Assembly: GCA_023105745.1 (NCBI GenBank)
Contig: JALGQZ010000018.1
Coordinates: 23,617,132 to 23,681,131 of the forward strand
Source of the DNA: Austropuccinia psidii
Taxonomy: Eukaryota > Basidiomycota > Pucciniomycetes > Pucciniales > Sphaerophragmiaceae
Reading direction: 5' to 3'
Length of the DNA: 64,000 nucleotides
In this document: positions 1-64,000 of the stretch, piece after piece
How positions within the stretch are numbered: position 1 is the first letter of the stretch
How the letters are laid out: every line of letters begins with the position of its first letter
Translations under genes and position numbers: made by a program
The notes under the pieces: generated by a model
Told to the model about the DNA's origin: nothing
Database searches by the model: none
The model's input: only the letters and a program-made list of their open reading frames with translations

Positions 1-3000
1 GATTTTTTTTTAGTTGTTCAAATCTTCAAACCCTTTTGGAAAATATTGGAGATTCATTTTAAAGATTTTATTTAAAGAATTATCCACCAGATATTCATGA
101 TTTACCTGATTTAGTCAGTAATGGAAAAGTCTCCAAGATGCAGAGCAGATAAGATTGGAATGGAGTAAAGTAATAAATTGAAACACAAAAATTTTTGAAA
201 GAATAATTTGGAATTAATATTAAATTTTGGAATCAGTTGAAAAAATCCAACTTGCCATTTTTTCAATTTAGCAGGGTGTTAAAACATAATATTTGAAATA
301 AGAATCATCAATCAAATTTATATTCAACTCTTTTGGTATTTTTTTGAGATTTAAACTCCAATTTCAATTTTTAAATGAAACATTATTTAAGGCTTCAAAC
401 AAATCTATTTACAATTAAATTTTGATGATCAAATTTGAATCCATATATTGAATTTTGTTATATTTTATTTTTCAGATGTGATTTGAAATAGCCAATATAA
501 TAGAAATTTCTCAGAAATAGAAGGAATCCTATTCAAAATTAATTTCTTATCGTTAACATTTGATGCAGAAATTCTTCTTTTATTGAGTGACTTGAAATAC
601 TGAAGGTATTGTGGGAGATTTTCATTGACATTGAGAGCCTGATATTCTACTAGGGCCACAATTAAGATATGAAGTGAATCATCTCCTCTTTCTAGAACAC
701 CATACCATTTGAAAAACTCTAGGACTCTTAAAGATTAAATTTAAATACAAAATATCATCAAATAAATTATAATCCTTAAGATAAAGTAAACCAGCTTATT
801 GATTGATACGAATGAAGAGAAAATATCAGAATTCTGAGTCAAAATTTTCAATGTGAGAAAAATTTGAATTGAATTTATTGGAAAAAGAATAATCATTGAG
901 AAATTTAGAGAAATGAAGGTATTGAAATTAGGGTATTTTATATTTCAACATTATTTATTTATTTATTGAATACTGTGAGTGAAAAACATTTGAAGTAAGT
1001 TTCAAAAATAAAAAAGGCCTTTTGAATTAAAGAAGTGACTTCTTGATAGTTCTTTATATTTGAAGTAATTTTCTTGAAGAAGAAATATCAACACATTACC
1101 TTGACAATCCTGGGGAGGCACCATCCTAATGTATAAATTGAACCATGAATTATGCTTCCACATTGTTGTGATTTACCAAGCAGGTTTTCTGCTTTCAGAA
1201 TAATTTTGAAAGAAACTGGATTTAGTGTATTTTCTCTGGATTGATTTGACTGAAAGGTTGGAATTCTATAGCTTGAAAAAAATTCTCAGAATTAATATTG
1301 GATGATTCATCATGTAGAAAAGTGAATCCATGATCAATGGTACAGGAGGTGCTCTTTATGAAAGATTAGAATTGAATGTATTTGGTTGTCCAATTGAGGA
1401 AAAACTACTGTTTTTCTTAGTCATTGGTAGTAACTTGATAAAATTTATTATTGTAGGAAAACTATCTTTTTATGTTATATGCAGAATCTAATTTTGTTGT
1501 AATTGAATGAGTTAAGCTCTTGAGCTGATTTAAATTACACCAGAATGATTTAGTTGATTTACTATGGAATAAATTAATTGATTTCGAATTCAATTCAGGT
1601 TATCTATTAGTATTAAAGGGTTAAAGGGTAATGATAATGATAAAGACTAATAATGGGCCGTTGTTTTTACTTCAATTTGGCATGTTCAATTGATTATTAT
1701 TTTGAAGAAATTTGTAACAGCTTAAATATGATCAAAAAATAATAGTCCTATATGTCAATTTGGAAATTAAATCAAAAAAAAACATCAGTGATATTGAAAT
1801 TAAATTACTATGTAGCAATAGTAATTATTAAATAAAATATTAAGATTATATCTTTGAAAAAATAAGAAACAAGAATGTGTGAGAAGCAAAATTGTAGCTA
1901 GTTTTTAACCCAGAGGAAATGATATAAGGCGTAAATAAAGATTAAAATGACTTTGATTCACATTTAGTCTCTCATCCTGGCTACAAACTATGTCAAATCT
2001 AAAAGGGGAACTTACAAATGGTAACAGGATTTAATTTGGGTTTAACAAAAGGGTAATATTTTTCCTAAACCTTAGAGGCTATAATTAAGATGATGGAATT
2101 AAGTCAAATGAATCATTTCTTCTTAAAAGATTATTTAAATGATGATTTTTGTTAAATTGATATCATCTGACTGGTGGGAATTGATTTTTAATTGATGAAA
2201 ATTGAAAAAAATTAGAACCCTTGAGATTGAATCTCATCATGTATCTCTGTTAAAGCACAACTTCATTGCAGCCTTCTAATTTAATAGTAATTTAAATTTT
2301 ATTGAGATACATTTCTGAACATATCATTCTTAATATTTAAAGAATTGATCAAAAAAACACAAATTAAGAATTATTAATAAGGCTCATAATTCCTTCTAGC
2401 TCTGATGCAGATCTTCCTGAGATCACTATGGCCACTGTTAAATCAAAATTTCTTTGTTTTTATTTTAATTTTAGCCCCGCATCCAACTTATTCTTCTTGG
2501 AGTTGTTCCAAATGTTAAATTTGGATTCTTCAAATTCTCTTTGTGAAATCCTTTTCTTTTCCTGAAAATTTTATTTGTTGTTTATTTTCTCTTTCTCAAA
2601 TTAGATGTCCAATCTTTTTTCTGCTTCACCTTGATTCAGTTTCAACAATTCGGATTCTCTTTTCCTCCTTCAATTTAAATTTCTCCCATTCAAAGCATGC
2701 ATTGAGGTTTATATCATGTACTGAAGATTTTTAAAAACAGATCTTGTATATATATCTATTCAATCATTTCAAGAAAGAACTCACGTTGTTTATGGGAATA
2801 CAGTAAATGAATATATGTTTGTGCTACTGTATCGTGTGATGATTTGTGTGACCCACTAAAAATATTGAAATTATTACAAGATATTCCTGAAGTACTGGTC
2901 ATTTGATTTTTTAATTTTTAAATTATTCTCTCATTATCATTATTGGGTTCAGTATCTTTCATGGAGTGACTATGCATATTATTCTTATTATTTTTAATAC

Positions 3001-4898
3001 CCTTTGATGCTGAAGTTTTGTTTAAATCTTCAGCCTGTCAAGGTGATGATTCAGTATTCTAAAAATTTCTATTTATGAACGATTCTTACAGATTCAGAAA
3101 AAAGGCTACTTTCCTCCATTATCTCTAATTCTGGAACAATATTACTATTGGAAAAATTGTTCTCTGGTGCCCTGCTCATTCTCCTTTCAATAGAATCAAC
3201 CTAATACATAGATGATTAATTAATATAAATACACTATCTATTTAATACTTATTTGGATTACCTCTTGAAGATTGGTTGATTACTTTTGTGGAACTTCATA
3301 ACTAGAGGATTAATCCTGTGCATTGAAGGAGTCCACAGGTTTCCCAAGTAGAACATCCATTTCTTTGAAGCAGGTACAAATAGACTCAATATTTTGAGCT
3401 ATCGCTTCAATACCCTTTTCAAGATCATCAGGAGTAATTCCAAATTCAGTTGTTGTTGAAGAGAATTTTGAAAGAATATATTTTTTCTTTTATATTCTCT
3501 ATTACTCATGTACAATAGGTTGGTTGCACTAAGATCCAATCAATTGCAAGACTTTTTATTCACCTTGGTTGCTAATTGGTGAAATCCCTTTCGTTTATAG
3601 GAGGGTTGCCAATCAATGGAGGTTGTTCCTTATATTCCAAAAACAAGAATAAAAGTTGGACTTCACTGAAATCCAATTAATCATACACAAGTGATTGGAA
3701 GTTATCAAATGACCTGATGATTTTGAATCAGGTGTTATTGTCATTTTTGATGAGTGTGATTGAATTGATGATTCTTCGAATGGCATAGTGATTTCTAAAA
3801 TTAAACAAATGATCTTTAACTATTTGGGAATGAAATAAATAGAAATAAAAAAATCAACTTATCAAAGAATTGGATTTCACCTGTTTGATTTTGCAAGGAG
3901 GACTTGGGTGAACTCCCAAGGGAACTTAGCTAAAACAATTTGAGATTTTGAGAAAAAAGCCAAGGTTTTTAATTCAACATTTCTGTCAAAATGTTGTATA
4001 AATAAAATTCAGGATTTTGGACATTTGAACTTTCCTGATATAAATAATAGCATGTCTTGCTCATTTAATAATCCTGCAGGTCTATTAAAATTCTTTATCA
4101 TTACATACAAGTCTTCTGGGCTTTTTTTAAAAGGATCTGAAAAATAATATTAGATCACTATAAATCTCAAAAATATGGAATCTTTTTTCTTGATTTCCTC
4201 TCTTGAATTCTATAATTTTTTTATCTTTTATTTGAACAAAAAAATTGGAATTGGAAGAAAAACTCTTGAGAAAAATAAAACTTACTTTCAAAAAACTAGA
4301 GTGATGACCTAAGTTCAATCCAAAAATAAAATTCATTGGTTTTTTTAACGAAGACTATTTTATAAATAACCTGAAGATATTTCTATAATTAATCCTGTAA
4401 GTATATATTATCTCTTTGAAGAGTTTTTTTTTCAATAAAACTGTCAAAGCAGCATTTTGTTGCTTATTTTTTACTCTTTGCTATCTCAATTATCCTCTTT
4501 TTAGATCATTTTTTAGGCCAAAATTCAAGTAAAAAGTGCTTTGAGGACTTAATTTTATGGAAAAATATGGTATTATGATCTTAAAAAGTCTTGAAAGAGA
4601 TCTTAATCATCTTTGAATTGATCATCATAAAAATTTACTGCCTTGATTATGAGTAGTTCATTGATTTGAGGCTAATCTGGGATTTGCCTTCACACCCAAT
4701 AAATTCCACACCAGCCTGATAACTCGTCTTCCTCCAGAACTCAGCTCTTCCAACATCTTTGTCTTGCTTTTATTCAAATTTTTCGGAATCGATTGAGACT
4801 CAAAAGCTACCTCACTCGACTAGGAAACATCAATCAATCTTTCGAAAAGCCTTCCATTCCTGTTTTTCAGCAGCCTCGATCTCGCCAACAAAAACAGC
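1..4898. other. AT-rich intergenic DNA, no gene seen
   Basis: Strongly AT-rich sequence full of homopolymer runs. The open frames are short, do not look like proteins and start mostly at non-ATG codons. I see no LTR ends, no tRNA and no repeat array. The last 200 bases before the Mis14-like gene become less AT-rich and pyrimidine-rich, which would fit a 5' leader or promoter of that gene, but no defined promoter element can be named. Confidence 0.6.
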
Positions 4899-5965
4899 AT
4901 GCAAACCTCGGGATCCCTTCCTGAAAGAGGCAATGATAGTTTTATTAAATTTCAAGTTCAATCAGATTATGATTACTTTGTTGAAAAGCTCAAGAATCAA
5001 TTAAAAAATTATTCAATCAAAGCTTGTCAAGACAATCAAATTGAAATCGGTAGTGAGGATGCTAAATTGGTTGAAAGTATTCTATTAGATGTCAGTTATG
5101 TCTTGCTTTTTGAGTCATAAAACATTTCCTAACGATTCTTTGATTTTACTTAATACTTATTTAATCTTCATAACTTAAATTTATTTTTGTTCGTTTAGGT
5201 TTTTATGAAATATACTCTAGAGTTTATGCGAGAGAATTTTTTAGTGGAAGGAAGGCCTATCGATCCATCACCCGAATTCGCAACTTCTGATTCATCTCGA
5301 CATCCGAATGGAATGGCTGAAAAGCCAGCTACTAAATCACATCACAGAAAGAAAAACGACAAACAACCACCTACGAGACCATGTGATACGGCCTTGAATG
5401 AACGCGTCATTCGCCAACAGTACGCGTTGTATGATGCTGCTGTTGGAAATACTCGCAAGCGAAAAGATCTAGCTGCGCATATTCTTCAAAGGGTCGAAGA
5501 AGCGGCTCAAAAAGCTAATGAAAATCTTCAAAATGGTGTCAAGGAGGCTGAACGCGCTGAAGAAGAACATCAAGCTGAAAGCAAAATTGATCCTTTTAAA
5601 AGATGGCAAGTTCTAAACGGTAAATCTATGGAGATTCCTTTTTTTGACATTACTTCCATCTGCATATTTCCTCATTAAATGTCGTGTATAACACGCCTCA
5701 TACTTCCTTTACTAACCTTGCTTTTTCTTCATATTAGCCGAGCTTCCCAAAATGACGCGCATTCAAGAAGACTATACGGATGCAAACAAAAATATTTTGA
5801 GCCTGATAGAAGTAAGTCAAACAAAAATAATTAATTTGACTTGCATCGAATTTTATCTTAACTTTTTGTTTTATCATTTGATAGTCTACACCTGGGCTCA
5901 TTGACACCGCCGACAGGGCTATAAAACTCCATGAAGAGATTTCAACACTTCTTAAGACAAGTTGA
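4899..5965 (+). CDS. mis14: Kinetochore protein Mis14/NSL1-like, four exons
   Basis: Predicted exons are 4899-5090, 5199-5619, 5738-5811 and 5885-5965, giving 255 residues. The introns have donors GTCAGT, GTAAAT and GTAAGT, and all acceptors are AG; intron 2 has an ACTAAC branch site. The frame stays open across all three junctions (phases 0, 1, 0), which strongly supports the model. ATG 4899 is the first ATG of the less AT-rich segment and has A at -3. Residues 16-64 plus the start of exon 2 resemble the N-terminal Mis14 helices (FQVQSDYDYFVEKL, FMRENFLVEGRPI). A polar linker follows, then a basic and acidic coiled coil (RKRKDLAAHILQRVEEA) matching the NSL1 region with RK..P..IL. The last exons give another helix. 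Mis14/NSL1 is a subunit of the Mis12 complex linking CENP-C chromatin to Ndc80. The family call rests on motif recall; the gene structure is surer than the name. Confidence 0.6.
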
Positions 5966-8900
5966 TACTCATATCCTTTAACAATTAGGCTTATCAAGAA
6001 AGCACCTTTTCTTTCAACACTGAGTTACATTTTTCACATTATTTTGAACATTATATGTGTTTTTCGAGACACAAGAACATTGTGTATTTTTTTCACGGTC
6101 ATTATTTGGTTGTAAACCCTTCACGATAATAAAAAATTGCGTTGAAGGTTTTTCTTTTTCTTCATGAGCTCAATTTGTTGTATTTCTGTCTCATTGAAAA
6201 AATCAAAATGACATGCATTTCTGTCAATTCAAAAATTGGATAATAAAAACGTTGAACTCGCATTATGTAACCAAAAAGATAATTGGGATCGCCAATATAA
6301 ATGTTTTATGAAAATCCTGCATAGAACTAGACAAATGAGTTAGCTTGCCTTCACTCAGGCTATTGTACTGGGTCATTCAAGCAACGAGTTACAAAACTTT
6401 GAAAGAATCATGCGCAAGAATAGGTCAGTAACAAAGAAAACCTGAAACCCATAAACCTGTTGTCCGCAAGAACCCCATGCCCAACAATTCCACAAGATCA
6501 GTTTTTTACCTCAACAACCCCCTAAGATTTTCCCCAAACTTTCCATTTTTTTACAATTAGAGTATATGAAATTTTTAGACAAGCATGAATTGATATGATG
6601 GGTTTGGGCAGGTAAAACTTTCTTTTTTTGAAAAAAACTCCTTAATATTTATTAAGTTAAGGTATGGGTTGAAATAAGTATTCCCTATTTGAAATTTTAA
6701 CCTTCCCAAAACCTATAATAAGAAAATGTGATCTATCAAAAATTCATAAGCTTTTAAGAAACAGTTGAACTATGATTTGAAAATTTTATGAAGCTTGAGA
6801 GTGAGAGAAATTTGTTAATCATAAACAATTGAAGCCATGACTAGTCGATAGAGCCCCTCCCCCCCCCCCAAAAAAAAAAAAAAGAAAAAATAATAATCAT
6901 TGAATTTTATAATTTTAAAAGTAGAATTAAATATCAATTTAATAATAATAAGAAAATATTAAACAACTTGAGCTTATTAATTTTATTTAAAATACTTAGA
7001 AATCAAATCTTAATTGTCAATTAATTAAATGGAAAAAATTAATTTTTGAAAATGTTCATTTCTTTTAAAATATATGAAGATTGATAAACTTACATAAGTT
7101 TTTTCTTCCTTTTCTTTTTCTTTTCTTTTTTTGATTTTTTTGCATTGTTATGTATAATCTCAAATTTTTAATAAGTTTGTTTTGCAGGGATTTTTCTTTG
7201 TTTTTTATTTTTGACTTTTTATGAAATTCTAAATCTCAAATTTTTGTTTTTGAAAAAAAAATAAACTAAGAATGATATTTTAAAAATATTTATCATTTAG
7301 ATATAAAAATATATAAGAATAAAATAGAAAATCTCAGTTTTAATTATATGATTTAGTTCATAGTTATTCTTTCAAATTAATGAGAAATTTAGTTAGTATT
7401 AATACTTCAACCTCTTAAAATTAATCAAAAATCTTTTTTTTTGTAGGCCATTTTGATATTTTTTTATAATTTGAAATTTTTGTAAGTATGAAAATGTTGG
7501 AATTAGAAATTTCTTTTTTGATTAAAAATGACAAATCCTGTATTTTCAATTTTGAATGAGCAATAATATTGATAGTTTATTATAGAAATATAAAAGGAAA
7601 GATAAGTAAATGAACAAAATTGTTATTTCTGTCATGAAGAATTGCACCTTTAAATTATTTCACCAGCACACACCTTTCAATAAAATGCATATTTGAATTG
7701 AATAGGTTTGTATTCCATTGAATTCCAATAAAGTGCTGATGTTAATGTAATTTTAATAAACTAAATCTTGAATAATCAAAATTAAGTGAAATATGAATAT
7801 CTAATTTTTTGTAATTATAGATTCATGGTTTGCCTTGAATCTCATTTCATGATATTTTTATGTTTTTAAAATTGAAAAGAAAAAAAGATTTAATAAAAAA
7901 GAGAAAAATGGTTTCTCCAAATTTTCGCATCATAAACGATTTTAGATATTAATTTAAAATTACTGTATTTAATTATTGTTTAAATTAAAATGATTCCGAG
8001 AAATTTAAAATGAATTGAATTTTTATAATTTCTTGTGGGAAAATCATTTTTGAGACCAAAGAACCATTTTTTTCATGTTCAATTAAAATTAAAGAGATTA
8101 TACCATTTTTTATGGTCATTGAAATGATCTTGAATATTATATTATATAGATTTTTTATATTATATTGAATAATTTTCTATATTATATCAAAGAATTTTCA
8201 TGTGATATCAAATTATTTCTCAAATAATAATAGTTATAGGCCTTGAACCTTTCTTTGAATCATCAAATAGAACAAAAAAATTCATTAAAATATATAGAGG
8301 AAAATTTATTATTCAAATTTAAAAAATATTATTATTGATTTAGACACAATAATTGCAATCAACATAATACTCAGTTTTTGCTTAAAAATAAAAGCTTCTA
8401 GATTCAATTGATAAATCATTTTTATTGAAGTAAATAGCAAAAGAATGAAAATTTCAGTTTAAAATATCATTTATTCTTATGATTATAATTCTAAATAATT
8501 ATAATAGGTATCTTTAAGGTACTTGAAGGTAATCTAATAAATAATAGTTTAGCTAATATATAATTATTAATGAATCTTAGAAATAATAGAAAAACTTCAA
8601 GAACTGAATAACTTTTAGTTTTATAGAAAAAAGGGTTGTGTCAGGGCGTGTCAAACTTAGAAAATCCAAAATTAAAAATCTTGAATTTATTTTGGAAAAA
8701 AATCCCAAATTCAAATTCTGGGATATCAGGAATAAAATACCTCAAAAAATGTGGTATTTCAAGGTTCCAAATCCTGATTTAAATTATGCCAAATGATGCT
8801 TTATTTTTTGGAAATCCAGCATTTTCCAACAAAATAATTTACTTAAAAAAGTTCAAGCTCTTTTATAATCATCATCTCAGTGAATTTTTCTCTCTCCCCC

Positions 8901-9599
8901 CTTTTCAATTCCAAATACAGCCTCAAAGCCCACAAGCTCTCATAATCAAGGCCACTTATCAATCATATTGAAATATAATTCAAAAGTAATCTTGATTTAG
9001 AACTGGAAGATAATATATTAATCTTAAATCATATCTGTGAATGAAGATATTTAAATGGAAGGAAAATAGCTTTCTCACCATATATCTATAAGCTGGATTA
9101 TATCATTAGCAATTCTTCAAAAAATGTCAAGAAATTATAAAGAAAAACAATTTATTTTTTTTGAAAACTAATCATTATGGTTGCAAATTCTTGAGTGCTT
9201 TATTATTCCTCTATGTTAAATCAACAAGAGAGGTATATCAAATTGGGAGCTAAATTTGAACAATTTTGATATAAAAGGAATGGGACAGAATTCAAGAAAA
9301 TTAAATTGATATTTTGGGATCAGCCATGCAGAAATTGTTTCATATAACAAATTTTTCATGTCAGAATTATTGAAGCTTAAGAAAAATTTCATTTATTGTA
9401 AAGATTAAATCAATAAATTTAGATAGAAGGAGTAATTAAATATGAAGGGTTTACAGATTAAGTGGGAATTATGTGTAGTAGGGTAGTTCCCTTACCTCAA
9501 AAACCACCAAAAGACAGGAAGTCCTGATTTTTATGTAAAAAATGGTATGTCTAATCTTTTGGTATCTTCTGAGGCTTTGTCAGTTATTCCAATGTTATG
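5966..9599. other. AT-rich intergenic DNA, no gene seen
   Basis: The first few hundred bases are probably the 3' UTR and terminator region of the Mis14-like gene. The rest is very AT-rich without a protein-like frame, apart from one C/A homopolymer junction listed separately. I find no transposon ends. Confidence 0.55.
6854..6883. repeat. Poly-C / poly-A junction tract
   Basis: Four C, a T, eleven C, then fourteen A in a row. Similar C-run to A-run junctions occur at 62949-62966 and 63136-63156, and a C-run followed by AAA at 15669-15679, so this is a recurring pattern in the AT-rich DNA of this window. Confidence 0.85.
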
Positions 9600-9704
9600 G
9601 CCATAAATGGCATCTATATGTCATTTGTGGCACTTTTAATACCATAAATGGCACTTTTAATACCATAAATGGCACTTCTAATGCCACAAATGGAATTTTT
9701 AACT
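9600..9704 (+). repeat. 21-bp minisatellite, five imperfect units
   Basis: Units begin near 9600, 9621, 9642, 9663 and 9684. The clearest unit, at 9642-9662, reads ccataaatggcacttttaat plus a; the next copy differs at two positions and the outer copies are more diverged. No ORF covers it. Confidence 0.85.
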
Positions 9705-10140
9705 TCCAATGATGTAATGAAGTAAATTTTCAATTAAATTAATTTCAGAAATGGAATTTTAAATTCACTCACAAAAATGAACAAAAAAACATAAAAAAAG
9801 GACTTTTTTGGGCCTACAATTGTCCTGACAAAAAAAATGTCAAAATTTTGGGTTTCTGGTCTTTTATTCTCAAGGCTTTCCTCTTCATTATAAAAAAAAT
9901 TGGAAATTCATAAGTGGGAGAATTTTTAATGAATTTTTTTTAAAAAAATAGGCCATTTTGCCAAATTGGCCAAAATAGAGAAATTGGGCAAAAAAAAAAA
10001 TTGAAAAAATTTGGGGACCTTCACATCCCATGTCAGAAAAAATTATAAAAATTCTAAAAACTGAGGCTGAGGAAATTATTTTTAAAGGAATAAGGCACTT
10101 AAATGTTTTTACCATAAAATTATGTGTTTTGGACATAAAT

Positions 10141-10176
10141 TGGTAAAAACACGTAAGGGCTTACATGTGTTTACCA
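10141..10176. repeat. Imperfect hairpin
   Basis: Two 17-base arms around a GG loop (left arm tggtaaaaacacgtaag, right arm cttacatgtgtttacca), with 15 of 17 positions pairing. It could form a cruciform or an RNA hairpin. There is no nearby gene on which it would act as a terminator. Confidence 0.65.
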
Positions 10177-13100
10177 TCACCCTTATTTAATTATAATTGA
10201 AATGAGCTTATAGGTACTCAACATCTGTCCAGTTAGCTAGTTTTATAAACAAAGAGTTCATAAGAGTTCATTCTGTATTTATTGGTTCACTCCATAAATT
10301 AAGTGTTTATTAGAACCTCAAAATTTTGAACTTCCCTAAATTTTTCTTCTCAAAGTAAAATTATTCACTATTGGGACCAGCTCAGCCCATGCATGATCAC
10401 CATAGATTTTAAATCATATGTAGTAAATTTAATAAAAAAAATGTCTGATAAAATTTCTGATAGTTTTTCTCCAAGATAAAGGGGCTTACTTGGAAATCAT
10501 GTATGAATTTTTTGATGGTGCTAATAATAATTGAGGGAAAAGCGAAACCAAATCTTTAGTGAAAATGAGGTGAATTTTTTAAAACTGGGTTCCAATCTGT
10601 GTTTCCTTACCCAATTAATTAGAAGAAATAGAAGATTAATTAAATTGATGGTATTAGTAATATTAAGTAAAAGAGTTAAAACATTTTAATAATTTTAAGA
10701 ATCTTAATTCAAATTCGAATAACCATAGAAATATTTAGGCTTTCAGCTTCACTTGGTACCAAAATAAGGAATAATTATTTCTTGAATTTTTGTTATGTAG
10801 TTTATTTTAATTGATAAGCATTTATTATATATTTAATTCAATAGCTTTCAAGTAGTTAAAAATAAATCAATGAAATATTTTCTCAAATGAAATTTTTCAA
10901 TTTTTATTTTTAAATGAACTTTCTTGAAAGAAAATAAAAAGGAATTAAAACTGGATAAAACAATTTCTCTCAATCTAATTCCTTCTATGAGAATTTAAAG
11001 AAAATAATATAGAAATTAAGAATTCATAAGAACAATCACAGTATAATGCAAAAGATTTGAACCTTTTAGAAAACTGGAAATTATTATCCCATTCTTAGAG
11101 TAACTTTCATTTATTTATTTAAGTGATAAATTCTGATATATTTTACCAAAACTGACCAAATTTTCATTTACCTGAGATTAAGCTCTAAAATAGGTGGTTT
11201 CTGGATGCTTTAACATGTGTTCTGATGGATCTTATGTATATCAAATTATTTCTTATCTTCTCAGAGGATTTCCATTATACAAGGTTTTCTGGATAAATAA
11301 ATCTCAAACTTTAATTTTAAAAATTTGATACTGTGGCAAGCTGGAAAAAATAAAGGAGGAATTATAGTGAAATTAAATTTGTTGATAGAAGTTAGAATTG
11401 AATAATCTCAATAATTGGAATTATTAAAATAAACATGGTTTTTATTGAGGAATTAATCCATAGTAACCATTAAATTGGTAAAATATTTGTGAATTATATT
11501 CTTTTTTTTAATTCCTATCTAACCTACTAACGCTGGGGAGCTAAGCTTTGTTAATGATTTTTGAATTTTCTTGGACTTATTTATTGAAAAGATGAAGAAT
11601 TTTTATTTTAATAAATGGATAATAGGAATATGATTGATTCCAATATTGGTTATTTTGAATGAATGATACCCAAGTTGAATCCATTTCTTCTAGCTTAAAC
11701 ACCTGAATATCTACCATAATCTGATTCTTGATGGAATCCACTTCCAGTCATTACACAAGATAAGAATTGTTTTTGAGATTAAATTGGCTCTCTGTTTTTG
11801 AGAACTTGATTAAGATTTTGGAATTTTGAAGATGGATTAGAAAAAGAATCAATTTTAGAAGTTAATATTGGGAATTATTTCTGTTTTTTTTTGTCCAAAA
11901 TGATGTATAAATGTGAATAGGTGATGTAGGAGGAAGCTTTAACAAGGAAGAAATTTAATAATTTTCTTTATAAATAGGATATATTGAATATTTTATTTGT
12001 ATAATCAAGTGAATACGAAATCTTTTATCTTGATTGAAATATTTTTCTTATAGTATTTCTAATCGCATCATTTGGCTTTGTTCAGATAGATGGATTTCAT
12101 GAGAAAAGATAAGTTTTGAATAATCATAATTTTCTTTGTCTACTTAGGAATTATTCACTTAAAATGGATAGTTTTAGACCATGAAGGTATATGAAAGAGA
12201 GTTTGATTCTTTTTTCATAAAATAATCTTCAATATATTATTTCTTAGAGATTAAGTCCTTGGGAATATGCTGGTTAAGATCAACTGCCCGGCTGAGTAAT
12301 AATTCCAAAAACAAACCAAAAATCCACCTCTAAAACAAGAGAAATAAAAACAAATTTATTAGCCACTATGAATAATTATGAAAGAAAAGAATTAATTAAA
12401 ATTAAAAATGAAATGATATAGACTAAATATAATTATTTTATAAAACAAATGAGATAATATAAGGAATTTTGTATAAATTTGGAATGTGATGGGAAGTTTC
12501 CTATGTAGTATTTTCAAATGATAACAAATTAACTTTTAATCCTTTTTGATAATAATTTTATTGAAAAAGTATGATACAAAAATTAGAAATTGTTTTTATT
12601 CCATGTGTTATTCTATGAGGAATAATCAAATATAATATAACAGAGATAATAAAAATGAAGATGATTAAGATGAGGATGATAAATATTATGAAGGAAATTA
12701 TTATAAAGATAAATATTCCCATAAAAGAGATTATGAAGGTGATTAATATAATTTAATTATTATGGTGATCAAAGGTTTTTTGCTAATGATCAGTTTTTTG
12801 ATATTTCCAGAATGATCAATTAGAATAAATAAAAATATTATTGAAAATTTAGCAACCCTGAAAAGAAAAAAATGAAAAAAATTTCAGTAAAAAAAATAAG
12901 AAATAAAAAGATTTGTTTTAATTTGAAATCTCTAAATAAAAATAGTAGTTAAAAATAGATCAGTAAATTAAGCCTAATTTTGAGAAGATAGCAGAAATAC
13001 AAAGAAAAGCCATATAACACCAAGGAGTCAAATTTAATTAGCGAGCCAGAGAATAAAATAAGGCTTTTTATTTAATGTGAGACTGAATTCGACTTAAATA

Positions 13101-15338
13101 CATAATTTTAATTTAAATGAAAATGGAATGAATTAAACTAGAGATTTGTTTTGAAGATTTAATTTATTTCAGAGGGAAATGTGTGAGAAAATCAATATAT
13201 TAGAATTTGAAAGGAGACTTTTTTGATAGATTATTGAATTAATAAGAAGGCTATATGAATCAATTTGATTTAAATGTTTTATTTTTTAAAAAAAGTTTGG
13301 TTGTGAGATAAATTATAAATGAAAAAAATAACTCCGAGCTCAAAATTTCATTCAATTTGAGAACTTCAAAGAATAAAATGACGATAATTCACCATCAAAT
13401 TTCTCGACAAACATGATATAATCGTTTGTCATTTTATTCTTAATGCTAAAAAGCGTTTTGAATTATAATAATGTATTTCACAAACCATAAAATTAATTTA
13501 CAAGACACATTTTTAAATTGATAATTGAAAAAAACTGTAGATACATATAATTATTGAAGTTATTTCAAATACTGGAAGACCATTCCAAATCTACTCGCCA
13601 TGAAGCTATAATTATGTCTTTGTAAATAGAATAAGTGACCAACGTGTTCTATGAAAATGTGGGAGAAAATACAATCTTTGCCTTCATAACTGAAAAGCAT
13701 AATATAATCTCCGACAAAGCTTATGGGCCTTTAATACATTTTTTCCGCGTAGGCCCCTATCGAATTCTTTATTATTTATTTATATTTTACTTTCTTTTAC
13801 CTTATCTCTACCAAGATAAAAAACCAAAAAAATAAGAACTCGTTGATTCTCCTCCATATCCTCACATATTTATTTTTCTGAGATAAATCTGATTACATTT
13901 GAAGGTGTTACCCTTGTGACAAATTTCTTGAATTCTACACTTTTTTCGGCCACCATACCAACTTCAAAGAAGAAAACTAGAGTCACTTTCACTGAAACAT
14001 GAAAGAGACAGCGAAAGAACTTATGGGAGTGATAAATGGCCACATATAAGAAGTCTTATCTCCCAAGCTAAAGCTATTATTATTGAATAAAACAAGCTTA
14101 TATCTCATGTATCTAACTGGAACAAACCTAACTAGAGACAAAAAGAGCTACAGGGGATAATTCTTTGCCAATTAATAGACGTTCTTCAGTAATAAGTACT
14201 TCCCTTCATTCCTTGATATTGACTATAAGAATCTTTTTGCGATAAATTTTTCATCCCAAATCAAGCAGTGTAGCTCATGGAATGAAAAAATCTCAATATG
14301 TATATAGATCTAAATGAAATGTCTTTCAATTATGGATACAAAATGTGGGATTCCAATAGATACTTAAAGCTAGATTTCTAAAAATTAGATTACAAAAAAT
14401 CAAGTCACTCATCCTTCAACATGGCATAAAGAGAAATGATATTTCTGAATATGTGATGGAAAGACTTGAAATCACAATGTCCCTAAACACTACCATACTG
14501 AAATTTAACAAATTCTTTAGAAAACTGGTCTTATTTTTTCAAAAATCCTTGGCTTTAAAACCATCCCTAATTTAAGAAACGGTAAGAAGAGTGGCTTTCA
14601 ACAGCCTGAGGAATTGTAAGGTGTGGATATGAAACTTTGATAAAATATCAAGTACTTTTCCTGTCCTCAAAATTTGTATAAGGTAAAATTATTTAAAAAT
14701 AGTAAGAAATAGTATTTTCAAAGAGAAAACTTGCCAATTTTATTGCTTTTAACTTTGTAAGTATAAAACAATAATATAATGAAAATTTATTGTTTTATCA
14801 ACAATAAAGATTTATCCAAAAATACTCTACAAGAGATATTTAAGTCTACAAAAGAATTTTCTTCAAGAGCAATTTCAATTGGAATTGATTGAGCAAAGAA
14901 CTGCAAGAAATTAATTCAAGAACAAAGTCTTTAAAAAGATATTTAAAGAGAAAACACACCCAAAAGTGACCAGAGCCAATTTGGAAACAAAGTGACACAG
15001 TTTAACAGTGATGGAAGATGCTTTAGTTCACTTTTGGGGTGGTTCAGGGGTAAAAATGATTAATTATAATAATTTTTTAATATGTTTAAAAGGTTCAAAA
15101 TGATATTAAAAGGGTGGTTGGAATCTTTTGTTGATTGGCTTAACAGCGTTTAAACTAATTATAAAAGGAAAAGACTCTAACATGAAGAGAAAAGTGGGGC
15201 AAAGAAGACATTCTTTTATAGCCATAAATTTTCTTACTCCAAAAGTAAAATTTACTCTTGTAAGTCGTGGAAAACACTCTAACAACAGAAAAGCCAATTA
15301 TGGCATCATTGAACCCTGGTTTAGACCAAAAAAGGGCT
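10177..15338. other. AT-rich intergenic DNA, no recognisable gene
   Basis: No protein-like frame. One small feature is a perfect 12-bp inverted repeat, gaataaaatgac at 13371-13382 and its complement at 13428-13439, around a 45-bp spacer. The stretch 13380-14250 is slightly richer in CpG and less AT-rich than its surroundings, but no spliced gene could be built from it. Confidence 0.5.
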
Positions 15339-15370
15339 GGTTTTAGCCATTTTAGACCCTTAAAACAGCC

Positions 15371-15384
15371 ATTACTATAGTAAT
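15371..15384. repeat. Perfect 14-bp palindrome
   Basis: The sequence attactatagtaat is its own reverse complement. It lies in a 500-bp patch (15340-15860) dense in short inverted repeats. Confidence 0.75.
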
Positions 15385-15538
15385 ACCTGGTCTAGAGCCT
15401 TCAAAACACGTCAGGATGAGTGTAAGAGACGTAGAAACCAGTTAAAGCTGTTTTTAATAAGATGGTTTTATCTTAAGGGTAGTTTTACCCTCTTGGCAAC
15501 AGTTAAAACTGCCCTGGTTGGTATCAAAACCTCATCAT

Positions 15539-15569
15539 CAATTGAGTCACAGACCCTGTGACTCAATTG
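15539..15569. repeat. Perfect 14-bp stem with 3-nt loop
   Basis: Left arm caattgagtcacag, loop acc, right arm ctgtgactcaattg, all 14 pairs matching. A second small stem, tacagta / tactgta, lies around 15762-15778. The patch may be the remnant of a non-autonomous inverted-repeat transposon, but I could not define its ends or a target duplication. Confidence 0.75.
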
Positions 15570-15668
15570 TAGGCCAAAAGTCATGAACTTTTGCGTAGAT
15601 TTTGACATCTCATGCCTGTTAACAAGGATTTTGGGGGTCTGGCTCCCCCTTAGAGCTAGAGTTCCTGT

Positions 15669-15679
15669 CCCCCCCCAAA
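15669..15679. repeat. Short C-run followed by A
   Basis: Eight C followed by AAA. This is a shorter relative of the C/A junction tracts elsewhere in the window. Confidence 0.6.
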
Positions 15680-18600
15680 TTTAATCTTTCCAATTTATTT
15701 TTTCCTTTAATTCCTCATCATTTATTATACTTACAATTTACATATGTAATTCAATTGAGTTTTACAGTAAACTACTGTAACAATTGACACCTCACATGTA
15801 AACACAAGTTCACTTATGTAATACACGCGCACATTTTGACAATTCAATTGAATTCAATTGAAAATACTTCAATTCCTCATAACTTCTAAACTATACACAA
15901 CACCTCAATTTTAACACAAAAATTGATGATTAACACTAAATGTGATGTGAATTAAAAAAAGGCTTTGAGTATTTTCAACTTTCATACAGAAAATACAAAA
16001 AACTTAATTTAAGCTTATTTAAAGTTGAGTTACAGAAATTTCACTAAGAGGTGACCCCACCTAATTTTTTATAAGAAATCCAATGGTGAAATAAATTTCA
16101 TATGTTTACTTGTTAAATAAAAAGTTATGATAAATTTCATTTAACCTTTTTCCAAAATTATTTTATTTTGGGTAATTTTGTTGAAAATTCATTTTTACTT
16201 AATTTTTCCAAGTAAAAATGTGTTTTTACAATTTTAAAATTTGATGTATTTTTATTTTTAAATTATAATTTAATTTTTGATGTTGTATATAAATTCATAT
16301 TTATATTTTAATTTTTATTTTAAAAATATAAATAAATTCATTTTATTTATGTTTGTATATTAACCTTTTGTTTGTGGTCTTTTGGGTATATGAAAATACC
16401 TCTAAGGCTCACAGGAACTTAGAAAAGGTTGATCTCAAGTTAAGGGTTAACACAGTTCCCTATGTGATGTGATTAAGGATTTTCTATATGGAATGTTTGG
16501 TCACTTCTCAATGGAATGTCCTGATAAATTTAATATTCAGAAACACCAGAAATAGAAGAGACCATTGCTATCACAGTGGTGGTAAATTTGGGGAATTTCA
16601 CCTAATTATGGAATCAAAAATTTATGAGAAAACAAACAGTCAAAAAAATTTAATAGTGAGAAATCCTCAAGTATAATGCCTAAAAGGCTCAATATATACC
16701 AACTAAACCATCATAAGCAACCCATATTACCGATTAGCCTCATATTTTAATACATGGGAGAGGCAAAGGATCTAATGAGCCTGTTTCAGGCTGATTTTGA
16801 GTAAAATGTAATGTTTATGTTATTTTATACTGGAAGCACTAACTAAATCACTGAGAATTTATCTTAATTCTCTAATTTAAGGAAACTGGACAAACCTTTA
16901 CCCCTATCAATAGCTACAAAAAATGCAGAAGATCATTTTTTTAACTATAATGGGTTATTACATTTTCTATGGGCTAGAAGCTGAGGGTTTGTTCATTGAT
17001 AATTTTGATCCCAGTTTCAAAGGAAAATTTAATATTTTCCACATAAGTGATTAATGCAGGGGCCAATATGATACTTTTATATGTCAACATCATTTTATTA
17101 AATACTGCTTACAAAAATTGATATTTGTGCTTTTATACCCAAAAATACATTAATGGCTCTTTCCACAGGCCTAAAATAGCTTCACAAGAATTAAAAATAC
17201 TGATATTCAAAGGTAAGAGCACAAACGAATATTCAAACCCTTATTCATAGTATGGTTTCAATGATTAAAACTAACAAAGAAACAGGAGTATTTGTGAGAC
17301 ATGGAAAGAAGAGGGAAAATATAATCGCAGGGAAATATGTCACAAAAGGTTTGTATTCTGAAAAAAACATCAGAGCTTTGATTATATATATAATTAGTTT
17401 TCTGAGTCAGTTTCACAATACTATTCTCATGATATCAATTACTGAGCTTCTTTCAGAAAATCCAAAAGCCTGTGACACAGAAGTATTTTTCCAAAAACCA
17501 TAGCCACAGTCCCTTTTAATCTTTTCATGAGAATCATAATGGGGCCTTTTCATGAAATTTTATGAAAAAGGTATATCATTTCCAAATGTAAGATATTTTG
17601 AAATTAAATGAGGTAAATTCAATGTAATTGAAAAGAGATAAAGGGCTACTATCATCTGGTGGGAATTAAGAGGAATGAAAGCCAAAATCTTGAGAATGTA
17701 AAGTGGATTTGTTTTCTCTTCCTTATCAAGAGATTTATTGTTTAGAGAAAAGGAAATCTCCAATTGGAAATGAATAATATACTTTCATGATGAAAAACAT
17801 ACAAAAGAAGCTTAGGTAATATGGAAAGGAAACTGTAGTCTGAATTGATACTGGAACATAGGTTCTGGGTGTATACTTTTGTCTGAGAATTGTGGCTCCT
17901 GAATGAGATTATGAGCTAAGGAATAGGTCTTAAATTCCCAGTGAGGTCTTGTCAAATAAAAAATTGGCTTTTTATAGTTTCTGACGTTTTGTACAGAAGG
18001 TGTATATACATTTACCACATGAAAAGAATTCCAAGATGGATGAAGAAAAACTTAGGAGTATATGATAATGAGGTTACCCCACCAAATGTTTTGTCTATTT
18101 TTCATACCATAAAGCAGAAGAGTGGTGGGATCAGTCTGGGATACTTTTTCAAAGATAAAAAAAATGCTTAATAATTTGAGAAATATGTCTGTGAATACAT
18201 CAATAAGGGACATTAAGGATAAATAAAAGGTGAATAAGATTGAAATAACTTTTATTCTGAAAAAATTAATTCTTTGAGATCTCAGAAATCCAAATTACTT
18301 TCAATTTAAAGAGGAGAGAATTCAGGAGATACAGTGATCCTTTATAATAAGAATTGTGATATCTGAAAGGTTCTTTATTCCTAATGACAATTTTTACAAT
18401 CTAGGCATCCACAATGATGCACCTTCTCATGCCCTTCTATCAAGGAATTCTTGTACCTTTTCAAAGCTCTTGATGAATATACTGTTCCACATATGTCTAA
18501 TTTTAATTTAACTTACAGCTTTTATTCCCTGCCTTTACCTGTCCTCACCTGTCATCAATTGGAGGAGGATTAAGACTATGATCTGCAAGAAGTCTTCTAG

Positions 18601-18779
18601 CATTTTTGTGATATTCTTATCAGTTGCTGCATGACCAACCTCTTATAAATTCAAGTGGATTTATTAGGACTAATAATGGAAATTGGGATTCTGCCACTAT
18701 TGTGACATGTGTTATAAGATGAAAATCCTTGACTCTACCAAGACCAAGAGCCCCAGAAATAGGCCACTTCAAGACTCCT
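15680..18779. other. Unidentified, possibly decayed repeat DNA
   Basis: Less AT-rich than the flanks from about 16380 on. It contains short frames on both strands, for example about 68 codons on the - strand at 17812-18018 and about 68 codons at 18620-18826. None reaches a recognisable domain, and no LTR or terminal inverted repeat was found. It looks like old, fragmented transposon or gene DNA. The function is unknown. Confidence 0.4.
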
Positions 18780-21700
18780 TGTGAGTCTTGAAGGATATTT
18801 TCCATACCCAAATAGGCCACAATCAATTCAAAAATACATTATCAACTATTTATAACTAATAACTCAGTAATATATTCAAAATTATTCATTTTTTATTCTA
18901 CAAAAGATTTACAGCTTTTTTGTGAGCAAGTAAGTCCATGGACTTAAGGCCAGATTTGGATTCTACACAACACTTTTGTCAGGCTGAGTCTATGTTGAAG
19001 AGGTAATAAGGCTATTTACAACTAAAACTATGACTGTGACATGGTAAAAAATAGATTTTTAAAGATAAAAGGTTGATAAAAGATGATTGAATTGAGATTT
19101 TAAGGGCTTTACTATGGAAATATAGTGGTGGTGAGCGCTGCTGAAAGCCCTGGGTGCAGTTTTATCTGTTGGGTTACAATAATAAAGACTACAATAATTA
19201 AGTTTATAATTATACCTGATTATTAACCAAGAGTAAAACTGTTTTTGACAGTTTACTACGTAGGTTATTCAAGAGCAGGATGAGGAAAGGTTTTTGGCTG
19301 TGAAAAGCCCTCCTTTTATCCTGAAATTGAGGTGGAAAGGCTGCTAGACCTTTGCACATAGAGGAAGTGAAGATTTTTCACTCTCTATGACAGGCTTGTG
19401 GTTTGCAAACAGCCTGTATACTCTGTATTGGGCTCAGATGTGGTTTTGAAACCACATCTGGGCGGATTTCACCAATACAGGGTGAAAATTTTCATCTGGG
19501 GACCTCACAGCCTGATTCTGACGTGTATGACGCGTAGAATGCTGTACAGAAACTGTATGGGACCCCAGTATTGACTGACATATGAGGTATTGAAGTAAAA
19601 ACATGCTTCTTTGTCTATTTGACACCTCATATTCATGGTTATGGGATATTATCCCATGGGAAGGCTGTATCTGACAGCGGGTGGGATTTTGACCTTAAAA
19701 TGGTCATAACTCTGTCAGTCTTTGAGATATCAAGCTCAAAGTTGGTTCATTGAATAGCTCTGTATGAGCTCTACACAATGGTACCCAACTTGACATGGTT
19801 ATCATTAAATATGACAAAGTTATCCCATGTACAAGTATTTTTGTACATTGGCGTGGTCTGGGCAAAAGCTGTATTAAGCTTGTTTGGCCAATAACTTCTG
19901 TTGTAGTTGAGCTATGAGAAAATGGATGGCACCATCAGATAGCCCTGATTGTTCTCTTTCCAAAAAGACCCCACTTTAGGTATCTCACACTAAAACTGTA
20001 AAAGTTAGATGAGAGGTGAATGTTTTGTTCACCCTTATTTGGTCTGAATTTGACCATAACTCAAGTAATACTGGTGCTAGCTCAGTTTGGCTAGCACCAT
20101 TAGATAGTCCTGGCTTAGAGCTTCATTTTGAATACCCATTTGATGGGGTTAAGCCTCTCCTTCTAGATTTTAGATGAGAGGTGAAAATTAAGGTTTATGC
20201 TTAGCAATAACTTTGTTATTTCTTGTCCTATGGTGATGGGACTTATATTTTCAGAAAGAGGTGAGTTTCCTCTTTCTTTTGATACCTTTTGAGATAATTT
20301 ATCTCAGTTCCATATTTTGGTGGTATTTTGGCTATACCATTGGTTTATGGTATTTTAGCTGTCATGCTTGTGCTCTGGTTTTGAGTCACAGGCTGACAAC
20401 TTTACCTAGGGTAGCTCCATATAGTTAATAAGATTCAATTAACTCTATGAGGTGGTAATATGGAAAATACTTCAACACTACATCATCAATAGCACATAAA
20501 ATAATTGTCAAATATTTCTTTCTCTATTTCACGCGAAAATGATGGGAATGTGGGAAATCCCACGTTACATATACACTAAGACTAGCATTATGCATGTTTA
20601 TGGAGCTTAAAACTACATTATTCTTAAATACAGTTTTGATACACCCATGATGGATTTCAGTCTTGAAGCCTGAATTACTATTTTTGATATGAAAATAGCT
20701 AAGGGGAACAAAAGACATCAAAGAGAGCTGGGGTACCCAGCTTCTGAGGCCTCTGAGGTGTTAATAGCCCTAAAGCTGTGATACATGGCCGATCATTGCC
20801 CAATTAGTCTATTGAAAGCTTTGGGGAACTTGGTTACCAAGTTAAAGTCTCATTAAATCATGTAAAAATAGAAAATAAGCTGCTATTTTGACATGACAAG
20901 GAGGTAATGAGCAGCTCTGACTCCAGTAACCATGGCAATTATTAATCATTTTCCATGGATAAAATTTGAAATATTACTTAAAGCCCTTTTTCTACTAGTG
21001 TCTATGGATTTATCTCAGGGAAACCAGTTATTACTGTGCTATTTGCTTTTCTATGTAGAAATAAGGTAAAAACTTCAAAAAATCTATTCAAAATAAAGTT
21101 CCTAATTAATCCCTCTGAAACTTCAAGGCCTAATGTAGAAAGGGATTATCCATATAAGAACAAAAGGAATTATTACTTCATAATTAAAATCAAATTTTTT
21201 ACTTACATTCCATTTTTGATGATTCCATGTCAAACACTGAATCTTCAAAAAATGACATAAAATACAACCTGTGATTCCATTTCCAATAAAATTGAGGAAT
21301 TTGAGAAAACAATTTTCATTTTTGAATAAAAGAATATTTACAGTTCTCAATCCTTTATTTCTTAACAATAAATGGGTTGGTAGCCATGTAAAATGACTTA
21401 ATGGAGTAATTATGATAATCTTACATGACAACATGCAATGTAATCAGTAATCCAAATAAGATAAATGGTTTCTCACTAATTGGTTTTTCATTTTGCTCCA
21501 TGGCACACCTATGTCAGCTTTTTTCAACTTAAAAGAGGCCTCCTCTTGCTTTTTTTTCAAATCATTTTATTATTCAATTATATCATTAGTGCCAACAAGT
21601 AATTATTAGTTGATTCTTTCAGAATAAATCAGAGAGACCTGAGATCAAATAAATACACTATTATTAATAGTTCTTAACTGTTATGTTTTTTTTCATTACT

Positions 21701-22103
21701 TCTATAAATCAATTTTTATCATTTGAATCCACAAATAATCTGTCAAATCACTCTACCAATTCTTTTCTAGGTATTATTGGAGTATTAGTGAGTGTTTTAT
21801 CTTAATTCTTAAATTTTTCTCTAGTGTGTAGTTTTCTCAAATGATTATAATTATAAATTAACACAGCTTCATATTGTTTTAATAAAGTAGTTTTATTCTT
21901 AATACTTCTTGTAATTGATTCTAGTAGGCAATTACTTCTTACTTTTATACTCACTAGTAGTGTATAAAAATTAAAAGAAATAATTGAGAAATTGATTATT
22001 TATTTGGGGTTATAATAAATTCATTCTTTACATTTCATAAGAGCAGTAACAGTGCTCCTGATTCATAGTAATATCATTAAGGGTTTCATAGAAACATCTT
22101 ACA
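18780..22103 (+). repeat. 5' LTR of A2, split by a solo LTR
   Basis: Starts TGTGAGTCTTG and ends cttaca directly before the primer-binding box. Subtracting the nested insertion (1422 bp plus one 5-bp duplication) leaves about 1.9 kb, like the other family A LTRs. The pieces 18780-18976 and 20399-20665 align with the truncated 3' LTR at 28445-28905. The part 20640-20960 aligns with the orphan fragment at 43267-43584. Confidence 0.8.
18977..20398 (-). mobile_element. Solo LTR of family B
   Basis: 1422 bp, running TGTCAGGCTGAG to CAGGCTGACA, with short inverted ends TGTCAG/CTGACA. It is flanked by the 5-bp duplication ACTTT (18972-18976 and 20399-20403), and its sequence follows the LTRs of B2 along its whole length. 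Removing it restores the A2 LTR, as comparison with 28620-28660 shows. It is most simply the product of LTR-LTR recombination after a full family B insertion, with sense on the - strand. Confidence 0.95.
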
Positions 22104-22119
22104 TTTGGGGGCCTGGCCA
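22104..22119 (+). other. Primer-binding site of A2
   Basis: tttgggggcctggcca follows the LTR directly. The same 16-mer follows the 5' LTR of A1, and B2 has it with one extra T. It fits a tRNA 3' end of the type ...GGCC-C-CCA, i.e. a discriminator base C, which is typical of eukaryotic tRNA-Pro. The tRNA identity is inferred. Confidence 0.7.
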
Positions 22120-22509
22120 CATTTTTGAACCTTGTACCCATAATCAATATATTCTTAATCTCTCAAATATCTTAATTAAATTTTTTTTTCTTCCATTTTG
22201 ATCTAAATTATTTTTATTTTGTGAAATTGTCTTAAAATATTTTTTAATGAGGAATTTGGGGCAATTTCATCATGTTTTACACATGGCCTCTTTACATAAA
22301 AGAGCTTATAAAATGCTTATTTGAGTTAATTTGAATCATTCTTTGATTAAAAATACTAAATTTTGATTCTTTTTCTTCAAAAAGAATAAATTTTCAATAT
22401 TTAAAGAAATAATAAGCTTATGAAAAGCTTCAAAAATATTTCAAAAGTATAAAAAATAATTTTTCTCTTTTATAATTTTCTCTAGTGTCTTGAATCAAAT
22501 ATATTTCAG

Positions 22510-22629
22510 CTGATAATCAGCTCAGTGAAAAATATATTACCAGTCCAGAATCCAAGGAGAGTATTGGAGTCCTAATTTCCAAAAGAGGCACTTTATTTCA
22601 AGCAGGGCTATCCAAGAAACAACAAAAAG
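22510..22629 (+). pseudogene. Upstream exon of the A2 accessory ORF
   Basis: Open frame of about 40 codons between a TTTCAG acceptor (22507-22509) and the donor at 22630. It enters and leaves in phase 1. The translation has SPESKESIGVLISKRG and ends KKQQK. Splicing the following intron would join it to the +1 frame of gag. Its own start must lie in an exon further upstream that I could not define. Comparable exons precede gag in A1 and B. Confidence 0.5.
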
Positions 22630-22693
22630 GTGTGTTTTCTTTGTCTTTATTATCAATTTTCTCTAAAATTGACATTAAAATGGTGCATACCAG
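22630..22693 (+). other. Predicted 64-nt intron containing the gag ATG (A2)
   Basis: Donor AAAAG|GTGTGT, branch-like ttgac, acceptor gcataccag|AAATGG. The gag-frame ATG at 22680 is inside it, 14 nt before its end. Phase 1. The length equals that of the corresponding A1 intron. Confidence 0.55.
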
Positions 22694-24780
22694 AAATGGA
22701 AGGAACTATTCAGTCCATATGGATAGATATGGACAAGGGAGAGGCAAGACCAGGGCAAGACCTAGCAGGCCTTCCTCAAAAAAGGCAAATTTGGAGGATG
22801 CAGAGTTGCCCCCATTCCTCAAGGTCTATACAAACAAAATTTGACATTAACTCTGATCCCAAACTTATTAAAGGTAATTTTTTGAGGGTTAAACCATTTC
22901 CAAGTGGCAGACGTAGAAATATCTCAGTACCAGTAGAAAAATTGGTACATAGCAGCCAAGGAACAGAAATGGGAAATTTTTGCAAGCATTTGGAAAGGGG
23001 AAAGGAACTCCTACTTACACATGAAGAGCTTTCTGAGTCAGGAGAAGACCATAAAGCTCTTAGGAGGTTGGATCCCATTTCCTTTCAAAGACAAGGTCAA
23101 AAAAATAAAGAATTGGTTGAATAACCAAAGTCTTTTATCAGTAGACCAGAAGAAGTAATTATAAATAACCCCAGCATTGGAGAAAGAAGGACCAGTAGCA
23201 TCAACAAGCTCAAAACAAGCTCTAGAAATCCCCAATGAAAAGCCCAAAGGACCTCAGAAGAAGAAGAGAGGTCCCAACAAAAGTCAAGGAAAGGGGAAAA
23301 GAAAATCCATTTGGCACATACCTTACCCACAAGGGTACAGTATCCCCAAATTGGAGCCTTCAGATGTGGAAAGTGTGCTCAAAATGGCCAGGACTCTTAT
23401 GGAGTTCACAGCCAAGGAACAAGAAATAATTGACAGGACCTTTCTGCACAAAGGATGGATGAAATTCAACATATTAAATCCATTATTGATTATAAACTTA
23501 ACAATTTTGATAAATAATTAAATAAATTGACAAAATATTAATTACTTGAGAAAAAATGACAGATATTTTACTGAATGGTGTGAAGCTACAACTGTAAGAA
23601 TGGAGTCAATTTCTAATACGTGTGACACAATTGAGAGTGAATGTGAGGTACAAAATGATTAATTGGATAATCTTTCCTGTGATAAAGTTGATGACCAACA
23701 TAAAACTCTGAAAGATAATTTTTTAGAAATAATTGATAACACAAATCATTTTGACACACATCTGGAAAGAAGTGACAGTGAAAGGAAGAAATTATAAGAT
23801 GAAATAATTGCACATGTAGATCAAATTCATAAAAATTATGAGCGTAATTCACATATGCCAAGACATTACACACCTTTAACAGAAGGAAAATTTTCTGTGA
23901 AAGAAAGTCTGAGACCTTTTCTAGGATAAAATGAAATTTCTGAAAAGGATAGTTCCAGACCAAGAGAATGGCAAAAATTCTCTGGTGAAGGAGAATATAA
24001 TCATATTGAGTTCATAAGAACAATTCATATGTTTCAGGAATATTTTCACATACCTGACACAATAATAGTGGCCAAATTGCACTCCTTGTTTACCAGAAGT
24101 GCAAAGAAGTGGTTTTACAAGATGAGACAAGAACATGGAAAAAATGATTGGCTTTTGTAGAAATCTGAGAAGTCACCAAGTGGGCCAACAATTCCTAAAT
24201 ATTTAAAATTGAAATTTATTTTGAAAGTTCAATTTTTAACTCATAAAAAGATAAACCACTAACTTGGTTCCTCCAATAAAGAGACAGATTATCTGCTTTA
24301 CAACCAGATATGTCTGACTCAATGATTTATATGAAAATTGAGAGGAAATTTGCAGGAGAAGTATAATATGCTATCAAGTGCAGATGTGTAGAGCACTGCT
24401 CAACAGAAGACTATATCAATGCAATGGAAGATATCATTACTGGGACAAGAATAAGTAATCCCTGTACTAGAAGCCCTATAGATTCCAAGAGTCTCCCAAA
24501 TACTTCTAGAGAGGATAGAAGACCTGAAAGACCTTCTGTAAAGCTCCGCAAATGTGGAAGCACCTCAAATTTAGCCAGAACTTGTACCAAAAATATAAAA
24601 ATTGATGAAGCTCAAGTCATTCAAGATCTTCAGGGTTCAGAAGAGAAAGAAGAATCTGACCAAGATGCTGCAATCTCTGAGGAAACACCATCAGAGGAAC
24701 ATTCTATTGAGAACATCACAGCCTTTTTTGAAGTCACTGAAGTCCATACTCACTTGCCACAATATAGTGAAGATTTCTGA
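22680..24780 (+). pseudogene. gag: gag of A2, decayed
   Basis: The gag frame starts MVHTRNG at 22680. A one-base shift near 22800 moves it into the next frame, which stays open to 23124. Stops then break it until the capsid-like part around 23960-24180, which has words such as GEYNHIEFIRTIHMF. The zinc knuckle at 24553-24585 is degenerate: the first Cys is lost and the His has become Asn (RKCGSTSNLARTC). The acidic segment up to 24780 leads into protease. Gag would form the intracellular particle and bind element RNA. This copy cannot do so because of the stops, shifts and damaged knuckle. Confidence 0.75.
22694..23521 (+). pseudogene. Overlapping +1 accessory ORF of A2, broken
   Basis: This is the frame reached after removing the intron 22630-22693. 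It begins EMEGTIQSIW, and after the near-22800 shift it is seen again at 23177-23521. That last part is basic and protein-like, with GPVASTSSK, IPYPQGYSIPK and the helix VLKMARTLMEF. The same order of motifs occurs in the same relative frame of A1 (APVASTRKP, YRIPK, FNMARTFMEF). It is always +1 relative to gag. The function is unknown. Stops upstream of 23177 break this copy. Confidence 0.5.
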
Positions 24781-24839
24781 AACCTGAACAATATCCAAGA
24801 GGCCAAAATATGTAACACTAAACCTCATAGAGGCAAAGG

Positions 24840-27800
24840 TTACACTTCTGGAGCATATTTTATCACATCAATATTGATGAATGATGTAGAGGCTAAAGTA
24901 GATTTGGAAACAGGAGCACTTTGCACACATGTAGGCAAGGACTACCTTCAAGTCATACTTCCCCAATTGAAAAACCATCTATTACCGATATAATGTGTGA
25001 AATTCAGTAGCTCAAGTAATAAAATTTACCCTTTGGGAATATCATACACCAACATGATATTTACACACCCTGAAGGAAATGTGAGAAGGAAAACAGAGAT
25101 AGTAGCAATGAAAAATCGTACTTCTCAACAAATCATTCTTGGAAATGACTACTTCAGCATTTATGGTATGGAAATAAGTATCCATAAAAACAGATGATTC
25201 ACAATTAGAGATAACAAAAGACAAAAATTTCCTTTTTCCAATATACCCAAAGAAATATTAGTAGTATCCTCAAATAAACTACACAACTGAAGGTATTTGT
25301 GTAAAATCAACTTTTTGAAGCACAACTTAATTCAGAATTATAATCCAAAATCAGGAAAGAGCTTATTAATATGTTATACACATATAAGAATACTTTTTAT
25401 TCAGATGATGAACCATTAGGCACTATTAGAGGTCATAAAGTGGATATTACTCCTAATGTTGACAGACAATACCCTCCAGTACCCAGAAAACCACCTTACC
25501 CAGGAAGCCCCAGAGATAGAGAAGCCTTGGAAAAACATATTATAGAGCTCATAAAATTTTTTTTCCTGAGGAAAGTAGAGCACTGAATACCTACACAGTT
25601 CCTGAGAGGTATCCAATTCCTAAAGGCCAAGAAAACTTGACCCAATCATCCAAAGCCAAGTACATAAACTCAATGGATTCATTGAAAGGCTTTCATCAGA
25701 AGTTTTTTCCACCTGAATCCAAGAAATTACTTATAATTATCACTCATTGTGGTATTTATGAGTATCTTAGAATTCCCTTTGGGATTAAAAATGCTCCATC
25801 TCATTATCAAAGAATCATGAATACCATCTTCCCCACAGAACTATCTGAAGGATGGCTCATTATTTATATTGATTATATAATTATATGTTGATACTGGAGT
25901 TCTTTGCACATTGAAAGACTTTAGAAAGTACTTGACAATGCTGAAGGAGTGAATATGAATATTTTACTCAAAAAATGCAATTTTGGCTTTGAAGAGCTAA
26001 AAGCATTAGGGAATATTTTTTCTGAATCAAGGTTGGGTATTGACATAAATAAAGTAGAAACAGTGTTACTTAAGCCAATACCACAGAATAAAGAATAAAT
26101 GATGTCCTTTCTTGTATTTTACTGTTACTATAGGCAACATTTGAAATACTTTGATATTATAGCCAAGTCAAGCTACAGAATCTGTGATCAACAGAAATTA
26201 TTTGAAATGAAAGAAGAAATAATTAGAGCATATGAGAAGATAAATAAATCCCTCAAAGAAGCACCTTTACTTCTAATTCCTGAATGGAATATACCTTTTG
26301 AGTTGTACATTGAAGCATGTGGAGATGGATTAGGGGAAGCCCTAAATTGATTCCAAATTATTGATTAAAAACCAACAGAAGGACAGGATTTTTATATCTC
26401 AAGAAAAATAAAACCTACAGAAGCCAAATTTAATTCTTAGTTTTGGTATGGGAACTTGAGTAATTACACTAATATCTTGATGTAAGTGTTTTTGAAGTGA
26501 TAAATGAATTTAATGCAGTAAAATCAATTCTGAACATGAATATACCCAACATACAGATGTTGAGATTTTAAATATTCATTAAAGAATATAGAGGAAATAT
26601 GACTATAGTTCATAAGTCAAGAAATATACATAAAAATTCTGATGGACTTAGCAAGTGTGAATTAGCTAATATCTCTGATAACCCAGATTTTGTGCCTTTA
26701 GAAGAAGAACCACAGGTCCCAATTGAAGAAATTAATATCACTGAAACTGGAACTAAATTTTTTAAAGAATTCATTGAGCCATACAAACAAGACAAGAATT
26801 GCCATGTCTTGACAAACCTATTGGAAAAAAAAGTAAAGACACAGCTCTGGTAAATTAACTAGATGAAATATGGAAGACTTTATATTATGATGGAAAATTT
26901 CACTTTTTTGATGGCATAATATATCACAGAACAAAATATTCTTGTGTATGGACATTATGCAGCAGATTGCTTAGCAATACCATTGTTTATGAATTTCATG
27001 ATAGCATCTATTCTGAACACCTGTCATCGGGCAGAAAAATTTAAAAAGTCCAAAACTATGCTTGGTGGCCATCTTGGAGAAAAGATATCATTACATATTT
27101 CCATACTTGTGCCAGATCTTAAAAAGACAACAGGATTACAGGCAAGAAATTTGGACTTATGATCCATATTCAAAGAACAAAAGCCCCTTGGGAAGTTGCT
27201 CACATGGATTGGGTCACAGCACTCTCTCCAAGTGGTGAAAAGAGCTATCATTCTTTCTTAGTCATTTTAAAAAGATATAGAAAAACTCTCATATTCTTAC
27301 CATGTCATAAGGATGACACTGCTATGGATACAGCCCTTTTTCTATGGAATAGAGTTATTTCTGATACAGGGTAATTCAAGAATATCACAAGTGACAGGGA
27401 CCCTAATTTCAAATATGCACTTTGGACCAATTTTCATAGATTTTTTGGGAAAAAGCTATCATTTTCTACAGAATACCATCTTCAAACTGATGGTCTAGCA
27501 GAGAGAATGATTCAAGTTTTAGAAGAAATGATCAGGAGATCCTGTTCCTATGGTTTAGATTTCAGAGACTCAGATGGCTTTACAAAGGACTGGTGCACTT
27601 TAGTACCCTAATTAGAGATTTTATATAATACCTCTGTCTATTCTTACACAGGTCAGACTCATTCTATGTTAGAAAAAAGGATGGAATTAAAGACTCCCAG
27701 AAGATACACTAAGGAAAGACTTGATTGACATTCATCCTACAGCTTCCAGGTTCAATTTAATGCTTGATAAAGTAAAAAATAATGCAAAAAAAAGCATAAA

Positions 27801-28297
27801 TGATGCTTTTGAATATGAAGAACAGAATTGGCACAAGAGTCATAAAGTACCAGACTTTGAAGTAGGGGACTTAGTTCTAGTTTCACCTCTGAGCTTTAAT
27901 AATATCAAAGGCCCAAAGAGACTCAAAGATTCTTATTTGAGACCCCCTTTTCTTGTTTCCTTACATGAAACCAATGCAGTTCAAGTTAAATTTAGTTTTA
28001 AATTCAAAAAAACACCCCACCTCCCCAGTCAGCTTGATTAAACCTTATCAGTCAGCTGCAAAAGAATTATTTCCTTTAAGAAACCCCACTCCATTAACCG
28101 TACCACCAGTGAAATGTAATTAAGGAAGAAAAATCAAGAAATTCATCAACACAAGGAGACCTGGGGTTAAAAATCAAAGAGAATATATTTTCAACTATAG
28201 GAATACAGTACATGAAGATGAACGTCTGCAAAAATCATACATACCTGACTCAGATAGGTTTTTGAGAATATTTAGGCAAGAAAGAAGGCCACAAGCC
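24840..28297 (+). pseudogene. pol: pol of A2: protease, RT, RNase H, integrase, chromodomain-like tail
   Basis: Fragments follow in normal Ty3/gypsy order. In protease (about 24840-25350), the active-site Asp codon at 24907 now reads Glu (ETGA instead of DTGA). In RT (25371-25900), a deletion near 25580 joins the fingers to TYTVPERYPIP-like sequence out of frame, and the catalytic box at 25865-25876 is YIDY instead of YIDD. RT thumb and RNase H cover about 25960-26650. The integrase region is 26930-27690, with MDWVTAL near 27205. The C-terminal part at 27721-28041 has GDLVLVSPLSF. The chromodomain-like end closes near 28297. More than ten stops or shifts are present. It is clearly inactive. 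Confidence 0.85.
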
Positions 28298-28425
28298 TGA
28301 ATATGCCAAAAAATGTGCTTTAATTACTTGATATGAGTAATATAAAGAGGTTGGACAGTGGAAATTAACCCCCTTTGGGGCCTTTTTCTTCTTTAAATCA
28401 TTAATAAAATTGCAAGTACAATTTG

Positions 28426-28444
28426 TTTTTTTGGTGGGAGGGAA
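28426..28444 (+). other. Polypurine tract of A2
   Basis: A T-run followed by ggtgggagggaa lies directly before the TGTGAG of the 3' LTR, the expected place for priming plus-strand DNA. Confidence 0.75.
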
Positions 28445-28905
28445 TGTGAGCCTTCAGGAATATTTTACATACATCAACAGGCTACAGCTAATATTAAAAT
28501 AAATTATGAACTATGCATAACTCATAAATTAGTGATATATTCAAAGTTATTCATTCTTTATTCTACAAACAATTTAAAACTTATTTTTGAGTAAGTAAGT
28601 CCATGAATTAAAGTCCAGATTTGGATTCTACACAAAAATTTACCTGGGGTAGCTCCATAGAGTGAATAAGCATAAATCAGCTCTATGAGGTAGTAATATG
28701 AAAAATACTTCAACACCACATCAACGCCACATAAAATAATTGTGAAATTCCTTGTTTTTCTCAATTTAAAACCAAAATGGTGGGAATGTGGGAAATCCCA
28801 TGTTACATATACACTAAGAATAGTCTTATGCATGTTTATGGCACTTAAAATTACAGTATTATTAAATACAGTTTTGGTACACCCATAGTGAATTTCAAGG
28901 CTGGA
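28445..28905 (+). repeat. Truncated 3' LTR of A2
   Basis: Starts TGTGAGCCTTCAGG and aligns with the 5' LTR pieces 18780-18976 and 20399-20665. Similarity ends near 28905, so about 1.4 kb of the LTR is missing. Confidence 0.8.
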
Positions 28906-29739
28906 AAATAAGTCCCAGTTGGGTACCAAGTTTGACTCATTCACTCAACATGTAAGTTTCACCCAAAGTTACGGTATTTTATTCAGTTCGAATCTGGACA
29001 AGGATGGAATTTAAATAAAACAATGGAGTACACGTAAAACTCATTTCATAGTATGAAATATTATCTATCTACTTGATAATTGCACAATCAAGGAGTCGGA
29101 CTACTTACCAATGGCATATTTATAGTGTAATATCCACAAATAATTTCAAAACCTTTGAGTAATAAAAATAGGAACTCTCCAAACCACAGATATTTGAGTA
29201 AAACAAGTTTTAATTGTAGGAATCCCAATACAATCAAGGATTAGATGAAAGCCATATCTCAGAGATAAATCTATTTAATGACATTGGAAAAGTCATTGAA
29301 ATAATAACAATGGGAGTAATGGCATAAGCCACAGAAACATGTGTGCTAATTTACCAGTAAGAGTATTAATTATACAAATAATTTCATGGGTATTTGACAA
29401 TGGGGGTAATAATTTAAGCCTCATATTGAATTTAAATGCAAAGAACCATTTTCAACATCATTCAGCCCTTCTTTGATGCATGTCAAATGAGCAATACTTC
29501 TAGAGCTCAAAGAACCTCTCCATGGAGATTTGCTCTTTCCACTTTGTAAAAAACATGTTAAACAGAGGCTGAAGATTCTGGAATGGGCAAATATTTGTGA
29601 GCTATTTTTCCCAACTTGGGGAATATATTATTGACCATCTGCCACTGAAAGAGATATATATAAGTATTAAACAAGTGAATTACAAACATGGCTGTGATTT
29701 TAATTATACCTTCCAATAATAAATTATTGACTCATCTTC
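28906..29739. other. Unidentified spacer
   Basis: No protein-like frame or transposon end recognised. It separates the truncated A2 LTR from the 3' end of the decayed - strand gene. Confidence 0.4.
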
Positions 29740-31262
29740 GGAAGATTAATGAAGATTATTTAAATGTGCTTTCAGTTTTTTTGGATTTTTATTTTTTTCT
29801 CCCATTTTGGGAGGAGCAGTTGAAATAATAGGTATTTTATTAATAAATGGATCATTGGGGTTGGACTTTGAGGCTAAAACCTCCAGTTTTCTTTCATTAT
29901 CTATTTCAGTATCTTGCATTAGTGTTGATGTGAGTGTATTATATTGAAGTGTCAAAGCTTCAATGGCAGATTCTGCTCACTCTTGTGGGAGGCCTAGCTT
30001 TTTAAACAATAAATTCCTTAATAATGAATCCAATATTTCTGATATGATACTGTCTTTATTATTTATCTCAATTTAATGATATTTTTTGGAGTTATCATAA
30101 GCAGACATTGAAGCATGTCTCCAATTTGAATGTGTTGTGGATTCATAATGGAGATGAAGTTTATGCATTAAACAATGATAAAATTCTATGACCATTTCTT
30201 TCAAACATTATGCAGCCACTATTTTATAAGCTCAATATTGGCTCCATGAAATAAATTGCTTTCCATAATAGCTCAGAGAGTTCATATTTATACCCATCAG
30301 AAGTCTGGGTGAACTTGGTTAAAGACATTTCAAGGCATTTCACACAAATGATCTGTTTCAGAAAAAGAAATCCAATGTGGTGTGGGAATTGAAATTGGAA
30401 AAAGTTTGGTATTGGATGTTTCATTTTGAATATTTTGGAAGTTCTCATGCTGCTTGGTTGAACCATGAATAAATGAGAATAGATCTTGTACCATTTTTAC
30501 AACAGAGTTTGGTTTGGAATCTAAAATGAATTTTTTACAGTTTATCTGACATAATGGAGAGAATAAATATCAAACCTACTTGTTTTTTCTCTCAATTGGT
30601 TCAAGGTTTAATTAATCAGATTGTAACTCCCTCCTACTTACTGAGTCTCCAATAGTGGTTTGTTTAGGGCCTGAAGTTTGGATGAGACATTTTTTCTCTT
30701 CTTAGTACAATCTAAAATTGAAAAACAAATTTAAGTTATCATGAAACAAAAACATCCTAAAGGATGTATAAGAAAAAATATTTTACATACGTTTTTTATT
30801 TGTGGACAATAAAAATTACTCTTTTTCACTAGACACCTGTGACTCAGCATTGAAATTCTCATAATGATATTCAAACTTGACCTCCTCTTCATTCAGTTTG
30901 CCCATTTGCTCCAAGAAATCTTCAGCAATTCATGATATGACATTACATCCACTTTGGTGATATTGATCAGATTCAGGCTATTTAATCCAAATTGTGGCAC
31001 ACTTTCTCATTAGGTAGTTGATCATTATCTTATTTTTCCTTGCATTATTTGCTTTAATTGTAAATAAATTGTACAAAACTCCTTGTTTGTCAATTTCAAT
31101 CCAAAAGCAATTGGCTGATACTTCACCTGTATGCACTCCCAAAACCTCCTACAAGTATACCAAATTAGTTATGAAATTTTGGAATATTGTAATCAATGTA
31201 AATTACTTACCTCAAATGCCAACAGAGTTCAATCAAGCTTCATATCTTTGGGCGAGATCCAC
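29740..31262 (-). pseudogene. Decayed multi-exon gene of unknown family, 3' part
   Basis: Read on the - strand. The frame from 41.9 kb resumes at 31262 with DLAQRYEA, then a clean intron (donor GTAAGT at 31210, acceptor TTGTAG near 31150). The next exon reads EVLGVHTGEVSANCFWIEI and continues with NLFTIKANNARKNK, to about 30800, with two in-frame stops (TAG, TGA), each one C-to-T step from a sense codon. Later pieces read TSDGYKYELSELLWKAI (near 30280) and, at 29746-29955, YNTLTSTLMQDTEIDNERK. I do not recognise a named domain. I have a recollection of multi-copy uncharacterised rust proteins with these words. It may be a captured host gene or part of a transposon. Confidence 0.6.
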
Positions 31263-33223
31263 TGTAAGGTTTGACTAAGAAACAATAAGTAAATATTACT
31301 AATATTTCACTTATTTTACTATGAATGTCTTTACTAAATGAATAAAATAAAGAATTATTGTAATTATGGCATAAAATTATTATATTATTAGATAAATATG
31401 ACGATAGAATTTATATTATAAAAATATAATACAGTAAAACTAAATATATTAATATATAATGATTAATATATTTAAATCTCTTTATTATTGTTACCAAAAA
31501 ATAATAAAGGCATAGAAAAAATATATTTAATAATAAAAAACAATTAACAACAATAATATTACCAATATTAATTTTATATATTGATATGAATACTATCTAT
31601 ATTAATAAAATAATTATTAAGAGTAATAATAGAGAGAAATTATTATAAAAAGAGAAAATAACCTAGTTTTAACACTTAATATAATAATTTTGAAATACTT
31701 TATGCCAAAAATTGTAAATAAAACTTATTTAAATTGTATTTACAAAATAAAATAAGAGAAGTTACAAATATTCTTAATTTTACATGGAAAATAAGATTTA
31801 TAGAGAAGTATAACAAAAACAATTAAACAAATGGATTAATCATGTCAAGATTTATTATTATAATGAATATTATCTTTTGTCTTTGATAATATAAATGATT
31901 TATATATAAAGAAGAAAGATTTTACCTTTTTATTTAGTGTTTTATTGTTTTTGATGTGTGTGAGGGGGAAATAGAGTAAAAAGAGCTCTATTTATAGTGA
32001 ATTATTCCCTTCTAGAGTCCAATGGGCTTCTAGGGGAGTTTTAATGATGGTATTCACTGGAATTGATCAGTATTTTAAGGTTTAGTGATTATTACATCAT
32101 AATCAAACCATCTTATCTTATTATAACGCCATTATTTAGATATATCACTATAGCTCTAAGTTTAATGACATCATAGCCTTGGAAGAAGCCTAAAATTTGT
32201 GGAGTTTACTAGTATTAATCATAATCTAATAGTATTCACCAGTCGTATCACTTATATAACTGTTAAGCTTAAAATGAGACTACAGTGAGTGATCATAAAT
32301 GATGAATTTTAGGCTTAAACTTTGATCATTAATACCTTTGGAGTTATACATGCTAAAGCCATTTAGAGAGTAAATTCTGATAGCTTGGAGTTTTCTCATT
32401 AAAATTCCACAAGCATTTCATTACATCATAACAACTCTATTTTTGATGATTCTTGTATCTCATCTTTTCTGTCAAAATTCAATATTTTAAACTTCAAGCC
32501 ATGATTTCAGGGGGTTGTAACTTGAATATTATGATAAAAAATACATCATTCTTCACATATAAGCTAGTAGAGCCGGAATATACACTTTATTTCAATTTTG
32601 GACTACTTTCACAACAAAGTGGTCAACAACTCTAACAATTTTGTTCAATAAACCCTTACAAGTTATAACCTTGTTTATAACTTGTCAAATAAAGTTCATA
32701 TCTGTATTTGTACAGTAATTAAATTTTAACTTTATCTTTTGGTTTAACTATCTATCATATATATTTTAGGAGATATTAGCTAAAAACTATGAATGTATGT
32801 GCTGATCATAAAAGTGCATATATTCGGCTTAATTACTTAAGTATTAGCTTTAGAGAAATGAGATAAAATTGTTTTATGTGTAAGATTTCATGGGGAATCC
32901 AATGGTTCAATTTATTCCACATGTTTTTTTATTGTTTTCTGAGATAAATAAGAATTTATGTCCTTTTATGGCATTTGTGCTTATTACTCATTAGTTATTG
33001 ACTTTCCAGATATGCCATAAGAATGCTATATGTGTGTTTTATCATTAGGAATCCAATGGTGTAATTTATTTTACGTGTTTGTTCATCAGATTCTAAGTGA
33101 ATTCACCATTTGTGCCTTTTTATGGTATTTTTACTTACTTTAAGATAATTACTCAAAAGAATAATTATTGTAAAGTTCTCTCGTGAACTTTTGGGATATG
33201 TGGTCATATCTCAAATGCTCAGA
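31263..33223 (-). repeat. 3' LTR of A1 (left in the window)
   Basis: 1961 bp. Starts TGTAAGGTTTGAC and ends gctcaga, where the intact form has gctcaca. It pairs with 39779-41707 and with the solo LTR at 60293-62206. Confidence 0.9.
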
Positions 33224-33240
33224 TTCCCTACAGCCAAAAA
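33224..33240 (-). other. Polypurine tract of A1
   Basis: On the - strand, ggctgtagggaa lies directly before the LTR. It corresponds to ggtgggagggaa in A2. Confidence 0.6.
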
Positions 33241-33342
33241 AGATTGTACCACAATTTGCTATAGTTAATTAGGGTATAATCCACTGTCATACCTCTTCAT
33301 TAGACTTTTATTTGTTTTGAAGCTCAATAATGCTTAGCTCTT

Positions 33343-36300
33343 CTATTCTTTAGGTCTTCTTTCATGTCTGAACCTTCTAATTAGTTTATCAGAATCACTT
33401 ATATCTGTATCAAGTATCCATTCATCCTCTTTAGTTGGGTTTCTACACCTTACAAGGTATTTCCTTTCTTTTTTGTTTCTTGTCCTTCTTTCTTCAAGGA
33501 CTTTTACAATTTTCTTTTCTTCTCCTTCTTCTAGAGGAGGGATGTCAAGTGGCAGTTTATTTCTTTGTCACTTGAGCTGTAAGTTTTTGTCAGACTTACA
33601 GGGAAAGTTGGGTGTTTGTTCATGAGCTTACCTGTCAGCTGTAACTGCACAGCATTAAGTCCATGTAGTGCTTTCATCATAAATGGTCCTGCAAAGGAAA
33701 CGTTTGATTTCTTTGGGCCTTTGATATTATCAAAATTTAGAGTTGATACCAAGACCAAGTCTCCTACTTTAAAGTCAGGTGGTTTATGACTTTTATCCCA
33801 TCTCTCTTTTGCATATTTGAAAGAGTCTTGCATACATCTGTTTGCATGATGTCTTGCTTTGTTAAGCATTATTTAAAACTGCTTGCTGTTGGATGTATAT
33901 CCAATAAGTCCTTTTTGAGGGTATCATATGGAAGTCTTGGATTCCAACCTTTTTCTAGCATTGCTGGTGTTTTGCCGGTTGAAGAATTGATTGATGTTTT
34001 ATATTCCAGCTCAAGAGCTGGTATTAAGGTACACAAATCATGGGTAAAGCCATCAGATTCTTTTAATTATAGTCCATAAGCAAAGAATATTCTGATCATT
34101 TCTTCTAAGGTCTGTATCATTCTTTCTGCTAGAGCATCAGTTTTAGGGTGGTAAGCTGTTGAGAATGATAACTTTGTTCCAAAAATGTTATGGAGGTTTG
34201 TCCATAATTCTGATGTTAATTTTGGGTCTCTGTCACTTATGATATTTGGGAATAAACCTGTGTGGCTAATAACTTTATTCCATGTCATTATGGCTGTCTC
34301 ATAGCTTTGTCATCTTTATGACATGGTAAGAACATTGTAGCTTTTCTGCATCTGTCAGCCAGTACTAGGCATGCATTATAACACCTGTCTCCTCATGGAG
34401 GTATGGCTGTTACCCAATCCATGTGAGCTATTTCCCATGGGGATTTTGGTTCTTGGATTTGGATCATCATTCCAAATTTCTTTCCTGTGTCTCTGTTTTC
34501 TTTTTAAAATCTTTCACAGGTTTGGCAGTATTCTGCAACATCTTTTCTCCAATTCAGCCACCAAGAGCATGTTTTTATGCTGTCTAGTGTTCTGTCTTCT
34601 GAGAGATGTCCAGCTGCAACACCATTCTGACATTCATGTAGTATAATTCTTATCATAGTTCTATATATTAAATCCATAACACATGTGTGTTTTGTCCTAT
34701 GATACAGTATTCCATCAAGGAGGTGGAATCTTCCTTTCTCATATGCCTTTTTCCATATTTCATCTAGTTTGGATGAGAGTGATGGGTCTTTTCAGTCTTT
34801 TATCAGAGGTTGGCATAGGATATGACAGTCTTTATCCATCTTATAGTGTTCTTTGAATTTTTAAAGGAATTCTGTGCCAATGTCTGTGACACATATGCCT
34901 TCTATATGGTGCTCTTCCTGTGGTACCCATGCCGGGTTTTCAGGTGTATTTGCTAAAGCCCATCTACTAATACCATCTGAATTTTTGTGAATACTTCCAG
35001 ATATATGAGCTATAGTCATATTCCCTCTATATTCTTGGATAGAAATTTTCCATCTTAGCATATTTCTATTTGGTGTCTTCATGTTTAACAAATATTTTAA
35101 ATAATTACAGTCTTTAATTACATCAAACACTGTACCATCAAGATAATAGTGTAATTTCTCTAAGACCCACACTAAGTAAAGACATTCCATTTGGCTTTCC
35201 CCATACCTTGCTTCTTTTGGCTTAATTTGTCTTGAAATGAAGCAAATTGGTCCTTCAACAGGTTTATCATTGATGATTTGTGTCTTGTGTAGTGCAGCAC
35301 CTAATACTTCTCCACAAGCATCAATGTATAGTTTGAAAGGTAGTTTTCAATCTGGAATTAGAAGAAATGGGGCATTTGTGAGGGCATTTTTCAATTCCTC
35401 ATATGCTTTGACTCTTTCTTCAGTCATTTGATAGACTTTCTGTTGGTCACAGAGTTTATACAAGGATTTGGAAATTCTTTCAAAGTCGTTTATATTCTTT
35501 CTGTAGTAACCATCAAATCCTAGAGATGATTGCATTTCTTTTTTGGTTTGGGGCATTTGTTTCAGTAGTACTGCTGCTACTTTGTTTTTATTTATTCCCA
35601 AGCTTAGTCCAGATACAACATGTCCTAGTGCTTTTAGCTCACTATATGCAAAATGAAATCTTTTGAGGGAAATTTTCATATTCACTTTTACTATCTTTTG
35701 TAGTACTCTTCCTAGTCTTTTTAAGTGACTTTACCAAGTTTCTGAGCAAACTATGATATCATCAATATAGATAATTAACCATCCTTCTGATAACTCTTCA
35801 GGAAATATGGTGTTCATCATCCTTTGATAATGCGAAGGTTCATTTTTCATGCCAAATGGCATTCTTAAATATTCATATATCCCACAGTAAAATATTATCC
35901 TCAGTAGTTTCTTAGCATCATCTGTCAAGACATTCTGATGAAATCCCTTTAGAGCATCCATGGCTATAATGAGCTTAGCCTGTGACAATTGTGTCAATGT
36001 CTCATGTATTCTGGGTATTGGATTTCTGTCAGGGATAGTGTAGGTATTTAGAGCTCTAAAGTCCCCTACCATCTTTGATTTTCCATTATTCCAAGTAGTA
36101 ATGACAGGTGTAGTGACCTCTACCTGTTCATTGTGTCCTACTTTCCTTAATACCCCAAGGTCCATTGATTCTTTAGTTTGTACCTCTAAGACTTCTTTAG
36201 CTCTTGGGATATCTGGGTAATCTGCTCTTCTTAACAGGGGTGGATAAGGTTTTTCTACATTAAGCATAATGTCTACTTCATGTCCAATAATGGCACCTAG

Positions 36301-36822
36301 TGGCTCTGTGTCAGTTTCAAAGGCATTTTTGTATTTGAATAAGAGTTCAATCAATTTTTCTTTTATTTTTTCTATTAATTCTTGATTGAATTCTGACTCT
36401 TTAGGTTGGTTCCTTATGGAAAAATCTTTTTCTGGGCTTTTCTCTTCATTTTTTATGACTGTACTTTGGGTTTTGTTATTTAAAAGCCCAAATTTTTGCC
36501 TCTTATTGTCTCCTATGGTAAAATATCTGTCTTTTTGATTTAAGATATCTATGACATAAATTGAAAAGTAATCATTTCCACATATAAAGTGGTTACTAGT
36601 ACAGTTGTCCATTACTACAAACTCCACTTTCACTATTATACATTGTGAAGGGTGAGGAAAAATTAATGTTAAGTCAATTATTCCAAGGGGATTCATGCTT
36701 TCACTGGCGCTACTAAATTTGACTCCTTGTATTGTTATAAGTTTTGATTCCCAATCTGGTACAATTGATTTCAAATAACCTTTACCAACACATGTACAGT
36801 ATGCTCCTGTATCCAAGTTCAC
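33343..36822 (-). pseudogene. pol: pol of A1: protease to chromodomain-like tail
   Basis: 36822-35731 is a continuous 363-residue frame. It has the protease motif DTGA (36813-36802), then RT fingers and palm with DALKGFHQ, the LRMPFG box and the intact catalytic YIDD at 35769-35758. RT thumb and connection follow at 35685-35347 ([11 protein letters not shown]). RNase H follows at 35190-34861 ([21 protein letters not shown]). The integrase zinc region is about 34750-34420. The core at 34288-34067 has SDRD and LAERM with exactly 35 residues between D and E. The GPF-type C-terminal part is 33869-33531. The tail to the TAG at 33343 resembles a chromodomain (KYLVRCRNPTKEDEW). Stops and shifts separate these blocks, so no full polyprotein is made. 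Confidence 0.9.
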
Positions 36823-37055
36823 TTTTCCTCTTGTTTTTCAACCATGAAAATGCTGATCCTGGACTTTCCAGCTATATATCCCATTCATTTTGCTGGTTTG
36901 GTTCTATACAGTTTGGCATCTTGTATGTTTGTCAGGTTTGTATCAGATGTTCTAACTTGTGGTAAGTTTGAGTTGACATCTAATACTTCATATATTAAAT
37001 CAATATTATTAATTTGTGCATTAATTATATTAATTTAATCAATTTGAGAAGTTTC

Positions 37056-38942
37056 TTAATCTTCAGCGTCTTTTTCAAAATCTGATTCTTCCTCTTTGTC
37101 ATTGTGGTCCACTGTTTCCACACTTTCATTAATCTTTTCTTTTTTAATGCAATTATTGGCTAAGTGTCTAACACCTCCACATTTATGGCATTTTCTTTTC
37201 TCATTATTGTTGGGTGTATTGGGCTTGAAGGGTTCTCTTGGTTTATTTGGACTTTTTATGTCCAATTTTTTCCAAGTTCTACCAATATTAGTTCTTGTCA
37301 CTATATCTTCCAGTGAATTGATATATTCTTCTGTGGAGCATGGTTCTATGAACCTGCTTTTCAGGGCATGTTCTAATTCCCCTCAACATTTCTTAAGTAT
37401 CTTCATGTGCACCATCTTTTGGGAATTTTGTGGGTACAGTGCATTCAACCTTTCCACTTGTTTTAAGAACCAAGTCAAATTTTTATCCTTATCTGGATCA
37501 AAGAAGGAATTTTCAAATTAATTTACTATTTTTTACCACAAGGAATCATCTTCCCATTTGGTGATTATTTCATTTTTCCACCAAGACCAGGTATTTTTAC
37601 CATTGGTTTGTCTTATGCCATAATACCATCTTTTTTCAGATTTTTCAAATAATGAATGTAATCTTGCAGTGATTAATTCATCTGGTATAGAATAATCTTC
37701 TCGTAACATATCAATTTGTTTAATGAATGACATATGGTCATATTCACCCCTACCTGTGAATGTTGGCCATTCTTTTAATTGAGGTGCTTCCTTCATTAAG
37801 ACTTTGTTATTGTCTTGATTACTTAAGTATGTCATGAATAGATTTGTTATTTCCTCTTTTGGTTTAACAGGACTTCTTATGTGAGAAAATGGGGTTGATA
37901 ACTTTGGCATATTTAAGGTACCCTCATTTATTTTATCCATTCTTTCAGTAGTAAGTCTTATTTCACTTTGAATGTCATCCTTAAGATTCATTCTTGCTTC
38001 ATAACTCTTTTCTACATGGTCTAGAAGTAATTTTTGATGTGATTAAGTCTTTTCTTCAAATTTTTCAACAAAAATACTTAGTTTGTTTAATTTTTCTGTT
38101 GAATTGTCAATTCTCACATCATAATTGATTGTTAAAGTTTTTTCTTTGATATCTTCTTTGTATTTATACAATTCTTGTTGTCCTTGTATTAATTTTTGAG
38201 TATTGTAAATTAAAACTTTTGGTTCATTATTTTCAACCTGAAATTTAATGTTATCAATTTTTTTTTATTTTGAACAAAAATTTTTGTTCAAGATGATATG
38301 TTATTTATTTCTTGTAGGGATAATAGACCATTTTTAATGTCTTTAAGAGGTAAGATACTATTTTCTATTTCAGTCAAAGTATTTACAACATCAGGAGAAA
38401 AAGTAATTTTTTTGGGAAATGAGGCTTTCTCATTCTTTGTTCCTCTTTGTCCTTGAATTCCATAAAGGTTCTGGCCATGTTGAAGAAATTGTTCATGGAA
38501 TATTTTTTGGATTTTTGGGATCCTGTAACTTGGGAAATATTGTTTCCTACAATTATTTTTCTTTTTCTTCTTCCCTTCTTGGGGAAGCTGGTTGGCTTGA
38601 GGCTTTCTGGTAGAAGCTACTGGGGCTTCTTCCTTGCTTGCCTCTTTCTTTTTGGCATGGTATTCTTTTATCTTCTTAATTTTAGGGTTGGATTATAGTG
38701 GATTCCATTCATTGGAGTATCTCACTATTTCCTCCTCTTTGAGGAATTTTTTCAGGATATGCCAAAAGTTCATCACTCCTTGGTGGATTTGTGGCAACAT
38801 TGCCCAATCTTTGTCCTTGTAAACCATGTAATACCGCTTGTACTGGCTCATATGAATGTCTATTTGAGCCCTCTGGATGTGATTTGTCCCTGTTTGAGTT
38901 ACTCATACTCAGTTCCAATTCAGGTTCAGAAATCATGTGCAT
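37056..38942 (-). pseudogene. gag: gag of A1, broken
   Basis: The gag-frame ATG is at 38942 (MHMISEPELELSMS), open to 38709. After further breaks, including a shift near 38510, a coiled-coil part leads to the capsid-like block at 37991-37533 (ARLHSLFEKSEKRWYYGI). The zinc knuckle CHKCGGVRHLANNC at 37190-37149 keeps the full C-X2-C-X4-H-X4-C pattern. An acidic run follows. Gag would package element RNA in cytoplasmic particles. The apparent start codon lies inside a predicted intron (38953-38890), so Gag would need unspliced RNA. Confidence 0.8.
38404..38889 (-). pseudogene. Overlapping +1 accessory ORF of A1
   Basis: The frame entered after the predicted 64-nt intron reads TNHIQRAQIDIHMSQYK and NFWHILKKFLKEEEIV, then a stop near 38700. 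It goes on with APVASTRKP and YRIPK. Past the shift near 38510 it gives NNFFNMARTFMEFKDKEEQ. These last motifs match the +1 frame of A2 in the same order, although the two elements have diverged widely. The protein would be basic and helical. I recognise no domain. In this copy it carries at least one stop. Confidence 0.5.
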
Positions 38943-38953
38943 ATCTTGGACTT
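38890..38953 (-). other. Predicted 64-nt intron containing the gag ATG (A1)
   Basis: Donor CCAAAAG|GCAAGT (a GC-AG type intron), branch-like gtaactc, acceptor CTCAAACAG|GG. Phase 1. It contains the gag ATG (38942) near its 5' end. Without splicing, the upstream ORF ends at a TGA that overlaps the gag start (ATGCACATGA). The GC donor makes this prediction weaker than in B. Confidence 0.45.
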
Positions 38954-39314
38954 GCCTTTTGGATATGGCACTTCCTTGTGTGGATTCTGTTCAACTGGGG
39001 ATTTGGCTCTTTCTTTTGCCTTTTGAGGGATAAACTCTACTTCTGAGTCCACCTCCATCTGATTGAATGGAGTATTGGGATCCTCTTCAAGTAGTCATAG
39101 TAAAGATTTAAGAAACCAAAAGATTTCATAACACAAAGAAATCTTTTATGTCAATTAAAAAGGAGGTACTCACCTTCAGAGTCCTGAACAGTGGGTCCTG
39201 GAAAGACTAATTCCTCAGCTTTCTTTTTATTATTGACAATTGGTGTTGGAGAACTTGAACAAGTTTCTTCCACCAATCTTCAAGCAGTGGTTTGATTATC
39301 CTCTGCTGGGTTGT
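38954..39314 (-). pseudogene. Upstream ORF exons of A1
   Basis: Two exons, 39314-39174 and 39084-38954, around an 89-nt intron (39173-39085) with a strong GTGAGT donor and phase 1. Translated parts include SSSPTPIVNNKKKAEEL and, across the junction, EDPNTPFNQMEVDSEVEF. One in-frame TGA lies in the first exon. The upstream acceptor is CTTGCAG at 39315. It would form the N-terminal part of the accessory protein. Confidence 0.5.
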
Positions 39315-39762
39315 CTGCAAGAACTAAAAAGGCAAATAAATATAAGTCTTTTTCCAAAATTGTTATTTTTGATAAGATATGGCAATTTCCATGTAAAAAT
39401 TGCTTTTATATCTTTTGATTGAATAAAATTAATAAAAGAAATGATCAAAAAGAATAAAAATAACTTTTCTCATTGGTTTTTTTATTTATATATTTTCATT
39501 ATTTTTATATCTTTATTTATAAAGAATAAAATAAAATTAGAATGATTCTTTCAAAATTAGCTTATAAATATCTTTTTTAATCATTAGAACAACGAAAGCT
39601 CTTGCAAGTCTAAGGATGTGAAGAACCACATGTCAGACAGTACAATTGCTTTTTAGAATGCCTCAATATCTCTTAAAATCAATAAATATAATATTATTAT
39701 ATAATTTATTCTTGGATAAACCCAATTTGAATCTTTTTTTAAAGGTCTTTAAGTAAAACATA

Positions 39763-39778
39763 TGGCCAGGCCCCCAAA
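39763..39778 (-). other. Primer-binding site of A1
   Basis: On the - strand tttgggggcctggcca directly follows the 5' LTR. It is the same box as in A2 and, with one more T, in B2. Confidence 0.7.
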
Positions 39779-41707
39779 TGTAACGTTTGACTATGAAACA
39801 ATAAGTAAATATTACAAATATTTCACTTATTGTACTATGAATTTCCTTATCAAATGAATAAAAGAATAAATTATTATAATTGTGGTGGAAATAATTATAT
39901 TATTAAATAAATATAATAATATAATTTATATTATAAAAATATATTGATTAATATATTTAAATCTCTTAATTATTGTTACCAACAAAGAACAAGGGGGTGA
40001 AAAATTGTTTTTTAATACTAAAAAACAATTAATAACAATAATGTCACCAATATTAATGTTATATCTTAATATAAATACTATCTATATTAATAAAAGAGTT
40101 ATTAAGAGTAATAATAGAGATAAATCATTATAAAAGAGAAAATAACCTACTTTTAACACTTGATATAATAATTTTTAAATATTTTATGCCAAAAAATGTA
40201 AATAAAACTTATTCAAATTGTATTTACAAAAGAAAATGAGAGAAATTACAAATATTCTTAATTTCACGTGGAAAATAAGATTTATAGAGAAATATAACAA
40301 AAGCAATTAAACAAATGGAGTAATCATGTCAAGATTGATGATTATAATAAATAGTACCTTTGTTCTTTTACAATATAAATGATTTATATATAAATAATAA
40401 AGATTTTACCTTTTTATTTAGTGTTTTATTGTTTTTGATGTGTCTGAGGGGAAATAGAGTAAAAAGAGCTCTATTTATAGTAAATTCCTCCCTTCTAGAG
40501 TCCAAAAGGCTTCTAGTAGAGATTTACTGATTGTATCCACTGGAATATATTAGTATCTTAGGTTTTAGTGATGATTACATCATAATCAAACCATCTTATC
40601 TTATCATTATGCCATTATTTAGAGTTATCACTAAAACTCTAAGTTTGATGACATCATAGGCTTGACAGAAGCCCTAACTTCATGTATTTTATTATTATCA
40701 ATTATAATTTAAGAGTATCTCCCAGTTTTATCACTTATATAACCCTTAAATGTAAAATAAGATTACAGTGAGTGATCATACATGATCAATTTTAAGCTTA
40801 AACTTTGATCATTGATACCTTTGGATTTATACATGCTACAGACATTCAGAGAGTGAATTCTGATAGCTTGGAATTTCCTTATTAGACTTCCAAGAGAATT
40901 TTCTTACATTTTAAAAACTCTATTTTTGAACATTTGTCTTGTATCTCATCTTTTGTCTCAAAATTCAATATTTTAAACTTCAAACCATGATTTTAGGGGA
41001 TTGTACCTTGAATATTATGATGAAAAATACATCATCCTGCACGTATTAGCTAGTAGAACCTTAATTTTTACTTTACTTTAAGTTTGTACTACCTTCAAAA
41101 CAAAGTGGTCAACAGCTCTAACAATTTTGTTCAATAAACCCTTACAAGTTATAACCTTGTTTATAGCTTTTCAAATAAAGTTCATATCTGTACTTTTAAA
41201 GTAATAACGTGCCAACTTTATTTTGGCTTAGCTCTCTATCATGTATATTTCAGGAGATATTAGTTAAAGACCATGAATGTATGGGCTGATCATAAAAGTG
41301 CATATATTTAGCTTAATTCCTTAATTATTAACTTTAGAGAAATGAAATAAAATTCTTTTATGTGTAACTTTTCATGGGGAATCCAGTGGCTCAGTGTATT
41401 CCCCATGTTGTTTGATTGTTTTCTGAGATAAATAAGAATTTATGTCTTTTTATGGCATTTTTGCTTATTACTCATTAGTTATTGACTTTACAGATATGCC
41501 ATAAAAATTATATATGTGTGTTTTATCATGAGGAATCTAATGGTGTAATTTATTTCAAATTGTTATTCATCAGATTCTAAGTTAGTTCAGCATTTATGCC
41601 TTTTTATGGTATTTTCATTTATTCCAAGATAATTATTTAAAAGAATAATTATTTTAAAGTTTTCCTGTGAACTTTTTGGATATGTTGTCATATCTCAAAG
41701 GCTCACA
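39779..41707 (-). repeat. 5' LTR of A1 (right in the window)
   Basis: 1929 bp. Begins TGTAACGTTTGAC and ends AGGCTCACA, followed by the TCCAC duplication. It should hold the promoter and poly-A signals of A1, though I could not place them. Confidence 0.9.
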
Positions 41708-42310
41708 TCCACTGAAAAACCAGAGCTATGTAGCTCTGCAAATGTTCTTTGGTGCTCCATACGTCAGTTCCAATACTCATGTGAGTGTTATCTGGTTGTT
41801 TATAAATCAATTGTAATAACTTCTTCTTCCATTAGACATATACTTATGCAGAAGTACTTGCAAATATTTTTCTGTGATGGCCATGGAAATGTAGGGGCTA
41901 TCCCTCCCAGTACATGTGGCATTTTTGGTGATTCTAAAATACTAAAACTTACCTGAATGGATACAAGTCCCTCTATAAGCTTGTGTAATCAAATCATATT
42001 GACCTCAACTTTCTGTTGGGCTTTTAAATTGGGATCAATTTCTCCTGGAACTTGGTGTTCCCATTATGCTGAAATTCCTTGAAAAATGCTATGATTCTGG
42101 TTATGATTTGAAAAATTCTTGCCTAAAATAATTAGTTCAATCCTATAATGAAGTTCTTAATTTGATATTAATTCTTGAGAGGATTTGTTTCCAATGATTT
42201 ATATCACTTACACACAGTTCCAACACTTGAGATGATATCAAAACAGTAATCTCTTGGGATCACATACATCTTTAGGTGTTATCAACTATATCAAGCCATG
42301 CAATGTACCA
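41708..42310 (-). pseudogene. Decayed multi-exon gene, 5' part, cut off by A1
   Basis: Read on the - strand. Exon-like sequence around 42056-41953 reads PGEIDPNLKAQQKVEVNMI and LHKLIEGLVSIQ, then a donor GTAAGT at 41952. A later frame reads HVLGGIAPTFPWPSQKNI and then MEHQRTFAELHSSGFSV, and continues across the A1 target site into DLAQRYEA at 31262. Stops at several places show decay before or after insertion. A possible earlier exon with a GTAAGT donor lies near 42300-42210. The family is not recognised. See the 3' part at 29740-31262. Confidence 0.55.
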
Positions 42311-43266
42311 TGAGGGAAAAACAAAATTTTTACTATAAACATATTGAAGTAAACATACCTGAAAGTATTTATAAACAGAATATCAGAACTTTTATTTGTG
42401 AGAATTATTAGTGGCAGCTGATGATATTGGTTCAGTGTGCAATTCAATATAAATCAAATAAGAATCTTCATTACATATATCCAAAAATTGCTCTACATTT
42501 GCTTTTTCTATTACAGAATTTTTGTTAAATGGGAAATCAAATGAATAATTTATTGTGGGTAGTTTCAATTAATTCATTCAATGTCTCAAAAAATGTTATT
42601 TTGCTTTGTCATTTGAAGGTATTTTAACTTGAAAAGATGGAATAATAAAATGATTAATAATTTGAGATGAAAATTGGAGCCTTTGATTAAATTTAATAAC
42701 AAATTAATGATTATTAGTACTTGATGAGTAGAGACTTCCTTATATAGTAAAAAACCCTATATCATATATCAAGACTTAGACAATCTACAGGAACAAATAT
42801 ATAAGTAAATATCTGTCAACCCCAAAGCTATATTCATGTATATACCTTTTGATCCTATTTTTGTTCTGTGCCATAAGCTGGCAGGTTTTGTGGATAATTT
42901 AATTTTTCTTTCTCTTCACTTTTTGAAACATTTACTGAAAATATTTTGAATTATTTAGTTCTAGGTGACAAGGAATGTTGCGGATGGTTTTCAATATTTA
43001 TATTACAATAAGTATTAATTGATCATTAATGAAATTTCATTTCTGTAATAGTAATCTCTGGGTGGTAGTGTTTTGTCTGGCTGAAATAAGAGTGAGACAA
43101 ATATACTGAAATATAATTAGAATTTTGAATGCTGCCAGCTGGTGGGGTGGATAGAAAATTACAGTTTCAGTCCCACTGGTTTTATTTATGGGTGGTGGGA
43201 TTTATTTGAACTTGAAATGAAATATTTCATAATTATTCCATGCTGACTTATTGTACTTATTGCCTT
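42311..43266. other. AT-rich spacer, nothing identified
   Basis: No protein-like frame. A less AT-rich stretch around 43130-43200 (gccagctggtggggtgg) has no match elsewhere in the window that I could see. Confidence 0.45.
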
Positions 43267-43584
43267 TCCATCCTTGGTGGATATCAGTCTTTAAGCCTTA
43301 ATTACTATTTTTGCTTTGAAAATAGCTAAGGGGGACAAATGACGTCAAAGAGAGCTGTGGTACCCAACTTCTGAGGCCTCTGAGGTTTGAATAGCTCTAG
43401 ATCTGGGATTCATGGCTGATAATGGCCCAATTAGTCTATTGAAGCATTTTGGGAGCTTGGTTACCAAGTTAAAGTCCCATGAAATCATGTGAAAATAGAA
43501 ATTAAACTGCTATTTTGACATGGAAAGGAGGTAATGAGCAACTCTGACTCCTGTAGCCATTTCAATTATTAATTATTTTCCATT
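43267..43584 (+). repeat. Orphan fragment of A2-type LTR
   Basis: Aligns closely with 20640-20960 inside the 5' LTR of A2, for example aatagctaaggggg, cttctgaggcctctgaggt and ttggttaccaagttaaagt. It is truncated on both sides and ends a few bases before family B leader sequence begins. It overlaps by about 25 bp the point at which the A2 3' LTR ends, so it is not simply that LTR's missing half. Confidence 0.8.
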
Positions 43585-43692
43585 TATAAGCCTTTAAAGA
43601 TTAATATTGCCCAGAGGCCACTTGTAGATGTGAAAACAGCCTTTTAAGAAGTCTTAACTGACATTAAGCCATCTTTCTCCTGTTTGATTCAG

Positions 43693-43993
43693 TGGAAGAA
43701 ATCTTCATCCCACTTGATACCCAGTCACAGGTCAACAAACCAGGGACACCCTCATAACCAGAGGGCAGAAAGGGAAAAGGAAAGAGGGACAGTGAAGGCC
43801 TTATCGCAGCTGAAAGGTGGACACCAATTTCCACTCAGAGGAATAGAAAACCAAAAAACTCTGCATCAATACAAGCTAGACCAACCTTAATCACTTGTAC
43901 AGGGAATATTACAATTATTAACCCAGTTGTAACCTCTAAAGGCAAATTGCAAAAAGGCAGTAGAAAGAAAATTTGTACAAGGCACAGTAAAAG
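43693..43993 (+). pseudogene. Upstream ORF exon of B1, broken
   Basis: Follows a GATTCAG acceptor (to 43692) and reads EEIFIPLDTQSQ, then a stop. This is homologous to the open exon of B2 at 56989-56690. The last part (KFVQGTVK) is in the phase-1 frame before the donor GTAAAT at 43994. The intron 43994-44061 (68 nt) has the same length as in B2 and holds the gag ATG (44042). Its branch site reads ctgat instead of ctaac. Confidence 0.5.
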
Positions 43994-44041
43994 GTAAATA
44001 CCCTAAGAAAATTAAGTTTTTGACTGCTTTCAAACACTGAT

Positions 44042-45956
44042 ATGTCACCTGTACACCTCAGAAACCTTGGCTTCCAAAGGAATCGGCCAGAGGACAGAGA
44101 AGGCTTGTCCAGAGCCAGAAGACCTGGAGGAGGACACCTTGGACACAGTGGTGGATGGCAAGACACTGAGGGAAATAATACCCACTCTTCCATTCACTTT
44201 CCAATTCAGCAGGAACCTCAAACCAGAGGACTGGAAAGACATGGATCAAGTTCTTCAGCTCCACCAACTCCTCAAAGATTTATTTCAATGGAGCATGGAC
44301 AGCAAGAGGTTCAACCTGGCATCCCACTTGTCAGAACTTGGAGCAAGTTGCCAGAAGATTTGTCTCAAAGAGATAGAATTCAGAGACCTTGTGGTAATCA
44401 CCAAAGATTGGAATCCCACCAGGCAGTTCAGACTCCTGGAGGTGAGGGCAAACCGGATAAGGGAGAAGCAAGCCACTATCCAAGCTATAGAAGAACAGCT
44501 GACCCAGACAGGGAATATTCAGATTCCTTCAGGCTCACAAGGAGTAGACCAAACCAGCTCTCCAGTGGCTTCACACTATTCAGGAGCAAACAGATCAGTG
44601 GCCAAGAGTCACTATTCTTCACAATCCCAGGAAATTTCCAGGAGAAGACAAGGACACAAGGGAAAAAACAAGACCACCTTCAACCAAAGGAAGAGATATT
44701 CAGATCCAATGATCCAGAAGCTGTTGGATTTGGTAAAAGAAGTGCACAAGAACCAGAAGTAGTTGTAAATAACTCTACAATCAGTAGTCCCATTAATAGG
44801 AATATTACCCCCACTCAGATTGATCATAATGTTGTCACACCTGAGAGTAACCTAAACAGTGATGCACTGTGATTACAAATGTCCCAATTTTCTGAGCAAA
44901 CTCAAAAGAAGTTTGCAGAACTCCAAGAAAGCCATGAGAGGATGAAAACATTAACAGCCTCCATGGATAAAATTGTTAGAACTCTTCAAGAGGGACATTC
45001 TTGGTTGAGAAAAGCCTCTTAAGAGACCAACAAAAGACTGAATATAGTCTTTGAAGAACAACACCACAGAAAAACGGACAGGGATTGTCTGGATCAAGAC
45101 AGAAAAAACTGTTTAATGTCTACCATAATATGAAGCCCGAATCACAAGCCCATGTTATGGATAATCCATATCATCAAGATGACATCAAACCAGGTTCCAT
45201 GTTTATGAATAAGGAAATATCTCCATCACAATACCAGGATGGAGCTAATATGTCTTATTCAGAGAAGGAAGCCCTGAAACAGCTTCCTGAGGCCTCAAGC
45301 TGGCCCAAATTTTCTGGAACTGGAGAATATGATCATATGGAGGTCATAGATTATAATGAAGCTGGCCATGGTGGAAGAGTCAAATCATCCAAAAGTACAG
45401 AAATGGTACTTGGATATGGCAGAATACCATTTCATTTGAAAATGACAAATACTCTGTGGAAAAAGATCCATATGAGTGGCTTCTCTGAAAGTCTAAAAGA
45501 CTTGAAGCCATTGATCCTCAAATGAATATTCAGATGAGGAATCACAAACTCCTGACACAAATGCCAGGAGAACTAGAGCATGCAGTAAAATGCAGATTCA
45601 ACCACAATTGCACTCTAGATGACATTGCAAATACCTTACAAGATGTGAGTAAAAGAACTAACATAGGGAAATACACCCCATATAAAAGTAGTGGTTTCAA
45701 AGAGAAACAACCTTTCAGGGTGGAGTTTAAAGACAACCCCAGAGAAAGAGTGGAAGAAGTGGAAAAGAAAAGAAATTCTTGTCACAACTGTGGTTCAACA
45801 GACCACTATGCCAAAAACTGTCCAAACGCAAGGAAAAAAGTCTATGCAATTGAGAAAGTCCCAGAGGAGGAATCTCCAACAGAGGATTCTGACTCAGACT
45901 CTATGGGTGATTCCATCAGAGAACAATCTGATGATGACCAAGACCCAAGAGAATAA
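44042..45956 (+). pseudogene. gag: gag of B1, broken
   Basis: The gag frame opens at ATG 44042 (MSPVHLRNLGF) and stays open for 276 codons. The stop at 44870 (TGA where B2 has TGG) and one near 45019 interrupt the coiled-coil part (SQFSEQTQKKF). At 45350-45375 a deletion of about 120 bp, relative to B2, removes the core of the capsid-like domain, joining HMEVID to RRNWPWW-like sequence out of frame. The zinc knuckle CHNCGSTDHYAKNC at 45780-45821 is intact, followed by an acidic, Ser-rich spacer to the TAA at 45954. The product cannot assemble. Confidence 0.8.
44062..44762 (+). pseudogene. Overlapping +1 accessory ORF of B1
   Basis: Open for about 233 codons in the +1 frame across the 5' part of gag, ending at TAG 44760. 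There is no ATG at its beginning; the natural entry is the acceptor at 44061 (phase 1, giving ETLASKG). It reads like a folded, helical protein: PEDLEEDTLDTVVDGKTLRE, DWKDMDQVLQLHQLLKDLF, NPTRQFRLLEVRAN, and ends IQKLLDLVKEVHKNQK. The overlapping gag frame in the same DNA is polar and low in complexity. B2 has the same frame open over the same span. I recognise no family. Confidence 0.55.
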
Positions 45957-45962
45957 TTCTTA

Positions 45963-48900
45963 GTGGAATACCAAGAGGACACTCCACTGGGAATCCAAGA
46001 CATACAGTTGGAAGCAGGAATGCCACAAGAGACTGCCAACAAAGACTTGTGCAAACACACACAAGATGCACAAACATTCCTGGTTACACCAACCAAAGGA
46101 ATGGCATACATACATGGAACAGCCACAAAAATGACTGTTTGTATTGACAATGCTCAACATCCATTTATCATTGACAGTGGAGCACACTGCTCCATAGTGG
46201 CCAGAAATTATCTGGATAACCACTTCCCAAATTGGCAAAACCAGCTCTATCCCACCAAGGCAAAGAACTTCAAAAGTTCTTCAGGGAAGATGACTTCCAT
46301 TGGGACAATTATCAAGGAGATAATTATACCCCACAGGAAGGGTAATATCAGACTCAATCCAGAGTTTGTAGTGCTTGATGATGCCCACATCCAAGGGTTC
46401 TTACTGGGGAAAGATTACCAGAGGATGTATGGCATTGACATTTACAATAGTAAAAACAGGCACATTACCATTGGTACCAACAAGGAAAAGAAATTTTTAC
46501 TTGATATATACCAATTATCTGCCCAAGATCCCCTGGAATAACTACTGAATGAATTCAGAGAGGGACAGTTTAGCACTACCCTCACCACTAAACAGAAACT
46601 CAGCTTACTGAAGATGCTGAGAAAGAATAGACCAGCATTTGCCATTTGTGAAGAACCATGAGGCAAGATTAGAGGCCATGATATCGAGCTATATCTGGAT
46701 GTGGAAAGATCTTATCAACCCATGCTCAGGAGACCTCCTTACCCAGCAAGTCTGGAAACCAGGAAGGAAATTGAAAAACATATCAATGAACTCCTGGACA
46801 TGGATGTCATCAGAAATATTTGACACAATGAAATAGTGTAAATTACCACTGCTGTCATAATCACCTGGCATGATGGCAAGTCCAGGCTGTGTGGAGATTT
46901 CAGAGCTCTGCATAACTACACCAAAGCTGACAGGTACCCTATACCCAGGATACCTCATGCATTAAGCAAATTAGCAAAAGCCAAATACATAACCAAAATG
47001 GATTGTATTAAAGGTTTCCACCAGAATGGAGTTAAACCAAACTCCATGAAGTTACTCAGAATAATATGCCATATGGGTATATATGAGTATACCAGGATGC
47101 CATTTGGCATCAAGAATGCACCAGCTTACTTCAGAAGGATGATGGACACCATATTTAAAGAATAAATATTGGAAGGCTGGATGGTATTATATATTGATGA
47201 CATCATTATATACTCAGAGACATATGAAGACCATGTGCAATACATAGACAGAGTTTTAAGTAAATGCACACCCATAAATCTGAAAATTTCAGTTAAAAAT
47301 TGCAATTTTGGCCAACAAGAGCTACTAGCTCTAGGGAAAAAAGTCTCAGGTCTTAGTCTGCCAATTGACCAGAACAAAGTAGCAGCAGTACTGCAAAAGC
47401 CAGTACTAAGAAACATCAAAGAAATGCAATCTTTCCTTGGGTTTGCTAGCTACTATAGAAACCACATCAAGAGTTTTGCCCACATAACTAGTAGCTTATA
47501 CAAGCTATGTTCAAAATATGTAGTTTTTGAAATTACCAAGGATAGAAGGGATGCATACGAGAGGATAAAATATGATTTCACAAATGCACCTGTGCTCATC
47601 TTGCCTGAATTTGATCTACCATTCAAGTTATACATAGATGCAGCATGTAGCCAAGGCTTAGGAGCAGCCCTTCACCAAAGACAAATTGTGGATGGTGAAC
47701 CAGGAGAGGGAGTAATATTTTACATCTCTAAGAAGCTGAAAGATACCAAGGCCAGGTATGGGGCCACCTGGACTTAATGTCTATGCTTAGTCTGGGCTCT
47801 AAAGAAACTCCATTACTATTTAGAGGGTGCAGTATTTGAAGTCTACACAGCCTGCACAGCCTTGAAGTCTGTCCTAAACATGAATACTACCAATAGACAC
47901 ATGCTGAGGTGGCAAATAGCCATCCAGGAGTATAGAGGGAATATGACCATCATATACAAAGAAGGTCAAAGTCATACCAATGCAGATGACCACTGGATAA
48001 TCTCAAAAGAAACCCAGCTTATGACCCTGAAGTAGCAGCTAAAATTCCTATTCATTTCATGGAAATAGATAGGAAGAAAAACTTCAGATTTTCTGAATGG
48101 GCACCAGAAAGTGGTACCCCAGACAGTGGAAACACTGACTCAGAAGGAACAGAAACTCCCATATTGGGAATAAGTTCCTCAGAACTGCACACTGAATTCT
48201 TCAATGCAGTGATGAAGACATATTCCAAACACAAACAGTGTGGCATATTGTTACAACTCCTCCAACAAAAGTACAGGAGCCCAGAATTGGAATCCCAGTG
48301 AGGAGAACCCTGGTTGAGTGACTATAAGGACAATAAATCTTTCCTTATAGATGGCCTGCTCTATCATAGAGAGAAGCACACTAGTCCACTCACAATAATA
48401 GACAGAGACCATATATCTTTGATCCTGCAGGAATGCCATGATTGCCCCTATATGGGACACATGAGTGAAGACAGGACAAAAGAAAGGGTAGCAAGCACTG
48501 CTTGGTGGCCCAAATGGGAATAATAGTTTAGTGAATACATCAACACTTGTGAAAGATGCCAAAAGGCAAATAGGAAACATGGGAAGAAGTATGGGTTACT
48601 TCAACACATAGAAGAACCTAAGCACCCATGGGAAACCATCAACATGGACTGGGTTGCAGGACCTGTCCCAGGAGGAAAAGAAAGCTTCAATTCTTGCCTG
48701 ATCATAGTTGATAGGTTCAGAAAGAGCGTGAGCTGCTTCCATGTAACAAGGAGGATACAGCAATGGATACTGCCTTGTTATTTTGGAATAACATAATATC
48801 CACCTGTGGAGTCCCTAAAATTATCATTAGTGATAGGGACCCAAAATTCACATCAGAGTTCTGAACCAACTTGTATGACATGATTGGTACTAAACTTGCT

Positions 48901-49304
48901 TTTTCTACAGCTTACCATCCACAAACAGATGGATTAGCTGAAAGGATGATCCAAACAATGGAAGACATCCTTAGAAGATTATGTGCCTATGGCATGTAAT
49001 ATAAGGACCATGAAGGTTACACCCATGACTGGGTTACCCTTCTACCAGCAGTACAACTGGCTTATAACAAAAGTAGGCACTCTACCACAGGAAAAACACC
49101 TGCCCTGGTAGAGAGAGGGTGGAATCCCTTATTGCCTGTGGATCACTTGAAGAAAAACCTTCTGACAATCCACCCCACAGCCAAAGATTTCCATGAAATG
49201 TGGAAGAGAGCTTGTGACACAGCTGCCAAATGCATACCTGAGGCAAAAGAATATAACAAGCAGAGGTCGGACAAATCACACATGGAACCTGACTTTAAAG
49301 AAGG
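45963..49304 (+). pseudogene. pol: pol of B1 up to the B2 insertion
   Basis: The protease block 45963-46541 has the active-site motif DSGA (FIIDSGAHCSIVA). RT follows with breaks at 46542, 46659, 46821 and 47164; its catalytic YIDD is intact just after 47190 (LYIDDIIIYS). RT thumb and RNase H (LYIDAACSQGLGAAL) run to 47777. Later pieces at 48059-48301 and 48314-48523 are the linker and integrase zinc region (ECHDCPYMGHMSEDR). The integrase core around 48640-49010 has SDRDPKFTS and [10 protein letters not shown]. The C-terminal domain is cut at 49304 by B2 and resumes at 59039. It was probably a single frame originally; now it is a pseudogene. Confidence 0.88.
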
Positions 49305-50741
49305 TGTCAGCTGAAGTCTATGTTGAAGCAGTAATTAGGCTATTTACAACTAGAATTATGACTGTGACATGTGGAAATAATTTTAAAATAAGAGTTTCAA
49401 TTTAATATAAAGGTTTATAATATAATACCAGGGTTCTACTATTGAAGAATAGTGGTGGTGAGCGCTATTGAGAACCCTGGGTGCAGTCTTACCAGTTGGA
49501 TTACTATAATAAGAGCTACAATAATTAAAATTATAATTATACCCTTATTATTACCCAAGAGTAAAACTGTTTTTGACAGGTTACTACGTAGGATATTCAC
49601 GAGCAGGATGAGGAAACAATTCTGGCTGTGGGAAGCCTCCTTTTTATCCTGAAATGGGGTGGAAAGGGTGCTAGACCTTTCCACGTAGAGGAAGTGAAGA
49701 TTTTTCACCCTCTAGTACAGGCTTGTGGTTTTCAAACAGCCTGTATAGCCTGCATTGGGCTCAGATGTGGCTTTGAAACCACATCTGGGCAGTTCTCACC
49801 AATACAGGGTGAAAATTTTCATCTGGGGACCTCACAGCCTGATTCTGACGTGTATGATGTGTAGAATGCTGTACAGAAACTGTATGGGACCCCAGTATTT
49901 ACTTACATATGAGGTGTTGAAGTAAGAACAAGCTTCTTTGTCTATTTGACACCTCATATTCATGGTTATGGGATATTATCCCATGGTAAGGCTGTATATG
50001 ACAGCAGGTGGGAATCTGACCTTAAAACAGCCATACCTTTGTCAATTCTTGAGATATCAACCTCAAAGTTGGTTCAGTGTGTAGCCCTATATGTGATCTA
50101 CACAATGGTACCTCATTTGATATAGGTATCATTAAATATGGCAAAGGTATCCCATGTACAAGACTTTTGTACATTTGCATGGTATAGGCAAAAAGCTGTA
50201 TTGAGCTTATTTTCCCCATACCTTTTGTTGTAGTTGAGCTATGGGGAAATGGATGACACCATTGGATAGCCCTGATTTTTCTCTTTCCAAAAAGACCCCA
50301 CTTCAAGTATCTCACACTAAAACTGTAGAAGTTAGATGAGAGGTGAATGTTTTGTTCACCCTTATTTGGCCTGAAATTGACCATAACTCCAGTAATATTG
50401 GTGCTAGCTCAGTTTGGCTGGTACCATTGGATAGCCCTGGCTTAGAGCTTTATTTTGAATACCCATTTGATGGGGTTAAGCCTCCCCTTCTGGATTTTAG
50501 ATGGGAGGTGAAAATTAAGGTTTATGCCCAGCAATAACTTTGAGTAGGAATAACTTTGTTATTCTTTATCCTATGGTGATGGGACTTATATTTTCATAAA
50601 GAGGTGAGTTTCCTCTTTCTTTTGATACCTTTTGAGCTGATTTGGCTCAGCTCAATTTTTTGGTGGTATCTTGGCTATACCATTGGTTTATGGTATTTTG
50701 GCTGTCATGCTTGTGCTCTGGGTTTGAGTCACAGGCTGACA
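49305..50741 (-). repeat. 3' LTR of B2
   Basis: Starts TGTCAGCTGAAG and ends CAGGCTGACA. Partner of 57598-59033, and related to the solo LTR 18977-20398 and to the 3' LTR of B1. Confidence 0.95.
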
Positions 50742-50760
50742 TACCCTCCCTCTAAAAAGG
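50742..50760 (-). other. Polypurine tract of B2
   Basis: On the - strand ctttttagagggagggta lies directly before the LTR. B1 has the matching aaaaggaagggta before 59521. Confidence 0.75.
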
Positions 50761-50764
50761 CTCA

Positions 50765-51883
50765 TCATTGATGAGACTGTTCAGTCCTCCTAGAGTCTAT
50801 GAACCTCCCTAAATGAAGGTTCCCATCTGGTATGGCATCTTTTGCCAACCATTTGTCCTTATCAGCTGTCTGGTTCTTGAATCTGACTAAGTACTGTCTT
50901 TGATCCTTCCGATTAAGTCTGATCTTTCTGGCCCTGATGATTTTACTCACAGGTCCTGGGGAATCCTCCAATTCCACTATCTCTGGTGGTGTGAGGATCT
51001 TCTTCCTGGAGGGGAATTTACCCTCCTCAGTTTGGAAGTATGGTTTGACCAAGCTCACTGGAAAGACTGGGTGTTTCCTGGAAAACTCCTCTGTGAGCTT
51101 GACTTCCACTGCATTCTTGCCTATCAACTTTATGATAGTGAAGGGCCCTACAAATGAGTCTCTCATCTTCTTGGGTCCTTTAAAATTGTTAAAGTTCAGT
51201 GTAGATACTAACACCTGGTCCCCTTCCTTAAAGTCAGGTTCCATGTGTGTCTTGTCCCACCTCTGCTTATTATAATCTTTTGCTTCAGCTATGCATTTAG
51301 CAGCTGTGTCACAAGCCCTCTTCCACATATCATGGAAGTCTTTGGCTTTGGGGTGAATGGTTAGAAGATTCTTCTTCAAGTGATCCACAGGCAACACAGG
51401 ATTCCACCCTCTCTCTACCAGTGCAGGTGTTTTTCCTGTGGTAGAGTGCTGACTTGTATTATAAGCCACTTGGAGAGCTGGTAGAAGGGTAACCCAGTCA
51501 TGGGTATATCCCTCATGGTCCTTATACTCCATGCCATAGGCACAGAACCTCCTAAGGATGTCCTCCATTGTTTGGATCATCCTCTCTGCCAGGCCATCTG
51601 TCTGTGGATGGTAAGCTGTGGAAAAGGCAAGCTTGGTGCCAAGCATGTCATACAAGTTGGTCCAAAATTCAGATGTGAATTTTGGGTCCCTATCACTAAT
51701 GATGATCTTAGGGACTCCACAGGTGGATATGATATTATTCCAAAGTAACAGAGAAGTATCCATGGCTGTATCCTCCTTGTGGCATGGTATACACCTCATG
51801 CTCTTGCTGAACCTATCAACTATGATCAAGCAGGCATTGTAGTTTTCTTTGCCTCCTGGGACAAGTCCTGTAACCCAGTCCAT
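50765..51883 (-). CDS. Integrase core and chromodomain-like tail of B2
   Basis: Continuous 372-residue frame, part of a once longer Pol. Residue 2 is the D of MDWVTGL. The catalytic triad is D23 (IIVDRFSKS), D64 ([10 protein letters not shown]) and E100 ([10 protein letters not shown]), with exactly 35 residues between D64 and E100. The GPF/Y module is at 246-280 (GPFTIIK to SLVKPY). The tail, about 315-365 ([18 protein letters not shown]), has the Tyr, Phe and Trp spacing of chromodomains, which in chromoviruses direct integration to particular chromatin. The stop is followed by the polypurine tract and LTR. Integrase would process and join cDNA ends, but this block is cut off from RT by upstream shifts. 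Confidence 0.85.
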
Positions 51884-52779
51884 GTTGATGGTTTCCCATG
51901 GGTGTTTAGGTTATTCTATATGTTGAAGTAACCCATACTTCTTCCCATGTTTCCTATTTGCCTTTTGGCATCTTTCACAAGTGTTAATATATTCACTCAA
52001 CTCTTATTCCCACTTGGGCCACCAAGCTGTGCTTGCTACCCTCTCCTTGCTCCTGTCTTCACTCATGTGTCCCATATAGTGGCAGTCATGGCATTCCTGC
52101 AGGATCAAGGAGATGTGGTCTCTGTCTACCACTGTGAGTGTACTTGTGTGTTTCTCTCTGTGGTAGAGCAGGCCATCTATAAGGAAGAACTTGTTATCCT
52201 TATAGGCCCTCAACCAGGGTTCTTCCAGCTGGGATTCCAGTTCTGGACTCCTGTACTTTTGTTGAAGGAGCTGTAGAAGTATGCCACACTGTTTGTGTTT
52301 GGCATAAGACTTCGGTACTGCACTAAAAATTTAATTGTGCAGTTCAGAGGAGCTTATTCCCAATATGGGAGTTTCTGTCCCCTCTGAATCAGTGTTTCCA
52401 CTGTCAAGGGTACCCCTTTCTGGTGCCCTTTCAGAAAATCTGAAGTTCTTCCTCCTATCTATTTCCATGAAATGGATAGGGATTTTGGCTGCAACTTCAG
52501 GGTCATAAGCTGGATTGCTCTTGACATTATCCAGTGGCCATCTGCATTGGTATGACTTTTACCTTCTTTGTATATGATGGTAATGTTCCCTCTATACTCC
52601 TGGATGGCTATTTGCCATCTCAGCATGTATCTATTTGTAGTCTTCAAGTTCAGTAAAGACTTCAAGGCTGTGCAGTCTGTGTAGACTTCAAAGACTGCAC
52701 CCTCCAGATAATAATGATGTTTTTTTAGAGCCCAGGCTAGACATAGACACTCAGTCTGGGTGGCCCCATACTTGGCTTC
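51884..52779 (-). pseudogene. RNase H end, linker and integrase zinc region of B2
   Basis: Joins the RT block to the integrase core. After the TAA that ends the 676-residue frame, the same frame continues through RNase H ([17 protein letters not shown]) to about 52540. A frameshift there, next to the word SHTNADG, moves the reading into another frame. The block 52213-52004 carries the HHCC-type zinc region (ECHDCHYMGHMSEDR) and ends at a TAA. A further CERCQ-like piece lies near 51960. This stretch holds most of the inactivating lesions of B2. Confidence 0.8.
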
Positions 52780-54810
52780 TTAATCTTTCAGTTGCCCTGA
52801 GATGTAGCAAATTACTCCTTCTCTTGGTTCACCATCCACAATTTGTCTTTGGTGAAGGGCTGCTCCTAGGCCTTGACTACATGCTGCATCTATGTATAAC
52901 TTGAATGGTAGTTCAAAGTCAGGTAAGATGAGCACAGGTTCATTTGTGAGTTCATATTTGATCCTCTCATATGCATCCCTCCTTTCGTTGGTGATCTCAA
53001 TAACTACATCTTTTGAACACAACTTGCATAAACTACTATTCATGTGGGCAAAATTCTTTATGTGCTTTCTATAGTAGCTAGCAAACCCAAGGAAAGATTG
53101 CATCTCTTTGATGCTCTTTGGTACTGGCTTTTGCAGTACTGCTGCTACTTTATTCTGGTCAATTGCCAGACTAAGACCTGAGACTTTATGTCCTAGAGCC
53201 AGTAACTCTTGTTGGCCAAAATTGCAACTTTTAAGTGAAATTTTCAGATTCATGGGTGTGCATTTACTTAACACTCTGTCTATGTATTGCACATGGTCTT
53301 CCCATGTCTCTGAGTATATAATGATATCATCAATATATACCACCATCCAGCCTTCCAGTATTTCTTCTTGAAATATTGTTTCCATCATCCTTTGGAAGTG
53401 GGCTGGTGCATTTATGATGCCAAATGGCATCCTGGTATACTCATATATACCCATATGGCATATTTTTCTGAGTAATTTCATGGAGTTTGGTTTAACTCCA
53501 TTTCTGTGGAAGCCTTTCATACAATCCATTTTGGTGATGTATTTGGCTTTTGCCAGTTTATCCAAGGCATAAAGTATCCTGGGTATAGGGTACCTGTCTG
53601 CTTTTGTGTAGTTATTCAGAGCTCTGAAGTCTCCACACAGTCTAGACTTGCCATCATGCCAGGTGATTAGGACAGGGGTGGTGATTTCTACTATTTCATT
53701 ATGTCCAATCTTCCTGATGACATCTATGTCCAGGAGTTCATTGATATTTTTCTCAATTTCTCTCCTAGTTTCCAGGCTTTCTGGATAAGGAGGTCTCCTA
53801 AGCATGGGTGGATAAGGTCTTTCCACATCCAGATATAGTTCTATATCATGGCCTTTGATCTTGCCTAATGGTTCTTCACCAATGGCAAATGCTGGTCTGT
53901 TCTTTCTCAGAATCTTCAGTAAACTCAGTTTCTGTTTACTAGTGAGGGTATTGCTAAACTGTCCCTCTCTGAATTCCTTCAGAAGGTCTTCTAGTGGATC
54001 TTGAGAAGATATCTGGTATATATCAAGTAAAAACTTCTTTTCCTTGTTAGTACCAATGGTGATGTGCCTATTTTTACTGTTGTAAATGTCTATGCCATAC
54101 ATCCTCTGGTAATCTGTTCCCAGTAAAAACCCTGGGATGTGGGCGTCATTAAGCACTAAAGACCCTGGGATGTGGGCGTCATTAAGCACTAAAAACCCTG
54201 GGTTGAGTCTGATATTACCCTTCCTGTGGGGTATAATTATCTCTTTGATAATTGTCCCAATGGAAGTCATCTTCCCTGTTGCACTTTTAAATTTCTTTAC
54301 CTTAGTGGGCAAGAGCTGTTTTTCCCAATTTGGGAAGTGGTTATCCAGATAATTTCTGGCCACTATGGAGCACTGTGCTCCACTGTCAATGATCAGTGGG
54401 TGCTGAGCATTTTCAGTACAGACAGTCATTTTTGTGGCTGTTCCATATATGTATGCCATTCCTTTGGTTGGTGTAACCAGGAATGTTTGGGCATCTTGTG
54501 TATGTTTGCACAAGTTTTTGTTGGCAGTATCTTGTGGCATGCCTGCTTCCAACTGTATGTCTTGAATTTCCAGTGGGGTTTCCACTTGGTACTCCACTAG
54601 AAATTCCTCTCTTGGGTCCTGTTCAACATCAGATTGTCCTCTGATGGCATCACCCATAGAGTCTGATTCAGAATCCTCTGGTGGGGATTCTTCCTCTGGG
54701 ACTTTCTCAATGGCATAGACTTTTTTCTTTTCCTTTGGACAGTTGTTGGCATAGTGGTCTGTTGAACCACAATTGTGACAAGAATTTCTCTTCTTTGCCA
54801 CTTCTGCCAC
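52780..54810 (-). CDS. Gag zinc knuckle, protease and RT of B2
   Basis: Longest open frame of the window, 676 residues. Zinc knuckle C11-C24 (CHNCGSTDHYANNC), acidic spacer, aspartic protease with D142-S-G-A (54387-54376). The RT fingers and palm follow: GDFRALNNYTKADRYPIP near residue 393, MDCMKGFH, YEYTRMPFG and catalytic YIDD at residues 492-495. The thumb has ALGHKVSGLSLAIDQNK, and the RNase H start LYIDAACSQGLGA is at 638-650. It converts element RNA to cDNA in cytoplasmic particles. An 11-codon tandem duplication (LVLNDAHIPG twice) lies between protease and RT. The frame ends at a TAA within RNase H. It is one frame with the second gag block, suggesting a single Gag-Pol polyprotein. Confidence 0.92.
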   Translation of the reverse strand: MAEVAKKRNSCHNCGSTDHYANNCPKEKKKVYAIEKVPEEESPPEDSESDSMGDAIRGQSDVEQDPREEFLVEYQVETPLEIQDIQLEAGMPQDTANKNLCKHTQDAQTFLVTPTKGMAYIYGTATKMTVCTENAQHPLIIDSGAQCSIVARNYLDNHFPNWEKQLLPTKVKKFKSATGKMTSIGTIIKEIIIPHRKGNIRLNPGFLVLNDAHIPGSLVLNDAHIPGFLLGTDYQRMYGIDIYNSKNRHITIGTNKEKKFLLDIYQISSQDPLEDLLKEFREGQFSNTLTSKQKLSLLKILRKNRPAFAIGEEPLGKIKGHDIELYLDVERPYPPMLRRPPYPESLETRREIEKNINELLDIDVIRKIGHNEIVEITTPVLITWHDGKSRLCGDFRALNNYTKADRYPIPRILYALDKLAKAKYITKMDCMKGFHRNGVKPNSMKLLRKICHMGIYEYTRMPFGIINAPAHFQRMMETIFQEEILEGWMVVYIDDIIIYSETWEDHVQYIDRVLSKCTPMNLKISLKSCNFGQQELLALGHKVSGLSLAIDQNKVAAVLQKPVPKSIKEMQSFLGFASYYRKHIKNFAHMNSSLCKLCSKDVVIEITNERRDAYERIKYELTNEPVLILPDFELPFKLYIDAACSQGLGAALHQRQIVDGEPREGVICYISGQLKD
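54129..54194. repeat. 33-bp tandem duplication inside B2 pol
   Basis: Two identical-length units, 54129-54161 and 54162-54194, both containing accctgggatgtgggcgtca. The length is a multiple of three, so the reading frame is preserved. B1 has a single copy (LDDAHIQGFLLG). Confidence 0.95.
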
Positions 54811-55083
54811 TCTTTCTTTGGGTTTGTCTTTAAGCTCTACCCTGAAAGGTTGTTTCTCTTTGAAACCACTTCTCTTATATGGGGTGAATTTCCCTATATT
54901 AGTCCTTTTCCTTATGTCTTGTAAGGTGTGGGCAATGTCATCTAGAGTTCAATTTTGGTTGCATCTGCATTTTACTGCATGCTCTAGTTCTCCTGGCAGT
55001 TGTGTCAGAAGCTTGTGATTCCTCATTTGGATATTCATCTGAGGATCAATGGCTTTAAGTCTTTTAGACTGTCTAAGACACCA

Positions 55084-56641
55084 CTAATATGGATCTCTGT
55101 CCACTGAATATTTGTCATTTTCAAATGAAATGGTCTTCTGCCATATCCAAGTTCCATTACTGTACTTTTGGATGATTTTAATCTTCCACCATGGCCAGTT
55201 TCTTCTGCCATGGATTTCTTTCATTTCTGTGTACCATATACCAGCATGACCTTTAAATGCAGTATTCAATCTAGCAGTAATCCAGTAGTCTGGTATGCTT
55301 GGTACATCAATGAAGAGTCCATCAATAGAATCTATTAGTTCCATATGATCATATTCTCCTGATCCAGAGAATTTGGGCCAGCTTGAGGCCTCAGGAAGCT
55401 GTTTCAAGGCTTTCTTCTCTGAATAAGACATTCCATCTCCATCCTGGTATTGTGATGGAGATCTTGCCTTATTCATCAACATGGCATCTGGTTTGATGTC
55501 ATCTGGTTGATATGGATTCTCCATAACTTGGTCTTGTGGTTGGGGCTTCAAGCTATGGTAGATATTAAAAAATTTGTTTATGTCTTGGTGCAGACAATGC
55601 CTGTCCCTTTTTGGTTTTGTGTTGTTCTTCAAAGACTAGATTCAGTCTTTTGTTAGTTTCTTCAGAGGCTTTGCTCAATTTAGCTTGTACTTCTTGAAGA
55701 TTTTCAACTATTTTTTCCATGGAGGCTTGTAATTCTTTCATCCTCTCATGGCTGGCTTCAAGTTCTGAAAACTGCTTTGCAGATTGCTCAGTATATTGGG
55801 ACATTTGTAACCACAGTTTATCACTGTTGATGTTACTCTCAGATGTGACAATGTTATGTTCAGTCTGAGTGGGGGTAATGTTTTGATTACTAGGACTACT
55901 GATTCTAGAGTGGTTTACAACTACTTCTGGTTCTTGTGCACTTCTTTTACCAAATCCAACAGCTTCTAAATCATAGGGTCTGACTCTTTCCTCCTCTGGT
56001 TGAAGGAGGTTTTGTTCTTGACCTTGTTTCCTTGTCTTATCTTGGAAACTTCCTGGAATTGTGAAGAATGGTGACTCTTGGCCACTGATCTGCTGGTTTC
56101 TGAATGGTGTGAAGCCACTAGAGAGCTGATTTGGCCCGCTCCTTGTGAGCCTGAAGGAATCTGAGTAGGCCCTGTCTGGGTTAACTGTTCTTCTATAGCT
56201 TGGATAGTGGCTTGATTCTCCCTTATCCTCTGTGCCCTTGCCTCCAGGAGTCTGAACTGCCTGGTAGGATTCCAACCTTTGGTGACTACCATCAGGTCTT
56301 TGAAGTCTATCTCTCTGAGACAGATCTTCTGGCAACTTTCTCCAAGTTCTGCCCAGTGAGATGCCATGTTGAACCTCTTTTTGTCCATGCTCCATTGGAA
56401 TAAGTCCTTGAGGAGTTGGTGGAGCTGAAGAACTTGATCCATGTCTTTCCAGTCCTCTGGTTTGAGGTCTCCATTTAATTGGAGTGTGAATGGCAGGGTT
56501 GATCTTATCTCCCTCATTGTTTTGCCATCCACTACTTTGTCCAAGGTGTCCTCTTTCAGGTCTTCTGGTTCTGGACAAACCTTCTCTGTCCTCTGGTTGG
56601 TTCCTTTGGAAGCAAAGATCTCTGAGGTGTACAGGTGACAT
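55084..56641 (-). pseudogene. gag: gag of B2, nearly complete, one shift and two stops
   Basis: The gag frame starts at ATG 56641 (MSPVHLRDLCF) and is open for 358 codons to 55565. Its last part is a coiled coil (ELEASHERMKELQASMEKIV). A single-base shift near 55600 carries gag into the frame of 55632-55084, the capsid-like block: ASSWPKFSGSGEYDHMELI, then WITARLNTAFKGHAGIWYTE. Stops at 55084 and near 54955 separate this from the zinc knuckle frame at 54810. The gag ATG lies in a predicted intron, so Gag would be made only from unspliced RNA. Confidence 0.82.
55966..56621 (-). CDS. Overlapping +1 accessory ORF of B2
   Basis: 218 codons open from the acceptor at 56622 to a stop at 55966-55968, in the +1 frame over gag. 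The phase-1 junction gives EIFASKGTNQRTEKVC. Then come PEDWKDMDQVLQLHQLLKDL, FNMASHWAELGESCQKICL, NPTRQFRLLEARAQRI, and a Ser/Lys-rich C-terminal end. It is predicted to be helical and soluble: no membrane segment, no signal peptide. It matches the B1 frame over its whole length. There is no ATG at the start, which fits entry by splicing. It may be an accessory protein of the element. I recognise no family. Confidence 0.55.
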
Positions 56642-56689
56642 GTTAGTGTTTGCAAGCAGTCAAAAACTTTATGTTCTTAGGGTATTTAC
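56622..56689 (-). other. Predicted 68-nt intron containing the gag ATG (B2)
   Basis: Donor CAAAG|GTAAAT, branch CTAAC directly before the gag ATG (ctaacatgtcacc), acceptor CACCTCAG|AG. Phase 1. This is the best-formed of the three gag-leader introns. B1 keeps donor, acceptor and length. Confidence 0.6.
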
Positions 56690-56989
56690 CTTTGACTGTT
56701 CCTTGTACAAATTTGTTGTCTGCTTATTTGGGCAATTTACCTTTAGAGGTTACAACTGGGTTAATTATATTAATTTTCCCTGTACAAGTTATCAAGGTTT
56801 GTTTACCTTGTATTGATGCAGAATTTCTTGGTTTTCTACTGTTCTGTGTGGCAATGGGTGTCCACTTCTTTGCTGTTATCAGGCCTTCACTGTGCCTCTT
56901 TCCTTTGCCTTTGCTGCCCTCTGGTTCTGAGGGTGTCACTGGTGTGTTGGCCTGTGACTGGCTTTCAAGTGGTATGAAGTTATCTTCCA
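56690..56989 (-). pseudogene. Upstream ORF exon of B2
   Basis: Begins after a GATTCAG acceptor (to 56990) and reads EDNFIPLESQSQANTPVTP. Then come SEGLITAKKWTPIATQNSRK and TCTGKINIINPVVTSKGK, with one TAA at 56724 just before ADNKFVQGTVK and the donor. It has no ATG at its beginning, so its start should lie in an earlier exon. It is polar and basic. Splicing would place it N-terminal to the accessory frame. The TAA is one C-to-T step from CAA. Confidence 0.5.
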
Positions 56990-57580
56990 CTGAATCAAAA
57001 CAGGAAAGAGAGGGCTTATGTTAGTCAAGACTTCTCAAAAAATGCTGGTTTTGCACGTCTAAGAATGGCCTCTGGGCTTGTATATTATTACAATGTGCCC
57101 TTGTATAATGACAGTGTGATTGAATTAACAATTCCACGTCAGAAATACAGCTTACTGATATTTGGTATACTATTTGTATACCAATATCTCACAGAATAAC
57201 TTGTAATTAGCAAGTGTAAACTGTCAAAAGGTGGTGTGTAACAGGGCAATTGAGCTAACAATATGTCCAACCACACCTCAACTGTTGGTTTATCAGTATG
57301 AGGTGTCTTAATTTAATTAAAAAATGAGACTGTATTAATGGCTTAAGTGTTTTTATATGTAAAACACACCAAAAATAAGGGTCTTGTGGTTATTAGCCAT
57401 GTGGCAGATACTCTTAAAATATGAGTATAAAGTGGTATATATACCAAAAAAAGAATAATATATATATAATATATATATTTTTAAGAAATATTATGCCTAA
57501 AAAGAATAAAAAAACTGTCAGAAAGTGAGAAATAAGAGAAAAAACTCACTTATAAGGGTCCAAAAAAAAGGTTTAAAACA
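56990..57580 (-). other. Leader of B2 with a possible long intron
   Basis: No coding frame. On the - strand it has a GTGAGT donor at 57549, a CTAAC branch (ttgactaacataag) and the GATTCAG acceptor at 56990, which would make an intron of 560 nt. Exon base A at 57550 joined to TG at 56989 would create an ATG in frame with EDNFIP. This is speculative. A (TA)n stretch lies near 57460-57480. Confidence 0.3.
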
Positions 57581-57597
57581 TGGCCAGGCCCCCAAAA
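57581..57597 (-). other. Primer-binding site of B2
   Basis: On the - strand ttttgggggcctggcca follows the 5' LTR. It is the family A box with one more T, although the LTRs of A and B are unrelated apart from the terminal TG/CA. Confidence 0.7.
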
Positions 57598-59033
57598 TGT
57601 CAGCTGGAGTCTATGTTGAAGCAGTAATTAGGCTATTTACAACTAGAACTATGACTCTGACGCGTGGAAATAATTTTAAAATAAGAGTTTCAATTTAATA
57701 TAAAGGTTTATAATATAATAACAGGGCTCTACTATTGAATAATAGTGGTTGTGAGTGCTATGGAGAACCCTGGTTGCAGTCTTATCAGTTGGATTACTAT
57801 AATAAAAGCTACAATAATTAAAATTATAATTATACCCTGATTATTACCCAAGAGTAAAACTGTTTTTGACAGTTTACTACATAGGATATTCAAGAGCAGG
57901 ATGAGGAAACAATTCTGGCTGTTAGAAGCCTCCTTTTTATCCTGAAATGGGGTTGAAAGGGTGCTAGACCTTTCCACGTAGAGGAAGTGAAGATTTTTCA
58001 CCCTCTAGTACTGGCTTGTGGTTTGCAAACAGCCTGTATAGCCTGTATTGGGCTCAGATGTAGTTTTGAAACCACATCTGGGCATTTTTCACCAATACAG
58101 GGTGAAACTTTTCATCTGGAGACCTCACAGCCTGATTCTGATGTGTATGATGTGTAGAATGCTGTACAGAAACTGTATGGGACCCCAGTATTGACTGAAA
58201 TATGAGGTGTTGAAGTAAAAACAAGCTTCTTTGTCTATTTGACACCTCATATTCATGGTTATGGGATATTATCCCATGGTAAGGCTGTATATGACAGCAG
58301 GTGGGAATCTGACCTTAAAACACCCATAACTTTGTCAATTCTTGAGATATCAACCTCAAAATTGGTTCAGTGTGTAGCCTGTATGTGCTCTACACAATGG
58401 TACCTCATTTGATATAGGTATCATTAAATATGGCAAAGTTATCCCATGTACAAGATTTTTGTACATTTGTGTGGTATAGGCAAAAAGCTGTATTGAGCTT
58501 ATTTTCCCCATAAATTTTGTTGTAGTTGTGCTATGGGGAAATGGATGACACCATCAGATAGCCCTGATTGTGCTCTTTCCAAAAAGACCCCACTTCAAGT
58601 ATCTCACACTAAAACTGTAGAAGCTAGATGAGAGGTGAATGTTTTGTTCACCCTTATCTGGCTTGAAATTGACCATAACTCCAGTGATATTGGTTCTAGC
58701 TCAGTTTGGCTGGTACCATTGGATAGCCCTGGCTTGAAGCTTCATTTTGAATACCCATTTGATGGGGTTAAGTCTCTCCTTCTGGATTTTAGATGAGATA
58801 TGAAAATTAAGGTTTATGCTCAGCAATAACTTTGAGTAGGAATAACTTTGTTATTCTTTGTCCTATGGTGATGGGACTTATATTTTCAGAAAGAGGTGAG
58901 TTTCCTCTTTCTTTTGATACCTTTTGAGCTGATTTGGCTCAGCTCCATTTTTTTGTGGTATCTTGGCTATACCATTGGTTTATGGTATTTTGACTGTCAT
59001 GCTTGTGCTCTGGTTTTGAGTCACAGGCTGACA
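57598..59033 (-). repeat. 5' LTR of B2
   Basis: 1436 bp. Begins TGTCAGCTGGAG and ends CAGGCTGACA, followed by the GAAGG duplication. It should contain the element promoter, but no element could be placed confidently. Confidence 0.95.
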
Positions 59034-59038
59034 GAAGG

Positions 59039-59495
59039 GGACCAAGTGTTACTGTTTACACTTAACTTTAATAATCTCAAAGGACCTAAGAAAATGAGAG
59101 ACTCATTTTTAGGGCCTTTCACTATCATCAAATTGATAGGGAAAAATGCAGTGGAAGTCAAACTCACAGAGGAGTTTTCCAGGAAACACCCAGTCTTTCC
59201 AGTGAGTTTAGTCAAGCCATACTTCCAGACAGAGGAGGATAAATTCCCCTCCAGGAAGAAGAACCCCACACCACCAGAAATAGTGGAGGTGGAGGATTCC
59301 CCTGGACCAGTGAAGAAAATCATCAATGCCAAGAGGATCAGACTTAATGGTAAGGATCAGAGACAGTACTTAGTCAGATTCAAGAACCAGACAGCTGATA
59401 AGGACAAATGGTTGGCAGAAGATGCCATACCAGATGGGAACCTTCATTTAAGGATATTCAGGGCCTTTAGGAGGACTGAACAGTCTCATCAATGA
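59039..59495 (+). pseudogene. pol: pol C-terminus of B1, downstream of the B2 insertion
   Basis: Continues the B1 frame cut at 49304: [22 protein letters not shown], the GPF/Y module (GPFTIIK to SLVKPY), and the chromodomain-like tail ([18 protein letters not shown]), stop TGA at 59493. It is almost identical in wording to the end of the B2 integrase. With the insertion and one duplication copy removed, the join is in frame. Confidence 0.9.
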
Positions 59496-59501
59496 TGAGC
59501 C

Positions 59502-59520
59502 TTTTTTAAAAGGAAGGGTA
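59502..59520 (+). other. Polypurine tract of B1
   Basis: A T-run then aaaaggaagggta lies directly before the TGTCAG of the 3' LTR. Confidence 0.7.
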
Positions 59521-62500
59521 TGTCAGCCTGTGACTCAAAACCAGAGCACAAGCATGACAGCCAAATACCATAAATCAATGGTATAGCCAAGATACCACCA
59601 GAACATGGAGCTGAGCCAAATCAGCTCAAAAGATATCAAACAAAAGAGGAAAATTACCTCTTTCCAAATATACAAGTCTCATCCTCATAGGACCAAGAAT
59701 AACAAAGTTCTTCCTGCTCAAAGCTGGGGCTGAGCATAAACCTTAATTTTCACCTCTCATCTGAAATACAGAGTAATAGGCTTAGCCTCATCAAATGGGT
59801 ATCCAAAATGAAGCTCCAAGTAAGGGCTATCCAATTGTACCAGCCAAACTGAGCTAGCACCAGTATTACAGAAGTAATGATCAGATTCAGGCCAAATAAG
59901 GGTGAATAAAATATTCACCTCTCATCTAGCTTCTACAGTTTTAGTGTGAGATACCTAAAGTGGGGTCTTTTTGGAAAGAGCACAATCAGGGCTATCTGAT
60001 GGTTCCATTCATTTCCCCATATCTCATCTAGAACAAAAGCTATAAAGCAAACAAGCCCAATACAGCTTTTTTCCTAAAACACACATATGTACAAAAGCTC
60101 TTGTACATGGGATACCTTTGCAATATTTAATGATAGCCATATCAAATGAGATACCATTGTGTAGAACACATACAGGGCTACGAATTGGACCAATTTTGAG
60201 GTTGATATCTCAAACACTGACAAAGATATAGCTGTTTTAAGGTCAAAATCCCACAGTTTGGCCAATACAGCCTTACCATTGGTTAATATCCCTGTGAGCC
60301 TTTGAGATATGACCTCATATCCAAAAGTGTCACAGCAAAGTTTCTGTAATAAATGCACTTATGATAATTATCTCAAAAATTAGTAAAATACCATAAATAA
60401 GTACGAAATCTGAATTAAAGAAGAATCTAATGAAAAAACATGTGAAATAAGTTACACCATTAGATTCCTCATGGTAAAATACACATATGTAATCTTTATG
60501 GCATATCTGAAAAGTCAATAATTACTGAAGTATAAGTAATAATATCTTAAAAAAGGTACAAAACCTCATTTATCTCAGAAACCAATGAATCAACATGTAA
60601 AATACATTGTACCATTGGATTCTCCATAAACCTCTACACATAACACAATTATAAAGCTAATCTCCAAAGTTAATACTTAAGGAATTAAGCTGAATATATG
60701 CACTTTTTGGGTCAATGCATATATTCATGGCTTTTAGCTAATATCTCTTGAAATATACAAGATGGAGAGATAAACCAAAGATAAAGTCACCACATAAATA
60801 CTGTAGGAATACAGATATGAACTTTGGTTCACAAGTCATAAACAAGGTTAAAACTTGTAATGGATTATTGAATAAAATCAATAGAGCTGTTTACCACTTT
60901 GTGGTGAAAGTGGTACAAACTTAAAAAAAGGTCACAGTCAGATTCTACTAGTTAATACGTGCAGAATGAAGTAGTTTTTGATAATATTCAAGGTATAACC
61001 CTCTGAAATCATGGTTTGAAGTTTAAAATATTGAATTTTGACAGAAAAGAGGAGTTACAAGAAAAATCATCAAAAATAGAGTTTTGATGATGTAATGAAA
61101 TTCTCTTGGAAGTTTAATAAGGACATGCCAAGCTCTCAGAATAGCTGTAGCATGTATAACGTAAAAGTTATCAATGATCAAAGTTTAAGCTTAAATTTGA
61201 TCATTTATGATCACTCACTGTAATATTATTTTAAGCTTAACAGTCATATAAGTGGAAAACTGATTAATACTAATAAAATCCACTAATTTTAGGCTTCTTC
61301 CAAGCCTATGATGTCATTAAACTTAGAGTTATAGTGATAACTCTAAATAATGGTGTAATAATGAGATAAGATGGTTTGATCATGATGTAATCATCACTAA
61401 ACCTTAAAATATTGATCATTTCTAGTAGAAAGCATAAGTACATCTCTACTAGAAGCCTTCTGGACTCTAGAAGGGAGGTATTTACTATAAAGAGAGCTCT
61501 TTTTACTCTATTTTCCCCTCAGATGCTTACAAAACACTAAATAATTAAATCAAAAAAAGGTAAATTCTTTATTCTTTATATACAAAACTTTTATATTATT
61601 AAAGACCAAAGATCATCTTTATTATAATTATCAATCTTGATGTGATTACTTCAATTATTTAACTTTTTTGTTAAATTTCTCTTAAAAATCTCAAATCCAT
61701 GTAAAATCAAGATAATTTGTAATTTCTCTTAATTTTTATTGTAAATAAAATTTAAATAGGTTTTATTTATATTATTTGGCGTAAAATCATTCAAAATTAC
61801 TATATTAAGTGTTAAAAGTAGGTTATTTCCTCTTATTATAATAATTTTCTCTCTATTATTACTTTAATAATTCTTTAATTAATATAAATAGTATTTATAT
61901 TAATTTATAACTCTAATATTGGTAATATTATTGTTATTAATTGTTGTTTCTTAATAAAAACCAACGTTTTATGCCTTTATTATTTGCTGGTAACAATAAT
62001 AAAGTGCTTTTGAATATATTAGTTATTATATCTTAATATATTATTTTATTTATTCAATGATATAATTATCTTTACACCTTAATTAGAATAATTCTTTATT
62101 ATTATAATTATTTTTTATCTTATTTACTTTATTTATAAGGACATTCAGAGTACAATAAGAAAAATATTAGTAATTTTTACTTATTGTTTCATAGTCAAAC
62201 TTTACAATCCCACAACCATGATTATGAGGTGTCAAACAGACCAAGAATCTTGTTTTTACTTCAGAACCTCATAGTTCATTCAATACTGGGGTCCCATACA
62301 GGTTCTGTACAGAATTCTACGTGTCATACATGTCAGAATCAGGCTGTGTGGTCTCCAGATGAAAATCTTCACCCTGTATTGGTGGAAACTGCCCAGATGT
62401 GGTTTCAAACCCACATCTGATCCCAATACAGGATATACAGGCCTTTTTCAAACCACAAGCCTGTCCTGGACAGTGAAAAATCTTCACTTTTCCTACGTTA

Positions 62501-62838
62501 AAAGGTCTAGCAGCCCTTTCACCCAATTTCAGGATATAAGGAGGCCTTTTCACTGCCAGAAAAGGAATTCCTATGTAGTACAACTGTCAAAAACAGTTAT
62601 ACTATTGGAAAATAATCAGGTTATACTATAAACTTTAGTATTTTAGTCTTTTGTTAGTGTAACCCAACAGATAAAGCTGCACCCAGGGCTTTCAACAATG
62701 CTCACCACCACTAATTCTCCTTAGTAAAGCCCTTTTAATGTATAATTGAACCTTCTTTAATACTTTTTATCCATGTCACAGTCATATTTAAAGTTGTAAA
62801 TAGCCTTATTATTTCTTTATCATGGACTCATCCTGACA
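59521..62838 (+). repeat. 3' LTR of B1, split by a solo LTR
   Basis: Starts TGTCAGCCTGTGACTC and ends catcctgaca. The net length is about 1.4 kb after removing the nested LTR and one duplication copy. It is in opposite orientation to the B2 LTRs and to 18977-20398. No partner 5' LTR exists in the window. Confidence 0.9.
60293..62206 (+). mobile_element. Solo LTR of A1 type
   Basis: 1914 bp, starting TGTGAGCCTTTGAGATATGAC and ending AACTTTACA. It is flanked by the duplication ATCCC (60288-60292 and 62207-62211) and aligns along its length with the A1 LTRs in reverse. It inserted into the B1 3' LTR, so family A was active after B1 arrived. Confidence 0.95.
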
Positions 62839-62948
62839 CTTCCTTTGTTTCTTTTTGAGAATATTTAATATTAAAAGATTCTATATTTAACAAAAAATAT
62901 ATACAAAAAAGGATAATTTAGATAAATCCTTATAATTGAAATCTCATT

Positions 62949-62966
62949 CCCCCCCCAAAAAAAAAA
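62949..62966. repeat. Poly-C / poly-A junction tract
   Basis: Eight C followed by ten A, then G and more A. Confidence 0.85.
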
Positions 62967-63135
62967 GAAAAAAGTTTAATAATGAAAGAAAAAATTAAAG
63001 GAAATTTTAATAAATTAAATCTTATTTAAAATGAAAAATTTTAAATTTTTAAAATATTTCATTTTTAAATTGACATAAAAATAATTATATATTTTAAATT
63101 TTAGCTAAGTAAGGTGGACTTTAAAAATTCAATCT

Positions 63136-63156
63136 CCCCCCCCCCAAAAAAAAAAA
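63136..63156. repeat. Poly-C / poly-A junction tract
   Basis: Ten C followed by eleven A, only 170 bp from the previous tract and in the same orientation. Confidence 0.85.
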
Positions 63157-64000
63157 TAAAGTAAATAAAAAGGATATTTTAAATAAAGTTAATTGATTAA
63201 TTTGAAATTATTTAATAAATAAAATTTACCTAATATTTTTTGAGATCTCATTTATTTGGTCATTATAAGTTGTCTAAATATCAGTTTTTCTGTGCACTTA
63301 ATTTCCCATAATTTTTAAAGATTTTAGTAAAAAAAACTGATGAATTATTTATAATATAAAGTTTATCTGAAAGAAAAAAAAGATTAAAAAATTCAATTAT
63401 AGCTGTAAATCATGACTTTCTTGTGGTATAATCTAATTTTATTTCTTAATATCAAATAATAAATATTTGTTCACTCTGTTAGATTTGTGAAAAGCTTTTA
63501 ATTAAGTTTTTTTCATTGAAAATCCACATGGATTAAATAATATTTATTTTAACTTTAAGAAAATATTTTTTTTTCTATAGAAATAAATCAATAATTTCTT
63601 TTTTGAAAATAGGTTAGTCTATTCATATTCTGTGACAGAAAATCTTAAATTAAACTTCCCTTGGATTCTTCTTCCAAATAATAGTAAAAAAGAATAATGA
63701 ACAAAATTTATCTATGATAAATAATATCTTATAAATGAAATTATTAAAAATTAACTATACCTCATTAATCTAAATGGCTTCATATTAATTTTATTTTCAA
63801 AAAATAGTATTAACTCAAAATGATTTATTCACCATGATGTTTTTTCAAATAAATAAGTAAGACTTATTTAATAAAAGGTTTAATTATAATTTATGAATAT
63901 TTTTTTAATAGTGGGTATCAAAATTACTTTTATCTATTTATTAGAAAAAACCCCTTAATTTTTTTGCATACAAAACTTTCTCAAATTAGTTTTCATATTT

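What the first reader, a model, noticed from the sequence alone, without database searches (positions are those of the whole stretch)
56622..56989. gag start codon lies inside a small intron whose removal fuses an upstream ORF to the +1 frame (B2)
A 68-nt intron with donor GTAAAT, branch CTAAC and acceptor CAG joins the upstream exon (KFVQGTVK) in phase 1 directly to EIFASKG, the start of the +1 frame, which itself lacks an ATG. The gag ATG sits between branch and acceptor, so splicing deletes it. Retention versus splicing would therefore be a switch between Gag-Pol/genomic RNA and an accessory protein. B1 keeps the same intron length and borders.
Basis: partly seen in the sequence, partly recalled or inferred. 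Interest (0 to 1): 0.88.

Follow-up and report, generated by a model that had tools for sequence, protein, structure and literature searches.

The report
Splice-dependent overlapping gene in fungal retrotransposon
In a jumping element of a myrtle-rust-like fungus, a tiny intron carries the start codon of the particle protein, so splicing it out would instead make a second protein read in another frame from the same DNA; the design recurs in gene models from many copies, but no RNA evidence was available here.

Summary
B2 is an LTR-bounded Ty3-type element (minus strand, nested inside B1). A 68-nt GT-AG intron (56689-56622) joins an upstream open frame in phase 1 to EIFASKG; it contains branch CTAAC and the gag ATG (56641). 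B1 keeps length, borders and ATG. The 120 listed relatives of the +1-frame protein (of 943) are Austropuccinia psidii MF-1 hypothetical proteins. Of 171 listed +1-frame models, 92 join an upstream exon to this acceptor, via three donors. Of 120 listed gag-frame models, 103 begin at the intronic ATG. The 956-nt leader has 2 ATGs against 14 expected. B1/B2 divergence fits constraint on both frames better than on either alone, but gag pN/pS by itself looks neutral, and a second test is mixed. Best reading: unspliced RNA gives Gag-Pol; spliced RNA gives a basic accessory protein overprinted on gag. Not shown: any spliced read, the spliced product's start codon, its function, or a regulated switch. 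B2 itself has a stop between donors 2 and 3 and one near the +1-frame end. The genome search did not complete. New variant of a known kind; published RNA-seq could test it.

The parts
57598..59033 (-). 5' LTR of B2, TGTCAGCC...GCTGACA
   Evidence: 1437-column match to the 3' LTR at 95.0%; ends read directly; 5-bp duplication GAAGG at 59034-59038 and 49300-49304
49305..50741 (-). 3' LTR of B2
56990..57155 (-). candidate first leader intron, 166 nt, GTAAGC...CTAAC...TTTTGATTCAG; removing it would bring A and TG together as an ATG in front of GAAGATAAC
   Evidence: sequence reading; 11 listed models begin at the GAA codon after this acceptor, as expected if the exon starts there; the start codon is not conserved in relatives
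56690..56989 (-). upstream coding exon (VEDNFIPLESQ...KFVQGTVK); TAA at 56726-56724 in B2
   Evidence: pN/pS 0.50 between B1 and B2, joint P 0.018 under neutrality in 3000 runs
56801..56806 (-). donor 1 (CAAG|GTAAAC), phase 1; lost in B1
   Evidence: 4 of 171 models
56735..56740 (-). donor 2 (AAAG|GTAAAT), phase 1
   Evidence: 8 of 171 models
56622..56689 (-). the 68-nt intron from donor 3
   Evidence: 80 of 171 models
56642..56646 (-). branch motif CTAAC (CTGAT in B1)
55565..56641 (-). gag open frame starting at the intronic ATG (358 aa in B2)
   Evidence: 103 of 120 homologous models start here
55924..56621 (-). +1 frame, the second part of the spliced protein (EIFASKG...EVHKNQK); stop TAG at 55968-55966 in B2, open to 44759 in B1
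52780..54948 (-). zinc knuckle, reverse transcriptase, start of RNase H
   Evidence: Pfam zf-CCHC, RVT_1, RT_RNaseH_2
50765..51910 (-). integrase core and SH3_Tf2-1 domain
   Evidence: Pfam rve, SH3_Tf2-1
43994..44061 (+). the same 68-nt intron in B1
44042..44872 (+). B1 gag open frame
44016..44762 (+). B1 +1 frame, open over the whole overlap

Best explanation
The element's 5' region codes for two proteins. Unspliced RNA is scanned through an ATG-poor leader to the first long-ORF ATG, which lies inside a small, probably weak-donor intron, and makes Gag(-Pol); the same RNA would be the genome. When the intron is removed, that ATG is lost and an upstream exon is joined to the +1 frame. The product is a roughly 330-aa basic accessory protein overprinted on the N-terminal 230 or so codons of gag. 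Shown here: the anatomy, its recurrence among gene models of other copies, and a B1/B2 divergence pattern that fits constraint on both frames. Inferred: that splicing occurs, that both proteins are made, and that the ratio matters to the element.
For: Exact anatomy in B2 and B1. 92 of 171 listed +1-frame models in A. psidii MF-1 join an upstream exon to this acceptor: 80 from donor 3, 8 from donor 2, 4 from donor 1 (fuzzy matching; a strict pattern QGT[VFL]K[EDG] is in 60 of 171 and exact KFVQGTVKE in 27). 103 of 120 listed gag-frame models begin within 4 substitutions of MSPVHLRDLGFQRN, the ATG inside the intron, and 73 of 120 carry a loosely matched motif showing that the frame continues toward capsid; P0128, which starts there, reaches a zinc knuckle (20.9 bits, cut-off 20.8). 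Leader: 2 ATGs against 14.0 expected, 0 of 5000 shuffles as low. B1/B2 overlap: pN/pS 0.46 and 1 stop in the +1 frame, 0.69 and 0 stops in gag, 1.13 and 15 stops in the third frame. Taking pN/pS and stops together, 1000 runs per setting: constraint on gag alone (two strengths) reaches the +1 values in 0.000 of runs, +1 alone (two strengths) reaches the gag values in 0.001 or less, no constraint gives 0.004 and 0.010, and both together fit. The upstream exon is constrained too (P 0.018). Predicted structure: helices between 139 and 252 and at 310-335 in the spliced protein; the gag-frame overlap is predicted disordered, with a confident long helix only after it.
Against: No RNA evidence at all. 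The MF-1 models may be purely ab initio. Gag pN/pS on its own is what neutrality gives (0.69 against a neutral mean of 0.73, P 0.46) and higher than simulated gag constraint gives; the gag case rests on having no stops (P 0.023). One search uses one pair of dead copies and constraint strengths that I chose. Mean conservation in the overlap (0.849 and 0.846) is no higher than in the gag-only part (0.843), and the substitution-position test gives little support for the +1 frame (pos1/pos2 1.89 in the overlap against 1.76 outside). No pair of models from one and the same DNA in both frames was found. The start codon of the spliced product is unresolved: the residue at the candidate junction is V 18, L 14, M 11, absent 11, other 3 of the 57 (of 291) proteins that cover it. 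B2 is broken in the upstream exon. The structure model is weak (mean pLDDT 56) and matches no known fold.
Confidence: 0.6

Rival explanations
1. Only gag is translated. The +1 frame and the intron are relics or chance, and the recurring exon structure is a gene-finder habit applied to related copies.
For: No RNA evidence; the mixed position test and the lack of extra conservation in the overlap; no model pair from one DNA in both frames.
Against: The +1 frame is open in B1 and has one stop in B2 while the third frame has 15; constraint on gag alone reaches the observed +1 pN/pS in 0.001 or fewer of 1000 runs. The upstream exon is constrained as well. The same acceptor serves 92 of 171 models.
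Confidence: 0.2
2. Splicing is constitutive, and the spliced protein is the real N-terminal Gag; Gag-Pol is then reached by frameshifting from the +1 frame, and the intronic ATG is little used.
For: The +1 product looks more structured than the gag-frame overlap, its pN/pS is lower, and gag pN/pS alone is not below neutral.
Against: The gag frame has 0 stops in the overlap; the intronic ATG is kept and is the start of 103 of 120 models; the whole unspliced leader, intron candidates included, is ATG-poor, as expected if it is scanned.
Confidence: 0.12
3. The +1 protein is made without splicing, by leaky scanning past the gag ATG to an internal ATG (KDMDQ) or from a non-AUG codon.
For: KDMDQ has M in 148 of the 169 models carrying the motif.
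Against: Three ATGs lie between the gag start and that codon in B2; it would leave the constrained upstream exon and the shared acceptor unexplained.
Confidence: 0.08

Closest known systems
BARE1 (barley Copia element) spliced subgenomic RNA, PMC3735527 (outline with abstract, and Results section 11, seen)
   Same: Facultative small intron in an LTR element (104 nt there); spliced and unspliced RNA pools have different coding roles.
   Different: In BARE1 the intron lies at the start of pr and splicing gives a Gag-only RNA; here it removes the gag start and opens a second frame overlapping gag. BARE1 splicing is shown by cDNA; here it is not.
Drosophila copia spliced Gag RNA (recalled)
   Same: Splicing as the lever on Gag versus Pol.
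   Different: There it favours Gag; here it would abolish Gag initiation.
Complex retroviruses with spliced regulatory proteins such as Rev, Rex, Tat (recalled)
   Same: Unspliced RNA for Gag-Pol and genome, spliced RNA for a small basic protein; the protein here has an Arg/Lys-rich stretch (found by a loose pattern in 115 of 171 models, 4-7 basic residues of 13).
   Different: No function, RNA binding or export activity shown; no env looked for or seen; different region of the element.
Other A. psidii Gypsy elements (PMC8063080, passages seen)
   Same: The genome is over 90% TE, mainly Gypsy.
   Different: The passages seen do not describe this leader or a second frame; PMC12210899 and PMC12774611 have 0 occurrences of 'gag'.

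Membership tests
Ty3/gypsy LTR retrotransposon | paired LTRs with TG...CA ends and target duplication | tested here: met
   95.0% over 1437 columns; GAAGG on both sides
Ty3/gypsy LTR retrotransposon | RT and RNase H before integrase | tested here: met
   RVT_1 and RT_RNaseH_2 in 54948-52780, rve in 51910-50765
Ty3/gypsy LTR retrotransposon | Gag with zinc knuckle | tested here: met
   zf-CCHC, 22.2 bits against cut-off 20.8
chromovirus branch of Ty3/gypsy | chromodomain at the end of integrase | tested here: inconclusive
   B2: none listed at E 1; B1 part: Chromo 15.1 bits, below cut-off 25.1
LTR element with facultative splicing (BARE kind) | spliced and unspliced transcripts observed | not testable with these tools
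   no RNA data; gene models only
LTR element with facultative splicing (BARE kind) | GT-AG intron conserved among copies | tested here: met
   at DNA level only B1 and B2; 92 of 171 protein models imply it for other copies
complex-retrovirus-like regulatory protein (Rev/Rex kind) | binds the element's RNA and changes export or splicing | not tested
   only an Arg/Lys-rich stretch and a C-terminal helix seen

The most novel reading that the evidence does not exclude
A fungal retrotransposon with a retrovirus-like early/late logic: the doubly spliced RNA gains its only start codon at a splice junction (A|TG) and makes a basic accessory regulator, while the unspliced RNA keeps the gag start codon inside the second intron. 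Each RNA form would then have exactly one usable start, and the accessory protein could feed back on splicing or export.
Probability: 0.12. Interest if true: 0.85.

Novelty: new variant of a known kind. Interest (0 to 1): 0.6.

Why it matters
If real, a high-copy fungal transposon family codes two proteins in one stretch and uses splicing of the gag start codon to choose between them, a logic known best (recalled) from complex retroviruses. It would give a handle on how a genome grew to a gigabase, and a natural case for studying dual-frame constraint with many copies. It should be testable on RNA-seq data that the genome papers describe.

Tried and rejected
Codon usage to decide which frame is older: no clear difference between frames. 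Substitution-position test on protein models: gag constraint in the overlap plausible, +1 constraint barely. Compatibility of same-contig-length model pairs (P0049/P0165, P0285/P0238): 180 of 220 and 145 of 182 positions compatible, below the median of all pairs (0.844), so not the same DNA; the best of 20507 pairs was 0.967. Pfam gave nothing credible for the spliced protein; no PDB sequence match at E 1; no fold match at E 0.001. Relatives in viral contigs and genome contigs: none confirmed. A splice-made ATG as a general rule was considered and not adopted, because relatives carry L or V at that codon. Literature: the searches listed no paper whose title or abstract start names this arrangement; I saw only the passages and sections named in the report. 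One search used a B1 start shifted by 3 nt and is discarded; one search is the corrected run. One search printed the joined junction peptide in a wrong frame; the phase was read from the frames.

Full report
What is there. The finding lies in B2, an LTR element on the minus strand. Its LTRs are 59033-57598 and 50741-49305, 95.0% alike over 1437 columns. It is bounded by the 5-bp duplication GAAGG at 49300-49304 and 59034-59038, so it sits inside B1, whose matching sequence stops at 49304 and resumes at 59034. Pfam places a zinc knuckle, reverse transcriptase and RNase H in 54948-52780 and integrase in 51910-50765, the order of Ty3/gypsy elements. The 120 listed relatives of the +1-frame protein (of 943 found) and the 120 listed relatives of the gag frame (of 1574) are all Austropuccinia psidii MF-1 hypothetical proteins; the unlisted ones were not seen. 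The window is most likely that rust or a very near relative.

The observation. The 68-nt intron is at 56689-56622. CTAAC is at 56646-56642 and the gag ATG at 56641, so the first 20 nt of gag lie in the intron. B1 has 68 nt at 43994-44061 with the same borders and ATG and branch CTGAT. Identity between B1 and B2 is 0.926 in the intron, 0.840 in the upstream exon and 0.867 in the overlap. Two more donors of the same kind (AAG|GTAAA) lie in the same phase at 56806 and 56740. All three have A rather than the usual G at +5, which I take, from general knowledge, as weak. Intron-like strings are not rare in this window, about one per 2,500-2,800 nt per strand, so recurrence is the real test.

Recurrence. 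I classified all 171 +1-frame proteins listed, by fuzzy matching. 80 join at VQGTVK|E, 8 at VVTSK|E and 4 at SASIQ|E, all to the same acceptor. 45 lack the N-terminal anchor, 19 are too short, 9 read the intron's end in the +1 frame (two of them joined to an acceptor inside the intron), 5 are other and 1 mixes both. A strict pattern, QGT[VFL]K[EDG], is in 60 of 171, exact KFVQGTVKE in 27. Of the 120 gag-frame proteins listed, 103 start within 4 substitutions of MSPVHLRDLGFQRN, one has it inside and 16 lack it; 73 carry a loosely matched motif that continues toward capsid. P0128 starts there and reaches a zinc knuckle, just above the cut-off. These are predictions, and I do not know whether RNA was used to make them. 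They show that many diverged copies keep the same exon structure, not that it is spliced. Models of the two frames on contigs of equal length turned out to be different copies.

Leader. From the LTR end to the gag ATG (956 nt) there are 2 ATGs against 14.0 expected, with 0 of 5000 shuffles as low; from 57155 to 56642 there are 0 against 7.2, again 0 of 5000; from 56989 to 56642, 0 against 4.4 (18 of 5000); B1 43655-44041, 0 against 4.1 (27 of 5000). Control stretches inside gag are not depleted in this way (522 and 4720 of 5000 shuffles as low or lower). This fits scanning of the unspliced RNA to the intronic ATG. It also means that the upstream exon has no start of its own. In B2 a candidate first intron (57155-56990, GTAAGC, CTAAC, TTCAG) would place A next to TG and make an ATG. 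Among the 57 of 291 listed proteins that cover this codon the residue is V 18, L 14, M 11, absent 11, other 3. The start of the spliced protein is therefore open.

Two frames under constraint. Between B1 and B2 over 718 nt with 88 differences, pN/pS is 0.69 (gag), 0.46 (+1) and 1.13 (third frame), with 0, 1 and 15 stops in B2. Taking pN/pS and stops together, in 1000 simulated runs per setting, gag constraint alone (0.5 and 0.3) reached the +1 values in 0.000, +1 constraint alone (0.4 and 0.3) reached the gag values in 0.001 and 0.000, no constraint gave 0.004 (+1) and 0.010 (gag), and constraint on both fitted. Against this: gag pN/pS alone is what neutrality gives (neutral mean 0.73, P 0.46), so the gag case there rests on having no stops (P 0.023). 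The upstream exon gave pN/pS 0.50 (P 0.029; with stops, joint P 0.018). These rest on one pair of dead copies. A second test, on variants in the protein models, was mixed: pos1/pos2 rates were 0.80 (+1 overlap, 171 of 171 proteins used), 1.89 (gag overlap, 120 of 120), 1.76 (gag only, 117 of 120), 1.45 (non-overlapping part further on, 45 of 120) and 0.94 (upstream exon, 93 of 171), and the overlap was no more conserved than the gag-only part. The first figure suggests that gag constrains the overlap, though the upstream exon, which overlaps nothing known, is also low; the rest add little for the +1 frame. Codon usage did not tell which frame is older.

The products. AlphaFold2 on P0006 with 54 other rows (53 models and the B1 frame) gives helices between 139 and 252 and at 310-335, a disordered upstream exon and mean pLDDT 56. 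The gag-frame protein P0125 (43 other rows) is predicted disordered over the overlap and has a long helix at 267-340, mean 40. No match by fold at E 0.001, by PDB sequence, and nothing credible in Pfam. P0006 has net charge +16 and pI 9.6; a loose pattern finds an Arg/Lys-rich stretch with 4-7 basic residues in 115 of 171 models. A Rev-like role is only a thought.

Literature. Seen: passages of PMC8063080, PMC7951889, PMC12210899 and PMC12774611; outline with abstract, and section 11, of PMC3735527. BARE1 is the nearest documented case of facultative splicing in an LTR element that I saw. The searches listed no title or abstract start that names a gag-overlapping spliced frame in a fungal element; only the top listings were seen, and most subscription papers are outside that library.

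Verdict. A splice-dependent, gag-overlapping accessory protein is the best reading (0.6). The regulated switch is a hypothesis that RNA-seq could settle. More copies would have sharpened the case, but the genome search did not answer in 15 tries.

Noticed in passing
49300-59038: B2 is inserted, in opposite orientation, into the integrase region of B1, with a 5-bp duplication GAAGG; B1 resumes at 59034.
   Followed up: yes
56690-56807: Three near-identical donors (AAG|GTAAA) in one phase within 120 nt, each used by some gene models.
   Followed up: partly
57597-56642: The leader, including both intron candidates, has only two ATGs (57581 and 57400).
   Followed up: yes
38699-39046: Another Ty3-type element in the window (its pol matches B2 pol at 48%) also has long open frames on both strands upstream of gag; not examined for a similar layout.
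   Followed up: no
59563-60292 and 62207-62846: Further pieces in inverted orientation that match the B2 LTRs at about 73-90%, probably the other LTR of B1, split.
   Followed up: no
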